Both the position numbers and the translations under genes were made by a program. Shown piece after piece: positions 1 to 64,000 of a stretch of DNA of 64,000 bases. Position 1 is the first letter of the stretch. Each line of letters starts with the position of its first letter. Origin of the DNA: Acidobacteriota bacterium (GTDB lineage Bacteria; Acidobacteriota; Vicinamibacteria; Vicinamibacterales; UBA2999); assembly GCA_030697165.1 (NCBI GenBank), contig JAUYQQ010000001.1, forward strand, positions 1-64,000, written 5' to 3'. Under the pieces are notes generated by a model, which was not told where the DNA came from, did not search any database, and saw only the letters and a list, made by a program, of their open reading frames with translations.

Positions 1-300
1 TCACAATTACGACTTCTCTTTGTAGAATAAGGATTTGTAGGACAGTGTACCTTGTTTCTGGTTGTCGAAACAACAAAAACTCTTCCGAACCAAAATGAAA
101 CAAGTATTCTGCCTTTGGATTATAAAGCTTTTGAACTTCACAAAGAAATTCATACGGTACGAAGGATTCAGAAAGGTTTGCGTGCAAACGCATCGGGAGA
201 AGCCTCATTCGATTTACAATAAGATCATAAGACTTTCCTAGATGCTCTTTTGCTGTACAATATGCCCCTCCACCCCTAACGTCCTGATCCTACTTGCAGT
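1..300. other. AT-rich end segment, probably foreign or chimeric
   Basis: The first 240 bases are about 37% G+C by direct count, against roughly two-thirds in the rest of the window; bases 241-360 are intermediate (52-55%). Plus frame 1 is open from after a TAA at 28-30 to a TAA at 220-222. It has no ATG, only an internal TTG, and its translation looks protein-like (it includes LPLDYKAFELHKEIHTVRR). I do not recognise the family. It may be the 3' end of a gene from a low-GC genome joined by assembly error, or a true insertion. No gene is called here, and I see no RNA gene or clear promoter between 300 and 481. Confidence 0.5.
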
Positions 301-418
301 CTAACAGTTGCTCGTAGTTTCGCTGAAGGCCTTCTCCCCGCAAAGGGGCTCGCTGTATTGAAGGGATAAGTGAGCTCTTCTGTGAGGGATGCCCCAGTTC
401 TTCTCCTGTCCCGTCCTG

Positions 419-448
419 TTGCAGTTGCAGTTGCAGTTGCAGTTGCAG
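419..448 (+). repeat. Five perfect TTGCAG hexamers
   Basis: Five head-to-tail copies of TTGCAG lie 33 bases before the isocitrate dehydrogenase start. An upstream in-frame start at 389 would translate them as a Leu-Gln run, but the conserved enzyme N-terminus begins at 482, so the repeat is treated as leader DNA. Confidence 0.9.
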
Positions 449-481
449 GCCGGAGTTGACCGCTTGAGCCGCCAGGACCCG

Positions 482-1483
482 ATGAGGATCACGCTGATTC
501 CCGGAGACGGGATCGGCCCCGAAGTCACCCGCGCCGTCGTCAAGGTGCTGGCGGCCGCCGGCTTTTCGCCGGAGTGGGAAACGTTCTCGGCCGGCGCCGA
601 GGCGGTCGCCGAACACGGCACGACGCTGCCGCCGGCGCTGCTCGAGTCGATCACGCGCAACAAGATCGCGCTCAAGGGGCCCATTGCGACGCCAGTCGGC
701 AAGGGCTTCACCAGCGTCAACGTCGGCCTGCGCAAGGCGCTCGACCTCTACGCCAACCTGCGCCCGGTCTCGAACCTGCCATCGGTGCCGTCGCGCTTCC
801 AGGGCGTGGACCTCATCATCGTCCGCGAGAACACCGAAGACCTGTACGCCGGGCTCGAGCACACGGTGGTGCCGGGCGTGGTGGAGAGCATCAAGATCAT
901 CACGGAAGTGGCCTCGACCCGGATCGCGGAGTTCGCGTTCGAGCAGGCCCGCCGGCGTGGCCGCAAGCGGGTGACCGCGATCCACAAGGCCAACATCATG
1001 AAACTCAGTGATGGCCTGTTCCTCGACTGCGCCCGCCAGGTCGCCGCGCGCTACCCCGAGATCGAGTTCGACGACCGCATTGTCGATGCGGCGTGCATGC
1101 ACCTGGTGATGCATCCCGAACGCCTCGACGTGCTGCTGCTGCCCAACTTGTACGGCGACATCGTGTCGGATCTGTGCGCCGGGCTGGTCGGCGGGCTGGG
1201 CGTGGTGCCCGCCGCAAACCTGGGGCTGAACGGCGTCGGCGTCTTCGAGGCGGTCCACGGCAGCGCGCCCGACATTGCCGGCAAAGACATCGCCAACCCC
1301 ACCGCGCTGCTGCTGTCGGCCGTGCTGATGTTGCAGCACCTGCAGCTGGACGCCAAGGCCGACGCCATCGTGAATGCCCTGAAAAAGGTGCTCGCCAGCG
1401 GCCACGTCACGCCCGATCTGGGCGGCACGGCAACCACCACCTCTTTTGCCGACGCAATCGCGCACGCGCTATCATCTAAATGA
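482..1483 (+). CDS. icd: Isocitrate dehydrogenase, probably NAD-dependent
   Basis: 333-residue beta-decarboxylating dehydrogenase that should convert isocitrate to 2-oxoglutarate in the TCA cycle. Visible motifs: LIPGDGIGPEV at residues 5-15, the substrate segment NVGLRKALDLYANLRP near 80-95, ENTEDLYAG near 117-124, the metal-binding YGDIVSD near 224-230, and HGSAPDIAGKDIANP near 259-273. The last resembles the NAD-using bacterial and mitochondrial IDH3-type enzymes more than the NADP type. The ATG at 482 is chosen because the family starts with the beta strand before GDGIGPEV; an extension to 389 would add a Leu-Gln repeat. Isopropylmalate or homoisocitrate dehydrogenase are alternatives, but the YANLRP segment favours isocitrate. 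It is followed 42 bp later by the acyltransferase gene. Confidence 0.88.
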   Translation: MRITLIPGDGIGPEVTRAVVKVLAAAGFSPEWETFSAGAEAVAEHGTTLPPALLESITRNKIALKGPIATPVGKGFTSVNVGLRKALDLYANLRPVSNLPSVPSRFQGVDLIIVRENTEDLYAGLEHTVVPGVVESIKIITEVASTRIAEFAFEQARRRGRKRVTAIHKANIMKLSDGLFLDCARQVAARYPEIEFDDRIVDAACMHLVMHPERLDVLLLPNLYGDIVSDLCAGLVGGLGVVPAANLGLNGVGVFEAVHGSAPDIAGKDIANPTALLLSAVLMLQHLQLDAKADAIVNALKKVLASGHVTPDLGGTATTTSFADAIAHALSSK

Positions 1484-1525
1484 TGGATAGCTTGTCAGCC
1501 CAAAGGCCGCTCCGCTGTCGCGGCC

Positions 1526-2683
1526 ATGAAGTTAACAGGGTCCACCCAGTCTAGAGCCGTGGCTACTGACACCATCGCCCAGGCCGTTCTCGCGCGGGCA
1601 GATGTCGCGCGTTTTCTGGAAGGTACGCACGGCCTGACCAGCGACGATGCCCGAACGCGGGTCATGGGCTACCTCGAAGAGTTGCAGACAACGCAGCGCT
1701 ACGAGTTGTACCGGGCGCTGGAGTATCCGCTTTACCCCATCTTGCGCAAGATCGAGCGCGTCGTCGAGCGGCAGCACCTGGCCGTGGACGCGGCCGCCCA
1801 GGGCCGGGTGGCCTACGTGTCGAACCACCGCAGCCACATCGACTACCTGGTGGAGCCGCTGGCCCTGGACGATGCCGGCATTCGCCCGCCGATCATCGCA
1901 GCGGGCATCAACCTGTTCGGCGGACCGCTCGGCCTGATCCACAAGCACGTAACCGGCGCGCTGCCGATCCGCCGCAACACCAAGGATCCTGCGTATCTGA
2001 TCACGCTGAAGGCCTACGTCAGCGAGCTGCTGCACAAGCACGACCTGTTCTTTTACCCCGAGGGCGGCCGCAGCTACAGCGGCGAGCTCAAGACCATGAA
2101 GACCGGCCTGTTCAGCGCGTGCATCGACGCCGGTGTGCCGGGCATGCAACTGGTGCCGGTGGCGGTGTCGTACGACCTGGTGCTCGAGGACCACGTCATC
2201 GCGAAACAGAAGGTCAAACGGCGGCAGAAGGCGTTCAGCCGCGAAGTGGCGGAGCTGGTCCGCTATGCCGTGGGCTATCGCAGCCGGTCGTTCGTCACGT
2301 TCGGCCGGCCGGTGCCGATCGACGGCATCGACGGCGAATCGCGCAAAGCAGTCATGGACGTGACGCGCCACGTCCGCGGCGAGATCGGACGGCTCTACAA
2401 GGTGCTGCCCACGGCGGTGCTGGCCGCGGCGATGACAGCGTCGGGCTCGAAGGCCGAGCTCTCCGACCGCATCAACGTGATCCTCGACGCGCTGCGCGCC
2501 GCCGACGCCAACCTCGGCGTGCAGACGGCCGACGAAGTGCTGGCGCTCGGCAGCGAGCCGCTGGCCACGCGTAACATCATCGTGATCGAAAACGGCCGTT
2601 ACCGCGTCCGCGAGCGCAGCGTGCTCCGGTATTACGGCCGATCGATCGCGCACCTGCTGGCGCCCCCCGGCGCCACCCACTAA
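1526..2683 (+). CDS. plsB: PlsB-like glycerol-3-phosphate acyltransferase
   Basis: 385-residue member of the LPLAT superfamily. All four acyltransferase blocks are present: NHRSHIDYL (residues 100-108, the HX4D catalytic box), GALPIRR (144-150), FYPEGGRSYSGE (176-187) and VPVAVSYD (210-217). The block sequences are closer to PlsB/GPAT than to PlsC, so the likely reaction is acylation of glycerol-3-phosphate, the first step of phospholipid synthesis. It is less than half the length of E. coli PlsB (about 800 residues) and lacks the long flanking regions; I see no clear membrane anchor. The substrate is inferred. It probably shares a transcript with the genes on either side. Confidence 0.78.
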   Translation: MKLTGSTQSRAVATDTIAQAVLARADVARFLEGTHGLTSDDARTRVMGYLEELQTTQRYELYRALEYPLYPILRKIERVVERQHLAVDAAAQGRVAYVSNHRSHIDYLVEPLALDDAGIRPPIIAAGINLFGGPLGLIHKHVTGALPIRRNTKDPAYLITLKAYVSELLHKHDLFFYPEGGRSYSGELKTMKTGLFSACIDAGVPGMQLVPVAVSYDLVLEDHVIAKQKVKRRQKAFSREVAELVRYAVGYRSRSFVTFGRPVPIDGIDGESRKAVMDVTRHVRGEIGRLYKVLPTAVLAAAMTASGSKAELSDRINVILDALRAADANLGVQTADEVLALGSEPLATRNIIVIENGRYRVRERSVLRYYGRSIAHLLAPPGATH

Positions 2684-2697
2684 GGTCCCGGCCACGA

Positions 2698-3627
2698 ATG
2701 CTCGACGTCACCTCAAAGGCCCTGTTCCACGGCCTTGCCCAAGTCTCTGCGCTGCAACGATTCGCGTCCTCCTACGGGATGCGGCCGGGCGGGTTTGCCC
2801 GCCGGTTCATTGCCGGCGAGACGGTTGAAGAGGCGATCGCCTCGGTCGCCGACCTGCCCGGTAAGGGGCTGGGCCTGACGCTCGACTACCTTGGCGAAAG
2901 CGTGGCCAGCGCGGATGCCGCGGCTGCGGCCGCAGCCGACTATGTCGGCATCATCGGCAAGATCGTCGCGTCGGGCATCGAGCGCAACGTCTCGCTCAAG
3001 CTGACGCAGCTCGGCCTCGATGTCGACCACGCCACGGCGGTCGACAACATGCGGCGCATTCTCGAGCCGGCCGATGCCAACGGCTTCTTCGTGCGCATCG
3101 ACATGGAAAACTCGCCCTACACCGACGCCACGTTGAACATCCTCGCGACCCTTCGGCAGCAGGGCCACACCTCGATCGGCACCGTGATCCAGACCTGCCT
3201 GAAGCGCTCGGAGGCCGACATCCGCCGGCTGAACGGAATGGGCGTGCGCGTGCGGCTGGTCAAGGGCGCCTACAAGGAGCCCCGCACCGTCGCGTATCAG
3301 CAGAAGACCGAAGTCGATGCCGCGTTCGTGGACCTGATGCGCTTGCTGATGGACGAGGGGACCTACCCGGCCATTGCCACCCATGACCCGATCATGATCG
3401 ACGCCGCCAAGGCCTATGCGAAGAGCAAGGGCTACGCCAACGATCGGTTCGAGTTCCAGATGTTGTACGGCATTCGCCGCGACCTGCAGACGGCGCTCGT
3501 CGCGCAGGGGTACCGGGTGCGCGTCTACGTGCCATTCGGCAAGCAGTGGTATCCGTACTTCATGCGCCGCCTCGGCGAGCGGCCGGCCAACGTGGCGTTT
3601 GTTGTGAAGGGTCTGTTGCGCGACTAA
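2698..3627 (+). CDS. Proline dehydrogenase
   Basis: 309-residue stand-alone proline dehydrogenase (FAD TIM-barrel), oxidising L-proline to pyrroline-5-carboxylate. Seen directly: SLKLTQLG near 98-105, RIDMENSPYTD near 131-141, RLVKGAYKEP near 182-191, IATHDP near 222-227, and the signature YVPFGKQWYPYFMRRLGERP near residue 280, which holds the substrate-binding arginines. There is no fused P5C dehydrogenase, so this is the short monofunctional type, and no P5C dehydrogenase gene is in the window. It starts 14 bp after the acyltransferase. Its stop overlaps by 4 bases the convergent peptidase gene. Confidence 0.92.
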   Translation: MLDVTSKALFHGLAQVSALQRFASSYGMRPGGFARRFIAGETVEEAIASVADLPGKGLGLTLDYLGESVASADAAAAAAADYVGIIGKIVASGIERNVSLKLTQLGLDVDHATAVDNMRRILEPADANGFFVRIDMENSPYTDATLNILATLRQQGHTSIGTVIQTCLKRSEADIRRLNGMGVRVRLVKGAYKEPRTVAYQQKTEVDAAFVDLMRLLMDEGTYPAIATHDPIMIDAAKAYAKSKGYANDRFEFQMLYGIRRDLQTALVAQGYRVRVYVPFGKQWYPYFMRRLGERPANVAFVVKGLLRD

Positions 3628-4775
3628 CGACACCACTCGCGCGCCAGCGAAACGAGCGCGTCGCGGCACGTAAGCACCGACTGCGTGTCGACCCACTCTT
3701 CGATGCTGTGAAGCCCGGCACCCGTCGGTCCGTAGAGGATCGCCGGAATGCCGGCTTCGCTGAGCACGGCGGCATCGGTCCAAAAACTCATCCCGATCAC
3801 AGGTGCCACGGTGCCAGGGTGCCCCGGTGCCACGGTGCGGAGAGCCTGCAGCATGGCCATCGGCAACGCGTGATCCGGCGCGATCTCGTGCGGCGGACGG
3901 CCGAAGGCGACTTTCGCGGCGCCCTTGAATTCAGGATCGTCGCGGCGTAACCGTTCGAGAATCGCTTCGACCTCAGTCCCCGCGATACCCGGAGCTTCAC
4001 CGGGCACCGTTCGCCGTTCCATCTGCAGGTGGCAGCGGTCGGGGTAACTGCTCAACTCGTGGCCACCGGCAATCACCGAGGCATGGAGTGAGGCGGTGCC
4101 CAGCAGTGCGTGCGGTGTGCGTGATTGCAGATCGCGGTCGAGCGCATCGAGCGCGCCCAGCACGCGTCCCATCAGGCGGATGGCATCGCGGCCGTCACGC
4201 GGCCGGCTGCCATGGGCGGCGCGGCCCTCGGTCTCGATCTCCACCCACTCGAAACCCTTGTGCGCCACGGCCACCTGGAGGTCGGTCGGCTCGGTGACCA
4301 CCGCGCCGTCGGCGCGCCAGCGGGTGACCAATGCATCGGCGCCGATGCTGGCATGCTCCTCGTCCACGACGCAGGCAATCACCAGGCGGCCGGCGTCGAG
4401 TCCGCCGGATTCGGCGATGACGCGGGCGGCGCCGATCATGGCCGCCACCCCGCTCTTCATGTCCTGTGAACCGCGGCCGTAGATTCGGCCGCCTCGCTCG
4501 GCGGGATCGAACGGCCGCGTCATCTCGGAGACGCCGACGGTGTCGGTGTGTCCGCAGTACATCAGCGAGCGACCAGGCGCCTTCCCTTCCAACGTACCGA
4601 CGACGTTCGGCCGTCCCGGCGCCACTTCCTGGATCTCGACGGTGAGCCCGATCGTCCGCAACTCGTCCGCGAGCGCGCGCGCAACCGCGGCCTCGCCCGC
4701 CGCTCCCGGCACGAGCGACGGATTGATTGAATCGATGGCGACAAGTTGTTTCAGCAGCGTGAGTGTGGGATCCAT
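3624..4775 (-). CDS. M20 family metallopeptidase or deacylase
   Basis: 383-residue di-zinc amidohydrolase of the ArgE/DapE/carboxypeptidase G2 group. Metal ligand motifs are intact: GHTDTV (75-80), GSQDMKSG near 102-109, VDEEHAS near 138-144 with the catalytic and ligand glutamates, and a late AGLHSIEEW histidine. The substrate could be an N-acyl amino acid or a dipeptide and cannot be fixed from sequence. The ATG at 4775 is chosen because it overlaps the toxin stop as TGATG, which suggests translational coupling; the more upstream frame is not family-like. An octamer repeat (3802-3838) lies in the coding sequence. The last 4 bases overlap the convergent proline dehydrogenase. Confidence 0.85.
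   Translation of the reverse strand: MDPTLTLLKQLVAIDSINPSLVPGAAGEAAVARALADELRTIGLTVEIQEVAPGRPNVVGTLEGKAPGRSLMYCGHTDTVGVSEMTRPFDPAERGGRIYGRGSQDMKSGVAAMIGAARVIAESGGLDAGRLVIACVVDEEHASIGADALVTRWRADGAVVTEPTDLQVAVAHKGFEWVEIETEGRAAHGSRPRDGRDAIRLMGRVLGALDALDRDLQSRTPHALLGTASLHASVIAGGHELSSYPDRCHLQMERRTVPGEAPGIAGTEVEAILERLRRDDPEFKGAAKVAFGRPPHEIAPDHALPMAMLQALRTVAPGHPGTVAPVIGMSFWTDAAVLSEAGIPAILYGPTGAGLHSIEEWVDTQSVLTCRDALVSLAREWCR
3802..3838. repeat. Tandem octamer GGTGCCnn inside the M20 gene
   Basis: Four exact-length 8-base units beginning GGTGCC, at 3802, 3810, 3818 and 3826, are followed by a partial GGTGC. The unit is not a multiple of three, so a change in copy number would shift the peptidase reading frame. 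Related GTGCC repeats lie near 10683-10734. Confidence 0.85.
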
Positions 4776-5158
4776 CACCAGACGACCTCGACGCCATACT
4801 TGTGGAAGACACGATCTCTCGTTACCACCGGGTAGCGTTCTGTCAGTGCCTGCGCCACCAGCAAGCGGTCGAATGGATCGCGATGGTGCCACGGCAGGTC
4901 TTCGACCCTGGCAGCGTGGGTCCACGAGATGGCCAGCATGCGGTAGCCCTGACCGACCTTCTCAGCGAGATAGCCGCCGACCGGACCCGGCAGCTGGAGC
5001 CGCCCCAGACTCGCCTTGATGGCCATTTCCCACACCGAGGCGGCGCTGATCAGCAGCTCGGCATCGTCGGCTTCGATGGCCCGGCGCGCGGCCTTGCTGA
5101 GCCGGCGGTCCCCGGCCTGAAACCACAGGAGCGCGTGGGTGTCGAGGAGGAGCTTCAC
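4775..5158 (-). CDS. vapC: PIN-domain ribonuclease toxin, VapC-like
   Basis: 127-residue PIN domain. The acidic quartet that binds Mg or Mn is visible: D6 in LLLDTHALLW, E44 in SVWEMAIK, D97 in RDPFDRLL and D115 in VTRDRVF. Family knowledge says such proteins cut tRNA or other RNA when released from the antitoxin. The GTG start overlaps the antitoxin stop by 4 bases (GTGA), the usual toxin-antitoxin arrangement. Unusually, its stop overlaps the start of the M20 peptidase, so a metabolic gene may be translated from the toxin-antitoxin transcript. Confidence 0.88.
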   Translation of the reverse strand: MKLLLDTHALLWFQAGDRRLSKAARRAIEADDAELLISAASVWEMAIKASLGRLQLPGPVGGYLAEKVGQGYRMLAISWTHAARVEDLPWHHRDPFDRLLVAQALTERYPVVTRDRVFHKYGVEVVW

Positions 5159-5385
5159 CGGTATGACTTCATGTCGGGCAACGGGGCCTCGAAGTCGTCG
5201 GCCATGGCCACCCGGCCGCGATCGGCACCGAAGGTGGGGCGACCGGTGCCCACGGTGATGGGGCGCAGTTCGGCGATCGGCTTGCCACGCTTGGTGATGC
5301 GGTAGGCGCGGCCACGGCTGACGTTGTCGAGCAGCTCCGACAGCCGGGTCTTGGCCTCAAAGGCGCCGATGTCTTCGGTGTCCAT
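5155..5385 (-). CDS. Phd/YefM-type antitoxin of the PIN toxin
   Basis: 76-residue antitoxin. The N-terminus has the typical Phd/YefM core (IGAFEAKTRLSELLDNV, residues 5-21) followed by ITKRGKPIAEL, and a disordered C-terminal half that would wrap the toxin. The ATG at 5385 is chosen because the conserved core starts there; an in-frame start at 5430 would add 15 residues with no family support. It probably represses its own promoter; an AACTAGTT palindrome lies at 5389-5396, directly before the start. First gene of a toxin-antitoxin-peptidase unit. Confidence 0.8.
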   Translation of the reverse strand: MDTEDIGAFEAKTRLSELLDNVSRGRAYRITKRGKPIAELRPITVGTGRPTFGADRGRVAMADDFEAPLPDMKSYR

Positions 5386-5388
5386 ACC

Positions 5389-5396
5389 AACTAGTT
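5389..5396. promoter_or_regulatory. Possible antitoxin operator palindrome
   Basis: AACTAGTT is a perfect 8-base palindrome 3 bases upstream of the antitoxin start codon, within an AT-richer stretch. Phd-type antitoxins bind short palindromes at their promoters, so this is a candidate site. No convincing promoter hexamers were found for this direction. Confidence 0.3.
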
Positions 5397-5407
5397 TACC
5401 GTACTGG

Positions 5408-5440
5408 TTGACATCAGCCGGGCCAGCCATCGGCTATTCT
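5408..5440 (+). promoter_or_regulatory. Possible cca promoter
   Basis: A perfect TTGACA lies at 5408-5413 and TATTCT at 5435-5440, 6 bases before the GTG at 5447. The 21-base spacing is longer than the optimum, so the -35 may be fortuitous. The TAnnnT box so close to the start suggests a leaderless transcript. Confidence 0.4.
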
Positions 5441-5446
5441 GTGCAG

Positions 5447-6808
5447 GTGAGTCTCGAGCAGGACGCCCGTCGTGTCGCCCTCGCCGTGCGCGAAGCGGGT
5501 GGCCGCGCGCTGTGCGTCGGCGGCTTTGTCCGCGACCGTCTACTGCAACAACCGTCCGAGGACCTCGATTTAGAGGTCTTCGGGATCCCCGAAGATCGCC
5601 TGCGCGCACTGCTGACTACCCTGGGCCGGGTCGAGCCGGTCGGCCAGGCCTTTCCGGTCTACAAGCTCGGCCACATCGATGTCGCGCTGCCCCGCCGCGA
5701 ATCGAAATCGGGCCGCGGCCACAAGGGCTTCATCGTCGAAGGCGACCACTCGATGTCGTTCGAAGAGGCGGCGCGCCGGCGCGACTTCACGATTAACGCC
5801 ATTGGCTGGGATCCGCTGACCGACGAGTACCTGGACCCGTTCAAGGGACGCGACGACCTCGACGCGCGGCGATTGCGGGTCGTGGATGCGGTGACCTTTG
5901 GCGATGACTCGCTGCGCGTGCTGCGCGCGTTGCAGTTTGCGGCGCGATTCGAGTTGACGATCGAGCCGGCCACCGCGGACATCTGTCGGCGCATCCCAAT
6001 CGACGATCTGCCGGCCGAACGGATCTGGGGCGAGATCGAGAAGCTGCTGCTGAAGGCACCGCGGCCCTCGATTGGGTTCGCGCTCGCGCGCCAGCTCGGC
6101 GTGATCGAGCAAGTCCTGCCGGAGATGGTGCCGCTCTACGAGTGCCCGCAGGATGCGGAGTGGCATCCCGAGGGCAACGTCTGGATCCACACGCTGATGG
6201 TGATCGACGAGGCGAGAGCACGAAACGCGGATCTGGACCGCGCCCGGCTTGCCACCATCATGCTGAGCGCCGTCTGCCACGACCTGGGCAAGCCGTTGAC
6301 GACGGCGCTGATCGATGGCCGGGTGCGATCGCCTGGGCACGAAGCCGCCGGCGTGCCGCTGGCCACGGCCATACTCGACCGCCTCAACGTGCATTCGCTC
6401 GATAACTTCGACGTCCGCGCCCAAGTGCTGGGCATCACGGCCGAACACCTGCGGCCGAGCGCGTTTCACAAGCAGAAGGACACGGTCACCGACGGCGCCT
6501 TCCGCCGCCTGGCGCAGAAGGTGGACCTCGAACTGCTGGTTCGTTTCGGCCGTGCCGATTGCCACGGCCGGACCGGCACGTTCGACTGCTCCGCCATGGA
6601 CTGGTTCATCGACCGCGCCCGGGCACTGGGCGTCGAGCACAAGCCACCCGCGCCGATCCTGCTCGGGCGCCACCTGATCGAACTGGGCGTGGCCCCGGGC
6701 CCGCGGATGGGGGAGATCCTGCGGGCGGTCTACGAACTGCAGTTGGACGGCGCGGTCACGACACTTGACGACGCGGTCCTCAAGGCCAAGAATTTCACAG
6801 GAGCCTAG
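5447..6808 (+). CDS. cca: CCA tRNA nucleotidyltransferase with HD domain
   Basis: 453-residue class II nucleotidyltransferase that adds or repairs the 3' CCA of tRNA. N-terminal motifs: CVGGFVRD (23-30), the metal-binding DLD (39-41), RRDFTINAIG (111-120) and DDSLRVLRALQFAARF (about 153-168). A C-terminal HD phosphohydrolase region follows, with H248 and the pair H278-D279 in CHDLGK, as in E. coli-type Cca. The GTG at 5447 is chosen; a GTG at 5441 is also possible. It sits between two toxin-antitoxin pairs. If the VapC-like toxin cleaves tRNA, a CCA/tRNA repair enzyme next to it may be functional, but this is speculation. Confidence 0.9.
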   Translation: MSLEQDARRVALAVREAGGRALCVGGFVRDRLLQQPSEDLDLEVFGIPEDRLRALLTTLGRVEPVGQAFPVYKLGHIDVALPRRESKSGRGHKGFIVEGDHSMSFEEAARRRDFTINAIGWDPLTDEYLDPFKGRDDLDARRLRVVDAVTFGDDSLRVLRALQFAARFELTIEPATADICRRIPIDDLPAERIWGEIEKLLLKAPRPSIGFALARQLGVIEQVLPEMVPLYECPQDAEWHPEGNVWIHTLMVIDEARARNADLDRARLATIMLSAVCHDLGKPLTTALIDGRVRSPGHEAAGVPLATAILDRLNVHSLDNFDVRAQVLGITAEHLRPSAFHKQKDTVTDGAFRRLAQKVDLELLVRFGRADCHGRTGTFDCSAMDWFIDRARALGVEHKPPAPILLGRHLIELGVAPGPRMGEILRAVYELQLDGAVTTLDDAVLKAKNFTGA

Positions 6809-6810
6809 AA

Positions 6811-6838
6811 GATCAAGAGAACAATTTTTCTCCTGATC
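6811..6838. terminator. Bidirectional hairpin between convergent genes
   Basis: An 11-base inverted repeat (6811-6821 and 6828-6838, one mismatch) with a 6-base loop lies between cca and the convergent RES toxin gene. It is followed by repeated TCCTGATC units rather than a clean T-run, so termination is inferred from position and stem. Confidence 0.5.
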
Positions 6839-6857
6839 TCCTGATCTCCTGTTCACC

Positions 6858-7394
6858 TTACGACCCGAAATGCCGGACGCGCGGGAGTAATCCGGCCGGC
6901 GGCGCGCCGTGTTCAACGGCCTTCCATCCGAGAAGGCCCGCGGGTTCGCCGAAAATCACAATGACGCGTCCGTCGCGCGGGGTGGCCGGTCGCTCGAGCG
7001 CGTCGACCACCTCGCGCCCGGCGGCGCCACCCGGCACGAGCGCGGCCGTCGGCGCGACCAGGCGCGTCGCCCCTCGCTCGCGCAATTTCCGCGCGTGCTC
7101 CTGGCACGCCCAGTAGCTGTCCTGGTTACCGGTCGCGACCGCCAGCTTCAACATCACCGCCTGGGCGGGCTCATCCTCACTCAGTTCGACGGCCCAGAGG
7201 ACACGTCGAAAAGTCGCCACGTCGGCGGGATCGTGAATCTCCTCGTGCCGTAACAACTCAGCCCAGGCGCCGTCGGGCGTATCGGCGAAGTAATGGGCCG
7301 GACCCTCGCCATCGGCATGCCAGCGAGCAGCAGGCTGGTCAGAGTCGCTCCAGAGAAAGGGATAGCGAGGATCGGCCTGGCGAAAACCAGTCAC
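6858..7394 (-). CDS. RES-domain toxin
   Basis: 178-residue RES family protein. The segment HYFADTPDGAWAELLRHEE (residues 34-52) and the invariant-like Arg/Glu/Ser pattern fit the family, whose studied members degrade or modify NAD+ and arrest growth. It follows the Xre-type antitoxin with a GTGA overlap at 7391-7394, the standard order for RES/Xre (MbcTA-like) pairs. Transcription should come only from the antitoxin promoter. The activity here is inferred from the family. Confidence 0.8.
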   Translation of the reverse strand: MTGFRQADPRYPFLWSDSDQPAARWHADGEGPAHYFADTPDGAWAELLRHEEIHDPADVATFRRVLWAVELSEDEPAQAVMLKLAVATGNQDSYWACQEHARKLRERGATRLVAPTAALVPGGAAGREVVDALERPATPRDGRVIVIFGEPAGLLGWKAVEHGAPPAGLLPRVRHFGS

Positions 7395-8011
7395 GTGGCC
7401 CCCAGCGCGACCAGCGATCGCGCCAACTCCCGCACCTTTTGCGGCGGCGCATCATCGGGATTCCAGTCTCCGGTCAGCAGGGCGGCGGGCGCACGGCCAC
7501 TGAGCGCAGTGCGCTTGCGTTCGAACCATCGGCGGACGCCGACTTCGTTGTATGCCCCGGCGAGGTCGCCCACGATCAGGGCCACGTGGTGCAGTCGCGC
7601 CGCCACGTCGTCTGGCGTGTCGCGCTCGCCAGACGCATAGCGCTTCAGGCTCGAGACCGACACGTTTAGTAACGGGGCGAGTTGATCGGCATCGATGACG
7701 CGAGTGACTGCCGGCCACTCGAATTTGGGCGCCGGCGACGAGTCGAGGGCGGCAATCACCAACTTCAGGAGCGATTCAGCCTCGGCCGCCGAGGGCGGCT
7801 CGACGTTGTCGAAATGGAGCGCCGGTCCGCGGGCAATGCCGGCCTCGCTGACGCGCTGCAGCAGGCGCGAGATGTCGGCGGCGTCGAGCGAGGAGGCATT
7901 TGCTTCGACCAGGCCCATCCCCTCGGCGCGCCGCCACACCTCGATCGCCAGCGACCGAATGGAGCGGGTCGCTATTGGATCAGATTTGGACTTGATTTGG
8001 GCCTGAGCCAT
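7391..8011 (-). CDS. Xre/MbcA/ParS-type antitoxin
   Basis: 206-residue antitoxin of the RES toxin. The region VSVSSLKRYASGERDTP, near residue 124, is the helix-turn-helix-like core of this family. It is followed by a C-terminal toxin-binding part (AYNEVGVRRWFERKRTAL and LLTGDWNPDD). The first ~70 residues are less typical. The ATG at 8011 has no ribosome site and lies 6 bases after the -10 box, so the message is probably leaderless. Operator-like repeats overlap the promoter and first codons, in line with autorepression. Confidence 0.78.
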   Translation of the reverse strand: MAQAQIKSKSDPIATRSIRSLAIEVWRRAEGMGLVEANASSLDAADISRLLQRVSEAGIARGPALHFDNVEPPSAAEAESLLKLVIAALDSSPAPKFEWPAVTRVIDADQLAPLLNVSVSSLKRYASGERDTPDDVAARLHHVALIVGDLAGAYNEVGVRRWFERKRTALSGRAPAALLTGDWNPDDAPPQKVRELARSLVALGAT

Positions 8012-8021
8012 AACCCAAATC
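7983..8021. promoter_or_regulatory. Operator-like repeats of the RES/Xre pair
   Basis: GATTTGGG at 7994-8001 and its exact reverse complement CCCAAATC at 8014-8021 form an 8-base inverted repeat with a 12-base centre. A further GATTTGG lies at 7983-7989, 11 bases from the next copy. The array covers the -10 box, the start codon and the first codons, a good position for autorepression by the Xre-like antitoxin. Confidence 0.6.
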
Positions 8022-8046
8022 TATTCCCATTGGTGGGACTTGTCAA
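8018..8046 (-). promoter_or_regulatory. Sigma-70-type promoter of the RES/Xre operon
   Basis: On the minus strand a perfect TTGACA (8046-8041) is followed after exactly 17 bases by TAGATT (8023-8018), then 6 bases to the ATG. This is the best promoter match in the window. The predicted transcription start falls at or next to the A of the start codon. Confidence 0.8.
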
Positions 8047-8054
8047 ATCCGGGG

Positions 8055-8990
8055 TCAGACCGCGATGTACTTGGCGAACTTGTCGGGAGCAACGTTGCCA
8101 CCGGTAACGATTGCGACCACCTTGCCGCCGGGGTGACCAAGACCCAGGTGGACGGCGGCGGTGGTGATGGCGCCGCTCGGCTCGGCCACGATGCGGGCGT
8201 GCTTGAACAACCAGGCGACCGCCGCGGCGATGTCGGCCTCGCCGACCGTTACCACTTCATCCACGTACTTCTGGACGTGCGCAAACGTGAGGTCGCCGGG
8301 ACGCAGGTTCATGAGGCCGTCGGCAATGCTCGCCGAGGAATCGAGCGTCACCGGATGACCAGCTTCGAGTGAGCGCGACATCTTGGCCGCACCGGACGGT
8401 TCGACCGCCACCACCCGGACCGACGGATTCGACAGCTTGATGGCGGCCGCGACGCCGGAGACCAGGCCGCCGCCGCCGGCGGGCACGAACACCGTGCCGA
8501 CATCGGCGCACTGCTCGAGGATCTCGAGGCCGGTGGTGCCCTGGCCAATCACGATCAGGCGGTGGTCGAACGGCGGCACCATGGTCAACCCACGCTCGCG
8601 CGCTTCTTTCTCGGCCCGCGCCTGGCGATCGAGCGACGTGGTGCCCTCCATGATGACTTCAGCGCCGTAACTCTTGCAGCCTTCCACCTTCACCGCCGGC
8701 GCGGTAGTGGGCATGACGATCACGGCCGGCGCGCCCAGTGTCCTGGCGGCGAGAGCGACAGCCTGGCCGTGATTACCGGACGAATACGTGATCACGCCAC
8801 GCGTCAGCTGCTCGGGCGACAACTGCGCGATCATGTTGAACGCGCCGCGAATCTTGAACGCGCCCATCGGCTGCAGGTTTTCGCACTTCAGCAGCAGCCC
8901 ATCGACGTCAAGCAGCGGTGTGTAGACGGCGGCGTTCTCAATCCGTGCGCGTGCCGCGCGAATCTCGTCGAGCGTAACGAATGGTTCCAT
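8055..8990 (-). CDS. Threonine dehydratase / serine racemase-like PLP enzyme
   Basis: 311-residue fold-type II PLP enzyme. K46 in GAFKIRGAFN would carry PLP, SSGNHGQ (70-76) binds substrate and a GGGGL loop near 178 binds the phosphate. There is no C-terminal ACT-like regulatory domain, so it is the short catabolic or racemase type: L-threonine to 2-oxobutyrate plus ammonia, or serine racemase/dehydratase. The ATG at 8990 is chosen; a start at 9008 falls inside a palindromic repeat. It follows the M28 peptidase gene on the same strand across that repeat and lies downstream of a peptidase, which suggests amino acid catabolism. Confidence 0.85.
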   Translation of the reverse strand: MEPFVTLDEIRAARARIENAAVYTPLLDVDGLLLKCENLQPMGAFKIRGAFNMIAQLSPEQLTRGVITYSSGNHGQAVALAARTLGAPAVIVMPTTAPAVKVEGCKSYGAEVIMEGTTSLDRQARAEKEARERGLTMVPPFDHRLIVIGQGTTGLEILEQCADVGTVFVPAGGGGLVSGVAAAIKLSNPSVRVVAVEPSGAAKMSRSLEAGHPVTLDSSASIADGLMNLRPGDLTFAHVQKYVDEVVTVGEADIAAAVAWLFKHARIVAEPSGAITTAAVHLGLGHPGGKVVAIVTGGNVAPDKFAKYIAV

Positions 8991-9000
8991 GAAGGCCCCC

Positions 9001-9024
9001 GGCGGCACTAAAGTGCCGCCCTCC
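9001..9024 (-). repeat. GGAG-headed palindrome (REP-like)
   Basis: Read on the minus strand: GGAG, an 8-base stem GGCGGCAC, loop TTTA, and the exact complementary stem. The same 24 bases recur at 34673-34696. The build, a GGAG tetranucleotide at the foot of a hairpin, matches REP sequences linked to REP-associated tyrosine transposases. It lies just upstream of the PLP enzyme gene. Confidence 0.8.
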
Positions 9025-9039
9025 TGGCGTGCTCAGACA

Positions 9040-10716
9040 CTACTTCCTTCGCACTTGGGCGAATTGATCACCGTCGTTGTACTTGGGCAGCTCTGGCAGC
9101 GCGGCGATCCGCCAGCCGAGCTGCGCCAGCAGCTTCAGGTCGTCGACGCCGCCGCTGAAATCCCACGAGGCGTCGTACTGGTCGGTCGGCTGGTGGTAGT
9201 CCTTGCCGTTGTACTCTTCCTGCTTCTTGAGGAGTGCCGCGGCGTTCGGACCGGTGAACTGCTTCGGCGAGCTCAGCGACAGCGCCGGCACGCCGGCCTT
9301 CGCGAACGGGAAGTGGTCCGAGCGGAAGAAATAGCCGCGTTCAGGATGCGCGTCGATCCCGAGCGTGCGGCCGCGCTCCTTCAGGAGGGCCTCGACCATC
9401 GGCCCCAGCGTCGAGCGATCCGAGCCGAGTTGCACCATGTCGTTCGTGGGCCCGAGGTAATTCACGCCGTCCACGTTGATGTTGGCGGCGACCTTGTCGA
9501 TGGGGAGCGGCGGGTTGGCCGCCAGGAACGACGAACCGAGCAGGCCCGATTCCTCGGCGGTCACGAACGCGAAGTAGATCGATCGCGCCGGCGGCTGCGG
9601 CGAGTTCTTGAAGGCCTTGGCGATCTCGAGCACGCCGGCCACGCCCGAGGCATTGTCGTAGGCGCCGTTGTAAATCCGATCCGCGCCAGGCGCGTCGGTC
9701 GGCAGCGCCTCGCGCACGCCGAAGTGGTCCCAGTGCGCGCTGTAAATCACCGCCTCGGACGGGTTGGTCCCCTTCAGAACGCCAATCACGTTCGGCGAGG
9801 TCTTGCGGGCCGAGCGCTGGGTCAACGTCGCGGCCGCGCGGGTGTTGAGGGTGACGGCCTTGAAGCCGCGCTTGCTGGCGGCCTCGCGCAGGGTGTCGAG
9901 GTTACGGCCTCCGCGGCGCACCAGATCCTTTGCCGACCGGTCGGTGATCCAGCCCTTGATGTTGAGCGCCGGTTCGCCGGGCTGCGGCGGCAAGGAATAC
10001 TGTGTCCCGCTCCACGACGACTGCACCACCTGCCACGGATAGGTGGCCGATTCGTCGGTGTGGATCAACAGCGCGCCGGCCGCACCCTGGCGGGCGGCCT
10101 CTTCGTACTTGTAGGTCCAGCGGCCGTAGTAGGTCAGCGCCGGCCCCCCGAACAACGTCGGCTCGTCCGCGGGCGCAGGCGGATCGTTGACCATGATCAG
10201 CACCCACTTGCCGCGCACGTTGGCGCCTTCGTAGTCGTTCCACTTCAGCTCGGGCGCGTTGATGCCGTAGCCGACGAACACCACCTCGCCCTGGACCTGC
10301 ACGCGCGGTCGCTCGACACCCGCGTTCGCAATCATGTCGGTGTTATAGCGATAGGTGTTTCCCGGCACGCTGAGCACGAAGTTGCGGTCGGTCACCGCTT
10401 CCACAATGGGCACCTGCTGAAAATAGCTCCCATCAGGAGCACCAGGCTCAATGCCGATCGCGGTCAGTTGTTTCACCAGGTAGTCGGCCGTCTTCTCGCC
10501 GCCGGGGGTCGCCGGCGCGCGGCCCTCGAACTCGTCCGACGCCAGCACCTTGATGTGCGTCGTCAACGAATCGACCGTGATCTCGCCCTCAGCCGGAGTG
10601 GGCGGTGGTGGCGGCGGCGGGGCCGGCTGCGTGCAGGCGGCGGTGAAAATCAGCAGGCCGGCGATCGTCAGAAACTTTGGCACGTTGGCACCCTGCACTA
10701 TAGGCACCTTAGGCAC
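9040..10716 (-). CDS. M28 family metallopeptidase lipoprotein with PA-like insert
   Basis: 558-residue secreted aminopeptidase. The N-terminus is a lipoprotein signal ending in TAAC, so the mature protein starts at C28, then a proline run. Zinc ligands of the M28 family are visible: the His/Asp of SAHWDHFG, Asp in AYDNASG, the Glu pair in TAEESG, Asp in INVDG and His in RSDHFPFAK. A PA-like region lies between (residues about 140-260). It likely trims peptides at the outer or inner membrane surface. A GTG at 10683 would give a more typical short signal peptide, so the start is uncertain. Middle gene of a probable three-gene minus-strand unit. Confidence 0.9.
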   Translation of the reverse strand: MPKVPIVQGANVPKFLTIAGLLIFTAACTQPAPPPPPPPTPAEGEITVDSLTTHIKVLASDEFEGRAPATPGGEKTADYLVKQLTAIGIEPGAPDGSYFQQVPIVEAVTDRNFVLSVPGNTYRYNTDMIANAGVERPRVQVQGEVVFVGYGINAPELKWNDYEGANVRGKWVLIMVNDPPAPADEPTLFGGPALTYYGRWTYKYEEAARQGAAGALLIHTDESATYPWQVVQSSWSGTQYSLPPQPGEPALNIKGWITDRSAKDLVRRGGRNLDTLREAASKRGFKAVTLNTRAAATLTQRSARKTSPNVIGVLKGTNPSEAVIYSAHWDHFGVREALPTDAPGADRIYNGAYDNASGVAGVLEIAKAFKNSPQPPARSIYFAFVTAEESGLLGSSFLAANPPLPIDKVAANINVDGVNYLGPTNDMVQLGSDRSTLGPMVEALLKERGRTLGIDAHPERGYFFRSDHFPFAKAGVPALSLSSPKQFTGPNAAALLKKQEEYNGKDYHQPTDQYDASWDFSGGVDDLKLLAQLGWRIAALPELPKYNDGDQFAQVRRK

Positions 10717-10734
10717 TCAGGCACCTTAGGCACT
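10683..10734. repeat. GTGCC-type tandem repeats before the M28 gene
   Basis: A 16-base unit AGGCACCTTAGGCACT occurs perfectly at 10702-10717 and 10719-10734, with degenerate GTGCC copies continuing to 10683. It spans the 3' gap of the SDR-like gene and the proposed start of the M28 peptidase, so it may move the peptidase start codon. Confidence 0.8.
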
Positions 10735-10738
10735 TTTG

Positions 10739-11662
10739 CTATTCGTTCTTCTCACGCTGGGCGTTGCGATATTCCTCGACCAGGCGCGCCACGCTGTTGG
10801 CGACACCCGACTGGCTCGGTGACCAGCCGAGCGCCCGCGCCTTCGGGCTCCGCACCTTCTGATCGAGCGCCAGGCAATCGGCATAGGCGCCGAACTTCTT
10901 GCGCGCTTCCGCCATCGGCATGTAGCGGATGTCGGGCCGCTGTGGCACCTGCCCGGCAATGGCCTCGACGATGTCGCTGACCTTCTCGTCGGCCTCGTCC
11001 GTGGCGTGGAAGACCCCCGTGGCCAGCGGCGACTCGAGCACCTTCACGTAGAGGTCTCCCAGGTCGTGGTCGTAAATACACGCCCAGCGGTTCTTGCCGG
11101 GACCGACCACCCGGACGAGGCCGTTCAGGGCGTCCTTGATGAGGTCCGAGACAATGCCGCGACCGCCGCCGTAGACAATGCCCGGCCGGATCACGACCGG
11201 GCGCACCCCGGACGAAGCGGCCCCCAGTACCAGATCCTCATGGGCCGGACGCCACGCCACGTGCGGCGGGGGATCGAGCGGCGAGTCCTCGTCCGCGGCC
11301 CTCGCGGCGCGCCCCAGCACCCAGACCCCCGAGGTGTAGAGAAACGCCCGTGCCTTGCCGTCGGCGGCCATGGCGTCGCGCTGGGCCGTCAGCATGATCT
11401 CAATCGCCTGCTGGTCGGCCTGCACGCCGCGGGGCGACGATTCGAAGGCCGTGTGGACCACCGCGTCCGCGGACTTCAGCAGCGACACGTACAACTTGGG
11501 CAGACCGAGCTCCGCGACGACCGGAGTGGCGCCCTTGGCGCGCAGTTTTTCGGCTTTTTCCGGGTCGCGGGCGATGGCCGTGACCTGGTGGCCCCCCTTG
11601 ATCATCGCGTCGAGTACTGCCGACCCGATGTACCCGGTGGCGCCTGTCAAGAATATGTGCAT
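10739..11662 (-). CDS. NAD-dependent epimerase/dehydratase-like protein
   Basis: 307-residue extended SDR-type Rossmann protein. GATGYIGSAV (residues 6-15) binds the dinucleotide and VIRPGIVYGGG lies in the middle of the protein. The usual catalytic Tyr-x3-Lys is not visible: the corresponding segment reads HVAWRPAHEDLVL, so it may not be a normal sugar epimerase. Start at 11662 is supported by GGGGAG 5 bases before the ATG. First gene of the unit leading to the M28 peptidase and the PLP enzyme; divergent from the acyl ligase gene. Substrate unknown. Confidence 0.75.
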   Translation of the reverse strand: MHIFLTGATGYIGSAVLDAMIKGGHQVTAIARDPEKAEKLRAKGATPVVAELGLPKLYVSLLKSADAVVHTAFESSPRGVQADQQAIEIMLTAQRDAMAADGKARAFLYTSGVWVLGRAARAADEDSPLDPPPHVAWRPAHEDLVLGAASSGVRPVVIRPGIVYGGGRGIVSDLIKDALNGLVRVVGPGKNRWACIYDHDLGDLYVKVLESPLATGVFHATDEADEKVSDIVEAIAGQVPQRPDIRYMPMAEARKKFGAYADCLALDQKVRSPKARALGWSPSQSGVANSVARLVEEYRNAQREKNE

Positions 11663-11734
11663 CAACTCCCCGAATGAGACAGACAGGTATTGTAGTCGAC
11701 CGGGATAACGGACGTTAGAATTTGAGATTCCCGC

Positions 11735-14266
11735 GTGAACACGCTGATTGACCTCTTCCGCACGCTCGAGTCCAGGCGCGGCGAATGCCTCGTGTATGAC
11801 GATGGCTTTCGCGTGCGACGGCATTCGTATGCAGACGTCACGGCGGCCAGCCGGGGGTTTGCGGCGTACTTGTCAAGCCAGGGCCTCGGCCGGGGTGACA
11901 AGGTCCTGATCTGGGGCGAGAACCGGCCCGAGTGGGTGGTCGCGTATTGGGGCATCCAGCTGATTGGCGCGGTCGCCGTCCCGATCGACTACCGCTCGTC
12001 GTCGGACTTCGTGACCCGCATCCGCGGCCTCGTCCGCGCGCGCCTCGTTCTGGCGGGTGACGAAGTCGAACCGGGCGCCATGGACACCGTGCCGCTGGCT
12101 GGCATCGACTGGAACAGCGATGGACCGGTGCCGGACCTGCCTGTTGACCGCAACGACGTGGCGCAGATCGTCTTCACCTCGGGCGCGACAGCCGAGCCGA
12201 AAGGCGTACTCATCCGCCACCGGAACATCCTCGCCAACCTCAACCCGATCGCCCGGGAGATCGATCGCTACAAGCGCTATGCCCGTCCGTTCCGTCCGAT
12301 CCGCTTCCTGAACCTGTTGCCGCTCAGCCATGTGTTCGGGCAGGCCATGGCCACCGGCATCCCGCCCCTGATCGACGGCTCGGTCGTCTTCATCCGCAGC
12401 CTGAACCCCCACGACATCGTCCGGCGCGTGAAGGCGTCCAGGGTCTCGGTGATCGTGTGCGTGCCCAAGATTCTCGAGGTGCTCAAGGAGCACGCGGCGC
12501 GCATCGATCCGGCTTCAATGGAGCCACCGGGCGGGTTGTCCGTTCAACGGCGGTGGTGGCGATACCGCCACCTGCACCGCCAGTTCGGGTTCAAGTTCTG
12601 GGGGTTTGTGGTCGGCGCCGCGCCGCTGGCCCCTGCCCTCGAGGAGTTCTGGAAGCGCCTGGGATTCGTCGTCATCCAGGGATACGGCCTCACCGAGACG
12701 GCGCCGGCCGTCACGATCAATCACCCGTTCAGGACCCGCACCGGCTCGGTCGGCGCGCCCCTCGCCGGCGTCGAGGTGCAGATCGCGAGCGACGGCGAGA
12801 TCCTGGTTCGAGGCGAGAACGTGACGACGGGGTATTACCGGCCGGGAGTCGGGAGTCGGGAGTCGGGAGTCGACAGTCGGGAGTCGGCTGCCGAGGAAGG
12901 CGGACGAGCAAGTGATGCCGAGGGGTGGCTGCACACCGGCGACATCGGCGAACGCGACGAGGAGGGGCGGCTATTCATCCGCGGGCGCAAGAAGGAGATG
13001 ATCGTCACGCCAGAGGGGCTCAACGTCTTTCCCGGCGACATCGAACGCGCACTCGACGAGCAGGCCGGCGTCGTGGAATCGGCCGTGGTCGGGTCGATGC
13101 AGGGCACCGCCGAACGCGTGCATGCCGTGCTGGTGCTGGCGCCGGAGGTCGACGCGGAAACCGTGGTGCAGAGGGCCAATGCCGGCCTCGCGGATCACCA
13201 GCGCATCCGTGGGTTCTCGCTCTGGACCAGCGGCCCCCTGCCGCGTACCGAAGGCACCCGAAAGCTGAAGCGCACGGCGATCAAGGCGTGGTTGACGGAC
13301 GGCGCAAGCCCTGCGGCTCCGGCGGGCGACGGCGATCCGGTTACGGCGGTGTTGTCGAAGTTCGCCGGCGCGCGGGTGTTGAGCGGCGACACTTCGCTCG
13401 AGGGACTCGGGCTAAGTTCGCTCGACCGCATCGAGCTGATGGTGGCCCTCGAGGGCCGGTTTGGGACGCGCATCGACGAGACGCGGTTTGCCGGCGCCAG
13501 GACGCTTGATGATCTGCGGACGGTGGTGACCGCCGCGCCGCCGGCGGCATCGGTTCACGAGCCGGTCGACTTCCCTGCCTGGAACCGGGCTTGGCCCGCG
13601 CGGTGGTTGCGGCGTGCCAGCCAGTTCACATGGATCCTGCCGCTGACTCGCCTCGTCGCCCGGGTGACGGTTGAGGGGCTGCAGCACCTCGACGGCATCC
13701 GCGGGCCGGTGGTGTTCGCGGTGAATCACCAGAGCCACCTGGACGTTCCGGTCGTCCTTTCGGTGCTGCCCGGCGCGTGGCGCGCGCGCATCGCGCCCGC
13801 CATGGCGAAGGAGTTCTTCGCGGCGCACTTTCACCCTGCCCAGTACCGCTGGAGGCAGGTGCTGACCAGCCGGGGCAACTATTACCTGGCGGCACTCTTC
13901 TTCAACAGCTTCCCGCTGCCGCAGCGCGAGGCCGGCGCGCGGGAGACCTTGCGCTACATCGGCGAGGTCACCGGGGCGGGCTATTCGGTGCTGATCTTTC
14001 CCGAAGGCGTGCGATCCGAATCAGGCAACATCAAGCCGTTTCGTGGCGGGGTGGGGATGATCGCCGCGCGGCTGGGCTTGCCCGTGGTGCCGGTCCGGCT
14101 GGAAGGGGTTGACCGAGTCCTGCCAACGGGCAAAAGAATGGCCCGGCCAGGCCCGGTATCAGTGACCTTTGGCGCGCCCCTGCGCCTCAGCGGGAATGAC
14201 TACGGGGCCCTGGCCCGGCAGGTGGAGCAAGCGGTACGCGATTTGCCTATCAAGGGCGGCGCATGA
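11735..14266 (+). CDS. AMP-dependent acyl ligase - ACP - acyltransferase fusion
   Basis: 843-residue three-part protein. Residues 1-520 form an ANL-family adenylating enzyme: TSGATAEPKG (148-157), GYGLTET (316-322), TGD (401-403), catalytic lysine near 510-512. Residues about 530-600 form an acyl carrier domain with LGLSSLD, where S562 (or S561) would carry phosphopantetheine. Residues 610-843 form an LPLAT domain with NHQSHLD (664-670) and FPEGVRSESG. It could activate a fatty acid, load its own carrier and pass it to a lysolipid or other hydroxyl; the order of events is inferred and related to bacterial Aas. A 42-base heptamer repeat is inside the ligase. GTG start. Confidence 0.85.
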   Translation: MNTLIDLFRTLESRRGECLVYDDGFRVRRHSYADVTAASRGFAAYLSSQGLGRGDKVLIWGENRPEWVVAYWGIQLIGAVAVPIDYRSSSDFVTRIRGLVRARLVLAGDEVEPGAMDTVPLAGIDWNSDGPVPDLPVDRNDVAQIVFTSGATAEPKGVLIRHRNILANLNPIAREIDRYKRYARPFRPIRFLNLLPLSHVFGQAMATGIPPLIDGSVVFIRSLNPHDIVRRVKASRVSVIVCVPKILEVLKEHAARIDPASMEPPGGLSVQRRWWRYRHLHRQFGFKFWGFVVGAAPLAPALEEFWKRLGFVVIQGYGLTETAPAVTINHPFRTRTGSVGAPLAGVEVQIASDGEILVRGENVTTGYYRPGVGSRESGVDSRESAAEEGGRASDAEGWLHTGDIGERDEEGRLFIRGRKKEMIVTPEGLNVFPGDIERALDEQAGVVESAVVGSMQGTAERVHAVLVLAPEVDAETVVQRANAGLADHQRIRGFSLWTSGPLPRTEGTRKLKRTAIKAWLTDGASPAAPAGDGDPVTAVLSKFAGARVLSGDTSLEGLGLSSLDRIELMVALEGRFGTRIDETRFAGARTLDDLRTVVTAAPPAASVHEPVDFPAWNRAWPARWLRRASQFTWILPLTRLVARVTVEGLQHLDGIRGPVVFAVNHQSHLDVPVVLSVLPGAWRARIAPAMAKEFFAAHFHPAQYRWRQVLTSRGNYYLAALFFNSFPLPQREAGARETLRYIGEVTGAGYSVLIFPEGVRSESGNIKPFRGGVGMIAARLGLPVVPVRLEGVDRVLPTGKRMARPGPVSVTFGAPLRLSGNDYGALARQVEQAVRDLPIKGGA
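12844..12885. repeat. Six tandem heptamers (GGGAGTC) inside the ligase gene
   Basis: Units at 12844, 12851, 12858 and 12865 are GGGAGTC, the fifth is GACAGTC and the sixth again GGGAGTC. The total of 42 bases keeps the frame and encodes a Ser/Arg/Glu/Gly stretch (residues about 371-384) between the conserved GYYRP and GWLHTGD motifs. A gain or loss of one unit would shift the frame. Confidence 0.9.
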
Positions 14267-14320
14267 CACAATCCGTGGGTTGGGACTGTTCCCGACCGCG
14301 GAGCCGATTACTGGACCTGA

Positions 14321-14539
14321 ATGAGCAAAGACGATCTGATAGACATGCAAGGCACGGTCGTCGCCGTGCATAGCGGTGGCCTCTACCGAGTGCAGGTGGA
14401 TGCCGGACACGAAGTGCTGGCGCAGCTGAGCGGACGGATGCGGCGTTTCCGCATCAAGGTGGTTCCTGGCGACCGGGTGACGGTTGGCATCTCCCCTTAC
14501 GACCCTCAACGCGGCATCATCACCTTCCGCGCCCGCTAG
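14321..14539 (+). CDS. infA: Translation initiation factor IF-1
   Basis: 72-residue S1/OB-fold protein matching IF-1 over its whole length: the start SKDDLIDMQGTVVA, the core LSGRMRRFRIKVVPGDRV and the end RGIITFRAR. It binds the ribosomal A site during initiation. It is not in the usual ribosomal protein operon; instead it lies between an acyl ligase fusion and a DEAD-box RNA helicase, a pairing that may help translation and ribosome assembly, for example in the cold. Confidence 0.95.
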   Translation: MSKDDLIDMQGTVVAVHSGGLYRVQVDAGHEVLAQLSGRMRRFRIKVVPGDRVTVGISPYDPQRGIITFRAR

Positions 14540-14558
14540 GGCGCAAGTTCGAGAAGTC

Positions 14559-15839
14559 TTGAATTCAAATTCCACTTCATCCCGAAGACCCGGCCGGCGC
14601 CGGTCTGGTGGTGGTGGCGGCCGCGGCGGACGCCGCGGCTCCTCCAGTGCACCGAGCTTCCGCCCTGCCGCCCCACTGCCCGACCTGCCGTGGATCATCG
14701 TCGACGCCGATGCGCCGCCGACTCCGTTCGACGAGTTGGGGTTCGATCCCCGGCTCGAGGCCGGTTTCCGCTCCCTCGGCTTCGAAGGCACCCGGCCCGT
14801 CCAGGGCGCGGTGATCCCGCTGGCGCTTGATGGCGACGATGTGATCGCGTGCGCCGAGACCGGCACCGGCAAGACGCTGGCGTTCGCGGCGCCGATACTC
14901 GAACTGCTGCTGACCGAACAGCCCGGCTACGGCGACCCGGCGCGCGAGGCCTTTACCCGCGCCCTGATCCTGGCGCCGACCCGCGAACTCGCGGTCCAGA
15001 TTGAAGACTCGCTGGTCGGCCTGACGTACCACACGCCGGTGACCACCGCGCCGGTGTTCGGCGGCGTCGAAATGGGTCCGCAGGAACGCGCGCTGCAGGC
15101 CGGGGTCGACATCATCGTCGCCACGCCCGGACGGCTGATGGACCACATGCGCCACAGCAATACCGACCTGGTGCGGGTGCAGTTCCTGGTGCTGGATGAG
15201 GCGGACCGGATGATGGACATGGGCTTCTGGCCCGACGTCCAGAAGATCATGTCGGCGCTTCCTCCCGACCGGCAGACGCTGCTCTTCTCGGCGACGCTGC
15301 CGGGCGAGATCCAGCGGATGGCGAAAGAGATGCTGCGCTCGCCGAAGTACGTGCAGGTGGGCAAGCAGGGCGGTGCGGCACGGACGATCGATCACCAGAT
15401 GGTGCAGGTCGAAAGCGGCGCCAAGACCGACTGGCTGGCCAACTTCGCCAAGCGCGAGGTTGACGGCCCCGTGCTGGTGTTCGTGCGGACCAAGATCGGC
15501 GCCGATCGGCTCACGCGCTCGCTGGTCGCGAAAGGCATTCGCGCCGCAGCGCTGCACGCGGATCGTACGCAGCAAGAACGCAACTCGGCGGTCGAAGGGT
15601 TCCGCTCCGGCAAGCATCCCGTGCTGGTGGCCACCGACATCGCCGCGCGCGGCCTCGACATCGAGGGCATCGCGCACGTCATCAACTTCGAAGTGCCCGA
15701 CTCGCCCGACACCTACGTGCATCGCGTGGGGCGCACCGGGCGCTCTGGCGCATCGGGCCACGCCGTGACCCTCGTGTCGCCGAACGAACAGCGCAACTGG
15801 AGCGCTGTGGAGGCTGCCATTGGATTCCGGGCCCGTTAA
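14559..15839 (+). CDS. DEAD-box RNA helicase
   Basis: About 426 residues. Motif I is AETGTGKT, motif Ia PTRELAVQ, motif II DEADRM, motif III SATLPGE, and the C-terminal lobe has DIAARGLDIEG and HRVGRTGR. The sequence before the core is rich in Arg and Gly, likely for RNA binding. It resembles RhlE-type helicases of ribosome assembly and RNA turnover. The start is uncertain: no ATG exists before the core. A TTG at 14559 clears infA; a TTG at 14484 would overlap infA by 56 bases. Confidence 0.88.
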   Translation: MNSNSTSSRRPGRRRSGGGGGRGGRRGSSSAPSFRPAAPLPDLPWIIVDADAPPTPFDELGFDPRLEAGFRSLGFEGTRPVQGAVIPLALDGDDVIACAETGTGKTLAFAAPILELLLTEQPGYGDPAREAFTRALILAPTRELAVQIEDSLVGLTYHTPVTTAPVFGGVEMGPQERALQAGVDIIVATPGRLMDHMRHSNTDLVRVQFLVLDEADRMMDMGFWPDVQKIMSALPPDRQTLLFSATLPGEIQRMAKEMLRSPKYVQVGKQGGAARTIDHQMVQVESGAKTDWLANFAKREVDGPVLVFVRTKIGADRLTRSLVAKGIRAAALHADRTQQERNSAVEGFRSGKHPVLVATDIAARGLDIEGIAHVINFEVPDSPDTYVHRVGRTGRSGASGHAVTLVSPNEQRNWSAVEAAIGFRAR

Positions 15840-16080
15840 CTCGGCCGCCGTCGCGCGCTTCCTGTCGTGCCGCTGGCGCAAGCCGGCCGAAGACGGCCTG
15901 CCCGACCACTGCACGCACCGTGACGTGCTGCCGATGGCCGGCAAGGAAGGGTTCAGCGCGGATTCGTGGTGTGCGGATTGCGCGCTCTACAAGGCAAAGC
16001 GGACGCCGCGGAAGCGTGAAGAGCAACAGCCGCAAGGCCAGCCAGGACAGCCGCAGGACGACTGGCGCTTTCGTTACTAA
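15820..16080 (+). CDS. Small cysteine-containing protein of unknown function
   Basis: 86 residues, starting at a TTG with a strong GGAGG site 6 bases before it, and overlapping the end of the helicase gene by 20 bases. Four cysteines are arranged as C17, C31, then C50-x2-C53, with H33 nearby, which could form a zinc site; the C-terminus is basic and then Gln/Pro-rich. Not recognised as a named family. The overlap suggests co-expression with the helicase and perhaps a role in RNA binding. Confidence 0.6.
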   Translation: MDSGPVNSAAVARFLSCRWRKPAEDGLPDHCTHRDVLPMAGKEGFSADSWCADCALYKAKRTPRKREEQQPQGQPGQPQDDWRFRY

Positions 16081-16185
16081 CGAGCGCCTCCGGGGCAAAG
16101 GCAGCGAATCGTAAAATCTTGTAACGGCCTCGTTGAGGCGTGCGATCTCTGGACGACAGGAGTATTGTGACGAGAGGGAGTGTAA

Positions 16186-17145
16186 ATGAGCCCTATCTAT
16201 AAGGGTGACCCGTCCGCTAAGAGCGCCTTCCTCATAGACCTTGAGTCCCGCCAGACTCACCACGACTTTCCACCTCAAGTCATCATCGAGACTACGGCCG
16301 CATGCAATCTCACGTGCGCCCATTGCCGCCACGACACCATGACCCGACCGGTTGGTCACATGCCAATGGCGCTGTACCGGCAGATCGTTGACGAGATCGC
16401 CGAGCGCGCGCCGCACACCGAAGTGTGGCCGACGTTCTACGGCGAAGCGTTCCTGCTCGACTATCGCCTGTTCTACATGCTGCAGTATGCCAAAGGGCGT
16501 GGCCTCACCAACCTCGTGCTCAATACCAACGGCACCCGCTTTACGGGCGAAGTGGCGGAATGGGTGATCGAGTCGGGCCTCGACCTGGTGATGTTCAGTC
16601 TCGACGGTTTCTCCCCAGCGGTCTTCGAGAGCGTTCGCGTCGGCGCGAACCGTGACGAGGTGTTTGCGAACGTCGAGCGACTGCTCGAGATCAAGGCCAG
16701 GCGCGGCGCGACCACGCGCGTCGAGGTCCAATATTCGATCATGGACGTCAACGAGCACGAAGTGGATCAGTTCCGCGAGTATTGGCTGGCACGCGGCGCG
16801 GACGTGAAAATTCGAGAGAAGCTCAGCTGGGGTGGCACGGTCGGCGCGGACAATCTCGACCCGCAGATGCACCGCATTGCCTGTCCGTGGGCCCTTCGCA
16901 CCTGCGCAATTCACTGGAATGGCGACGTGGTCGCCTGTGCCGTCGATTACGAAGGCCGATTCGTGGCCGGCAACGTCACCGGGAGCAGCATCCACGAGAT
17001 CTGGACGGGACCGCACCGTCGCCTCGAAGAACAGCACCTGGCGCACCGATTCTCGGACCTCCCGTCGCCTTGCCATGACTGCCTGGACTGGCAGGTTGCC
17101 GGTGGCGCCGAACACTTCAAGGCGGGCGAGGTTCGCACGTCATGA
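16186..17145 (+). CDS. Radical SAM protein with C-terminal SPASM/twitch-like cysteines
   Basis: 319 residues. The cluster motif CNLTCAHC (C40, C44, C47) binds the 4Fe-4S that cleaves S-adenosylmethionine. The barrel continues with FYGEAFLLDYRLFYMLQ (84-100) and LNTNGTRF (112-119). C-terminal cysteines at 233, 240, 251, 296 and 299 fit a twitch or short SPASM domain holding one auxiliary cluster, as in peptide- or sugar-modifying enzymes. The substrate is unknown and no precursor peptide is visible next door. GAGGGAG precedes the ATG. Its last 4 bases overlap the next gene, a partial copy of its own barrel. Confidence 0.88.
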   Translation: MSPIYKGDPSAKSAFLIDLESRQTHHDFPPQVIIETTAACNLTCAHCRHDTMTRPVGHMPMALYRQIVDEIAERAPHTEVWPTFYGEAFLLDYRLFYMLQYAKGRGLTNLVLNTNGTRFTGEVAEWVIESGLDLVMFSLDGFSPAVFESVRVGANRDEVFANVERLLEIKARRGATTRVEVQYSIMDVNEHEVDQFREYWLARGADVKIREKLSWGGTVGADNLDPQMHRIACPWALRTCAIHWNGDVVACAVDYEGRFVAGNVTGSSIHEIWTGPHRRLEEQHLAHRFSDLPSPCHDCLDWQVAGGAEHFKAGEVRTS

Positions 17146-17537
17146 GCGAACCCATCACGATGGTCGCTCGATCCCTGGCGCCGTCGCCCGACAGCCAGGC
17201 TGAGATGCTCCAGTGGAAGCGGCTGGTGTCACAGGCGGTGGCCGCCAACCAGCGCTTGGAACTGCATTACTTCGGCGGAGCGAACCAGATTTCTGCGTAT
17301 CGCCTGTTCTATATGCTCCAGCATGCCAAGCGAGCGGGGTCGCCTCACGTGGCCCTGCTCTCCGATGGCTTGTTCTGGAGCGACGAAGCCACTGACTGGC
17401 TGGCCGAATGCGGCGTGGACGAAGTTGTGCTGGAAACCGCCGGCGAGCTGCCGCCGGCGCTGGCCACGCGGGTCGCCGCTCTGGCGGGGCGCACGGATCA
17501 TCAGCCCACCGTCATCCTCCGGCCGCGGCAGGGCTAG
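17142..17537 (+). CDS. Half-barrel paralogue of the radical SAM protein, no cluster cysteines
   Basis: 131 residues starting in an ATGA overlap with the radical SAM gene. Residues 39-113 align without gaps to residues 79-153 of that enzyme: YRLFYMLQ-x-AK is shared exactly (53-63 versus 93-103), and TNGTRFTGEVAEWVIESGLD matches SDGLFWSDEATDWLAECGVD in pattern. The CX3CX2C loop, strand 1, the C-terminal half and the auxiliary cysteines are missing. The reading frame is intact and translationally coupled, which argues against random decay. It may pair with the enzyme or bind its substrate; a relic of duplication is the alternative. Stops tail to tail at a shared CTAG. Confidence 0.8.
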   Translation: MSEPITMVARSLAPSPDSQAEMLQWKRLVSQAVAANQRLELHYFGGANQISAYRLFYMLQHAKRAGSPHVALLSDGLFWSDEATDWLAECGVDEVVLETAGELPPALATRVAALAGRTDHQPTVILRPRQG

Positions 17538-18709
17538 TCGGAAAATTCTTTCGCCAACTCCACCCACTCGCCTTGCGGCGCCAGGCGCTCGTAGGCGCGC
17601 CAGTGGGCGCGGGCGTCCACGGAACGCCCCATCTTCTCGAGCGTGACCGCCAAGTAGAAGTGCGCGTCGGCGTAGCTGTTATTCAAGGCCAGGGCCTGGC
17701 GGTACGAGACCTCGGCCTCGCCGTAGTGGGCGTGGTCGTGGTGGATGTTGCCGAGGTTGAAGTGCGCCTCGAAGTACGAGGGGTCGAGCACGATCGCCCG
17801 TTCGTACAGGGCCTGCGCCTCGGCCAGCTCATCGCGCGAGTAGCGGATGTTGGCCAGGTTGATGAGGGCGGCCACGAGGTCGGGCTCCTCCTCGAGCGCG
17901 CGGCGATAGGCCTTTACCGCCTCGTCTACGCGTTCCGGCGTGCCATCGTCTAACAAAGAACCCATCAAGAAATACTGTTCGGCGCTGGACAAATCTCTAA
18001 CGCCGCCTAGGGTGCCTGGGGTGTCCGCCTCCGCGGACGTAGGCCGCTTCGGCGGGATGCCGGTTCGAGATCTCAGGTCGATGATTCTTGCCGGCTGGGC
18101 ATCAAGACGGAAATCGAACGCCAGTTGACCGACGCGCGACGCCTGAAGACTACGCAGGGCGGCGCGGAAGGCGGTGCCTTGCTGAAGCTCACCGGCCATT
18201 TGGCGCAGCGTTGTGAGATCGCCAAACCCGAAAAAGGTGTCGGCGTTGTTCTTGAACGCCGGCTTGATCAGGCCGCACTTCTCCATGTAGCGCAGGTGAT
18301 CGAGGCGCAACGCCGGGTACATGGCGAGCACGTCTTTCTGGCCGTAATGCTGAGTCCGGCGTTCAGCGACGGCCGGCTGGCCGGCCAGGCGGCAGAACTC
18401 GTCTTCGCTGAGCACGCGAATGCGGCCCGGTGTGTCGGCATTGATCTGGGCCACGCGGCGCAACTTCTGGCTCTGCGTACTGGAGTGGTCGAGAAGAACC
18501 GAGAGGTCAGGGGCACCGTCGGGATAGCTCGCCGCACCGACTACCAGCAGCGTGGTGCGCACCGTCACTTCCTCGTCCGTCGCGCCACCAAGCTCTTCGA
18601 CCAGCGCCCGCGCTTCCTTGCGGCCGAACGACCAGAGCTTGCCGCTGAAGACAACGGTCTCGCCGCGAAGCGGTGGTGCGTTCGGCGGATCGAATGGCAG
18701 TTCAGGCAT
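17534..18709 (-). CDS. BRCT - MerR-like - TPR protein
   Basis: 391 residues in three parts. Residues about 14-100 resemble a BRCT domain of the DNA ligase type (GETVVFSGKLWSFGRKEARAL, then LGGATDEEVTVRTTLLVVG). Residues about 118-190 resemble a MerR-type winged helix (YGQKDVLAMYP, LDHLRYMEKCGLI, FFGFGDLTTLRQM). From about 240 to the end are at least four TPR units (SYFEAHFNLGNIHHDHAHYG and similar). It is likely a DNA-binding regulator or scaffold, but no target is known. The gene follows the GT-C operon with a 63-base gap and may be its last member. Confidence 0.7.
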   Translation of the reverse strand: MPELPFDPPNAPPLRGETVVFSGKLWSFGRKEARALVEELGGATDEEVTVRTTLLVVGAASYPDGAPDLSVLLDHSSTQSQKLRRVAQINADTPGRIRVLSEDEFCRLAGQPAVAERRTQHYGQKDVLAMYPALRLDHLRYMEKCGLIKPAFKNNADTFFGFGDLTTLRQMAGELQQGTAFRAALRSLQASRVGQLAFDFRLDAQPARIIDLRSRTGIPPKRPTSAEADTPGTLGGVRDLSSAEQYFLMGSLLDDGTPERVDEAVKAYRRALEEEPDLVAALINLANIRYSRDELAEAQALYERAIVLDPSYFEAHFNLGNIHHDHAHYGEAEVSYRQALALNNSYADAHFYLAVTLEKMGRSVDARAHWRAYERLAPQGEWVELAKEFSD

Positions 18710-18772
18710 CGATCGCGTTCACGATGAAACAGTTCGCGGCGGAAGTCAAACAAAGAAGACACCGGCCCTGCG

Positions 18773-20320
18773 TCATAGCTTCTGGAACACCACGAACGCC
18801 GGACGCCCCCCCGGCTCAGTAACCACAGTCTCTCGACGCCATCCGGTGCGGTCGAGCACCGCCGCGAGCGGCTCATCGACCGCCGTGATCGCCTTCGCTC
18901 CGGCCGCGAACGAGCGGGTCTCGGCTATCTCAGGATCCAGGAGCTCGGGGCTGGCCGGCGCCCCCAAGGTGGTTTGCGCATAGAAGCGCCAATAGACGTC
19001 GGCGTACGGGATGCCGCGGCTGACGTAGGTTGCCCCACTCACCGGCGGGTGCCGCATCACTTCCAGCAAGGCAGCACGAAGGTTGCCGCCGTACCACTCA
19101 CTCGTGCGCTCCCGGTAGGAGCCCATGTAGTCGCGATAGAAGCCGGCAAACTGAATGGGGATGGTCAACAACAGCGCGGTGGCCGCCAGACGCCACACCC
19201 GGCGCGGCGAGGCCCACATCACCGAGAGGCCATAGGTGGCCACCACCACGCCGAACGGCAGCACGAACATGCCACGATAGCGGTGCAGGTGCAGGACGCC
19301 GGTCAACACGACGGCCAGCGGCGCAGTGATCAAGCCGACGAGAAGCAGGCGCTCAAATCCGCGCGTACGGGACAGGCGCCAGACGCCGATCGGCAGGAAC
19401 ACGGCCATCGCCAGGGGGAAGAGACCCGCCTGGCGTGTCGAGTTGGTTAGGCTGGAGTCGCCTGACAAAAACAGGTAGGCCGGGTCGAAATATAGCCACC
19501 ACTCACTCAACTTGCTGCGCCAGCTGCCCGCCGACATCACGCGCGCGGCGTCGGTCAACGTGGACTCGCCGGTCACGTCTCCAGGCCGATACGCGCGCAT
19601 CAGATCGTCAAAGCGCTCCGGATGCGCGATGGTCCAGAGCACCACCGGGACGAGAACGACCGCGAACCCGGCGGCGGCCCAGCCAATCAGCTTGAGCTGA
19701 CGCCGCTCTGCCAGCACCAGCGCGGTAAGCAGCAGGTAGACCGGCATCATCACCATGCTGGCGAGATAGCCGTAGATCCCCAGCCCCAGGAACACCCCAC
19801 CAACAAACAGCATCCGTTGGCTGGCCGGGTCGCCAACTCGACGCATGGCGATCAGCCAGGCAATGACGAAGGGCACCGGGTACAGCACGCTCAGGGCCAA
19901 CCGGCTGTGAATGAAGTGGCCCGGCGAGAGTGCCAGCATCACACCGGCCGCGAGGGACAGCCGCGCATCGCGGAACAGCAGCTGTGCCAGCCATACGACC
20001 AGCAGGATGTTGACGATGCCGACGAGCGCCGTCGGCAACCGGACGGCGGACTCCGACAGCGGCAGCACCTGCAGGACGAGCGCCGTCGCGTAGATCATCA
20101 TCGGGTCGCGCCCAGCCGTGAACGCGGGTTCGGAGAAGTAGACGGGCAGCAGCCGGCCATTCAGGTCACGTCCGGTGTCAGCCACCGACGCCGCTTGCAG
20201 TGAGAAGTTGACCTCGTCGTGAGTCAGGTAGATCGGCGCGAAGCCGAGCCTCGTGGTGTAGAGGGCCGCGGCCGCGGCGCTCAGAAACAGGACGCCCAGG
20301 TACAACCCCAGGCGCTTCAT
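18773..20320 (-). CDS. GT-C glycosyltransferase-like membrane protein
   Basis: 515 residues. An N-terminal membrane helix is followed by LTHDEVNF (residues about 32-39), the acidic first loop typical of GT39/GT83 (ArnT/PMT-like) enzymes that use polyprenyl-phosphate sugars. About ten more hydrophobic helices follow, then a C-terminal soluble part with QFAGFYRDYMGSYR. Likely transfers a sugar outside the inner membrane. ATGA overlap with the preceding gene fixes the start. It is a paralogue of the 22290-23816 gene: both have GHFIHSR or AHFIHSR, YLxSM/YLGAV and the GFYRDY segment. Confidence 0.78.
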   Translation of the reverse strand: MKRLGLYLGVLFLSAAAAALYTTRLGFAPIYLTHDEVNFSLQAASVADTGRDLNGRLLPVYFSEPAFTAGRDPMMIYATALVLQVLPLSESAVRLPTALVGIVNILLVVWLAQLLFRDARLSLAAGVMLALSPGHFIHSRLALSVLYPVPFVIAWLIAMRRVGDPASQRMLFVGGVFLGLGIYGYLASMVMMPVYLLLTALVLAERRQLKLIGWAAAGFAVVLVPVVLWTIAHPERFDDLMRAYRPGDVTGESTLTDAARVMSAGSWRSKLSEWWLYFDPAYLFLSGDSSLTNSTRQAGLFPLAMAVFLPIGVWRLSRTRGFERLLLVGLITAPLAVVLTGVLHLHRYRGMFVLPFGVVVATYGLSVMWASPRRVWRLAATALLLTIPIQFAGFYRDYMGSYRERTSEWYGGNLRAALLEVMRHPPVSGATYVSRGIPYADVYWRFYAQTTLGAPASPELLDPEIAETRSFAAGAKAITAVDEPLAAVLDRTGWRRETVVTEPGGRPAFVVFQKL

Positions 20321-22293
20321 CGCTTGGGCATCCGCGCCCTGCCAGGCCGCAAAGTGTCCCACAGCGCCAGCAGCGACACCGCGACAAACGTCAGGATCAG
20401 TGGCTGCACGGTGATCGTGTAGCGCATGTTGATCAGCACGAAAGCAATACTCGCCGGCAGCGTCGCGATCACCGATAGCGGCAACGCCACGGCGTAGCCA
20501 CGGCGCCACCCGATCCACGCTCCCGCCAGGAACAACATGAAGAATGCGCCCGAGACAACCGTGCCCAGGAAATACACCAGGCGGCTATTGTCGAACTGGT
20601 GCGCCGTGCCCTGATCTTCGCTGCCCATGATCACAAACAGGCGCACGCTGCGGTAGACGACACTTCCGGCATACGCGAGGGGGTCGCGGCGAACATTGTC
20701 GAGGGCGAGCGCGGTGTAGCGGCGCATCTCATGTGGCTGGACGCGATAGAAGGGCTTATTGATGGCGGTCTCGCCAGGCGCGAGGCAGCGTTCGGTCAAG
20801 GGCAGGAGCGGCGCGGGCTGCTGCGCCACGCGTCGACGGACGCTGAGCAGCGCCGACGACACCCCATCGTCGAAATGCAAATCGGTCAGACGGCCGTTCC
20901 AGTTCCGCGGCACCACCAGTTCGGTGCCGTCGACAAAGACGGCTCGGACGTCACCGTCTGAGACCTGCACGCTCGACAACCGGTCCACCGGCGGGTGGTC
21001 CCGGTCGAGGTGTGTGAGCATGAGTTGCAGGAGGCTGCGCAAGTCAGGCTCGGTGACCTGGCCGTCGCCGTTGCGATCGAGCAACGGCGCTGGCGGAACC
21101 GGCTCGCGCCATGCCACGTGGCGAAGCAGCCGGGTCACATCGAAGACGTCCCACAACGCTCCGTCAGCATCGAGGTCGGCCACGTGATCACCGCTGACGA
21201 AATACACAAACGGGTCCGCAGCGCCGCCCGGCGGCGACGACCGCAGTGGAGGGTCAACCGCCTCGGCCGGCCAGAGCGCCTCGAGCCAGTAGTACAAGCG
21301 GCCGGCCCTTCCGAAGGCCGGCACTTCTCCGCGCCAATGCCGGTTCGCGTCTTCCGTCAGGCTGACCCGTTGCTCGGCGCCGTTGGCGTCGACGCGATAC
21401 ACCAGGGTCACGGCAGTGGGCCGGCCCGGCGGACAAGTCATCGACACGTCGAACAGCACCGGCCGCTGCGACAAGCTGGTGTAGTCGAATGCCGGCGTCT
21501 CGAACAGCCGGCGGGGATTGTGCGCCCGGCTGGTCAGGTACGGTCCGGTCTCGAGCGACCCGTACCAAAGCTGGACGCCCCCGTGTGTGCTCGTCGGAAT
21601 GAACTCGCCAGCCAGCCGGTAGTTACGCCAGACCCATGGCGCCAGCATCACGGCGGTCATCACTCCCAGCAGCACCCCCTGCCCGATCGATCGCCACGAG
21701 AAGCGTCGGCTGACAGCATGAAACACCGCCAGTACCGCAGGCAGCACCAGGAGATTGGGCCGGAACTGCGCAGCCAGTCCCAGCACCACCCCCGTCACGG
21801 CGAACATCGTCCAGCGGCCACTGACGCGTGCCTCGACAAAGGTCCACAGCATCAGCATGAACAGGAACGTACACACTGAATCGGACGCCTCGGTTGAGGC
21901 GTAGACGGTGTTGAACGACAACCCTGCAACCAGGCAGGTGGCCAATGCCGCTACCCGCCTGTCGAATTCCCGGCACGCAATTCGGTAGACGATCAGGGGA
22001 ATCAGCGCGTTGAGGACCACCTGGGCGACCAGCGCCGGCGCCGGCGTCGGGCCGAACACCCAGTAGAACAGCGCCAGAAAGTAGCCATAGCCCCAGGGCA
22101 CATTGAGGGTAGGAAACGGCTGGCCGCTGGCGAGATCGACCGCAATCTGGTGGTACTGATCGATGCCAAACCAGCCCCACGGGTGAGGCGCCCACACGAA
22201 GACGAAGATGAGGCCAAGCACGAGTGAGACGAGCGAGGCCACCATCGGCAACCGCGGGCTGACCAGCCAGGCCTCCAGGCGATCGCCAATCAT
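20317..22293 (-). CDS. GT-C-like membrane protein with dockerin-like insert
   Basis: 658 residues. N-terminal part: multi-span membrane region with FGIDQYHQIA as the acidic first loop. After about residue 235 comes a large external portion: a beta-sandwich-like stretch (about 275-345), then two EF-hand-type repeats (DLDADGALWDVFDVTRLLRHV and DRNGDGQVTEPDLRSLLQLM, about 371-427), which together look like a type I dockerin. A further external part and four hydrophobic segments finish the protein. Start at 22293 is set by an ATGA overlap with the upstream gene. A transferase role is inferred; the dockerin may bind a cohesin-like partner or simply calcium. Confidence 0.72.
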   Translation of the reverse strand: MIGDRLEAWLVSPRLPMVASLVSLVLGLIFVFVWAPHPWGWFGIDQYHQIAVDLASGQPFPTLNVPWGYGYFLALFYWVFGPTPAPALVAQVVLNALIPLIVYRIACREFDRRVAALATCLVAGLSFNTVYASTEASDSVCTFLFMLMLWTFVEARVSGRWTMFAVTGVVLGLAAQFRPNLLVLPAVLAVFHAVSRRFSWRSIGQGVLLGVMTAVMLAPWVWRNYRLAGEFIPTSTHGGVQLWYGSLETGPYLTSRAHNPRRLFETPAFDYTSLSQRPVLFDVSMTCPPGRPTAVTLVYRVDANGAEQRVSLTEDANRHWRGEVPAFGRAGRLYYWLEALWPAEAVDPPLRSSPPGGAADPFVYFVSGDHVADLDADGALWDVFDVTRLLRHVAWREPVPPAPLLDRNGDGQVTEPDLRSLLQLMLTHLDRDHPPVDRLSSVQVSDGDVRAVFVDGTELVVPRNWNGRLTDLHFDDGVSSALLSVRRRVAQQPAPLLPLTERCLAPGETAINKPFYRVQPHEMRRYTALALDNVRRDPLAYAGSVVYRSVRLFVIMGSEDQGTAHQFDNSRLVYFLGTVVSGAFFMLFLAGAWIGWRRGYAVALPLSVIATLPASIAFVLINMRYTITVQPLILTFVAVSLLALWDTLRPGRARMPKR

Positions 22294-23816
22294 CTGCGCA
22301 GTACGCTGAACCACGGCACGCCGGCGGGCTCAGGAATGGCGGCCACGCGCGTCATGCCCGCAGCCAGGAGTGCGCCTTCATCGGCGACACGGCAGAACAG
22401 GAGGCCGCCGGAAGGAATGCTGTTGACGTCGAGCGATGACACGTCGACGAACGCGGTGTGGCGATGGAGATCAAGCCGGCCATGCTTAGCAAGGTAGAAC
22501 TGCCAGTAGTAGGACGCCCACTGGACATTATCTGCGATGTAGACCGGCACCGAGACAGCCGGCTGCCGCCGGATGATCTCCTCCAGCCCACCGCCGATGT
22601 TGTATTCCAGCCACTTAGCCGACCGAACCCGGTAGTCGCCGAAGTAGTCGCGGTAGAACCCGGCGAACTGCAGCGGCATCAGGGCCAGCAATAACACGAC
22701 GGTCACGCGGCCGCCGCGCGACCCGGCGGTCCACAGGACGTCAATCCCCATCGCCGCGACCAGCGCGACGAACGGCAGAAGCATCAGTGCGCGGTTGATG
22801 CGGTAGGCCTCACCGACCACCGCGGCGGCCAGCGGTGAGGCCAGCAGGCACAGCGCTATCAACAGAGTGGCCGGCGAGCCGGCGGTTCTAAACAATCGAA
22901 CGAGTCCGGCGGAAAACAGAAACAGCACCGGGAGCAGGAACACGCCGGTGTAGCGAGTGCCGTTGATTAAGCTGGTATCACCGGCGAAGAACAGGAATGA
23001 CGGGTTGAAGTAGTTCCAGTAGGCGGCCACCCGATCGGCCAGCACGACCGGCTCGGTCGAAGGCGCCTGGCCAAGGGAATACATCTTCATCTGGCCGAGG
23101 TACTGCAGCGGGTGCAGCAGGTGCCAGGCCACAAACGGCACCAGCACGATCGCGAAGCCGCCGGCGACGGCCGCAAACGGCCTCCAGGTGCGGGTGCCTC
23201 TCCACCACAGCAGAACCCACGTGATCGCCACGCAGGCGGGCATCGTGATCACCGCGCCAAGGTAGGTGTAAACACCCGCGCCGAGGATGGCCCCGGCCAC
23301 CAGCAGCCGGCGGGTCGACAGGACGTCATGACCAATCACGCACAGCGCCCAAGCGAGCACCGCCGTGACGGCGTATTCGTGGTCGGTCCCCATCCGGCTG
23401 TGGATGAAATGGGCCGGCGTGAAAGCCAATACGCCCGCCGCCAATACCGCCAGCCACAGGCTGGCGAACACGCGCCGCGCGATCAAGAACAGCAGGCCGA
23501 TATTGAGGAGGCCGACAACCACGCTCGGCAGACGGACCGTGACCTCCGTCAGCGGCAGCACCTTCAGAAACAGCGCGGTCAGGTAGATGTTGACTGGCGT
23601 GGCGAAGAATCCCCCCGACACGTGGATTGAAAGTGGCAGGAACTGGCCGTTGATGTCGCGGAGGGTGCTGGCAATCGCATTCGCGTTGATGGCGTAGACC
23701 ACTTCGTCGTGCACGAGATAGACAGGCGAGCGGTCGAGGCCGGCGCCGTAGACCCACGCCAGCAGGCTGAGCGCGGCGACCGCGAGCACTGGGCGAGACA
23801 TGGCGGGCGCGGTCAT
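22290..23816 (-). CDS. GT-C glycosyltransferase-like membrane protein
   Basis: 508 residues, paralogue of the 18773-20320 protein. VYLVHDEVVYAIN (residues about 32-44) carries the DE motif of the first external loop; AHFIHSRMGTDHEY and TYLGAVITMP follow, then AYWNYFNPSFLFFAGD and the GFYRDYFGDYR segment before a soluble tail. It should use a lipid-linked sugar donor at the outer face of the inner membrane. It overlaps the kinase gene by 4 bases upstream and the dockerin-bearing gene by 4 bases downstream, so all are probably made together. Confidence 0.78.
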   Translation of the reverse strand: MTAPAMSRPVLAVAALSLLAWVYGAGLDRSPVYLVHDEVVYAINANAIASTLRDINGQFLPLSIHVSGGFFATPVNIYLTALFLKVLPLTEVTVRLPSVVVGLLNIGLLFLIARRVFASLWLAVLAAGVLAFTPAHFIHSRMGTDHEYAVTAVLAWALCVIGHDVLSTRRLLVAGAILGAGVYTYLGAVITMPACVAITWVLLWWRGTRTWRPFAAVAGGFAIVLVPFVAWHLLHPLQYLGQMKMYSLGQAPSTEPVVLADRVAAYWNYFNPSFLFFAGDTSLINGTRYTGVFLLPVLFLFSAGLVRLFRTAGSPATLLIALCLLASPLAAAVVGEAYRINRALMLLPFVALVAAMGIDVLWTAGSRGGRVTVVLLLALMPLQFAGFYRDYFGDYRVRSAKWLEYNIGGGLEEIIRRQPAVSVPVYIADNVQWASYYWQFYLAKHGRLDLHRHTAFVDVSSLDVNSIPSGGLLFCRVADEGALLAAGMTRVAAIPEPAGVPWFSVLRR

Positions 23817-25540
23817 TCCAGCGCGCGGGCGAACGACTCGGCCGATTCAAAGCGCGCGGCCGGGTTGCCGTTGATGGCCCTGAGGATGGCGTCACTCACG
23901 CCGACGGGAACACCAGGGGCCAGACCCGTCGGCGCCTCGGGCTTCGACTGCAGCATCTGGCCCAGTAGCTCCGGTACCGAGCGAGCCTGGAATGGCTGGC
24001 GGCCAGTAACCATTTCGTAAGCGAGCACACCAATTGTGAAGACATCGGCGCGCGCATTGGGGGCACCGCCCATCAGCACTTCGGGCGCGACATAAGGCAG
24101 CTCGTGTTCGCTGGCCTCCTGGCCGCGCAGCTCCTGCTCACGCATGGTGGCGAGCACATCCTGGACGGAACGGATGCCGGCAGAAGAAACGACGATCTGT
24201 TCCCCACCCGCCCCACCAGCCCCACCAGCCCTACCCGCCCCACCAGCCCTAATGCGCACCATGTCGGGGTTCACGCCGCAAATGAATCCACCGCTGCGAT
24301 GGAGCGCGGGCACGGCATCGAGCGCCTGGGCCAGCAGCGCCGATGCGCGCGGCCACGGGAAGGCGCCGCTCTCGGCCAATGCCTGCCGCAGGCTGGGACC
24401 CTCCACCCATTCGGTGACCAGGAACACGTTCTGATCGTCCTCTCCAAAATCGCGAACCTGCAGGAGGTTCGGATGCGGCACCTGCTGCGTGCGTGCCTCG
24501 AGCAGAAACCGCGCCCGCACCGCCTCCCAATGCGGTTGCTCGTCGCGTTTCAGGATGCGGATGGCTACCGCAATGCCCAGGGCCCGGTGAGTGCCACGGT
24601 AGACGAGGCTGCCGAGCCGGCCACGGCCCACGAGTTGGCCCAACTCGTAGCGCGCGAGCAGGCCGCCGCCAGATTCGGAGCGGTCCGGAGCGGCCGCGCC
24701 GGCGGCAACCCGCAAGGCGTTCACGAAATCGGCGACGCTGCCCCACCGCCCGAGCGGATCCTTGTCGAGGGCGCGCATGACGGCCTCGTCCACGGCCACC
24801 GGCAGGCCCGCCTGGCGCGTCGCCGGGCTGACGGGATTCGCCGTCAGCGCCTGCTGAATCAGGGTCGCGTGATTGCCGGCGTCAAACGGCCGGCCGCCGG
24901 TCAGCATCTCGTACGCGATGACGCCCAGCGCGTAGATATCGGTCGCCGCCGTCACCGTCTCGCCGCGCATCTGCTCAGGCGCCGCGTATGCCAGCGTACC
25001 GAGGAAGAAGGCGGGGTTGGTGAGGCGGGTCTCGTCGCTGGCCGCCTTCATGGCGGCCAGGCCGAAATCGATCACCTTGTAGACCCGCTCGCCCGACTCG
25101 TAGCGGTGAACGACGATGTTGGCGGGCTTGAGGTCGCGATGGGTGATGCCGCGGTCGTGGGCCAGCTGCAGGGCCGCCGCCACCGGCGCCAGGATCGCCG
25201 CCACGCGGGCCGGCGGCATGGGCGCCTCGAGATCGATCTCCTCGCGCAGGCTCGGGCCGCTCAGCAGCTCCATTACCATGTACGGCTGGTTCGCCGCGTC
25301 GAAATCGAAATCGAGAATGCCGACGATGTTGGGATGGCGCAGCTGGGCGCAGGCGCGGCTTTCGCGCAGGAAGCGCTCGCGCAAGTCCGGCGGTGAATCG
25401 TGCGCCGCCTGCATCACCTTGATCGCGACCTCGTCACCGAGCCGGAGGCGGCGGGCCCGGTAGACATGGCCCATGCCACCGGAGCCAAGGACGTCGATGA
25501 TCTCGTAGCGGTCGTCGATCCGCGTTCCTGGCGCCAGCAC
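23813..25540 (-). CDS. Tandem serine/threonine kinase and pseudokinase
   Basis: 575 residues. Domain 1 (about 10-280) is a complete Hanks-type kinase: GSGGMG loop (19-24), K41 in VAIKVM, HRDLKPAN (134-141), DFG (158-160) and APE (187-189). Domain 2 (about 297-575) has kinase shape but lost its chemistry: the lysine position reads VAIRIL (R328), the HRD region reads FICGVNPDMV, and no DFG is found. A Gly/Ala run at 432-446 comes from a tandem DNA repeat. No membrane segment or sensor is seen, so it is cytosolic. It starts 9 bases after the oxidoreductase stop (GTG) and overlaps the GT-C gene, hinting at control of glycan export. Confidence 0.88.
   Translation of the reverse strand: MLAPGTRIDDRYEIIDVLGSGGMGHVYRARRLRLGDEVAIKVMQAAHDSPPDLRERFLRESRACAQLRHPNIVGILDFDFDAANQPYMVMELLSGPSLREEIDLEAPMPPARVAAILAPVAAALQLAHDRGITHRDLKPANIVVHRYESGERVYKVIDFGLAAMKAASDETRLTNPAFFLGTLAYAAPEQMRGETVTAATDIYALGVIAYEMLTGGRPFDAGNHATLIQQALTANPVSPATRQAGLPVAVDEAVMRALDKDPLGRWGSVADFVNALRVAAGAAAPDRSESGGGLLARYELGQLVGRGRLGSLVYRGTHRALGIAVAIRILKRDEQPHWEAVRARFLLEARTQQVPHPNLLQVRDFGEDDQNVFLVTEWVEGPSLRQALAESGAFPWPRASALLAQALDAVPALHRSGGFICGVNPDMVRIRAGGAGRAGGAGGAGGEQIVVSSAGIRSVQDVLATMREQELRGQEASEHELPYVAPEVLMGGAPNARADVFTIGVLAYEMVTGRQPFQARSVPELLGQMLQSKPEAPTGLAPGVPVGVSDAILRAINGNPAARFESAESFARALE
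24202..24250. repeat. CCCACCAGC-type tandem repeat in the kinase gene
   Basis: About five imperfect 9-base units (CCCACCAGC and CCCACCCGC variants) encode the Gly-Gly-Ala run in the pseudokinase, placed about where the active-site loop would be. The 9-base unit keeps the frame. Confidence 0.75.
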
Positions 25541-25549
25541 GCGAACAGC

Positions 25550-28500
25550 TTATACGTGAACGAGCTCTGATTCAGCCTGATCCAGCACGTGCTCGAACCA
25601 CAAGTTCGAGATCTTCTCCTGGACGCTGTTCTGGCGGAGCCGTGCTCGCAGGTTGTCGAAGTCGACGCGATCCAGCTCCTGGTCCTGGTTGTAGCACGAG
25701 AAGATGAACTCTTCGCGGCCGGTCTCGGGATCGACGTGGCGCTGCAGGCACTGCGCGCACACTTCCTTCATCATGCACTGCATCGGTGAATTGATGCTGC
25801 CGATGCCGACGTGCTTCGGGTCGAGGTACGGCTGCAAGACGCCGTGACGGGCGATGCGGACACCGTTCATCATGCGATCCGAGCCGATCGCGATGATGCG
25901 CGTGACGTCCTGGAGCGACACGGCCTGCGCACCCAGCCGGCCCTCGGCATAGGCCACCATCGCCTCGACGATGTTGCCGCGGAAATGCGCGTCCTGCGGC
26001 CGGTGCGGTTCGATCGCCGTGCCTGCATCGGTGGCCCAGATCACCTGGTCGGTGGCCGCCTCGATGTCCTCGCGCTTGAACAGGTCGGCGCCATTCCGGT
26101 AGCCGGCAAAGTAGATGACCTTGTTGCCCTGGGCCTTGAGCGCCCTGGCAATCGAGAACAGCACGGCGTTGCCCAGGCCGCCGCCGGCCAGCAGCACCGC
26201 CGAGTTCTCGGCAATCTCGGTGGGCGTCCCGGTGGGTCCCATCACCACCACCGGCTCGCCCGGCTTGAGGTACGCGCACAGCCGGCTCGACACGCCCATC
26301 TCGAGCGTGATCAGCGACAGCAGGCCCTTCTCGCGATCAACCCAGGCACCGGTGAGGGCAATGCCCTCCATCAACATCGACGCCACGTGATCGTTGAGCC
26401 GCACCTGCGGGCTGAGCCGTTCGAAGTTCTGGAGGCGATAGAACTGGCCGGGGCCGAAGTGCCGGGCCGCCGCCGGGGCGCGCACGATCACCTCGATGAT
26501 GGTCGGCGTCAGCCGCACGACCCGCTCCACCCTGGCAAGCAGCTGGTCGTCGAAGTGAGCGACCATCGCCTGCCACGCCGACTCGCGCGCCGGCTGGTCG
26601 GCCGGGTTGAGCTTCGCGAGCTCGTCGGCAAAGAGTGCCACCACGTGCGGGTAGCCATGCTTGCCCGATGCCATCGCCTTGACGACGTTGCCGTTGTAGC
26701 GAGGATGGTTGTCGCCGTAGTAGGTGACGAACCGGCCGTCGGTGTCGTGGGAGGTGAAGAAGCCGTTGGAATCCGGTTCGAGGCGGAAGCGGCGACGGCT
26801 AAAGCCATCGCCCTCCACGGGAGTGGCGCGGAAACCTTGGAAGAACTTCTGCTTGCCGTCGAGGCTGAAAGAACCCGGGTGTTCTTTCTCGTAGGTGATG
26901 TTCGGCACCGTGCCGGCCGCCACCAGCACCGTGCGGGCTGGCAATTCGATCGACGACCCGTCGGCGCGGGTGAAGACCATCGCCTTGACATGGCCGAACT
27001 CGTCGGGGACGGCCTCGACCGGGTTCATGTTCTCGGTGACCGAAATGCCTTCCTGCAGCGCGAGCGTGACCTCTTCGTGATTGAGCCGGTAGGCCGGCGC
27101 GTCCTGCAGGCGCTTGCGGTAGGCCAGCGTCACGCCGCCCCACGCGTTGATCAGGTCGATAAAGTTGGGCGACTCGTCGGCTGCCTTCGCCCGCGCACGC
27201 TCGGCGCGCACGGCCCGGCCATGTCCGAGGAACTCGTCGAGAATGCCCTGCTCCTCCAAATCCATGATCCCGCGCACGCGGGCCTCGCCCAGGTCGCGCA
27301 CGAGCGCCTCGTAGCGGTCCAGCGTCTTCTCGACCTGGATCGGGTAGTACGCCATCAGCTCGGTCGCGGTATCGACACCGGTGAGGCCGCCGCCAATCAC
27401 AATTGCCGGCAGGCGCGCCTGCAGGTTCGACAGGGCGTCGCGCTTGAACGCGCCGGTCAGCTGCAGCGCCATCAGGAAGTCGCTGGCCTTGCGGATACCC
27501 CGGATCAGGTTGTTCTTGATGTCGATGATCGTCGGCCGCCCGGCGCCGGCCGCAATGGCCACGTGGTGAATGCCGGCAGCCCACGCTTCCTCGATCGGCA
27601 GCGCGCCGCCGAATCGGACGCCGCCGTAGATCTTCAGCTTGCCGCGCCGCGCCAGCGTCAAGTGGATCAGCGTGAGGAAATTCTTGTCCCACCTGACGGT
27701 AATGCCGTACTCCGACACGCCGCCGAAGCCTTCGAGCACGCGCTCGTCGAGCGGGCGGTAAATCTCGCTCCAGCTCTCGATCGGCCGCGGCGGACGGCCA
27801 TCGCCGCCAACAATCTCTTCGGGCAGCGGTTCGATCTTGAGCCCGTCGATCGCCACCACGCCGAAACCCTCGTTCAGCAGGTAATGCGACAGCGTGTAGC
27901 CGGCCGGGCCAAGGCCGACGACCAGCACGTTCTTGCCGTTGTAGGGCAGCGCATACGGGCGCTTCGTATTGAGTGGGTTCCACCGCGTGAGCAGGCCGTA
28001 GATCTCAACGCCCCACGGCAGGTTCAGCACGTCGGTGACCACGCCGGTCTCGATCTGCGGAACGTTGACCGGCTCCTGCTTCTGGTAGATGCAGGCCTTC
28101 ATGCAATCGTTGCAGATGCGGTGGCCGGTGCCGGGGACCATGGGGTTGTCCACGGTCACGATCGCCAGCGCGCCAATGGCGTCGCCACGCTTGCGCAGCG
28201 TGTGCATCTCGGAAATCTTCTCGTCGAGCGGGCACCCCGGCATCGGAATGCCAAGCGGGTTGTTGGCGGCCTTGCCCTCCTTGTCGCGAATGCCCTTCGA
28301 GCAGGTGTCCTTGTCGCGTTCGTGGCACAGCACGCAGTAGTGGATCTCGCTCAGCGTTTCGCGCTGCGTGAAGCGCGGGTCGGTCAGTGCAAAGCCCTGG
28401 CGCCGGCGCAGCTTCTCGCCGGGACCGACGACCTGCTCGGGCAACTTCGCATCGGGCCGCTGGATCTGGACCAGGTGGTCGTAGTCGAGGTTCTCGGGAA

Positions 28501-29161
28501 AGCGGAACACGACCCAGCCGCGGTAATCGGGGCTGTGAACGTGCGCGGCGCACCATCGCTTGAGTGATTCGATCTCGGCCGCCACCGCGGCCTTGTCGGC
28601 GTCGGAACCGTTGGCCTTGAGCGACTCTTCGCGATCGAGGAGCGAGCAACCGTATATGGCGAGCGCCATTTCCTGGAGGGCGGGGGCTTCAGCCCCCGCC
28701 TGGCGACGGCTAAAGCCGTCGCCCTCCAGTCGGAGGGCCGGGGCTTTAGCCCCGGCCTCGACGGTGGCGTGATCCTCCGCGGTTGCGGTGACGTGGGCGC
28801 CACCCTTCAGGAGCGGCAGGGCACGGCGGCGGACGAAGTCGATCTTGAATCGGAACAGGACGTCGTAGGCGCGCGTCGCCGCGATCAGCGCGTCAGCCTC
28901 GGTTCCCACTCCGAACAGGCGCGCGAGGAACCGGCTCACATGCGGCGCCATGGCCACGACGAGGATGCTGCGAGTGACCGCGCCCAGCGAGTCGGGCACC
29001 TCCCGGTACTGCTCCCACTGCGTCCACAGCTCCGGTTCGGACGTCCTGACGGTCTCGACAAACCGGTCGTGCAGGTCGCGCAGGCGGCTGGGTTGGTGCA
29101 GGTCAGCGAAGGTGAATCCGGGGATTCCGAGGACGGTTTCAGGTGCGGTGGTTGGTGCCAT
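25550..29161 (-). CDS. Large multidomain FAD/Fe-S pyridine nucleotide oxidoreductase
   Basis: 1203 residues. Residues 1-260: helical, unassigned, with a repeat insert at 135-163. About 270-365: cysteines (YCVLCHERDKDTC, GCPL, CNDCMKAC) like the N-terminal Fe-S part of glutamate synthase small subunit (GltD). About 408-850: two Rossmann folds, VLVVGLGPAGYTLSHYL and AIVIGGGLTGVDTATEL. About 885-1100: ferredoxin reductase/PyrK-like, with GQFYRLQNFE and VLLAGGGLGNAV. Near 1140-1175: CMMKEVCAQC and a later FSCYNQD, the PyrK-type 2Fe-2S site. It probably moves electrons between NAD(P)H and a ferredoxin-like partner, as in NfnAB or DHOD systems. ATG at 29161 is preferred over the TTG at 29167. Confidence 0.75.
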   Translation of the reverse strand: MAPTTAPETVLGIPGFTFADLHQPSRLRDLHDRFVETVRTSEPELWTQWEQYREVPDSLGAVTRSILVVAMAPHVSRFLARLFGVGTEADALIAATRAYDVLFRFKIDFVRRRALPLLKGGAHVTATAEDHATVEAGAKAPALRLEGDGFSRRQAGAEAPALQEMALAIYGCSLLDREESLKANGSDADKAAVAAEIESLKRWCAAHVHSPDYRGWVVFRFPENLDYDHLVQIQRPDAKLPEQVVGPGEKLRRRQGFALTDPRFTQRETLSEIHYCVLCHERDKDTCSKGIRDKEGKAANNPLGIPMPGCPLDEKISEMHTLRKRGDAIGALAIVTVDNPMVPGTGHRICNDCMKACIYQKQEPVNVPQIETGVVTDVLNLPWGVEIYGLLTRWNPLNTKRPYALPYNGKNVLVVGLGPAGYTLSHYLLNEGFGVVAIDGLKIEPLPEEIVGGDGRPPRPIESWSEIYRPLDERVLEGFGGVSEYGITVRWDKNFLTLIHLTLARRGKLKIYGGVRFGGALPIEEAWAAGIHHVAIAAGAGRPTIIDIKNNLIRGIRKASDFLMALQLTGAFKRDALSNLQARLPAIVIGGGLTGVDTATELMAYYPIQVEKTLDRYEALVRDLGEARVRGIMDLEEQGILDEFLGHGRAVRAERARAKAADESPNFIDLINAWGGVTLAYRKRLQDAPAYRLNHEEVTLALQEGISVTENMNPVEAVPDEFGHVKAMVFTRADGSSIELPARTVLVAAGTVPNITYEKEHPGSFSLDGKQKFFQGFRATPVEGDGFSRRRFRLEPDSNGFFTSHDTDGRFVTYYGDNHPRYNGNVVKAMASGKHGYPHVVALFADELAKLNPADQPARESAWQAMVAHFDDQLLARVERVVRLTPTIIEVIVRAPAAARHFGPGQFYRLQNFERLSPQVRLNDHVASMLMEGIALTGAWVDREKGLLSLITLEMGVSSRLCAYLKPGEPVVVMGPTGTPTEIAENSAVLLAGGGLGNAVLFSIARALKAQGNKVIYFAGYRNGADLFKREDIEAATDQVIWATDAGTAIEPHRPQDAHFRGNIVEAMVAYAEGRLGAQAVSLQDVTRIIAIGSDRMMNGVRIARHGVLQPYLDPKHVGIGSINSPMQCMMKEVCAQCLQRHVDPETGREEFIFSCYNQDQELDRVDFDNLRARLRQNSVQEKISNLWFEHVLDQAESELVHV
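26791..26816 (-). repeat. REP-like palindrome inside the oxidoreductase gene
   Basis: GGAG, stem GGCGATGGC, loop TTTA, stem GCCGTCGCC on the coding strand (one G-T mismatch). It encodes the in-frame peptide EGDGFSRR near residue 784. Confidence 0.8.
28675..28757. repeat. Three alternating REP-like palindromes inside the oxidoreductase gene
   Basis: Units at 28675-28700 (plus), 28702-28727 (minus) and 28732-28757 (plus). Each has GGAG, a perfect 9-base stem and a TTTA or TTCA loop. The alternating orientation is like a BIME cluster. All three are translated, giving AGAKAPAL, EGDGFSRR and AGAEAPAL (residues about 135-163) in the poorly conserved N-terminal part. Confidence 0.88.
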
Positions 29162-29173
29162 TTCCAACTCTCA

Positions 29174-29179
29174 ATTATA
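29174..29179 (-). promoter_or_regulatory. Candidate -10 box for the oxidoreductase operon
   Basis: A perfect TATAAT on the minus strand lies 12 bases before the ATG at 29161 (6 before the alternative TTG). No matching -35 was seen. If used, the message has a very short or no leader. Confidence 0.4.
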
Positions 29180-29229
29180 TGTGATCAGCTATGGTACGAT
29201 CGGGCTTGGACGGGCCCTGGCACCAACCT

Positions 29230-29430
29230 ATGACCATTAAGTTGAACGGCGATCCGCACGAGATTCCCCAGCCGCTGAGCGTGACCGCCCTGCTCGCCAC
29301 CCTGGACATCGATCCGCGCCGCGTCGCCGTCGAACACAACCTCGCCGTCGTCAAGAAGACCGCTTACGACTCGGCTATCGTCGGCGATGGCGATGAAGTC
29401 GAGATCGTCAATTTCGTCGGCGGAGGCTAA
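29230..29430 (+). CDS. thiS: Sulfur carrier protein ThiS
   Basis: 66-residue ubiquitin-like protein. It begins MTIKLNGDPHEIP, has the core VTALLATLDIDPRRVAVEHNLAVV and ends in VNFVGGG with the C-terminal Gly-Gly that becomes the thiocarboxylate sulfur donor for thiazole synthesis. The ATG at 29230 is chosen as it matches family length; a longer reading would begin at 29191. ThiG follows 99 bases later. No thiamine riboswitch-like fold was seen upstream. Confidence 0.93.
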   Translation: MTIKLNGDPHEIPQPLSVTALLATLDIDPRRVAVEHNLAVVKKTAYDSAIVGDGDEVEIVNFVGGG

Positions 29431-29439
29431 TGCACACAC

Positions 29440-29500
29440 GGAACCACAGAAACACCGAAGCCAAGCTTAAGGATTATGGTTTCCGTGTTTCGGTGCTTCC
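29440..29500. repeat. Imperfect inverted repeat between thiS and thiG
   Basis: Arms of 17 bases at 29440-29456 and 29484-29500 pair with three mismatches around a 27-base loop. It may be a degenerate mobile palindrome or may tune the thiS to thiG ratio; there is no T-run. Confidence 0.5.
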
Positions 29501-29529
29501 GCGAGCGAATTTTTGGGTGAGAACTTGGC

Positions 29530-30300
29530 ATGTCTGATTTGATCATTGCGGGACGCACGTTTCGCTCGCGCCTGATCGTGGGCACCGGAAAGTACCCGTC
29601 GCACGCCATCATGAAGGCCGCCCACCAGGCGTCGGGGGCGGACATGGTAACGGTCGCCGTGCGCCGGGTCGATATCTCGCGCAAGACCGAGTCGCTGCTC
29701 GATTACATCGACACGGCCAAGATCTTCCTGCTTCCCAACACCGCTGCCTGCTACACCGCCGAAGACGCCATTCGCACGGCGCGGCTCGGCCGCGAAGCGG
29801 GCATGTCGAACTGGGTGAAGCTCGAGGTGATCGGCGACGAGCAGACGCTGTTCCCCGACAACGAAGGACTGCTCGAGGCCACGCGGGTGCTGGTCAAGGA
29901 GGGCTTCATCGTGTTGCCCTACACCAACGATGATCCAGTGATGTGCCGCAAGCTGGCCGAGGCCGGCGCCGCCGCGGTGATGCCGCTCGGCGCGCCGATC
30001 GGGTCAGGCCTGGGGATTCAGAACCCGAACAACATCCGCATCATTCGCGAACAGGCCAAGGTCCCGGTCATCGTGGATGCGGGCGTGGGTACGGCGTCTG
30101 ACGCCGCAGTGGCCATGGAACTGGGCGCGGACGGGGTGCTGATGAATACCGCCATTGCCGGCGCGACCGACCCGGTGATGATGGCGCGCGCCATGAGGCT
30201 CGCGGTCGAAGCCGGACGTCTCGCCTACCTGGCCGGCCGCATTGCTCGAAAGTCGTACGCCACCGCGAGCAGCCCCCTGCAGGGCGTCGTCGGATCCTGA
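29530..30300 (+). CDS. thiG: Thiazole synthase ThiG
   Basis: 256-residue TIM-barrel enzyme that builds the thiazole phosphate of thiamine from deoxyxylulose-5-phosphate, dehydroglycine and ThiS thiocarboxylate. Motifs: [12 protein letters not shown] (13-24), [31 protein letters not shown] with the Schiff-base lysine (K98), [22 protein letters not shown] and LMNTAIAGA. Its TGA shares one base with the ATG of the next membrane protein gene, so thiamine and membrane genes are on one transcript. Confidence 0.95.
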
Positions 30301-32060
30301 TGCACCTGGGCTGGTCGCGCCTCGCGGTCGTCGCATTGTACGGCGTCGCCAGCTACGTCTTCTGCTCACCGCTCTTCGCACAGCCCGCCGCCCTCGGCGT
30401 CAACGACTGGGATCAGCACCTGTTCTACTACGGTGCCGTGCTGAAGAACGTCGTCGAGTACGGGCAAATGCCGTTCTGGAATCCGTGGTACTGCGGCGGC
30501 AACGTGCTGTGGCAGAACCCGCAGATCGCGCTGCTCAGCCCGGTGTATCCGCTGACGGCGTTCATGCCGCTGGCGCTCGCGATGAAGGTCAACATCCTGC
30601 TGCACTATTGGATGGGCTTCGTCGGCATGCACTTGCTGCTGTCGCGGGTGGTCGGCTTGCGTTCGCTGCCGCTGATCTTCTTCCTGGCCACGGTGTTCAC
30701 GGCCTCGGGCGGTCCGGCCATTCACCTGCTGGTCGGGCACAGCGTGTTCCTGCCGGCGTTCTACCTTCCGTTCGTCGTGTACTTTTTCGTGCGTTCGGTG
30801 CAAACCGGGACCGTGCGTGGGTCACTGTTGGCGGCCATCCCGATCGCGATGATGGTCTACAACGGCGGCACCCACATCCTGCCGATGGCCATCGCCGCAG
30901 TTGGACTCCTGGCCGTGGTGTCGGCCGCGGTCTTGCGGCAGTGGCGACCGCTGGTCTTTGGGGTCGCCTGCTGCGTCGCGGGCCTCGCCTATTCCGCGCC
31001 GAAGCTCATTCCGGTGGTGTCGTTCGTCAGCAGCGAGCAGTTCTGGGACACGCGTCCGCCCATTGAGCGTCCGGACCTCACCACGCTGGAGATGGCCGCG
31101 GGGATTTACCTGGATCCCGAACAGAAGAAGCGCACGCGCCTGCCCGAGCAGCGCCATGGCTGGCACGAGTACGGCAACTACATTGGGCCCGTCGCGGCCC
31201 TCTTGATTGTCGCCAGCGTGGTCTGGGCCTTCGTCAGGCGGCGCGCGGCCGACTACTGGCTCGGATTGGCGCTGGCCATCGCGACGATCGTGTTCTTCGT
31301 GTGGTCGCTCGGCGACTTCAGCCGGTTTGCGCCGTCATCGCTGGCAAGCCACCTGCCGTTGTTTTCGAGTTTCAGGATTCCGAGCCGCTACAACATCGCG
31401 TTCGTTCTGTGCGGAGCCGTGACTGCCGGCTGGGCCCTGCGATCGCTCAGTCTCGACGTGCTTCGCCCGCGGACAGCGAGAGTCGCGATCTCACTGGTAT
31501 GCATTGCGGCCGCCGCGCACCTGATCGGGCGCAACCGCGAACTGCTGGCCGGCGGGTTTACGCAACCGCCGCTCGCCGTCACGTTCGAATGGTTGGGCGG
31601 CCCGGCACAACTGATTACCGACGCCGAGTCGAGCGCTTACACGGCCGGCTCGCCGATGTTCACGGCCCTGATGTACGACCGGTCCTTCTACAGCTGCTAT
31701 GAGTCCCTGCAGCTGAAGCACTCGGCCAATGCGGAGTCACCGCTGGTGTACGCGGACGACCACGCGACCGTCACCGACATCGCGTTTTCACCTAATCGCA
31801 TCGACTTCACCGTCACCGGGGGCGCTGAGCCCTCGCGTATCTCGCTCAACCAGAACTATGCACGGGGCTGGACCAGCACGGCCGGGCCCGTCACACAGCC
31901 TCCGGAGCGAATGCCGGGCGTGACGCTGGCCCCTGGCCAGACCGGGAAGTTTACGTTCGTCTTCGTGCCGGAAGGTCTCTGGGCGGGTATCGGCATGCTC
32001 GCCATTTCGCTGGCGGCCACATCCTGGCTGTTACGTGGTCGCCGGCCTCAGCGCTCATGA
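30300..32060 (+). CDS. YfhO-like multi-span membrane protein
   Basis: 586 residues with about 11-13 hydrophobic helices and a C-terminal external part. The first loop NDWDQHLFYYG with PFWNPWYCGGN is typical of the YfhO group of GT-C-like proteins, which take part in glycosylation of lipid or teichoic polymers. Later segments: SFRIPSRYNI, and a soluble Ig-like stretch near 480-555 (LNQNYARGWTS). Start overlaps the thiG stop (TGATG) and its end overlaps the next gene by 4 bases. Confidence 0.65.
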   Translation: MHLGWSRLAVVALYGVASYVFCSPLFAQPAALGVNDWDQHLFYYGAVLKNVVEYGQMPFWNPWYCGGNVLWQNPQIALLSPVYPLTAFMPLALAMKVNILLHYWMGFVGMHLLLSRVVGLRSLPLIFFLATVFTASGGPAIHLLVGHSVFLPAFYLPFVVYFFVRSVQTGTVRGSLLAAIPIAMMVYNGGTHILPMAIAAVGLLAVVSAAVLRQWRPLVFGVACCVAGLAYSAPKLIPVVSFVSSEQFWDTRPPIERPDLTTLEMAAGIYLDPEQKKRTRLPEQRHGWHEYGNYIGPVAALLIVASVVWAFVRRRAADYWLGLALAIATIVFFVWSLGDFSRFAPSSLASHLPLFSSFRIPSRYNIAFVLCGAVTAGWALRSLSLDVLRPRTARVAISLVCIAAAAHLIGRNRELLAGGFTQPPLAVTFEWLGGPAQLITDAESSAYTAGSPMFTALMYDRSFYSCYESLQLKHSANAESPLVYADDHATVTDIAFSPNRIDFTVTGGAEPSRISLNQNYARGWTSTAGPVTQPPERMPGVTLAPGQTGKFTFVFVPEGLWAGIGMLAISLAATSWLLRGRRPQRS

Positions 32061-34126
32061 CTCGCGCAACCTGGTTCAGGCACGCGAGCCTGCTGGCCTG
32101 GATCGCCTATTTCATCGTTCCCAACGACGGCGGTGGCTGGGTTCACGGCCTGCCCCTGGGCCCGCTCGAAGCCGTCGCGCTGCTGTCGCTGACCTGGCTG
32201 GCGCTGTTCAGTGAGGCGCCTCGACGCGGCTGGATCCCCGCGGCAATCCTGATCGTTGCCGGCCTCGCAGGAGCGGCAATCCCCGGCACCGGCGGGTTTC
32301 GAGCGAAATACTTCGCCAACGCCGCCGCCACGGGGCCGCACGAGCGCAGCACCGAGTTTCGCGATCCCAGCTTCACCCGCATTGACGCGCGCCTGGACTT
32401 CGCTCCCGGCGGACCAGAATTCCCACTCGCCTTCGTTAACGACATCAGCCGATTCAATTTCTATTCACCCGGCCAACCACGGCGGCGACAGCTCGAGTTC
32501 GCCGCTGCGTGGAGCGGCCAGTGGTGGACGGAGGCCGGCGACACGACGCTGTATCTCGAGGCACCGGGATCAACCGCGCAGTTGTTCGTCGATGGCACCG
32601 AAGTCGCGTCGCTGACACCGACGGTGGGCGCCATCAACGTCGTGGTGCCCCTCACGGCGGGATGGCACCGCATCGACGCCACCTTCTCGTCGCCATATGG
32701 TGCCCCTCGCCGGTTCTCGACTGGAACCGTGCGGGGCGATGCCCGTCAACCGTTCGATGCGACCTCGGTCGTGACCCAGAGAATGCGTCCGTGGCAGCTG
32801 ACAGCCGTACAGCTCCTGCGATGGGCCAAGACCGTCGCCGACGGACTCATCCTCGTGTGGCTGGGATGGATGCTGACGCGCGCCCTGAAGCGCCATTTCT
32901 CCCGCTGGTCGGGCTGGCCGGCACTGGGGCAGCGGTCATGGCTGCTTCCCCTGCTTGCCATCATCGTCGCCATTGAAGCGCTGGTCTTTGCCTGGCCGTG
33001 GTCGCGACTCTTGATGGTCATGGCCGGCGGCGACGACCCCATGACCTACGAGTGGTACTCGCGCGACATCCTGTTCAACGGTCTGCTGATGAACTTCGGG
33101 CAACCGGCCGGGCAGGGTGAGCCGTTTTACTACCAGGCGCTCTATCCATACTTCCTCGCCGCCGTTCACGCGCTGTTTGGTGAAGGCATGTTCGGGGTGA
33201 TGCTCGTCCAGCGATTGCTGGTCGCATTCACGGTGTGGGCGATCATCGAAATCGCGATCGCGATCGGCGGCGAGGACGCCTGGCTGGGCGCGCTCGCGTG
33301 CGGAACCGTCTTCGCGGTCTGGAAGCATTCGGGCATCGCCGCCGACCTGCTGAACGAAGCGCTCTACGTGCCGCTACTGGTGGCCTGGGTAGCCGTGTTG
33401 GTGCGCCTGGGGCACTCGCCCTCCACTCGCGGTTCGTTCAACGCAGGAGTCCTGGGCGCCCTCGCCGCCATGACCCGGTCGACGGTTCTGCTGGCCTGGC
33501 CCGCCGTGTGGATCGCCTGCTGGCGGTGCTGGCGCACCGCTGCAGGCTGGCGAGTGCCACTCGTCGTCCTGGCGCTGACCTCGGTACTGGTGTTCTCGCT
33601 GGTCGGCGCCCGGAACTGGATCGTGTCCGGACGGTGGGTGATGACCTCCACCGGATTGGGCGTCACGCTGCTCGGCGGTAACGAGCTGCCGGCGGATGTC
33701 GTGATCGACCTTCAGGCACGGGGCTCGCTGTACAAGAGCCTTGGACTGCGCGACGACACGGCACAGGTCGTGGAGTACGCGATCGTGGCGCCCAAGGCGT
33801 TTGCCCTGCATCAGGGGCGGAAGGCGCTGTTCGCACTCGGCTTCTACGAACCCTACGCGCCCGGATGGGGCTATTCGCCGATCTACCTGGCGGGCTTCGT
33901 CTTGGCTGTGGGCGGCCTGGTGTTGGCCATCCAGGGCGCTCGCGTGCCCCTGCCGGCAGTCTTCCTTCCGGGACTGATCGCGGCGGCGCAGTTCATTGCA
34001 GTCGTGGCGGTCTACCCAAAGGCTGAGCGGTTGATTCTGCCGATCCACGCGCTGCTGGTTCCCTATGCGGGCGTCGCCCTCGCGGCGGCAGTCGGTGCGG
34101 CCCGGCGGCGACTCGGGGGGAGCTAG
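32057..34126 (+). CDS. GT-C-like membrane protein with PA14-like external domain
   Basis: 689 residues. Two or three N-terminal helices, then an external beta domain (about 80-235) like PA14: FRAKYFANAA, RIDARLDF, LAFVNDISRFNFY and LFVDGTEVA. After a further helix, the catalytic-type loop GGDDPMTYEWYSRDILFNG (about 325-345) and a series of about ten helices follow. It shares this order, including GDD, with the 38239-40380 protein. Likely a polyprenyl-sugar-dependent transferase with a carbohydrate-binding module; substrate unknown. ATGA overlap upstream. Confidence 0.68.
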   Translation: MTRATWFRHASLLAWIAYFIVPNDGGGWVHGLPLGPLEAVALLSLTWLALFSEAPRRGWIPAAILIVAGLAGAAIPGTGGFRAKYFANAAATGPHERSTEFRDPSFTRIDARLDFAPGGPEFPLAFVNDISRFNFYSPGQPRRRQLEFAAAWSGQWWTEAGDTTLYLEAPGSTAQLFVDGTEVASLTPTVGAINVVVPLTAGWHRIDATFSSPYGAPRRFSTGTVRGDARQPFDATSVVTQRMRPWQLTAVQLLRWAKTVADGLILVWLGWMLTRALKRHFSRWSGWPALGQRSWLLPLLAIIVAIEALVFAWPWSRLLMVMAGGDDPMTYEWYSRDILFNGLLMNFGQPAGQGEPFYYQALYPYFLAAVHALFGEGMFGVMLVQRLLVAFTVWAIIEIAIAIGGEDAWLGALACGTVFAVWKHSGIAADLLNEALYVPLLVAWVAVLVRLGHSPSTRGSFNAGVLGALAAMTRSTVLLAWPAVWIACWRCWRTAAGWRVPLVVLALTSVLVFSLVGARNWIVSGRWVMTSTGLGVTLLGGNELPADVVIDLQARGSLYKSLGLRDDTAQVVEYAIVAPKAFALHQGRKALFALGFYEPYAPGWGYSPIYLAGFVLAVGGLVLAIQGARVPLPAVFLPGLIAAAQFIAVVAVYPKAERLILPIHALLVPYAGVALAAAVGAARRRLGGS

Positions 34127-34663
34127 CTAGCGGGGGCGAGCGTGGTCAGGCCAGCTGGCATCTTTGGACGAGATCACCACCGGCGCTGAGGGCCACTGGA
34201 TCGCGAAGGCCGGATCGTTCCAGCGCACACCCGACTCTGCCTTCGGCTCCCAGGGCGTCGACGCGTGGTAGTAGGCCTCGGCCTCATCGGTCAACGTCAA
34301 ATAGCCGTGGGCAATCCCCTCTGGCATGTAGAGCATGCGGCGGTTGTCGGCCGTCAGTTCCACGGCTTCCCACTGGCAATAGGCCGGCGATTCGGGGCGC
34401 AGGTCGACAATCACGTCGAGCAGGGCGCCGCGGGTGCAGCGAATGATTTTGGCCTGCGCGTGGGGCGCGTTCTGGAAATGCATGCCGCGCAGCGTGCCCT
34501 TCTTGATGCTGAAGGCCAGGTTGCACTGCGCCAGCGATGGATCCATGCCGCGCGTGATGAACTCGTCGGGCCGCCACGTCATCGCGAAGAGGCCCCGGTC
34601 GTCGTGGATCGGCGTGACGTCGATGATCCAGGCGCCGGGGATGCGCGATTCAGTGAACTTCAT
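34127..34663 (-). CDS. rfbC: dTDP-4-dehydrorhamnose 3,5-epimerase family protein
   Basis: 178-residue cupin epimerase. LRGMHFQ (about 58-64) has the catalytic His, RCTRGALLDVIVDLR and MPEGIAHGYLTL are family motifs. It acts on a 4-keto-6-deoxy nucleotide sugar; as no rfbA, B or D is in the window, the substrate could also be a CDP- or GDP-linked sugar. The ATG at 34663 is chosen; an upstream in-frame start at 34702 lies inside a repeat. Last gene of a three-gene sugar unit. Confidence 0.85.
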   Translation of the reverse strand: MKFTESRIPGAWIIDVTPIHDDRGLFAMTWRPDEFITRGMDPSLAQCNLAFSIKKGTLRGMHFQNAPHAQAKIIRCTRGALLDVIVDLRPESPAYCQWEAVELTADNRRMLYMPEGIAHGYLTLTDEAEAYYHASTPWEPKAESGVRWNDPAFAIQWPSAPVVISSKDASWPDHARPR

Positions 34664-34672
34664 TGATCTCTC

Positions 34673-34696
34673 GGCGGCACTAAAGTGCCGCCCTCC
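34673..34696 (-). repeat. GGAG-headed palindrome, identical to the one at 9001
   Basis: The same 24-base unit as at 9001-9024 (GGAG, 8-base perfect stem, TTTA loop), 10 bases upstream of the epimerase start. It opens a repeat cluster that continues to 34758. Confidence 0.85.
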
Positions 34697-34758
34697 TGGC
34701 ACAACAGGCCGAAGTGCGGCCCTCCTGGCACAACAGGCCGAAGTGCGGCCCTCCTGGC
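34693..34758 (-). repeat. Two tandem 29-base repeats plus partial third
   Basis: Perfect copies at 34693-34721 and 34722-34750, then the first 8 bases again. On the minus strand each holds GGAG followed by a shorter GGCCG/CGGCC hairpin, so it looks like a variant of the same palindrome family. It fills the gap between the sugar dehydrogenase and epimerase genes. Confidence 0.85.
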
Positions 34759-34759
34759 G

Positions 34760-36052
34760 CTACAGACGGAAGATCTTCGGTCCGGCCACGCCCTTGAGAG
34801 CGTTCCGCGTATCCACCAGCAACGGGAACCGCTCGACCATGGCGCCGTAGTCGAACACCTTGTGGTCGGTGATGATCACGCCGCAATCGACACCCGTGTG
34901 AGCGACCGCTTCGTCAACATGCTGCAGATCCAGCGACGCGTGCTTGAACGCCGCCACGTAGGGGTCGGTGTAGCTGACGAGGGCGCCGCGGTGGGCGAGC
35001 AGCTCGAGCACCTCGAGCGCCGGCGATTCGCGCAGGTCGTTGACGTCGCGCTTGTAGGCCACGCCGATGATGTGCACGCGCGAGCCGTTGAGCGACTTCT
35101 TCTGCGAGTTCAGCGCGTCGATGATGCGCTGCACCACGAACTCGGGCATGGCGCCGTTGACGCTGCCGGCCAGCTCGATGAACCGTGCCTCGAAGTTGTA
35201 CTGGCGCGCCTTCCACGACAGATAGAACGGGTCGATCGGGATGCAGTGCCCGCCCAGGCCTGGGCCCGGATAGAACGGCATGAAGCCGAAGGGCTTGGTC
35301 TTGGCGGCGTCGATCACTTCCCACACGTCGAGGCCCATGCGGTGGCACATCAGCGCGAGCTCGTTGACCAGGCCAATGTTGACGGCGCGGAACGTGTTCT
35401 CGAGCAGCTTGACCATCTCGGCGACGCTCGGCGAACTGACCGGCACCACCTTGTCCATCACCTGGCTGTAGAAGGCGACAGCGCAGCGGGTGCTGTCTTC
35501 GTTGATGCCGCCGACGACTTTCGGGATGTTCTTGGTCTGGTAATGCGGGTTGCCCGGGTCAACGCGCTCGGGCGAGAACGCCAGGTAGAAATCCACGCCC
35601 GGCGTGAAGCCCTTGGCGGCCAACACCGGCTGGACCACTTCCACGGTCGTCCCGGGATAGGTCGTCGATTCCAGGATGATCAGCTGGCCCTTCTTGAGCA
35701 CCGCTGCGACCGCATCGACCGCCTGCACGACGTAGGTCATGTCGGGGTCCTTGGTCTTGCGCAGCGGAGTCGGGACGCAGATATCGATGATGTCAGCCGC
35801 GGCCAATGCCTTCGCATCCGTCGTCGCCTTGAAACGGCCGCTCTTCACGACCTCGGCCAGGTGCTCGGAGGGAACGTCCGGGATGTAGCTGCGACCGGCC
35901 ATGAGTTCGGCCACCTTGTGCGCATCCACGTCGTAGCCGACCACGGGGAACCCGGCGCGGGCAAACTCCACGGCGAGCGGCAGGCCGACGTAGCCCAGCC
36001 CGATGACGCCCAGAGTGGCCTGCTTCGTTTCAATCTTCTTCAGCAATTCCAT
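34760..36052 (-). CDS. wbpA: UDP-sugar 6-dehydrogenase, WbpA-like
   Basis: 430-residue nucleotide-sugar dehydrogenase. GLGYVGLPLAVEFA (residues 18-31) binds NAD, ICVPTPL (near 91-97) and STTYPGT are family motifs, GPGLGGHCIPIDPFYL is near 260, and C267 within GGHCIP is the catalytic thiolate. VAYKRDVNDLRESPA is in the C-terminal domain. The overall form is closer to UDP-N-acetylglucosamine dehydrogenases (WbpA/WecC-like) than to Ugd. Product would be a UDP-N-acetyl-uronic acid. It starts 5 bases after the aminotransferase gene and shares its transcript. Confidence 0.85.
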   Translation of the reverse strand: MELLKKIETKQATLGVIGLGYVGLPLAVEFARAGFPVVGYDVDAHKVAELMAGRSYIPDVPSEHLAEVVKSGRFKATTDAKALAAADIIDICVPTPLRKTKDPDMTYVVQAVDAVAAVLKKGQLIILESTTYPGTTVEVVQPVLAAKGFTPGVDFYLAFSPERVDPGNPHYQTKNIPKVVGGINEDSTRCAVAFYSQVMDKVVPVSSPSVAEMVKLLENTFRAVNIGLVNELALMCHRMGLDVWEVIDAAKTKPFGFMPFYPGPGLGGHCIPIDPFYLSWKARQYNFEARFIELAGSVNGAMPEFVVQRIIDALNSQKKSLNGSRVHIIGVAYKRDVNDLRESPALEVLELLAHRGALVSYTDPYVAAFKHASLDLQHVDEAVAHTGVDCGVIITDHKVFDYGAMVERFPLLVDTRNALKGVAGPKIFRL

Positions 36053-36057
36053 AAGAG

Positions 36058-37176
36058 TTATCCGCGGTAAAAGTGTGCGATGGCTTCAACGACCGCGGCC
36101 TGCTGGGCCTCGGTGAGTTCGGGGTAGATGGGCAGCGCCAGCGAGTCGAGCGCCGCTGCTTCGGCAACGGGGAACGCGCCGGCTTTGTAGCCAAGGTCCG
36201 TGAAGCACGCCTGCAGGTGGAACGGCACCGGGTAGTAAACCTCGCAACCAATGCCAGCGGCATCGAGATGCGCACGCAGCTGGTCGCGGCGGGGCACGCG
36301 GATCACGAACTGGTTGTAGATGTGCGTGCGGTCCGGCGCTTCCACCGGCAGCACGACCTGCGACAGACCCGCATCGGCAAACGCGGCGCGGTAGCGCACT
36401 GCGTTGTTACGCCTCGCCGCGCTCCACTTCGCCAGGTACGGCAGCTTCACCCGCAGCACGGCCGCCTGCAACGCGTCCAGGCGGAAGTTGGCGCCCACCA
36501 TGTGGTGGTAGTACTTCGGCTCCATGCCGTGATTGCGAATCAACTTCAGGCGATGGGCGAGGTCCGCATTGGTGGAGGTCACCAGGCCGCCGTCGCCAAA
36601 CCCGCCGAGGTTCTTGCTCGGAAAGAACGAGAAGCACCCAACTGCGCCCCAGCTGCCGACCGGCTTGCCGTGATACATGCAGCCGATCGCCTGGGCCGCA
36701 TCTTCGATCACCGGGATGCTGCGTGGCGCAGCCGCGGCCAGAATCGGTTCGAGTTCCGCCGACTGCCCGAACAGGTGAACCGGAATGATCGCCTTGGTCT
36801 TCGAGGTGATCGCGGCCGCGGTCGCGGCCGGGTCCATGTTGAACGTGCCGGGGTCGACGTCGACCAGCACCGGGGTTGCGCCCAGGCGCGCCACCGAGCC
36901 GGCTGTGGCAAAGAACGAATAGGTCGGTGTGATGACCTCGTCGCCCGGGCCGATGTTCAGGGCCATCAACGCGGCCACCAGGGCATCGGTGCCTGACGAC
37001 ATGCCGAGGGCATACGGGGTGACCAAATAGGCCGCCAGTTCGCGCTCCAGACCCTCGACTTCCGGACCGCCGATAAATCGCTGGCTGTCACACACGCGGG
37101 TGACCGCGTCGAGAAGTTCCGTCCGGATGGGTAAGTACTGTGCGTTGAGATCGAGCAGCGGGACAGTCACAAACAT
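36058..37176 (-). CDS. DegT/DnrJ/EryC1 sugar aminotransferase
   Basis: 372-residue PLP enzyme of the nucleotide-sugar aminotransferase family. SSGTDALVAALMAL near 60 binds PLP phosphate, PTYSFFATAGS lies near 88, VIEDAAQAIG near 158, and SFFPSKNLGGFGDGG near 184 contains the Schiff-base lysine (about K189). It would place an amino group on a keto sugar, plausibly after the dehydrogenase next to it, as in WbpE-type pathways. Start at 37176 gives the usual MFVTVPLLDLNAQ opening; GTG at 37170 is an alternative. Confidence 0.87.
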   Translation of the reverse strand: MFVTVPLLDLNAQYLPIRTELLDAVTRVCDSQRFIGGPEVEGLERELAAYLVTPYALGMSSGTDALVAALMALNIGPGDEVITPTYSFFATAGSVARLGATPVLVDVDPGTFNMDPAATAAAITSKTKAIIPVHLFGQSAELEPILAAAAPRSIPVIEDAAQAIGCMYHGKPVGSWGAVGCFSFFPSKNLGGFGDGGLVTSTNADLAHRLKLIRNHGMEPKYYHHMVGANFRLDALQAAVLRVKLPYLAKWSAARRNNAVRYRAAFADAGLSQVVLPVEAPDRTHIYNQFVIRVPRRDQLRAHLDAAGIGCEVYYPVPFHLQACFTDLGYKAGAFPVAEAAALDSLALPIYPELTEAQQAAVVEAIAHFYRG

Positions 37177-37221
37177 CCAATGGTACACGGCGGCGGCGTT
37201 CCGGCGCAACCCGACCCCTTG

Positions 37222-37227
37222 TATAGT
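37222..37227 (+). promoter_or_regulatory. -10 box of the hydroxyglutarate oxidase gene
   Basis: TATAGT ends 8 bases before the ATG at 37236, so the transcript would start at or just before the start codon. There is no Shine-Dalgarno sequence between. No good -35 was found. Confidence 0.55.
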
Positions 37228-37235
37228 GAAAAGCC

Positions 37236-38333
37236 ATGATAAGCGTCGATGTCGCAGTGATTGGCGGCGGCGTAACCGGCCTGGCCTCGGCCCTGGCCCT
37301 GGCTGAGGCAGGCGCGTCGGTCTGCCTCCTGGAACGCGAGGGCAAGCCGGGCCGGGCGACCAGCACCCACAACAGCGGCGTGATCCACGCCGGCATTTAC
37401 TATCCCGAGGGCTCACTCAAGGCGCAGTTGTGCGTCGAAGGCCGCGATCGGCTGTACGCCTTTTGCCCGGCGCACAACGTCCCGCACGCGCGCGGCGGCA
37501 AGCTGATCATCGCCGCCGACGACCACGAAGCCGAGCAACTGCCCGGGCTGCTGAACACAGGGCGCAGCAACGGCGTCGCGCTCGAGTTGGTGGATGCCGC
37601 CTTCGTCCGCACGCGGGAACCCAACGTTCGCGCCGTCGCCGCGATTTGGTCGCCCGACACCGGCATTCTCGAAGCCGAGGCGCTGGTCAAGGCGCTCGAG
37701 CACCTGTGCCGCCAACACGACGTGGCGATGGTCGTGGGCAGCCCCCTGATCGGCGCCGAGCCAGCCGCCGAGGGCATTGAACTTGTCACGCCGCACGAAC
37801 GCTTCGTCGCGGCCACGGTCGTGAACGCCAGTGGCCTCTACGCCGACACGACCTCGGCCATGCTGGGCGGCATGACGTTCCGCATCTACCCGTGCCGCGG
37901 CGAGTACGCAGAACTGGCGCCCTCACGCCGTCACATGGTCAACGGGCTGGTCTATCCCCTGCCCCATGCCTCAGGTGCCGGACTCGGTGTGCACCTGGCC
38001 AAGACCACGTGGGGCAGCGTCACGCTGGGGCCGACCATCCATTACCAGGACGCGAAGGACGACTACGAGGGCGGGCGCCTGCCGCTCGAGGCATTCGTGG
38101 AGCCGGCGCAGCACCTGCTGCCGTGGGTCACGCTGGCCGACCTGCAGCCGGGCGGCAGCGGCATTCGCGCCAAGCTGCACGGGCCCGGTCAGCGCTTCGC
38201 GGATTTCCTGATCCAACGCGACACGGTCAACCCGCGTGTCATCCAGGCGTCGGGAATTGACTCGCCGGGCCTGACGTCGTGCCTGGCGATTGGCGCGCGG
38301 GTCGCAGCCATCTGGGCAGACGAGCGTCCGTGA
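37236..38333 (+). CDS. lhgO: L-2-hydroxyglutarate oxidase/dehydrogenase (LhgO-like)
   Basis: 365-residue DAO-type flavoprotein. VAVIGGGVTGLASALALAEA (residues 6-25) binds FAD, STHNSGVIHAGIYYPEGSLKA is the LhgO/L2HGDH signature, and the C-terminal GIDSPGLTSCLAIG is also conserved. It oxidises L-2-hydroxyglutarate to 2-oxoglutarate, a metabolite repair or lysine catabolic step. It stands alone, with a leaderless-type promoter. The last 95 bases overlap the convergent membrane protein gene, in the conserved C-terminal region. Confidence 0.88.
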   Translation: MISVDVAVIGGGVTGLASALALAEAGASVCLLEREGKPGRATSTHNSGVIHAGIYYPEGSLKAQLCVEGRDRLYAFCPAHNVPHARGGKLIIAADDHEAEQLPGLLNTGRSNGVALELVDAAFVRTREPNVRAVAAIWSPDTGILEAEALVKALEHLCRQHDVAMVVGSPLIGAEPAAEGIELVTPHERFVAATVVNASGLYADTTSAMLGGMTFRIYPCRGEYAELAPSRRHMVNGLVYPLPHASGAGLGVHLAKTTWGSVTLGPTIHYQDAKDDYEGGRLPLEAFVEPAQHLLPWVTLADLQPGGSGIRAKLHGPGQRFADFLIQRDTVNPRVIQASGIDSPGLTSCLAIGARVAAIWADERP

Positions 38334-40380
38334 GAAACAGTGACACCGCGCACACCGACAGGGCGACCGTGACCGGGATCAGGTGCACGGTGAAGCGCCC
38401 CGGATAGGCCGTGCCTCTCGCGACGAAGCTGCCGACCAATCCGGCCAGGCAGAGCATGACCGCGTTCAGCGGTAGTTGACGGAAACGACCGACCCGCAGC
38501 ACACCAGCGACCGCGGCCAGTACACCAAACATCACCGGCACCGCGCGCGGATCCAGTCGCGGCGGGTCGCTCATCGTGAGCACCATCATCAGGCTACCTG
38601 ACAGCAGTTGGATGCCCTCGACGACGGTATCGGCCTGTTTCCAGACCGAGAGGTGACTGGCCTGCGTGCCGTGGAACATGTCGATGACACCGGTGTAGTA
38701 CCACGTCCGTGCGGTGAACAGCCACATCGCCACCGCGGCGCCCAGCAGGATGGCCGCGGCCACAGGACGTGACGCCTTGGCCAACAGGACGCGGGGGTGA
38801 ATCCACTCACCCACCGGCTGCGTTACCGGCCACGCCATTCCGACCAGTGCCACCAGCATCGGCAGGTTGTTCAGGCGCGTGTAGAACGATAACGTGCCGA
38901 GCACCGCCGCCGCGAGCAGCGCCGTGCGGTCGCCATGCCGCCCGCGCAGCGCGCACAGCGCCGCCGCGTAGAGCAGGCCCATCGACGACAACTCCGACAA
39001 CCCGCGGCCGAACAAGTACCACGCCGGCCCCAGGGTGAACAGCATCAGCGTGAGCACGGCTGCGATGATGCCGGCGCGAAAGCCCGCGAACGTACGCGCG
39101 ATCTGAAAGGCAAACGCTGCACCGGCGGCCATGCAGAGGCCATCCCAATACAACTCGCCGATGCTGGAGTCGCCGAAAGCCATGTGCAAGGCGCCGGAAA
39201 TCCAGCGATACAGCGGCTGGAACCAGAACGTCAGCGAGCCGCCCTCGAGCCAGTAACCCTCCATGAAGATCCGGTAGCCGTAGCGCTGGAACATCCACCA
39301 GTCGTCGCCGCTCGAATACCACGTGAAAATACCTGCCTGCGGCAGGCCCAGCATGACAATCAGCGCGAGAAACGGCACCACTACGAGCAGCGAGGCGCCG
39401 AAATGGTTCCGCACTCGCCGCGGCAACGGCAGCGCAGCGACACCGAGCAGGAGGATGGGGGCCAGGCGCGTGAGCGCGTTCGAACCAACCGCGGGAATGA
39501 CCGCGAACACGGCACCCAACGCGGCGGCCGCACCGACGGCCATCCAACTGCCCGCACGTTCGATCACGGCGAGCAGGCTGCCGGCGATCAACAAGCCGAT
39601 CAGCAACGGCGGCACCAGCCACCCCCAGGGCCGAAACCACGAATCCCACCCCGAGGTCGGCGCCATCGTCGCCGTCGTCGCGGTCCAGAGATTGCGGCCG
39701 TCCCACCGCGGCTCGAGACTCCAGTGGGACTTGATGAGGCGGGCCTGAACATGCACGTGATGTTCGCCTGGCGGCACGGTGACGCCTGACACCACCGACT
39801 CGGCCGACTGCACCACGCCGTCGATGCGCACGGAAGCCTCGACATCCGGACCGCTCAGGACCTGGAAGAGACCGGGCGAATCGTTTTGCAGGTAGCCGAC
39901 GAGATCGAGGCGCAGCACCACGTTGGGCGGGCGATCGGACTTCTCGGCCGGCTGCGTGTCGTTGGCCGGCGGCAGGTTGTAGAACCACACCGGAAAGCGT
40001 TCGAGGACGTCGAAGCCCGAGGTCATGACTGCGGAACAGCGGGGAGGGTCCGACCGCCAATCCGCCCGCACGTCCCAACTGTGGGGCACCGTTCCGGTGG
40101 CGCGATAAAGCGGCACGGGCGAGGTGAAGGTGAGGCACCAGCCGTCCTGGGTGACGGTGGCGGCCGTCAGCGCCTTCCACGCCAGCAGCGCGACGATGGC
40201 GCTGCGGACGAGGTGTTTTCTGAAGATGAAGGGGAAAGCCCAGGCCAGGATGGCCAGGACACCGCCGATGACGGCGGCCTCCGAAGCCTGGTCGAGCGGC
40301 GCCCCGTCGAACGGACCGGCGAGCCGGGCGGGCCAGAGCAGCGCGACCGCGCCGGCAATGGCCCACAGCCAGGTCGTCAT
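38239..40380 (-). CDS. GT-C-like membrane protein with external beta domain
   Basis: 713 residues. Two N-terminal helices, an external beta-rich part (about 90-245; VLRLDLVGYLQ, VRIDGVV), several helices, then the acidic loop YSSGDDWWMFQRYGYRIF (about 353-370) and a long helix series. The order and GDD motif match the 32057-34126 protein, so the two are distant relatives. It likely uses a lipid-linked sugar at the outer face. The C-terminal tail of about 30 residues lies over the end of lhgO, so it may be a read-on end. Last in a unit with the symporter and gmd. Confidence 0.68.
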   Translation of the reverse strand: MTTWLWAIAGAVALLWPARLAGPFDGAPLDQASEAAVIGGVLAILAWAFPFIFRKHLVRSAIVALLAWKALTAATVTQDGWCLTFTSPVPLYRATGTVPHSWDVRADWRSDPPRCSAVMTSGFDVLERFPVWFYNLPPANDTQPAEKSDRPPNVVLRLDLVGYLQNDSPGLFQVLSGPDVEASVRIDGVVQSAESVVSGVTVPPGEHHVHVQARLIKSHWSLEPRWDGRNLWTATTATMAPTSGWDSWFRPWGWLVPPLLIGLLIAGSLLAVIERAGSWMAVGAAAALGAVFAVIPAVGSNALTRLAPILLLGVAALPLPRRVRNHFGASLLVVVPFLALIVMLGLPQAGIFTWYSSGDDWWMFQRYGYRIFMEGYWLEGGSLTFWFQPLYRWISGALHMAFGDSSIGELYWDGLCMAAGAAFAFQIARTFAGFRAGIIAAVLTLMLFTLGPAWYLFGRGLSELSSMGLLYAAALCALRGRHGDRTALLAAAVLGTLSFYTRLNNLPMLVALVGMAWPVTQPVGEWIHPRVLLAKASRPVAAAILLGAAVAMWLFTARTWYYTGVIDMFHGTQASHLSVWKQADTVVEGIQLLSGSLMMVLTMSDPPRLDPRAVPVMFGVLAAVAGVLRVGRFRQLPLNAVMLCLAGLVGSFVARGTAYPGRFTVHLIPVTVALSVCAVSLFLTDARLPRWLRPARQSPGTTSGPASQFPTPG

Positions 40381-40408
40381 GGGTCCACCGCCATGCAGGC
40401 GTCGCCGA

Positions 40409-41401
<993 letters not shown>

Positions 41402-42967
41402 TTATGCCACGGGCCGGGCCATTACCGCCCGCCAAGTCAGCTGGCGCCCCGGCGCGTCACCCGACGCCGGCCGGATCGCCGCCAGCGCGCCCCCCACCGC
41501 CAACGTTGCCGCCAGGCCAAACGTCGACGGCCACATGAAACCGATCGTGCTTTCGTAGGCAACGTAGTAGCTCACGAACGCACCGGCCACACCCGCCGCC
41601 AGCACTCCACCACTCCGCGAACGCGGGCTGAACATCGCCAGCAGGAAAATGCCGAACAGCGGACCGCTGAAGGCGTTGACCAGCTTGTTGGCGATCTCGA
41701 GCAGGCTGCCGATACGGGAGACGTTACAGGCCAGCACCGTCCCGAGTCCGCCAAAGAACACCGTGGCCACGCGCGAGGCCATCACCTGGCGCCGCTCGCC
41801 CTGGGCCGACTGCGCGCCCCGTTCCAGGTCCTTGCCGAGCCACAGCCGGTTGTAGAGGTCCACCACGGCCACCGAGCTGCAGGAATTGATGGCCGAGTCG
41901 ATGCTCGAAATCGACGCCGCCATGATCGCGGCGATCACCAACCCCACGGCCCCGGCCGGGAAGGCCAGCGACATGAAGTACGGCACCAGCTTGTCGGTCT
42001 GGAACTCCGGCGGCAACGCGCGGTTCTGGAAATACGCGAACAGGGCCAGGCCAACGAACGACAGGCCCACCATCCACAGCGCATCACCGACGGCATTGAC
42101 GACGAACGCCTGCTTGGCATCCTTGATCGATCGCGTCGTCTGCAGCCGCTGCACCATCACCTGGTCGCTCGTGTAGGTGGCCATGCGCCCGAACACCAGC
42201 GACGCCATCACCGAGATCAGCGTCAGCGGCTGCGTGAAGAAGCTCGCGATTTGATCGATCACGGTGACGGCCGCTGGATCCACGAGCGGCGGCCAGATGT
42301 CGAGCTTGCCGGCAGCGCCGGCGACAGCCAGGATCTCGAACAGACCGCCGGGCACACTGACCAACACGATCGCCACCGTCGCGACCAGGCCGCCGAACAT
42401 GATGCAGAACTGGATCACGTCGTTCCAGATCACCGCCTGGATGCCGCCGAGCATCGTGTAGAGCGTCACCACGGTGCCGACGATGATGGTGACGGTGTTG
42501 AGATCGACCTGGCCGCCGCTGGCGGCGTTGATGGCCAGGCTCGGCACATACATCGCGGTCGCCATCCAGCCGAGACGCCAGATCACGAAGATCAACGCGC
42601 CGAGCGTACGCACGCGCACGTCGAACCGCGCTTCGAGGTACTCGTACGCCGTGTAGAAATTGAGACGGTGATAAAAGGGGAAGGCTACCTTTGCGACCCA
42701 CGGATAGACGGCGAACCACGAGAACACGCCGGCGGTGAGCACGGCGCCGTACTTGATGGTGGCCGACGGCTGCATCAGGTAGTCCATGCCGCTGTTGAGC
42801 GCGGCCATCAAGGACAGGCCCACCGGCAGCCACGCCATGCTGCGGTCGGCCAGGATGAAGTGATCGAGGCTGTTCTGCCGGCGCGAGAAGTACACGCCGA
42901 CGCCCGCCATGGCCAGCAGATAGGCGGCGATGATCACCCAGTCGATGACATGAAACGACGATTGCAT
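41402..42967 (-). CDS. Sodium:solute symporter (SSS family)
   Basis: 521 residues with about 13 transmembrane helices. The SSS pattern is clear: FILADRSMAWLPVGLSLMAALNSG in helix 2 region, a GGIQAVIWNDVIQF segment, and ISSIDSAINSCSSVAVVDLY in the sodium-binding part. Substrate cannot be told; sugars, sialic acid, proline or pantothenate are known in the family. It starts 8 bases after a TATTAT box and only 21 bases from the divergent gene, likely without a leader. Confidence 0.9.
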   Translation of the reverse strand: MQSSFHVIDWVIIAAYLLAMAGVGVYFSRRQNSLDHFILADRSMAWLPVGLSLMAALNSGMDYLMQPSATIKYGAVLTAGVFSWFAVYPWVAKVAFPFYHRLNFYTAYEYLEARFDVRVRTLGALIFVIWRLGWMATAMYVPSLAINAASGGQVDLNTVTIIVGTVVTLYTMLGGIQAVIWNDVIQFCIMFGGLVATVAIVLVSVPGGLFEILAVAGAAGKLDIWPPLVDPAAVTVIDQIASFFTQPLTLISVMASLVFGRMATYTSDQVMVQRLQTTRSIKDAKQAFVVNAVGDALWMVGLSFVGLALFAYFQNRALPPEFQTDKLVPYFMSLAFPAGAVGLVIAAIMAASISSIDSAINSCSSVAVVDLYNRLWLGKDLERGAQSAQGERRQVMASRVATVFFGGLGTVLACNVSRIGSLLEIANKLVNAFSGPLFGIFLLAMFSPRSRSGGVLAAGVAGAFVSYYVAYESTIGFMWPSTFGLAATLAVGGALAAIRPASGDAPGRQLTWRAVMARPVA

Positions 42968-42974
42968 GCGACGC

Positions 42975-42981
42975 TATAATA
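42975..42981. promoter_or_regulatory. Shared divergent -10 box
   Basis: TATAATA reads TATAAT on the plus strand (8 bases before the GTG at 42989) and TATTAT on the minus strand (8 bases before the ATG at 42967). Both transcripts would be leaderless and could not be started at the same moment. Confidence 0.65.
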
Positions 42982-42988
42982 CAGGCGC

Positions 42989-44386
42989 GTGACGAGGCCC
43001 TTGCTGACGATCGGCGGCGGACTGCTGCTCGCGGTTGCCTACACCGCCTCGCCGCTCGGCCTGCTGTTCCTGGTCGCCGCGCCGCTGCTGTGCCTGCTCG
43101 CCGGGCGCGGGCTCCCCGAACACGAGCGGCGCATCCTCACCACCATCCTCGCCTCGGCGCTGGTTGCCCGGCTGCTGGCAGTGATCGCCCTGTTCGTCGT
43201 GGGCATTCCCTACCACAGCGATCTGGCGGTCGGCGCGCTCAGCGGCGACGAGGCGTACAACCTCGGGCGCGCGCTCCGCATCCGCGACATCATGCTCGGC
43301 TTCGGCGGCACCCACTACGACTACTTCGTCGCCACCGACGAGTACGGCCGCACCAGCTATCTCGAGTTGCTGACCCGGCTGCAGGTGGCCTTCGGCCCTG
43401 CCCCGTATGGCTTGCGGCTCGTCAACGCCCTGTTGTTCACGACCGGCGCCGCGGTCCTGTTCCGCACCGTCCGGCCCGCATTCGGGTTGATCCCCGCCTG
43501 CCTGGGACTCGTCGGGGTGCTGTTCCTGCCGTCGGTGTTCTACGCGTCGATCTCGTTGTTGAAGGAATCGCTCTACTTCCTGGCGACGAGCGTAGTGCTG
43601 GCGGCAGCCGTCCGCCTGCTGAGGGGCCGCGGGATTGCCGGCATGCTGCTCGCGCTCGTCGCGATGGCGGGGAGCCTGTGGGTGCTGGACGACCTTCGGC
43701 GCGGCGCCATCGTTCTGGCCACGGCCGGCATCGCCACGGCCATCGTCTTGCGACTGGCGACGGCATCGCGGCAACGGGCCGCCTGGGCCCTGGCCGGAGC
43801 GGTGATCGTCGCGGGCGTCGCGGTCACGCAGCCGCCGTTGAGCGACCGCGTACTCGGGGGCGTGACCGGGCTGGCGCGCCAGCATTCAGGCCATGTCTTC
43901 ACCGTGGGCCACGCCTACAAGTTGCTGGACGCGGGCTTCTACATGAACCCGGCCACGCCGGCGTCCTCGTCGATCACGTTGACGCCCCCGCAGGCGGTGC
44001 GCTTCGTCATGCGCGCGCTGGTGAGTTTTGTGCTCACGCCGCTGCCGTGGCAGGCGACCTCGCGCGGCGAACTGGCCTTTCTCCCCGAGCATCTGCTTTG
44101 GTATCTGTTGCTGGCGACCGTGCCCTTCGGCCTGGTCGCGGGATGGCGACGTGACCCGTTGGTCACGGCCGTCCTGATTGGATTTGTGTTGCCCACGGCG
44201 CTGGTGCTGGCCTTGACCAACGGTAATGTGGGAACGTTGCTCCGCCTTCGCGGACTGGTCACGCCGCACCTGATGTGGATCGGCGTCCTGGGAATGTGCG
44301 TGATTGGCGAAGCGCTGGTCGCACGCCGGCGCGAGACCACTGGCCGGCAGACGTGGACGCCGGCACCTGAAGGGACCGTGGCATGA
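42989..44386 (+). CDS. GT-C-like multi-span membrane protein
   Basis: 465 residues with about ten hydrophobic helices. GALSGDEAYNLGRALR (about 75-90) is the acidic first external loop common to GT-C enzymes. GTG start follows a TATAAT box by 8 bases with no ribosome site. Overlaps the next gene by 4 bases. It is a weaker match to the family than the 18-23 kb proteins; a polymerase or membrane transferase role is inferred. Confidence 0.6.
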   Translation: MTRPLLTIGGGLLLAVAYTASPLGLLFLVAAPLLCLLAGRGLPEHERRILTTILASALVARLLAVIALFVVGIPYHSDLAVGALSGDEAYNLGRALRIRDIMLGFGGTHYDYFVATDEYGRTSYLELLTRLQVAFGPAPYGLRLVNALLFTTGAAVLFRTVRPAFGLIPACLGLVGVLFLPSVFYASISLLKESLYFLATSVVLAAAVRLLRGRGIAGMLLALVAMAGSLWVLDDLRRGAIVLATAGIATAIVLRLATASRQRAAWALAGAVIVAGVAVTQPPLSDRVLGGVTGLARQHSGHVFTVGHAYKLLDAGFYMNPATPASSSITLTPPQAVRFVMRALVSFVLTPLPWQATSRGELAFLPEHLLWYLLLATVPFGLVAGWRRDPLVTAVLIGFVLPTALVLALTNGNVGTLLRLRGLVTPHLMWIGVLGMCVIGEALVARRRETTGRQTWTPAPEGTVA

Positions 44387-45438
44387 GCGTGATCGACGAA
44401 CAAGGCCGGCTGTTTGGTCGCGTCAACCTCATCGACGCCGCCGTCGCGCTGTTCATCCTGGGGCTCATTCCCCTGGCCTACGGCACGGCACTGCTGTTTC
44501 AGCCCGCGCGTCCCCGCATCGACTCGGTGACGCGGGTGGACATCTCGAACGAAGAACGCCGCATCGTCGCCGGCGGCAGCTTGCTGGCGGCGAAGCTGAA
44601 GATCAAGGGCACGGGGTTCAACCCGATGCTGCGGGCGCAGATTGGCGGAGCACCGGCTTTGGCGTTCGTGTTCGAGAATCCCAACTCCGCTGACGTGCTG
44701 GTCGGACCGATGCCGCCTGGCGCGCACGATCTTGTCCTGATGGATGGCGTACAGGAAGCCGCCCGCGCGAACGGCGCCGTGGTGATCGACAACCCGTCGA
44801 CCCGCACGCTGCATGCCGAGGGATGGCTGACCAACCTCACGCCCGAGATGGCCGATGGTTTCAAGGTCGGCACGGCCTTCGCCACCCATGAAGTCTTGAT
44901 GATTGGCCCGTCGCGACCGGCGCGGTCGCGCATTCGCATGGGGGCCATGGAGGCCGACGTGCCGATCGCGGGGCGGGTCGAGCGAGCGACGGTGCTGGCG
45001 TTGCACTGCGACCCGCAGGGCGCCGACTTCAGGACGGGTCAGGAGCCCTGCATGATCGGCGGTCAGCCGGTCGCCGGCACACCGCCGGTCACGGTCGTGC
45101 TGCCTGGCAACATCGGGTTCTCGATTGCAGAACTCTTCCCGCCCACGCCGCCGGCGCGCGGCCGGGTTGTGGTCCGGCTGGATGGCGCCGTTGACGGCAG
45201 CGTGATCAAGACTGGCGATCGCGATGCGCTGCTGGACGCTCGTGCCGCCGTGATCGTCACCTCCGGCGGGCGCGACGTCAGCGTGGAACTGGGGCTGGAT
45301 GAATCCCGCGAGGGCTGGCGCTACCGTGGCCGCCTGGTAACGCCGGGTGCGCCGTTTGTCTTCAACGCCGGCCGCTACGAGGTGCGTGGCGAGGTGCAGT
45401 CGGTCACCGCCAGCGCTCCCGCCGGAGCCAAGCCGTGA
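44383..45438 (+). CDS. DUF4330-like membrane-anchored protein with IPT/TIG-like folds
   Basis: 351 residues. The start MSVIDEQGRLFGRVNLIDAA followed by one membrane helix matches the DUF4330 opening (IDxxGRLFGKxNxID). The external part contains an IPT/TIG-like beta unit (LKIKGTGFNPMLRAQIGG, near 67-84) and other beta segments; a Cys pair (C208, C227) could form a disulfide. Role unknown; DUF4330 genes are often next to polysaccharide genes. Coupled by 4-base overlaps to genes on both sides. Confidence 0.6.
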   Translation: MSVIDEQGRLFGRVNLIDAAVALFILGLIPLAYGTALLFQPARPRIDSVTRVDISNEERRIVAGGSLLAAKLKIKGTGFNPMLRAQIGGAPALAFVFENPNSADVLVGPMPPGAHDLVLMDGVQEAARANGAVVIDNPSTRTLHAEGWLTNLTPEMADGFKVGTAFATHEVLMIGPSRPARSRIRMGAMEADVPIAGRVERATVLALHCDPQGADFRTGQEPCMIGGQPVAGTPPVTVVLPGNIGFSIAELFPPTPPARGRVVVRLDGAVDGSVIKTGDRDALLDARAAVIVTSGGRDVSVELGLDESREGWRYRGRLVTPGAPFVFNAGRYEVRGEVQSVTASAPAGAKP

Positions 45439-45818
45439 GCAGTGGCGAGTTTCCCGCACTAAGTGATGCCGCCAACCGCAGCCTACTTGTCGGGGCGGCG
45501 AAGACCGTCATCACCGTGCTGGCTGCAGCCGCGGACTCGTCCGCAACCTGGCGATGGATCAAGGGCCGGCGCGAGGCCTTCGTCCACCTGACGGCGATCG
45601 ATCGACTTCGTTGGTCAGCGATGACCCTGGGGTGGGCGATCGTTCTCTACTGGGGTGGGTTGGCGGTGATGCCGCCTTACACCGCTACCGGCCTGCCGCG
45701 ACCGTTCTTCCTTGCGCTGGTGATTATGGCCTGGCTGGTCGCGGGTAACGCCGCGACGGTCGCGCGCGCGTGGTCCACGTCTCGCGTCGCGCGGATGGTG
45801 CGTTGGCTCGTTACGTAG
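45435..45818 (+). CDS. Small membrane protein, unknown
   Basis: 127 residues with a GTG start in a 4-base overlap with the DUF4330-like gene. A soluble N-terminus is followed by two hydrophobic helices (about 58-80 and 88-108) and a basic C-terminus. No family recognised. Likely an accessory of the operon; convergent with the 45811-46755 gene by an 8-base overlap. Confidence 0.6.
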   Translation: MSSGEFPALSDAANRSLLVGAAKTVITVLAAAADSSATWRWIKGRREAFVHLTAIDRLRWSAMTLGWAIVLYWGGLAVMPPYTATGLPRPFFLALVIMAWLVAGNAATVARAWSTSRVARMVRWLVT

Positions 45819-46755
45819 CCGCTCGCTCGCCGCGCATCCGCAGGTAGAGATCGACCTGCGAGCCGGCCAGCACTAACCGCAGCAGCAGCCGCCCGAGGAT
45901 AAGGGCCTGCCCACCCACCACGAGTCGCCACAGTGTTGGCACCGATCCGCCAGGAATGAATTCGCTGGCCGCGTATCCGCCGAACAACACCGCTAGTCCC
46001 ACGCCGTTGAACAGCAGCAGCACGGCCACGGTGAACCAGCGCTGACGAACGAGCCCGGCGGCGTCGCGCACCGCCTGCGGTACTGTCGCGCGCCCGAGGA
46101 CAATCGCCAGTTTCGCGAAATCGAGTACCTGCCCCAACGTCAGCAACAGGCTGCCAAAGACCGCTGCCAGGGCCAGGCGCCAGTAGAACGCCGTGCGTTC
46201 GAGCGCACCGGCGGTCAGCCAGTCATACAGCGGTCCGAACATGGCGGCATGCAGCGTGAGGTACAGCACTAAGTACGCCAGGCCGCCGGCGATGCCGAGC
46301 CCCAACAGCGGTACGACAGACCGGCGTGACGCGGCGATGGCCGCGCGAGCGCCAATCCGGGTCCCGGCAGCCAACCGCGTGATGACACCACCCCAGACCG
46401 CGGTCCAGCACACAAAGAACACGACGATCGGCGCCAGGAGTGGCAGCGGCGGGGCCGAGCCATCGAGGACCGCGGCGAAGTTGCCGATTGGTGCGGCCAC
46501 GCCGAACACCGCGGGCGTGAGAAACCGCGCCGGGCGTGGCGCATGCACGAACACCTCGTCCATCCAATCGATGTCGGGGGCGGGCGGGTCGTTGGCCTCA
46601 ACCACCGCCGGAACATCCGGGGCGGGCAGGCTGCGCTGCAGCCATGCGCCGAGCGGAGCGGCGACGACCAGCGTGAGCGTGTAGAGGACCAGCAACGCGC
46701 CTGGTGCGCACACCACCCGCCACACGCCGCCGAACCAGGTGCGAAGGGGCAGCAT
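45811..46755 (-). CDS. Polytopic membrane protein coupled to M1-like gene
   Basis: 314 residues with about six hydrophobic segments and basic loops; a soluble loop near 45-75 (DIDWMDEVFVHAPRPA) lies on one side. Not assigned to a named family. The ATG at 46755 overlaps the TGA of the M1-like gene by one base, so the two proteins are probably made in step and may work together at the membrane. Confidence 0.62.
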   Translation of the reverse strand: MLPLRTWFGGVWRVVCAPGALLVLYTLTLVVAAPLGAWLQRSLPAPDVPAVVEANDPPAPDIDWMDEVFVHAPRPARFLTPAVFGVAAPIGNFAAVLDGSAPPLPLLAPIVVFFVCWTAVWGGVITRLAAGTRIGARAAIAASRRSVVPLLGLGIAGGLAYLVLYLTLHAAMFGPLYDWLTAGALERTAFYWRLALAAVFGSLLLTLGQVLDFAKLAIVLGRATVPQAVRDAAGLVRQRWFTVAVLLLFNGVGLAVLFGGYAASEFIPGGSVPTLWRLVVGGQALILGRLLLRLVLAGSQVDLYLRMRGERAAT

Positions 46756-48116
46756 CAGAAAAAGACCGCCGACGACAGCAGCAGGTCCTGCAGCCAGGTG
46801 GTCCAGCGGACAGCCCATGGCAGAGATGCGGCGAGTGAGGCCGGGGCCAGGGTCCGGGTGTTGTTCAGGCGATTGGCGTCGAGCAGCAGGGTGCCCGCCG
46901 GGTCGATGCGCGCCGCGGTTGCCGGCGCCGGCCCGTGGTAGACCAGCGTCTTCTCGGTGGCCCGGCCGTCCCAGTGGTCCTCGCTGTGCTGGCCATCGGC
47001 AAACTGCACTTCGATTTCGAGCGCCCGGCCCGACTCGAACGGCCCCACGGGCGCCAGGCTGGTGCCGGCAAACACGGCCTCGCCCAACCGCTGCAGCACC
47101 ACCGTCGTGCGATAGCACGAACCGGCGCCGCAGCTGCCGGTGTCATCCGGCACGCTGGTCAGGTCCGCCACCGCGTAGTCGTAGATCCACGACTGCCCAA
47201 ACGCCTGATCGACAAACCACGACAGGTCGCGGTCGGCGGCGTTGTCAAGGATCTCGAAGAACATCGCCGCGGTCATCGTCTGGCCCGCGTAGCGGCGCGC
47301 GGCGGCGCTCAGGGCGCGCTGCAGCGCCGGCCATCCCAGGTAGCGCTCGAGGGTCGTGATGGCGGCGGCGGACTTTGCCATCTGCATGGGGCGCGCGGTG
47401 GCCGAGGGATCGCGGAGGTCGACCGCCGGATGGCGCCGGAAGACAGGACGATTGATGCCGGTGGTCTGTCGATCGAGCCTGGCCGCGCGAATGGCCCACG
47501 GCACCAAGCCGCCGAACCAACGCGTCTCGAGCAGCGAATAGTTGAGGCGCTGATGGCGCCGATCGAAAATACGCTCGAGGGTGCGGCTCTGGGCGTACTC
47601 GACAAGACCGTCGGCGAGATAGCGATCGGGCATGACCACCAGCGTGCCCCACCACTGGCGGGCAATGCCGCGCGCCACCTGGGCCTCGAGGGTCAGCGAC
47701 CGCTCGGGTTGCAGCCAGCGCGCGCGAATCGGCACCACGCCGGCGATGGCCGTGGTCGTCTCGGGCGACTGCCAGGGCACATCGATGATCGTCAGGCGGT
47801 CGTATGGATAGGGCGAGAACCACGCGCTGTACTGATCGATCGCCTCGCGAGCCGCGTCGGCAATCCGGTCCGCGTGCGCGGTGTGATCGGGCTGGAGCCA
47901 GATTCTCAGTTCGCAGGTAGCTCCTGAGGCGAGGGTCAGGGGAAACTGGCGCTCGACCCACGCGCCGCCCAGCGTGGCTCGAAGCTTGTCAGCCGCCGCG
48001 GGATCGAGCGTGGGCGCTCCAACTTGCGCACCGGCCGGCGCAGCGACCGCCGACAAGGCCACCACCGCCACGACCAGGCGCCACGCGCGCGCGAAAGATT
48101 TCAGCTCGAAATACAA
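46755..48116 (-). CDS. Degenerate M1 aminopeptidase-like protein
   Basis: 453 residues with an N-terminal signal peptide (cleavage near AGA, residue 30). A gluzincin domain is recognisable from SPYPYDRLTIIDVP (near 101-114) and the block ARGIARQWWG (148-157). In active M1 enzymes the latter reads HELAHQWWG-like: here the zinc His, catalytic Glu and second His are R149, G150 and R153, and the NEG ligand Glu is ADG (D169). It cannot bind zinc in the normal way. C-terminal beta domain has a Cys pair near 330-336. Start is a TTG 7 bases after a TAGAAT box. Confidence 0.75.
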   Translation of the reverse strand: MYFELKSFARAWRLVVAVVALSAVAAPAGAQVGAPTLDPAAADKLRATLGGAWVERQFPLTLASGATCELRIWLQPDHTAHADRIADAAREAIDQYSAWFSPYPYDRLTIIDVPWQSPETTTAIAGVVPIRARWLQPERSLTLEAQVARGIARQWWGTLVVMPDRYLADGLVEYAQSRTLERIFDRRHQRLNYSLLETRWFGGLVPWAIRAARLDRQTTGINRPVFRRHPAVDLRDPSATARPMQMAKSAAAITTLERYLGWPALQRALSAAARRYAGQTMTAAMFFEILDNAADRDLSWFVDQAFGQSWIYDYAVADLTSVPDDTGSCGAGSCYRTTVVLQRLGEAVFAGTSLAPVGPFESGRALEIEVQFADGQHSEDHWDGRATEKTLVYHGPAPATAARIDPAGTLLLDANRLNNTRTLAPASLAASLPWAVRWTTWLQDLLLSSAVFF

Positions 48117-48122
48117 CGCTGC

Positions 48123-48129
48123 TATTCTA
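48123..48129. promoter_or_regulatory. Divergent -10 box between M1-like and Tat protein genes
   Basis: TATTCTA reads TATTCT on the plus strand (23 bases before the ATG at 48152) and TAGAAT on the minus strand, 7 bases before the TTG at 48116. Another case of overlapping divergent -10 elements. Confidence 0.45.
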
Positions 48130-48151
48130 ACGGCAGGTTTCCGACGCCGGT

Positions 48152-49819
48152 ATGCCTGACTTTTCCCGTCGCGACTTTCTCAAAGCTGCCACCGTCGGTG
48201 CCCTGACCACGACCGGGCTCACCGGACGCGAGGCATGGGGACAGACGCCCACCCGCGAAGTGCTCTACAACGGGATTCGGCTTGGTTCGCCGTGGCCACC
48301 CGATAATCGCTACTTCTCACCCGATCCCATCACGCCGCCGTACCTGGCAGACCCGCCGGCGGTGATCCCAATCGACCTCGGCCGGCAATTATTCGTGGAC
48401 GACTTCCTGATCGAGGAGTCATCGCTCGCGCGCACCTTCCACAAAACCCAGTATCACCCGGGCAACCCCGTGTTGCGGCCAGAGACCAAGTGGGAGTATC
48501 GCGACGAATACGCCGACCGCACTGAGACCAAGCCCAACCCGGCGGCTATGCCGTTCAGCGACGGCGTGTTCTACGACCCGGCCGATCGGCTGTTCAAGAT
48601 GTGGTACATGGGCGGCTACAGCCTGAACACCTGCCTGGCGCTGTCGAACGACGGCATCTCCTGGGAGCGTCCCGAGCTCGACGTCATCAAGGGCACGAAC
48701 ATCGTCTTGACCCATCCCCGTGATTCGAGCACGGTGTGGCTGGACCACGAGGATCGCGACGGCGGCGGGCGCTTCAAGATGGCGTTCTACAACGGCAGCG
48801 CGGGCGGGCTGCTGATGTTTACCTCTAGTGATGGCGTGCACTGGCGCCAGGTGGGCAAGTCGATCAACCGCGGCGATCGCTCGACGTTCTTCTGGAACCC
48901 CTTCAGGCAGGTCTGGGTCTTCAGCTTGCGCGACGATATCAACGGCAACGAGCGTCATCGTCGTTATTACGAGAGCCGCGATTTTGCCACGGCGCGGTGG
49001 AACGCCGGCGAACCGCCGCTGTGGATCGGCGCCGATCATCGCGATCGATGGCGGCCGGAATACAACTCGCCGCCCGAGTTGTACAACCTCGATTGCGTCG
49101 CCTACGAGAGCATCGTGCTCGGGCTCTTCACCATCTGGCACGGCGAACACAAGTATCGCGAGAAGCCCAACGACATCAGCGTCGGCTACAGCCGCGACGG
49201 CTTCCATTGGTCGCGGCCGGACCGCGAAGCCTTTATTGGTGTGTCGGAAACCGAGGGCGACTGGAACTGGGCCAACGTGCAATCGGCCGGCGGCTGTTGC
49301 CTGACCGTTGGCGACCGCCTCTACTTCTACGTCAGCGGACGCCAGGGCGAGCCCGGCACCAATCGGCCCGGCGTATGCGCCACCGGCCTGGCGACCTTGC
49401 GCCGCGACGGCTTCGCCTCGCTCAGCGACGATGTCAGGACGCCGCAACCGGTGCGGGCGCGCCAGTCGCCCCCGGGCAGCGTGACCACGCGGCCGCTCCG
49501 CTTCTCGGGCGGGAACCTCTTCGTGAATGCCGCGGTCACCGGCCAAATGCGCGTGGAAGTGCTGGACCGGGAGGGCCGCGTGATCGAGCCATTCTCCGCA
49601 GCCAAGGCGGTTCCGGTCACTGGCGATGCGACCCGGATTCCGGTGTCGTGGCAATCGGGCGCGTCGCTGAAATCGCTCGCGGGCGAGATCGTCCGCTTCC
49701 GGTTTATCCTGACGCGCGGACGGCTGTATTCTTTCTGGGTGAGCGCCTCGGCCACCGGTGCCAGTGGCGGGTATGTCGCGGCCGGCGGCCCCGGCTTCCG
49801 CGCCGGCCGTGACGTGTGA
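48152..49819 (+). CDS. Tat-exported five-bladed beta-propeller, GH32/GH43-like
   Basis: 555 residues. SRRDFLKAA (5-13) is a twin-arginine signal. The rest has repeats of beta-propeller type: DGVFYDPADRLFKMWYMGG, ISWERP, SSDGVHWRQ, SRDGFHWSRP, which are typical of GH43/GH32-like sugar-active or sugar-binding folds. A C-terminal beta-sandwich (about 440-545; MRVEVLDREGRVIEPF) follows. Acidic residues are many, but the catalytic triad is not fixed from sequence alone. Exported folded, perhaps to work on glycans. The next gene overlaps by 4 bases. Confidence 0.75.
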   Translation: MPDFSRRDFLKAATVGALTTTGLTGREAWGQTPTREVLYNGIRLGSPWPPDNRYFSPDPITPPYLADPPAVIPIDLGRQLFVDDFLIEESSLARTFHKTQYHPGNPVLRPETKWEYRDEYADRTETKPNPAAMPFSDGVFYDPADRLFKMWYMGGYSLNTCLALSNDGISWERPELDVIKGTNIVLTHPRDSSTVWLDHEDRDGGGRFKMAFYNGSAGGLLMFTSSDGVHWRQVGKSINRGDRSTFFWNPFRQVWVFSLRDDINGNERHRRYYESRDFATARWNAGEPPLWIGADHRDRWRPEYNSPPELYNLDCVAYESIVLGLFTIWHGEHKYREKPNDISVGYSRDGFHWSRPDREAFIGVSETEGDWNWANVQSAGGCCLTVGDRLYFYVSGRQGEPGTNRPGVCATGLATLRRDGFASLSDDVRTPQPVRARQSPPGSVTTRPLRFSGGNLFVNAAVTGQMRVEVLDREGRVIEPFSAAKAVPVTGDATRIPVSWQSGASLKSLAGEIVRFRFILTRGRLYSFWVSASATGASGGYVAAGGPGFRAGRDV

Positions 49820-51174
49820 GCCGATTCGCGACCGCTGAACAGCCCAAGACACCGCCGCGCATCGTTGCGGCGGAGCCGTGGCTGGCGATCGTCGTGGGAG
49901 TGGTGTGGTGGGCCGCGATGTATCCGGGCCTGTTCGGCGAAGACTCCCTCATCACCCTGACCGAGGCCCGCGACGGCCCCGTCACCGCCTGGTTCACGGC
50001 GTGGTGGGTGATCCTGATCGACCTCATCACCATGGGCACGCGTGCCATACCGCTGTTGACGCTCGCCGGGGTGGTGGTGCTGGCGTGGTCCACCGAGCAA
50101 TGGGCGGCGGCGACATTTCCGGCCGGTCCCGCCCGCGCGTGGGCCGTCGTCTTCATCTGCGCCACGCCGCTCGTCGGCGCCCTCGGGATCCAGGTGCGTC
50201 ACGATGCGTGGATGACGGCGGGCCTGCTGCTGTGCGTGGCCGTGCTGGTACGTACGGGCGGGCGGCTCGATCGGTTTCGCGCGGCCGACTATGGGCAGTT
50301 GGCACTCGCGATGCTGCTGATCCCCACGCGTCACAACGGACTGGTGACGCTGATCCTTGCAGCCATCGGCGGTCTCTGGGTCTTTGGCCACTCGAGAATG
50401 CGCTATCTGGCTGTGCTCACGACCGTCGCCCTTGGCGTCTTGGGCGTCACGCAAGCGGCCACGCGAAGCGCCGGCCTGCCGCATAGCGTGGACCCGGCCC
50501 AGGCGGTCGAATGGCTCATGGCCGATGTCTCCTGCTTGCTGACCCAGGACGGCGTGGTGCCCACCGCTGACGAATGGGCCACACTTGAAACCATCGCGAG
50601 CCGGACCGACTGGCCACAACCGCGGGCGTGCAACTTTGTCAGTCCGCTGTTCATTGCGCCGACCTTTCGCATCGCGCAGGTGGAACCCAACATCGGCCGG
50701 CTGATTCGCACCTGGCTGACGCTTGGGCTCCGCTATCCCGTCCGCATGACCCTGGTGCACCTGCGCCGGGTGTCGTTGTTCCTGCCGCCGTTCATCGTCG
50801 GCCTGCAGGATCAGGCTTACACGCCGTTCATCCACTCCACGATCCTGCCGAATGATTTCGGGCTGACGTGGGCGTTTCCGAGCGCCGCCAATCTCGCCCG
50901 GCAGCCGGCGCGAGCCTGGAACGCGCTGCGACTGGTGTTGGCGAACTCGGCGGTGTGGCTGGTGTTAATCGCGTTGGCGGCGTGGAAACTGCGGGGCCTT
51001 CGTCATCAACTGCTGCCCACGGTGGTCATGGCGGCGGCCTTGAATATGGGCCTGGTCGCCACGGCGCCGATTTCAGAGGGCCGCTACGGGCTGTTCATCC
51101 TGATTTGTGGTCAGGTCACGCTGGTCTATTGGTGGCTGGAATCGCGGCAAGCCCGGGGAGTCTCGCGAGGGTGA
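49816..51174 (+). CDS. Multi-span membrane protein, GT-C-like or DUF6020-like
   Basis: 452 residues, about ten hydrophobic segments. YPGLFGEDSLITLTEARDG (about 36-54) is a short acidic external loop resembling GT-C first loops; a soluble segment with two Cys (C236 and C270 region) lies between helices and could form a disulfide. GTG start in a 4-base overlap with the Tat propeller gene, so they are likely partners. Function not known. Confidence 0.55.
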   Translation: MSRFATAEQPKTPPRIVAAEPWLAIVVGVVWWAAMYPGLFGEDSLITLTEARDGPVTAWFTAWWVILIDLITMGTRAIPLLTLAGVVVLAWSTEQWAAATFPAGPARAWAVVFICATPLVGALGIQVRHDAWMTAGLLLCVAVLVRTGGRLDRFRAADYGQLALAMLLIPTRHNGLVTLILAAIGGLWVFGHSRMRYLAVLTTVALGVLGVTQAATRSAGLPHSVDPAQAVEWLMADVSCLLTQDGVVPTADEWATLETIASRTDWPQPRACNFVSPLFIAPTFRIAQVEPNIGRLIRTWLTLGLRYPVRMTLVHLRRVSLFLPPFIVGLQDQAYTPFIHSTILPNDFGLTWAFPSAANLARQPARAWNALRLVLANSAVWLVLIALAAWKLRGLRHQLLPTVVMAAALNMGLVATAPISEGRYGLFILICGQVTLVYWWLESRQARGVSRG

Positions 51175-51257
51175 CCGGCAAGCATACCGGCGCGGCCATG
51201 GCTCTGGTGTTGCTGCTGGCGGGCACGCCCGCCGCCACCATCCTGCGCCGGAACTAG
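51171..51257 (+). CDS. Possible 28-residue peptide
   Basis: A GTG in a GTGA overlap with the preceding stop opens a 28-codon frame with a hydrophobic centre (MALVLLLAGTPAATILRRN at the end). It ends at a CTAG shared with the convergent gene stop. Support is only the coupling and the hydrophobic helix; it could be chance. Confidence 0.25.
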   Translation: MTGKHTGAAMALVLLLAGTPAATILRRN

Positions 51258-52018
51258 GTTCGCCGGCGGACAAGCGTCGACAGACACTGCGCGCCCACCG
51301 CAGCGATGATGGCGGCAAAGGGCGTGATGTAGAGCGCACGCGCCGGAATCGGCGCCTCAGCGGTCAGGGCGGCCGCCAGCGGCGCCACGGCCAGGCCGGC
51401 CAGCCACAGACGCGTCAGCGGCGTCGTCGGTTCCCGCAACAACGCAAAAAGGCCCACTGGCAGCAACACCATCACGGGCGGAAACAACACCACACCGGTC
51501 AGGAACAGGAAGGCCGGATTGAAGTAGTCCCAGTAGACCTCCGACCGCGCCGTCAGCCCCACCCAACTGGTGATCTCGCGCGCGCCTTGTAGCACGTTGT
51601 AGCGATCGGCGTCGTAGAGGTGATGGCTGTTGATGGCAATCCGCAGTGGTTCGGGATCACGCAGCCACGTCACCGCCATTGGCGAGGCGCATGCGAAGAA
51701 CGCCACCAGGCACAGTGCCACCTGGCGCGACGATGCTGCACGGGCGTGGATCAAAATAGCCAGCGTGATGACAAAGTAGGCGGGCATCATGACGACGGCG
51801 CCGAGCGAGGTGTATAGGCCAAGTCCCAACGCCGCGCCGGACGCCATGGCCCATTTCCAGGTTCGTGCCTCGGCCCACAGCGAGGCCATCAATAGCCATG
51901 CGGTCACGGGCAACAGCGGCAGCAGAGCCACCGGGTTGCTGGCGGCCAGGTGCCACAGCAACGGCGTGAGGAAGAAGATCGCGGCCGACAGGACGGCGAA
52001 CGAGGTAATGCCGGGCAC
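51254..52018 (-). pseudogene. Truncated GT-C glycosyltransferase remnant
   Basis: 254 residues that align to the C-terminal half of the 22290-23816 and 18773-20320 proteins: LGLYTSLGAVVMMPAY, YWDYFNPAFLFLTG, and the following helices. The acidic first loop with the HDEV motif, the first several helices and the last soluble tail with GFYRDY are missing, so it cannot be a full transferase. It directly follows the glycan cluster and has no promoter. Probably the end of a broken third copy. Confidence 0.65.
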
Positions 52019-52073
52019 GGTGAATTGGCATTGTAGCGTCCGGACCTCCGGCCTCGCGGGTCACGGCGGCAAG

Positions 52074-53939
52074 TTATTTCTGGGCTTTGGGAGAGAACGG
52101 CACGACGGTGGCGGCCGTCGCCGGGCGGGCAGATTCTTCGGAGATGATCTCTTCGAGGGCGACGTGAATGCGGGTTAGGCTGACGGCGTGTTCGCGGCAG
52201 ATCGTCTGCAGGTTGTGCAGGCGCTCGGGTGACACCTGCGGGCTGGCGATGATCACCAGGTCAACCGAGCGCGTGCTGACCAGCAACGAGAGCGCCGCGA
52301 AGTTCCCCAACACCGGATAGCCACCGATGCGAGTGCCGGCTCGACGCGGATCCTCGTCGATGAAGCCCAGGACGCGCAGCGCCTCATCGCCGTGTTGCGC
52401 CAACTGGGACAGCGCCAGCGTCCCGCCGTCTTCCGTGCCGTAGATCGCCACCCGCCGGCCGGTCTGCCGCTGCCGCTGGAAGAACTCGCCAACCAGACGG
52501 AACGACGCTCGCGAGAGTGTGACCGCCAGCAACAACAGGATGGCGTAGATGGCAAACACTGACCGCGAGTAGCTGAAGAAGCGATAGGCGTAGAGGATGA
52601 TGATCTGCGTGGCCATGGCGCCAAACACGACGCCACGCGTGATCACCAGCGTGTCGGCCAACCCGAAATGCCGCCAGACGCCGCGATAGAGTCCGACCAC
52701 GAAGAACGCAATCATCTGGACCGCGACGATCAACGGAAACGAGGCGGTGAAGTTCTGGAAGTTCTTCATGAAGTCTTCCGGATCTTCGAAGCGCAAGCGA
52801 TAGGCCGCGTAGTAGCACGCCGACACCAGGCCGAAGTCGAGCACCACCTCAGCCACCCGGCGTTTGTAGACCAACTCCACGAGCAACGGCGTCAACACAC
52901 CCTGTTCAACTCGGGTGTCACCCTCTTCGTAGACCCGGATGCTGAACAGGTAGACGGCAAAGAGCGCCATGGCCAGCACGAACGCGCCCGCCGACAGGGC
53001 GGCGGCCCCCTGGTTGAAGTAGTCCAACCGAATGCCAATTGCCCCGCCGGCCGCCGCCAGCAGCCACAACACCGCGACGGCCTGGCGCTCGCTCAGGCCA
53101 ATCGCCACCAGCCGATGCGACGAGTGGTCGCGGCCGCCTTGCGCGGCCGAGCGGCCCGCGAGGATGCGGGACACGGTCACCAGGGTGGTGTCGAAGATGG
53201 GGATCATCAGCACCAGCACGGGCGCCGCGATAATCGAAATGACGTCGGGACGCGCCAAGGAATCGGCCCCGGTCGACAGTGTCGCCGCAGCGAAGCTGAA
53301 GCCGAGAAGGAGGCTGCCGCCATCCCCCATGAAGATCGACGCGGGGTGGACGTTATAGACCAGGAAGCCGGCCGTGGCGCCGCACAGGATCGCGAGATAA
53401 CGGACTTCAGGAGGCACCGGCGCGCCAGGCGACAGCGCCTGCAGGAGACCGGCAATCAACGCGACGCCCGCAATCAACGACACCCCGGCGCACAGCCCGT
53501 CCATGTTGTCGAGCAGGTTGAACGCGTTGGTCAGACCCACGACCCACACCAGCGTGAAAATGGCGTCGAGGGTCATCGACTCGAACCAGTTCAACCGGTA
53601 ATTGAAGAACAGCAGCGTCGACGCCAACGAGATCTGGGCAATGAGCTTCGTCGATGGCTTGAGGTGCAGCACATCGTCCACGACCCCGGTCAGGAAGATC
53701 AGCATGGTGCAGATCAACAGGACCGGCAGTTCCCAGGCGATGCCGAACACCAGGGTCGCGGCGAGCAGGGAAAGGCCGATGGCGACGCCGCCGAACAGCG
53801 CGACGGGCTTCTTGTGCCAGCGGTCCTCGCGCGGTTTGGCCACGTAGCCCAGCCGCATCGAGGCCCACCGGCAGGCCGGGACGAGGACCAGCGACGTTCC
53901 GAAGGCAAGCAGGAACGGACGCCAGAGAGCTTCGATCAT
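52074..53939 (-). CDS. WecA/MraY-like sugar-phosphate transferase fused to Rossmann domain
   Basis: 621 residues. Part 1 (1-330): polyprenyl-phosphate N-acetylhexosamine-1-phosphate transferase with VDDV (87-90), LLDNMDGLCAG (142-152), FMGDGGSLLLGF (203-214) and DHSSHRL (271-277), and about ten helices. Part 2 (345-621): four helices followed by a Rossmann-like domain (VAIYGTEDGGTLALSQL near 485-505), similar to the N-terminal half of CapD/WbpM/PglF-type dehydratases or the CoA-binding-like part of WbaP. The catalytic dehydratase half is absent. It would start lipid-linked glycan assembly. ATGA overlap with asnB fixes the start. Confidence 0.78.
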   Translation of the reverse strand: MIEALWRPFLLAFGTSLVLVPACRWASMRLGYVAKPREDRWHKKPVALFGGVAIGLSLLAATLVFGIAWELPVLLICTMLIFLTGVVDDVLHLKPSTKLIAQISLASTLLFFNYRLNWFESMTLDAIFTLVWVVGLTNAFNLLDNMDGLCAGVSLIAGVALIAGLLQALSPGAPVPPEVRYLAILCGATAGFLVYNVHPASIFMGDGGSLLLGFSFAAATLSTGADSLARPDVISIIAAPVLVLMIPIFDTTLVTVSRILAGRSAAQGGRDHSSHRLVAIGLSERQAVAVLWLLAAAGGAIGIRLDYFNQGAAALSAGAFVLAMALFAVYLFSIRVYEEGDTRVEQGVLTPLLVELVYKRRVAEVVLDFGLVSACYYAAYRLRFEDPEDFMKNFQNFTASFPLIVAVQMIAFFVVGLYRGVWRHFGLADTLVITRGVVFGAMATQIIILYAYRFFSYSRSVFAIYAILLLLAVTLSRASFRLVGEFFQRQRQTGRRVAIYGTEDGGTLALSQLAQHGDEALRVLGFIDEDPRRAGTRIGGYPVLGNFAALSLLVSTRSVDLVIIASPQVSPERLHNLQTICREHAVSLTRIHVALEEIISEESARPATAATVVPFSPKAQK

Positions 53940-55852
53940 GTAGTGGTCGGGGGCATGGTACCCCGAAGGAATGACGGGAGCAACTGGAGCCAGCGCTCGA
54001 AGGTGATGAGCGCCCACAGCCGCTGGCCTTCGTTGGCGCGGCCGGCATCGTGGCGTTCGACGGTGGTTCGCACCACGGTCGCGTCTAGATAGTCGCGATA
54101 GCGCGCCTGCGGCGACAGCAGCAGGTCGTGAACGTAACCCTTGAGCTCGCCGCGGAACCAGGCGTCGAGCGGCACGCCGAAGCCGGACTTGGGCCGGCGA
54201 TCGACCTCGGCCGGAATCAGGTCGGCAAACGCATCGCGCAGGATGGCCTTTGACCGTGCGCCGTCGAGCTTGAACCCGTCGGGCAGGGTCGCAACGTATT
54301 CCATCAACTCGCGGTCGAGGAACGGGGCGCGGGTCTCGAGCGAGTTGGCCATCGCGCAGCGATCGACTTTGGGCAGCAGGTCGTCTGGCAAATACGACGA
54401 GAAGTTCGCCAGCAACAGCTGACTGAGCGGCGAGCGGCCGGCCATGCCGTCCCTGACCCCTTGCAGGTGCTGCAGTCGATCGATCGAGTGCGGCGCCCTG
54501 CCCAACAAGGCTTCGAGATCGTCGTAGAAATAACTGTTCCAGCGAGTGACCCGCTCGTGCAGCGGCATCCCGAGGGCGCGACCAAACCGCGCTAACCGTG
54601 AACGCCAATGCCGCTCGTTGGCACCACCAGGAATCTGCGACAACAGCGCCGCCAGCGGCGCACGCAGCGGACCCGGAATCTGGTTCGCCGTCAGTGCCGC
54701 ACGAAACCGCATGTAGCCCGCGAACACCTCGTCACCACCGTCACCGGTCAACGCCACCGTGACATGTGCGCGCGTGAGCTTGGCGACCAGGTAGGTCGGA
54801 ATCGCGGACGAGTCACCGAAGGCGCCATCGTGATGCCAGATCAGGCGGTCCAGCAGATCGAGGGCCGACGGGCGGACGCGAAACTCGGTGTGGTCCGTCC
54901 CGAACCCCTGCGCGATGCGGCGCGCCACCGGCGTCTCGTCGTACGCCTCGTCGCCCTCAAATCCAATGCTGAAGGTCTTGAGCGGCGCCACGCCAAGCTG
55001 GCGCATCACGCCGACGATCACGGTCGAATCGATGCCACCGCTGAGGAACGCGCCGAGCGGCACGTCGCTCATCAGCCGGCGCTTCACCGCGGCAGTCACC
55101 AGCTCGCGCACGCGCGCCGTGGCCACCGCGCGATCGGGCGCCGTGCGGGCGACCTCGGCGGCGGGAGGGTAGGTCAATGTCCAGTACCGGCGGGACGACA
55201 GGCCACCGTCACGGTCGATGGTCACGACCTGCCCCGGCTCGACCTGCCGGACGCCACGATAGAACGTCGCCGGCCCAGGGACGTAGCCGTAGAGAAAGTA
55301 TGGGGCGACAGCCTCGCGGTCGATCTCGCCCTGGAAGTCCGGATGACCGAAGAAGGACTTGATTTCCGATGCGAACAGGATTCGCCGGCCGTCGTGGTGG
55401 TAAAACAGCGGCTTCTTGCCGGCGCGGTCGCGGGCCAGGAGGAGGCGACCTTGGCGCTCGTCCCAGATCGCGACGGCGAACATGCCGTCGAGCCCGGCAA
55501 TGCAGTCGGCACCGCGTTCTTCGTAGAGGTGAACGATGGTCTCGGTGTCGGAGTGGGAGCGGAAGCTGTGGCCGCGCGCGACCAGGCCTTCGCGCAAGTC
55601 CAGGTAGTTGTAGATCTCGCCGTTGAACACCACCCGCACCGAGCCGTCTTCGTTCGGCATGGGCTGGTTGGCCGGGGCGCTGAGGTCGATGATCTGGAGG
55701 CGCCGGAAGCCGAGGCCGGCCTGTCCGTCGGGCGCCACATACCGGTCAGCGTGGTCAGGACCGCGATGGGCAATGCGATCGCGCATGGCCTCGAGAGCAC
55801 CCGGGTTCACGGGCGCGCCGTCAAATCTCAACTCTCCGCAAATGCCGCACAT
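53936..55852 (-). CDS. asnB: Asparagine synthetase (glutamine-hydrolysing)
   Basis: 638 residues. C2 is the nucleophile of the glutaminase part, with HRGPD (29-33) and NGEIYNY near 77-83. The synthetase part has SGGIDST near 265 (PP-loop) and GDGGDE near 364. In glycan clusters such proteins often amidate sugar acids or act as WbpS/WbnE-type amidotransferases; here the UDP-uronic acid dehydrogenase elsewhere in the window makes this likely. Followed by the WecA-like gene in a 4-base overlap. Confidence 0.9.
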   Translation of the reverse strand: MCGICGELRFDGAPVNPGALEAMRDRIAHRGPDHADRYVAPDGQAGLGFRRLQIIDLSAPANQPMPNEDGSVRVVFNGEIYNYLDLREGLVARGHSFRSHSDTETIVHLYEERGADCIAGLDGMFAVAIWDERQGRLLLARDRAGKKPLFYHHDGRRILFASEIKSFFGHPDFQGEIDREAVAPYFLYGYVPGPATFYRGVRQVEPGQVVTIDRDGGLSSRRYWTLTYPPAAEVARTAPDRAVATARVRELVTAAVKRRLMSDVPLGAFLSGGIDSTVIVGVMRQLGVAPLKTFSIGFEGDEAYDETPVARRIAQGFGTDHTEFRVRPSALDLLDRLIWHHDGAFGDSSAIPTYLVAKLTRAHVTVALTGDGGDEVFAGYMRFRAALTANQIPGPLRAPLAALLSQIPGGANERHWRSRLARFGRALGMPLHERVTRWNSYFYDDLEALLGRAPHSIDRLQHLQGVRDGMAGRSPLSQLLLANFSSYLPDDLLPKVDRCAMANSLETRAPFLDRELMEYVATLPDGFKLDGARSKAILRDAFADLIPAEVDRRPKSGFGVPLDAWFRGELKGYVHDLLLSPQARYRDYLDATVVRTTVERHDAGRANEGQRLWALITFERWLQLLPSFLRGTMPPTTT

Positions 55853-55858
55853 CGGGGA

Positions 55859-57013
55859 TCAGTCCTGGGGAAGCGTCTGCTTCAAGTGTTCGAACAGCAC
55901 TTCGGCCTTCAACTGGTTGGCGTTGCCGATGGCATGCGCCTCGGCCAGCGGCATCTCGGACGGCTTGACGCGCATGAACGCCGGGTAGGCGCTCACCGCC
56001 GGCGTGCCGACGCTGAACAACTGCAAAAAGTAGTCGTGTTCGATCGCCTTGCCGTCGTAGAAGAAGTCGCCATCGGGGCAGACTGGTGGGATCAGGTTCA
56101 GGAAGAACATCACCTTGTAGGCGCCTTGCCGGTTCAGCTCCTGGAACTCTCGCACGGCCTCGACGAACGAAGGCCAATCAGGTCGAGCCTGTATTTCCGC
56201 AAGGTCCTCGGCACTCGGCTTCATGCCGTCGGGGCACGGTCGCGCGGCTACTTCGGCGTCGGTGAAGCGCGTGAACGGCGTGATCTGTTGACGAGCCGAC
56301 TCGGCCAGCCTCTCGGTACTGGCCTGCATCCGCTCTTCGCTCTCGAGGTTCTCGAAGCGCAGGCGCGAGGCTTCGCTGCCCGACAGGCGCCAGGCCGCGG
56401 TGAGCACCACGCGCTTGTAGAACTCCACCGAGTACCAGTGGCGCTGCAGGAACGCCATGGCGCCGCTCGCGGCGCGCCGGCCCATCCCCGGCGTCGCCGG
56501 GGGCTCGTTGCCGATGATGTCGTTAATGTAGAAACCGACGATCACCAGGTCGGGTTGATAGGCGGGGCCGAGCTCGCGCAACTGCGCCAGCTCCTGGCTG
56601 GTGTTGTAGCCGGGCACGGCGAGGTTCCACACCTGCCAGTCGGTTTCGGGCTGCCACTGCTCGAGCATGCCCTCCAGCAGCGATGGGTAGTCGTGCACGG
56701 CGCCGTGGCCGAACGTGACCGAATCGCCGAGCATCAGGATGCGGAACGTGTTGGGGCCCTTCCGCAGGTCGTACTCGCGCGTCGCGCGGAAGCCCAGGCT
56801 GTTGGTGCGCACCGGCACGCCGGCAAACCAGCCTTGGTAATTTTCGCCCAGCCGCAGTCCACGCACCGGGTCAGAAACGAAGAAACCGGGCGTGCCCTTC
56901 TTGTCGTCCCACGACCAGCGGACCCACGCCTCGATCAGGATCGCGAACACGATCGCGCTGACCACCACGGCCGGCAGGCTGAGCAGCAGCAACCGGCGCA
57001 CCTTCGGGTTCAC
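55859..57013 (-). CDS. Membrane-anchored SGNH/GDSL hydrolase-like protein
   Basis: 384 residues. One N-terminal membrane helix, then FRILMLGDSVTFGHG near 88-102 (block I Ser), GFYINDI near 160 (block III-like Asn) and a late H in EAHAIGNANQL. Likely removes or adds acetyl groups on extracellular glycans. The GTG at 57013 is chosen for its GTGA overlap with the upstream gene; a longer reading begins at 57028. Central member of the tight minus-strand cluster. Confidence 0.78.
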   Translation of the reverse strand: MNPKVRRLLLLSLPAVVVSAIVFAILIEAWVRWSWDDKKGTPGFFVSDPVRGLRLGENYQGWFAGVPVRTNSLGFRATREYDLRKGPNTFRILMLGDSVTFGHGAVHDYPSLLEGMLEQWQPETDWQVWNLAVPGYNTSQELAQLRELGPAYQPDLVIVGFYINDIIGNEPPATPGMGRRAASGAMAFLQRHWYSVEFYKRVVLTAAWRLSGSEASRLRFENLESEERMQASTERLAESARQQITPFTRFTDAEVAARPCPDGMKPSAEDLAEIQARPDWPSFVEAVREFQELNRQGAYKVMFFLNLIPPVCPDGDFFYDGKAIEHDYFLQLFSVGTPAVSAYPAFMRVKPSEMPLAEAHAIGNANQLKAEVLFEHLKQTLPQD

Positions 57014-58851
57014 AGCCAGCCGCGCCACCAGTACGACACGACGGCGGCGTATTCCCAGACGATGCCGCGCACCTGTTCGAGGCTGGCGCCCACGCCGTGC
57101 TCGTAGAACTGGCTGCTGAAAGGCGGCGTCGGGATCACGGTGACGTCAGGCGCCGCCTTGTGCCACACCATGGTGGCTCGCCGCATGTGGTACGGCGAAC
57201 TGACCAACAGGATGCGCGTCCATTGGCGTTCGCGCAGGATGTTATTGGTGAAGGTCACGTTCTCGCGGGTATTGGTCGCCTGCTCCTCGAGCAGGATGCG
57301 GTCGGCCGGCACGCCCTGATCGATCGCCAGCGCCCGCATCACCTCGGCTTCCTTGAAGCTGAAGACGTAACCCGAGGAGAGAATCAGTGATGGAGCGTAG
57401 CCCGCCTTGTAGAGGTCCACGGCCTGCTTGAGCCGTTCCAGGTGACCGCCGCCGGCCTTGCCGGACTCGCCGACGCCGCCGGCAAACACCACGATCGCAT
57501 CGGCTGGTTGCGGTGGATCGGACTTCTGCAACGGGCTCGCCGCCCACCACAACAGGGGCGTGTAGAACACCAGCGCGTATACCACCGCCACTGCCACGAG
57601 TCCTTCGACCGTCCGGCGCCGCGCAGCGGTGTACATCCGGCGCAGGCGTTCTTCCCAGCCCTTGCCACCGGTGTCGCGCCGGGTGACGGCCTCATCGATC
57701 AGCGTCCACATCGCCTGGATGCGGCGGTCCCAGCCGTTCGAGCGCGCCACGGCCACGCGCCTGGGACGGTCCTCCACGCGGGGGGCATCAATCGCCGACG
57801 AGGTCGCCTTCGCAAAGGCATCGGCGTCTGGCGCCACCTGCACCAGCTCGCCATGCTCCTGGTTGAAGCGGCGGATCTCGACGAGGTCGGTGGCCACCAC
57901 CGGCACGCCCATCACCAGGTATTCGTTCAACTTGGTTGGATAGACGTTGGCCGTGTAATCGGTAATGCGGTACGGCACCAGGCCGACATCGAACCCCTGC
58001 ACGTAGCGCGGCAGCTCCGCATGGGCACGCTGGCCGAAGAGATGAATATTGGGCTCGCGCTCGAGCGCCGAGACATCCACTTGCGGCGGTCCCACCAGCG
58101 CGAACGAGACGTGCGGCAACCGCCTGGCGGTCGCCACCAGCAGCTCCTGGTCCACCCACTGGTGCAAGCCGCCGACATAGCCGGCGACTGGCCTGGGCAA
58201 CGCCTTGAGATCGTCGGGCACCCCGCTGCCGGCCTCGCGGACGCGGTCGAACGCCTCGAGGCTGACCCCGAACGGAAACAGGTGCACCCGCTCGCTGAGC
58301 TGCGCGGCTCGCTGCCGGAGCTTCTCGGAAGTGACGAACACCAGGTCGGCCTCGCGCAGCAGCTGGTCTTCGCTCGCGGTGATGCGCCGGGCCTCCGGGG
58401 AACTCGAGGCCAGGTCGTCGATGCAGTAGTAAATGGTGAGCGCCGGATCGATGTTCTGAATGAGGTCGCGGGCCAGGGGCGTCGGCAAGAACGTCCAGAC
58501 GATCGGCTGCGCAAAACCGGTCGCCCTCATCCAGCGCGACAGGCTGCGCAGCATGATGTGCTTGTTGACCCACCGGGCCACCCGCGAGTACGGCAGCGGC
58601 AGCACCATTGGCGAATGCAGGAACAGATTGGGCCGCTCTTGCCTGAAGCCCTTGGTCCCCTTCCACCAGTTCATGGCCCGCTTGCGGACGCGTGAGATGT
58701 CCCTGACCGAGGGCCGCCGCACGCCGGTGTTCTCGATGAACAGCACCCGGTGGCCGTCGGCGGCGAGCCGCGACATGATCTCCTGGTGGCCTTGCCAGAT
58801 GAAATCCCAGTCGATTGAGGAGATGCAGAGGATGTCTGGGCGGCGGTCCAT
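57010..58851 (-). CDS. Glycosyltransferase fused to YdcF/ElyC (DUF218)-like domain
   Basis: 613 residues. Part 1 (1-390): GT-B glycosyltransferase similar to the group related to TuaH/WcaI-like enzymes, with HQEIMSRLAADGHRVLFIEN at the N-terminus and PTKLNEYLVMGVPVVAT near 330-346. A membrane helix (about 408-430) follows. Part 2 (about 440-613): DUF218/YdcF-like fold with ADAIVVFAGGVGESGKAGG, LILSSG, NTRENVTFT and SSPYHMRRA. Part 1 would face the cytosol and part 2 the outside. Fusion of both is unusual. Confidence 0.8.
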   Translation of the reverse strand: MDRRPDILCISSIDWDFIWQGHQEIMSRLAADGHRVLFIENTGVRRPSVRDISRVRKRAMNWWKGTKGFRQERPNLFLHSPMVLPLPYSRVARWVNKHIMLRSLSRWMRATGFAQPIVWTFLPTPLARDLIQNIDPALTIYYCIDDLASSSPEARRITASEDQLLREADLVFVTSEKLRQRAAQLSERVHLFPFGVSLEAFDRVREAGSGVPDDLKALPRPVAGYVGGLHQWVDQELLVATARRLPHVSFALVGPPQVDVSALEREPNIHLFGQRAHAELPRYVQGFDVGLVPYRITDYTANVYPTKLNEYLVMGVPVVATDLVEIRRFNQEHGELVQVAPDADAFAKATSSAIDAPRVEDRPRRVAVARSNGWDRRIQAMWTLIDEAVTRRDTGGKGWEERLRRMYTAARRRTVEGLVAVAVVYALVFYTPLLWWAASPLQKSDPPQPADAIVVFAGGVGESGKAGGGHLERLKQAVDLYKAGYAPSLILSSGYVFSFKEAEVMRALAIDQGVPADRILLEEQATNTRENVTFTNNILRERQWTRILLVSSPYHMRRATMVWHKAAPDVTVIPTPPFSSQFYEHGVGASLEQVRGIVWEYAAVVSYWWRGWL

Positions 58852-58857
58852 CGGGCT

Positions 58858-60048
58858 CTACGAGTGTAATGCTTGCGCGTAGATCTCGCGCCAACGAGCC
58901 GCGCTCGGCGCCAAGCCATAGCGCGCCGCGACCGAAGTCCGGGCCCGGGTCCCCACCGCAGACGCCCACGAGCGGTCGGCCAGGACCCGTGCGAGTGCCA
59001 CTGCCAAGGCACTGCAGTCGCGAGCCGGAACCAGCAGGCCCGTGACGCCATCTTCGACGATGGTGTCGGTGACGCCGGGGATGTGGGTCGCCACGACCGG
59101 CAGGCCCGAGGCCATGGCCTCGACCAACACCATGCCAAACGCCTCGCGCGTGGACGGCATCGCCAGCACGTCGGCCGCGCGGTACAGGCGCTCGACGCCG
59201 GGCAGTTCGCCCAGGAAGCGCACGCGTTCCAACAGCCCGAGCCGCGACGCATCGGTGCGAATCCGCTGAGCGAGCGTGGGGTCGACCTCGTGGTACTTCG
59301 ACTCGGTTGCACCCGCGAAGGCCAGCCCAGTACCCTCACGCATCGCGGGTGGCAGGGCCAGCCACGCATCGAACAACAGATCCGGGTTCTTGTCACGCGA
59401 GAAGAAACCGACGAAGGCCACCCACTTGAACGAGGGGTCCAGGCCGAGCTCCCGGCAACAGCCGTCGCGTTCACCAGCCTCCGCTGGACGGAACCGATCC
59501 GTGTCAACGCCGTTAGGCACGACGCGCAAGCGCGACTCCGGCAAGCCGGCCGCACGATAGTTGCGCGCCATCGCTTCGCTGATTGCCAGGAAGCGGTCGG
59601 CCTGCGAATAGCACCAGTACGCCAGGCGGCCCAATCGCCGCACACCCTCGGGCTCGTCCGTGCCGGCCGTGTGAATGGTGATGATGACCTTCTTGCCAAG
59701 CAACCTGGCCAGCAGGATCACAAGAACCGACTTCTGCGAGAACCCGTGGAGGTGCACGGCGTCGAACGTCGCGCGACGGCTCAGGAAGAACTTGACCGTC
59801 CGCCAGGCCGCCGTGACTTTGGTCATCGGGCGGCTGACATCGACATGGATTCGCGTGACCGGTGTCCCCTCGACAGCCTGATCCACCGGCAGTGCCGCAT
59901 CAGTGCACGTGGTCAGCACCGAGAAGTCGAGCCACTCCCTGAGGGCGTGGATCATCGTCCGGCACTGCAGCCCGCCACCGCTCAACTCTGGAAAGTACGC
60001 GCCGGTTACCATCAGCACCGAGGGGCGTCGCGAGGCTGGCCTGGTCAT
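58858..60048 (-). CDS. GT4-type glycosyltransferase
   Basis: 396 residues, GT-B fold. PELSGGGLQCRTMIHAL (15-31) is the acceptor-side loop, VVPNGVDTDRF near 170, FVGFFSRDKNPDLLFDAW near 205, and the donor site has STREAFGMVLVEAMASGLPVVAT near 303-325. Adds a hexose to the growing lipid-linked chain; donor unknown. Overlaps the previous gene by 4 bases and precedes the fused transferase by 6 bases. Confidence 0.88.
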   Translation of the reverse strand: MTRPASRRPSVLMVTGAYFPELSGGGLQCRTMIHALREWLDFSVLTTCTDAALPVDQAVEGTPVTRIHVDVSRPMTKVTAAWRTVKFFLSRRATFDAVHLHGFSQKSVLVILLARLLGKKVIITIHTAGTDEPEGVRRLGRLAYWCYSQADRFLAISEAMARNYRAAGLPESRLRVVPNGVDTDRFRPAEAGERDGCCRELGLDPSFKWVAFVGFFSRDKNPDLLFDAWLALPPAMREGTGLAFAGATESKYHEVDPTLAQRIRTDASRLGLLERVRFLGELPGVERLYRAADVLAMPSTREAFGMVLVEAMASGLPVVATHIPGVTDTIVEDGVTGLLVPARDCSALAVALARVLADRSWASAVGTRARTSVAARYGLAPSAARWREIYAQALHS

Positions 60049-61286
60049 GGCTGCTGGCGCGCCTCGTCCAGAACTGCGGCGAACGCCCGCGTGGTCTCGC
60101 GAATGTCGAACGCGCGCGACACCTCGTCATGCTGCGGCGACGGCGCCAGATCACCAGACGCGTGCGCCGCGATGAGGCGCTCGACGGCGGCGCCGATTCC
60201 CGCGAGGTCCCGTGGATCAACGACCGGATACCCAAGTGCCCCGAGGAGATCAGCCGACGGTCCTTGCGCGGGTGTCACACCCAGCACGGGTTTGCGGAGG
60301 GGCAGGTAGTCCACGAGCTTGCTCGGCAAGAACAGGCTGGGGCCGTCGCTGGGAGCGTCGATGATCAACAGCGCGTCCGCGCCGGCCGCTTTGGCGCGGG
60401 CGGTCGCTGGATCCACCCGTCCGGCGAAGGACACCACCCCTCCGAGCTGCAACGTCGCCGCACGGCGTTGGTACTCGGTCATGTCGGCGCCGACGAACTC
60501 GACGTGCAACCGGCCGTCGAGCGGGCGCAGGCGTTGAAGCGAGGCCAGCGCCTCGAGGAAGATCTCGGGAGTGCGCACACCACCGTAGAAGCGTCCGGTG
60601 TAAACCAGACGGAGGGCGCGGTTGGTGCCGAGGGCAGGCGGCGGCTCGCCAGGCTCGAAGCCCTGGGGCACGACGCGCGCCTTGGCCATCAAGGCCGCCG
60701 GATACTTGGCCATCACGCAATCGCGGGTGTAGCGATTGACAAAGACGATGCGCGAGGCGGCGTGGATGACGGCGGACTCGTGAGCGGCGGCGGTCCGCCT
60801 GGCCCAGGCGTTGGTCGCGAAGTACGGACTGTCGACCCAGGGGTCGGAGAAGTGGGCGACCCACGGCAACCCCGTCTCCTGATGCAGGCGCAGCGCCACC
60901 AGGTGATCGGTCCACGGCTGCGCGAAGCTGACCAGGGCGTCGGCCGGAACCTCAGCCAGCGCCCGGCGGCCCTCGGCCAGTGCCCCCGGCAACCAGACCC
61001 GCTTCTCGTCGGGCTGATGCTTGAGGGGCGGACACAACCGCCACAAAGCCCGGATGAGGAACCACTCCTCCGGCGAGGCCACCGGCAAGCGCGTCACGGC
61101 GCCGCGCGACAACTGCTCTACTGGCACGCGGTAGTCCTGCTGGTAGCGCTCTGAGCGGGGTCCAAAGCAAATCACCCGCGACTGCCACCCGAGGTCGCCA
61201 AGGGCCGACAGCGTCCGCGTGACCTGCACCGCGCGCGGCCCCGACAGCGGCGGCATTTCCCACGAAATGGCGAGCAGTTGCTTCAC
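60045..61286 (-). CDS. GT4-like glycosyltransferase
   Basis: 413 residues with GTG start in a GTGA overlap. Opens with LLAISWEMPPLSGPRAVQVTR (residues 4-24; split motif of GT4 proteins), has SFAQPWTDHLVAL and HFSDPWVDSPYF in the first half, VVPQGFEPGEP near 203 and PSKLVDYLPLRKPVLGVTP near 325. Less typical in the E-x7-E donor motif than its neighbours. Part of the same biosynthetic chain. Confidence 0.8.
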   Translation of the reverse strand: MKQLLAISWEMPPLSGPRAVQVTRTLSALGDLGWQSRVICFGPRSERYQQDYRVPVEQLSRGAVTRLPVASPEEWFLIRALWRLCPPLKHQPDEKRVWLPGALAEGRRALAEVPADALVSFAQPWTDHLVALRLHQETGLPWVAHFSDPWVDSPYFATNAWARRTAAAHESAVIHAASRIVFVNRYTRDCVMAKYPAALMAKARVVPQGFEPGEPPPALGTNRALRLVYTGRFYGGVRTPEIFLEALASLQRLRPLDGRLHVEFVGADMTEYQRRAATLQLGGVVSFAGRVDPATARAKAAGADALLIIDAPSDGPSLFLPSKLVDYLPLRKPVLGVTPAQGPSADLLGALGYPVVDPRDLAGIGAAVERLIAAHASGDLAPSPQHDEVSRAFDIRETTRAFAAVLDEARQQP

Positions 61287-62890
61287 GAAACGGGCACGCG
61301 TTCGGTGAGTGCCTGGATGATGCGGCGCGTGTGCTCGCGCCACGAATGCCGTGCGACGGCCAGGCGCCGGGCTTCGGCGCCCAGCGCCTCGCGCCGGGTG
61401 GGATCTTCGACCAGCACACGCAGTCCTTCGACCAGCGAATCGACATTGCCGGGCACGGTCATCTGCGCGGCACGGCCATGCTCCAGGATTTCCCCGACCT
61501 GATCGAGGTCGGAGGCGACAATTCCCTTCCCCATCGCCATGTATTCGAACAGCTTCGTCGGCGACCCGAAGAACGGCGTGCCATCAGGATTTGGCACATG
61601 AGGCGAGGCGAGAATGTCGCACGCGGCCAGGTATCGCGGTCCCTCGGCCTGCGGGACAATGCCGGCCAGCACTGTGAGGTCACCGACGCCGCCGGCCTCA
61701 AGGGCTGCCGTCACCTCGCCCATCTTCACGCCGTCGCCGATCATCAGCAGGCGGACGGTCTCTCGGTACTCCGGATGCGACGCCAGCAGTTTCGCGAACG
61801 CGGCCGCCAGGACCTCGGCGCCGTGCCACGGCCCCATGGTGCCGATGAAGCCGATCACGGTCTTGCCCACGAGCCCATGCTGGATACGAACTTCGCTGCC
61901 GTCGATGCCGGGCGAGTATCGATCGGGTTCCACGCCATTGGGATTGACCAGAATCTTGTCTCGCGGGACCCCTCGCGCCATGAGTTCGTCGGCCATCGGC
62001 TGGCTGACGACCACGACGAGGTCCGCGATCTGCAGATTGGCCAGCTCGATTCGCTGCGACAACGCCTCGTGCTCGAGCGGTGATCCCCAGTGACGGCTCA
62101 TCCAGATTTCCGAGCCGTTGTATTCCATGACGTACGGCACACGGTGGTGGACGGCGAAGCGGGCACCGGCGTAGCTGTTTAGGCTGTAGCGCTGGTAGAC
62201 AAACGACACCGGGCGCGACCCAACCGTAGCGGCGGCCACCGACTGAAACTGGCTGTTCATCACCAGGCTGGGCAGTTCCGGGTATTCCCAAAACGCCTCA
62301 GCCGGTGGCACCAGGTGCACCTCGATCGCCGGGTCAACGGTCGGGACCACATCGGTGGTCAGCATGACCGGCGCGCCACCAAAGGCGTGGAGATGGTTGA
62401 TGACGCCCGCGATGTGTCCCACCGAGCCGCCGGCCTTCAGCCCGAAGCTCAGGTCGGTGCGCAGGTAAAGCGGTTGGTGTGAGGACGTCAGTCGACGCGG
62501 CGGCTCGGCGGCGGCTCGGGTCACCAGTGCTGCAGCCTCGTCGTCGATCGATTGCAGCAGCCGCGCCTTCCCGAAGGGCTCGCGAATGGCCTGCCACGCC
62601 CAGCGGGCGATCAGCGGATACGCCAGTGGCCGTTGATGGCCGCCCTCGTCTTCGACAAAACAGCGTCCGCGGCTCAGCACGCGCAAGAACAGGGCGAGCT
62701 TGAGCGGGCGGCCGATCGTGTCGAGGCGATGCGTTAAGATGCGCGCCTCGTCGTAGCGGAACAAGTGTCGGAGCAGCTCACCGCCACGAAGGGACACCTT
62801 CAACCGGTCGACGGTGGCGACGGACTCGGTCGCGCCTACCTCCCAGCGGCCCGATCCGTGGCGCAACACCGTCATTCGCTTCGGTGCCAC
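61283..62890 (-). CDS. GT4-type glycosyltransferase with long N-terminus
   Basis: 535 residues. An N-terminal part of about 130 residues (basic, no named fold) precedes a GT-B transferase: FGLKAGGSVGHIAGVI (149-164), MEYNGSEIWMSRHWG near 257, NPNGVEPDRYSPG near 318, FIGTMGPWHGAEVLAAAF near 348, and donor site FFGSPTKLFEYMAMGKGIVAS near 441-461. The GTG at 62890 sits 2 bases after the preceding stop; ATG at 62875 is also possible. Confidence 0.85.
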   Translation of the reverse strand: MAPKRMTVLRHGSGRWEVGATESVATVDRLKVSLRGGELLRHLFRYDEARILTHRLDTIGRPLKLALFLRVLSRGRCFVEDEGGHQRPLAYPLIARWAWQAIREPFGKARLLQSIDDEAAALVTRAAAEPPRRLTSSHQPLYLRTDLSFGLKAGGSVGHIAGVINHLHAFGGAPVMLTTDVVPTVDPAIEVHLVPPAEAFWEYPELPSLVMNSQFQSVAAATVGSRPVSFVYQRYSLNSYAGARFAVHHRVPYVMEYNGSEIWMSRHWGSPLEHEALSQRIELANLQIADLVVVVSQPMADELMARGVPRDKILVNPNGVEPDRYSPGIDGSEVRIQHGLVGKTVIGFIGTMGPWHGAEVLAAAFAKLLASHPEYRETVRLLMIGDGVKMGEVTAALEAGGVGDLTVLAGIVPQAEGPRYLAACDILASPHVPNPDGTPFFGSPTKLFEYMAMGKGIVASDLDQVGEILEHGRAAQMTVPGNVDSLVEGLRVLVEDPTRREALGAEARRLAVARHSWREHTRRIIQALTERVPVS

Positions 62891-62892
62891 CG

Positions 62893-64000
62893 CTACTCGA
62901 CCTCCAGAGCTTCACCGGCAATGAAGTGGCGCCACCACATCGCCAGGTTTAACAAGTACCAGGTCTTGGAGCCCTGCCCCGTTCCGACGAGATGCAGGGC
63001 CGCTTGCTTGTCGAGCAGACCGGTCTCATCACAGAAGCGCGTCAGCTCTTTCGTGGCGATCTGCGCGAGGCGTCCTGCGAACAGATCGTCAACCGGAACG
63101 CCAAAGCCCTGCTTACGCCGCTCGATCAGTTCCGCCGGCACCAGGCCTTTCACGGCCGTCTTCAACAGGTGCTTCAGCCGACCGTTCGGCGCCTTGCGCG
63201 CGCTCGGGATGCTCATGGCCATGGTCACGAACTCGTGATCCAGAAACGGCACGCGCGCCTCCAGCCCCACGCCCATGGTCATCTTGTCGACGCGCATCAG
63301 CAGCAGCTCCGGCAGCCGCAGGCGCAGATCGATGTAACTCATCCAGTTCAGGTTGGACGTCTCGTGCGCCTTGCTCAGGAAGTCGGCGCGAATCGGCGCC
63401 AGCGCGTCCCAGGACGTCAGGTCCTTGAACTGGTTGCGCAGCCGCGAGCCAAGCAATCGGCGTTTCTCCGCGTCGGGAAACGACTCGGCGCCGCCCCAGA
63501 ACAGCGGCTCGCCCCGCGAGCCGCGCCGAAGATACTCGTATTGCCACGCGTGATCGTAGCCGGCGGCCTTCAGCCCGGCCGCCGCCATTCCTTTGACAAA
63601 GCGCGGCACCGGCAGGTCGTCGTATTCCTGCCGTTCAAGTGCTTGTAGCCAGTTCGGATAGCCGATGAACAGCTCGTCAGCACCCTCGCCGAGCTGGCAC
63701 ACGATGGTGCCGCTCTCGCGGGCCAACTTCGCGACGTAGTGGACCGGCACGCACACCGGATCGGCGATCGGCTCATCCTGCAGGTGAACCATCCGCGGCA
63801 GGAACTCCACCACGTCATCGCGCGTGAGGCGACGCTCGTGATGCTCGGCGCCAATCCGTTCGGCCATCGATCGCGCGAAGTGCAGTTCGTTGGCATAGCC
63901 GGGATAGTCGCGGTCGTAGCCGATCGAGAAGGTGCGGACCGGCCGGCTTTCGCCCTCGGAGAACAGCGCCGCGTTGGTGCTGGAATCGAGACCGCCCGAC
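62893..64000 (-). CDS. asnB: Asparagine synthetase-like amidotransferase, truncated at window edge
   Basis: The C-terminal synthetase domain, open to the last base of the window. The first visible residues are SGGLDSSTNAALF, the ATP PP-loop, and GEGADELFIGYPNW follows; FLDHEFVTMAMSIP and RRKQGFGVPVDDLF mark the end of the domain. The glutaminase half should lie beyond base 64000. Second such gene in the cluster; likely amidates a sugar acid or helps form an amide on the glycan. Confidence 0.88.
   Translation of the reverse strand, partial: SGGLDSSTNAALFSEGESRPVRTFSIGYDRDYPGYANELHFARSMAERIGAEHHERRLTRDDVVEFLPRMVHLQDEPIADPVCVPVHYVAKLARESGTIVCQLGEGADELFIGYPNWLQALERQEYDDLPVPRFVKGMAAAGLKAAGYDHAWQYEYLRRGSRGEPLFWGGAESFPDAEKRRLLGSRLRNQFKDLTSWDALAPIRADFLSKAHETSNLNWMSYIDLRLRLPELLLMRVDKMTMGVGLEARVPFLDHEFVTMAMSIPSARKAPNGRLKHLLKTAVKGLVPAELIERRKQGFGVPVDDLFAGRLAQIATKELTRFCDETGLLDKQAALHLVGTGQGSKTWYLLNLAMWWRHFIAGEALEVE

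Follow-up and report, generated by a model that had tools for sequence, protein, structure and literature searches.

The window, by which is meant the whole 64,000-nt stretch of DNA that was analysed, contains a gene for a radical SAM enzyme followed on the same strand by a small ORF, and the start of the latter overlaps the end of the former by the four bases ATGA (Table 1). Both ORFs and their overlap lie where the first-pass annotation of this DNA had placed them. The flanks are conserved and comprise the genes for IF-1, a DEAD-box helicase and a small four-cysteine protein (CYS86) on the left, and a convergent gene for a BRCT-TPR protein on the right. In tblastn searches, CYS86 gave a long match in the regions of six of eight relatives and a partial one in one more, with identities of 53–90% in relatives of the family, while it had no match in Pfam at E ≤ 1; its product is possibly an uncharacterised partner of the helicase. 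A scan for promoters and terminators returned no promoter and two terminator-like sites (1.1 in shuffled sequences), none of them at the end of the pair, and Rfam gave no match in the window.

Table 1. Features of the insertion and its flanks (positions in the window)
Feature	Position	Strand	Basis or remark
CYS86, left flank, small four-cysteine ORF overlapping the end of the DEAD-box helicase gene, outside the insertion	15820–16080	+	tblastn conservation
Insertion, approximately 1.45 kb (1453–1457 bp, depending on the assignment of the repeated CTA)	16077–17533		Alignment to the empty site of a congener (L062, genome G006)
Leader, 105 bp, G+C 0.56	16081–16185	+	No sigma-70-like promoter found
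Radical SAM enzyme, 319 aa	16186–17145	+	PF04055 and PF13186 profile matches
32-bp segment, helix YRLFYMLQ-x-A(K), enzyme gene	16462–16493	+	29/32 identical to 17298–17329
Small ORF, 131 aa, radical-SAM-fold homologue without Fe-S motif, probably 3'-truncated	17142–17537	+	Homology, AF2 model, coding signal
Second copy of the 32-bp segment, helix YRLFYMLQ-x-A(K), small ORF	17298–17329	+	29/32 identical to 16462–16493
CTAG, holding the stop of the small ORF (TAG, +) and that of the BRCT-TPR gene (TAG, -); joins CYS86 and BRCT-TPR in G006	17534–17537		
BRCT-TPR gene, right flank, convergent, outside the insertion	17534–18709	-	

Relative to the congeners, the pair sits in an insertion. In the congener G006, whose DEAD-box helicase is 96% identical to that of the window, the corresponding site is contiguous and empty, with the stop codons of CYS86 and BRCT-TPR lying in one common CTAG: positions 15892–16076 of the window (185 bp, 88.6% identity) are followed there directly by positions 17534–17728 (195 bp, 84.1%), and the trinucleotide CTA stands at both edges of the insertion (16077–16079 and 17534–17536). 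No terminal inverted repeats were found at the insertion (score 6, shuffled mean 7.1), and an insertion sequence or transposon was rejected as an explanation, given the lack of inverted ends, the lack of a transposase domain in either ORF and the presence of each gene as a single copy in the genome.

The BRCT-TPR regions of 11 relatives (G001, G002, G004, G005, G006, G007, G012, G013, G029, G036 and G122) were compared. In seven of them (G004, G012, G122, G036, G006, G029 with a partial CYS86 match, and G001 with approximately 0.87 kb between the genes), CYS86 and BRCT-TPR are neighbours in convergent orientation and the pair is missing. In G013 the two genes are adjacent but co-directional, and in G002, G007 and G005 CYS86 does not lie beside BRCT-TPR within the piece read. 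Two congeners outside these 11 (G003 and G008) had no BRCT-TPR match at E ≤ 1e-20. The proteins of the pair had no tblastn match at E ≤ 1e-3 in the loci of relatives (a set of 8 and then one of 12, partly from the same genomes). The reverse reading, with several exact losses of the pair, is less likely.

The gene for the enzyme is intact. Its product carries the Fe-S motif C40-x3-C44-x2-C47, the three cysteines of which are invariant in all 13 aligned family members, and a SPASM-type C-terminal domain with C233, C240, C251, C296 and C299. The protein scores above the cut-offs of both PF04055 (54.1 bits, cut-off 29.5) and PF13186 (SPASM; 44.2 bits, cut-off 21.5), and thus has the features of a radical SAM family member, CX3CX2C included. 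A radical SAM core with a SPASM-type domain is likewise found in the radical SAM/SPASM maturases of NCBIfam and in BtrN (PDB 4m7t), which matches residues 24–134 of the enzyme at E = 8.8e-7. The closest of the maturases is TIGR04317, followed by TIGR04055 and TIGR04311; unlike members of these families, however, the enzyme stays far under every cut-off among the matches listed (best 82.9 of 380 bits), and no NCBIfam model among the best 25 of 57 was above its own cut-off. The AF2 model of the enzyme alone had a pLDDT of 43 and was set aside.

The small ORF encodes a genuine, very diverged homologue of the radical SAM fold. In a single BLASTP comparison with the neighbouring enzyme, 27 of 76 positions were identical at E = 1e-11; the alignment of approximately 75 residues reported in the first-pass annotation is thus real, although it contains one gap and had been described as gapless. 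The two proteins share the helix motif YRLFYMLQ-x-AK, but the similarity extends beyond it. A comparison by hhalign with the alignment of the 13 family members gave a probability of 94.5 over residues 16–105, and a family profile built from the 12 members other than the neighbour gave 25.0 bits, or 10.2 bits with the motif masked, as opposed to 4.0 bits for the best of 200 shuffles. Outside the motif, the fixed-register score over 92 positions was matched by none of 20,000 permutations, in a test whose alignment had itself been optimised, and that over 49 ungapped positions by none of 100,000. Since this similarity to the family exceeds chance even outside the motif, the homology is genuine. 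The CX3CX2C loop and the auxiliary cysteines are missing, as had been proposed, yet the protein is not free of cysteine, as it contains C90. Four residues that are invariant in the 13 members (E87, Y101, N115 and D140) are substituted, whereas G86, L95, K103, G106 and G116 are retained. The protein has no Pfam match at E ≤ 1 and lacks both the PF04055 profile match and CX3CX2C, so that it is homologous to radical SAM enzymes by sequence but, by the features tested, not a member of PF04055. No NCBIfam family was matched at E ≤ 1, and no solved structure gave a sequence match under E = 0.94.

The AF2 model of the small protein has a mean pLDDT of 81.8 and a pTM of 0.76, although its alignment consisted of two rows, the other being the neighbouring enzyme, and the model is therefore not fully independent of the latter. 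Strands are predicted at residues 5–8, 39–43, 70–74, 94–99 and 123–128, with helices between them. By strand order, the protein would correspond to β1–β5 of the barrel minus the cluster loop, and would lack β6 and the SPASM part. The half-barrel of the first-pass annotation is accordingly upheld as a predicted partial barrel, but β1–β5 would exceed half of the core. A Foldseek search with the model gave no match at E ≤ 0.001, the best hits being universal stress proteins and TIM barrels, while a second fold search returned PRPP synthetases (Z up to 10.7), TIM-barrel enzymes and viperin 6b4c (Z 8.4, 3.3 Å over 122 residues). The fold searches thus point to a β/α barrel-like or Rossmann-like slice and not specifically to the radical SAM fold.

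The distribution of the two genes was followed in overlapping genome sets, each including the genome of the window: 60 relatives, 162 genomes of the order and a sample of 396 genomes of the phylum, the last taken from a larger group. In the other 59, 161 and 395 genomes, respectively, the small protein had no clear orthologue. The phylum sample yielded six weak matches at E ≤ 0.01 (L034–L039, E 8.1e-4 to 8.4e-3), four of which were followed up: in L034 and L035 the alignments looked like chance, the L037 match, read in part, resembles MsrA, and the L038 match is itself a radical SAM relative. There was no match in plasmids or phages. Pattern scans of an 84,980-species collection and of viral contigs recovered only a 17-residue stretch, residues 85–101 (DWLAECGVDEVVLETAG, positions 17394–17444), which resembles a stretch of IS110-type transposases; the two proteins from the species scan are such transposases, the match among the viral contigs (L064) is presumably another, and the resemblance was set aside as probably due to chance.

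The enzyme is more widespread. At E ≤ 1e-20 it was found in 10 of the 59 other relatives, with 30–48% identity. At E ≤ 1e-50 only G047 and G057 were recovered among the 161 other genomes of the order, and G164, G462 and G476 among the 395 others of the phylum sample, in which at most five candidates per genome were scored. These five are 41–48% identical to the enzyme, and further searches added none. Neither the species nor the viral pattern scan recovered the enzyme, and the 32 plasmid records were all below 60% identity (26–31% for the ten listed). In the three relatives with a readable downstream region (L016, L031 and L032), the gene that follows the enzyme encodes a hexapeptide transferase and not a homologue of the small protein, and the genes beside the pair in the window differ from this neighbourhood. 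The locus of the closest relative, L017 (48%), has 144 bp left downstream, and in L033 the contig edge falls within the enzyme gene. The conserved pairing that had been anticipated was therefore not borne out, the pair being seen in the genome of the window only among those searched. Absence of the small gene from close relatives had been named as evidence against a maintained pair, and it is indeed absent there; the enzyme gene, however, is absent there too, which makes this a weak test of partnership.

Two neighbourhoods of related radical SAM genes may be recorded in their own right. L016 (4118–6712), L031 (5181–8620) and L032 (6896–9368) share the order radical SAM, hexapeptide transferase, small carrier-like protein and glyoxalase-like protein, the last assigned by Pfam for L016 and L031 and by eye for L032. 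The carrier-like protein has a DSM or DSV motif, with no Pfam match for the two tested, and the L031 module also has an NAD-dependent epimerase. In a second radical SAM group (L018, L019, L020, L022, L024 and L025), 34–37% identical to the enzyme of the window, what is presumably an SDR-type epimerase gene (GAGFVGSH or GAGFIGSH motif) directly precedes the radical SAM gene in at least six of the eight loci L018–L025.

The description of the small protein as a copy of its neighbour is clearly apt for the 11-residue helix, in which 10 residues are common to both and the other 12 family members match the small protein at only 2–5. Elsewhere it is not, since the neighbour shares 20 of 88 residues with the small protein and is no nearer than the enzyme of L017 (23 of 88); the remaining 11 members have 12–19 identities over 86–88 positions. 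In an AU test of five placements of the small protein in the tree, none was rejected, with or without the motif, so that neither a copy of this enzyme nor an older paralogue is proved. That part of the enzyme gene was recently duplicated in tandem within this genome, and that the copy is now decaying, would account for the adjacency, the common strand and the 32-bp segment at 91% identity, but this is very improbable, as similarity to the neighbour outside the motif is no higher than to the relatives and silent sites are saturated. Over 103 aligned codons the two genes have a nucleotide identity of 47.6% (pS 0.66, pN 0.48), and where identical residues leave a choice of codon the same codon is used in 14 of 28 cases (saturation expectation 14.0). 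The genes thus differ by 52%, as opposed to 11–16% in the flanks relative to G006, which implies that their paralogy predates the insertion and that both came in together, although the flanks compared are coding and hence constrained. Nor does decay explain the codon signal: at 69, 60 and 47.6% identity, none of the 4000 neutral simulations run per level (without indels) reached the codon score of the aligned part of the small ORF (0.268), whereas 1.2% of those at 80% identity did. The frame is open, as had been noted, but this is weak evidence, since the aligned part stayed stop-free in 29, 19, 14 and 11% of the simulations over the four identity levels. A test of GC by codon position at the differing sites was borderline (p = 0.052). 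Codon preference and saturated silent sites together show that the small ORF was selected as a protein-coding sequence over most of its past, before the insertion, and a decayed fragment of the enzyme gene is unlikely. A tentative explanation of the shared helix is gene conversion over a short tract between two long-separated paralogues lying side by side, instead of selection or a recent common origin; it is compatible with the reading preferred below. It agrees with the drop in DNA identity on both sides of the tract, to approximately 43% outside it (118 of 276 bases), and with the concentration of shared residues in the helix; on the other hand, the tract holds three silent differences, and its identical codons (6 of 9, 5.1 at saturation) give no sign of recency. 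Gene conversion of this kind, or a joint constraint on the helix, over an old and fast-diverged paralogy would fit the sequences better than a recent copy.

The best explanation, to which we assign a probability of roughly 0.55, is that an intact enzyme gene was inserted and brought with it the 5' part of a paralogue that had diverged and has no cluster site, and that the small ORF is a remnant and not an established subunit. A DNA piece of approximately 1.45 kb with a complete radical SAM/SPASM gene would have entered at CTAG between two convergent host genes, carrying also the beginning of a second gene of the same fold, which was strongly diverged, lacked the cluster site and overlapped the end of the enzyme gene. 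The two ORFs would be translationally coupled, and in the donor the second gene would have been longer, its product perhaps assisting or regulating the enzyme without being catalytic; the donor length of this gene is an inference, no donor gene having been found in the searches. The second ORF now appears to read into an older TAG of the host. Its stop (17535–17537) lies inside the CTAG, its last sense codon straddles the insertion edge, and since the same CTAG is present in the flank of G006, the stop is older than the insertion. The clean stop that had been taken as a sign of maintenance therefore belongs to the host flank, where it joins the neighbouring genes in G006, and of the three frames in which an ORF could be cut at the insertion edge, one would run into this TAG. 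The small ORF was probably cut off at this edge, and its product in this genome would most likely be a folded but incomplete slice (β1–β5, without the Fe-S loop, β6 or the SPASM part). Across the window, CTAG occurs 13 times, as opposed to approximately 200 occurrences predicted from base composition.

Several observations weigh against a truncated remnant. The donor gene may itself have ended in CTAG and have been joined by a microhomology of 3–4 bases, the predicted fold ends neatly after β5, and the helix, whose 11 codons differ by three silent changes and one replacement, points to constraint on both copies. A rival reading is a functional pair: complete with its 131 residues, the small protein would be a non-catalytic mini-barrel binding the enzyme, perhaps via the shared helix, and would hold substrate, complete the open side of the barrel or inhibit the enzyme. 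Such a pair would agree with the ATGA overlap, the long coding history, the confident AF2 fold and the retention of the helix while the rest of the proteins dropped to 23% identity. It is nevertheless considered unlikely, as the stop is that of the host, the 161 other genomes of the order and 395 others of the phylum sample hold no clear orthologue, none of the three readable relatives has the small gene beside the enzyme, and the stop of the L017 enzyme is not in an ATGA overlap. Still more doubtful is a bolder form, in which the translationally coupled, cluster-less five-strand mini-barrel is a dedicated non-catalytic subunit docking via the shared helix, and the two genes form a cassette that moves between genomes and can use a host stop. 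What speaks for a working two-part system is limited to the overlapping genes, coding selection in the past and the helix common to both proteins. The small protein may have a present function, but one isolated pair whose stop is borrowed is too little to define a new type of system.

As a working subunit, the small protein would represent a minimal pseudoenzyme of the radical SAM fold and a handle on the completion or control of partial barrels. If it is a cut-off remnant, as is judged more likely, the locus clearly illustrates that a gene pair with an open frame, overlapping genes and a clean stop may seem maintained when that stop belongs to the neighbourhood. No pair of this kind was found described in the literature within reach of the search, most subscription journals lying outside its coverage. 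As its name indicates, the pseudo-SAM/SPASM family TIGR04347 shares the idea of a cluster-less protein of the radical SAM fold; the small protein, which does not reach its threshold (525 bits), differs in being a short slice without a SPASM part and without any NCBIfam match. Dph1–Dph2 and other enzyme–pseudoenzyme pairs are full-length, conserved and experimentally shown complexes. The pair in the window resembles Dph1–Dph2 in that a catalytic Fe-S enzyme stands beside a less active paralogue, but, in contrast to it, is a singleton with a host-derived stop.
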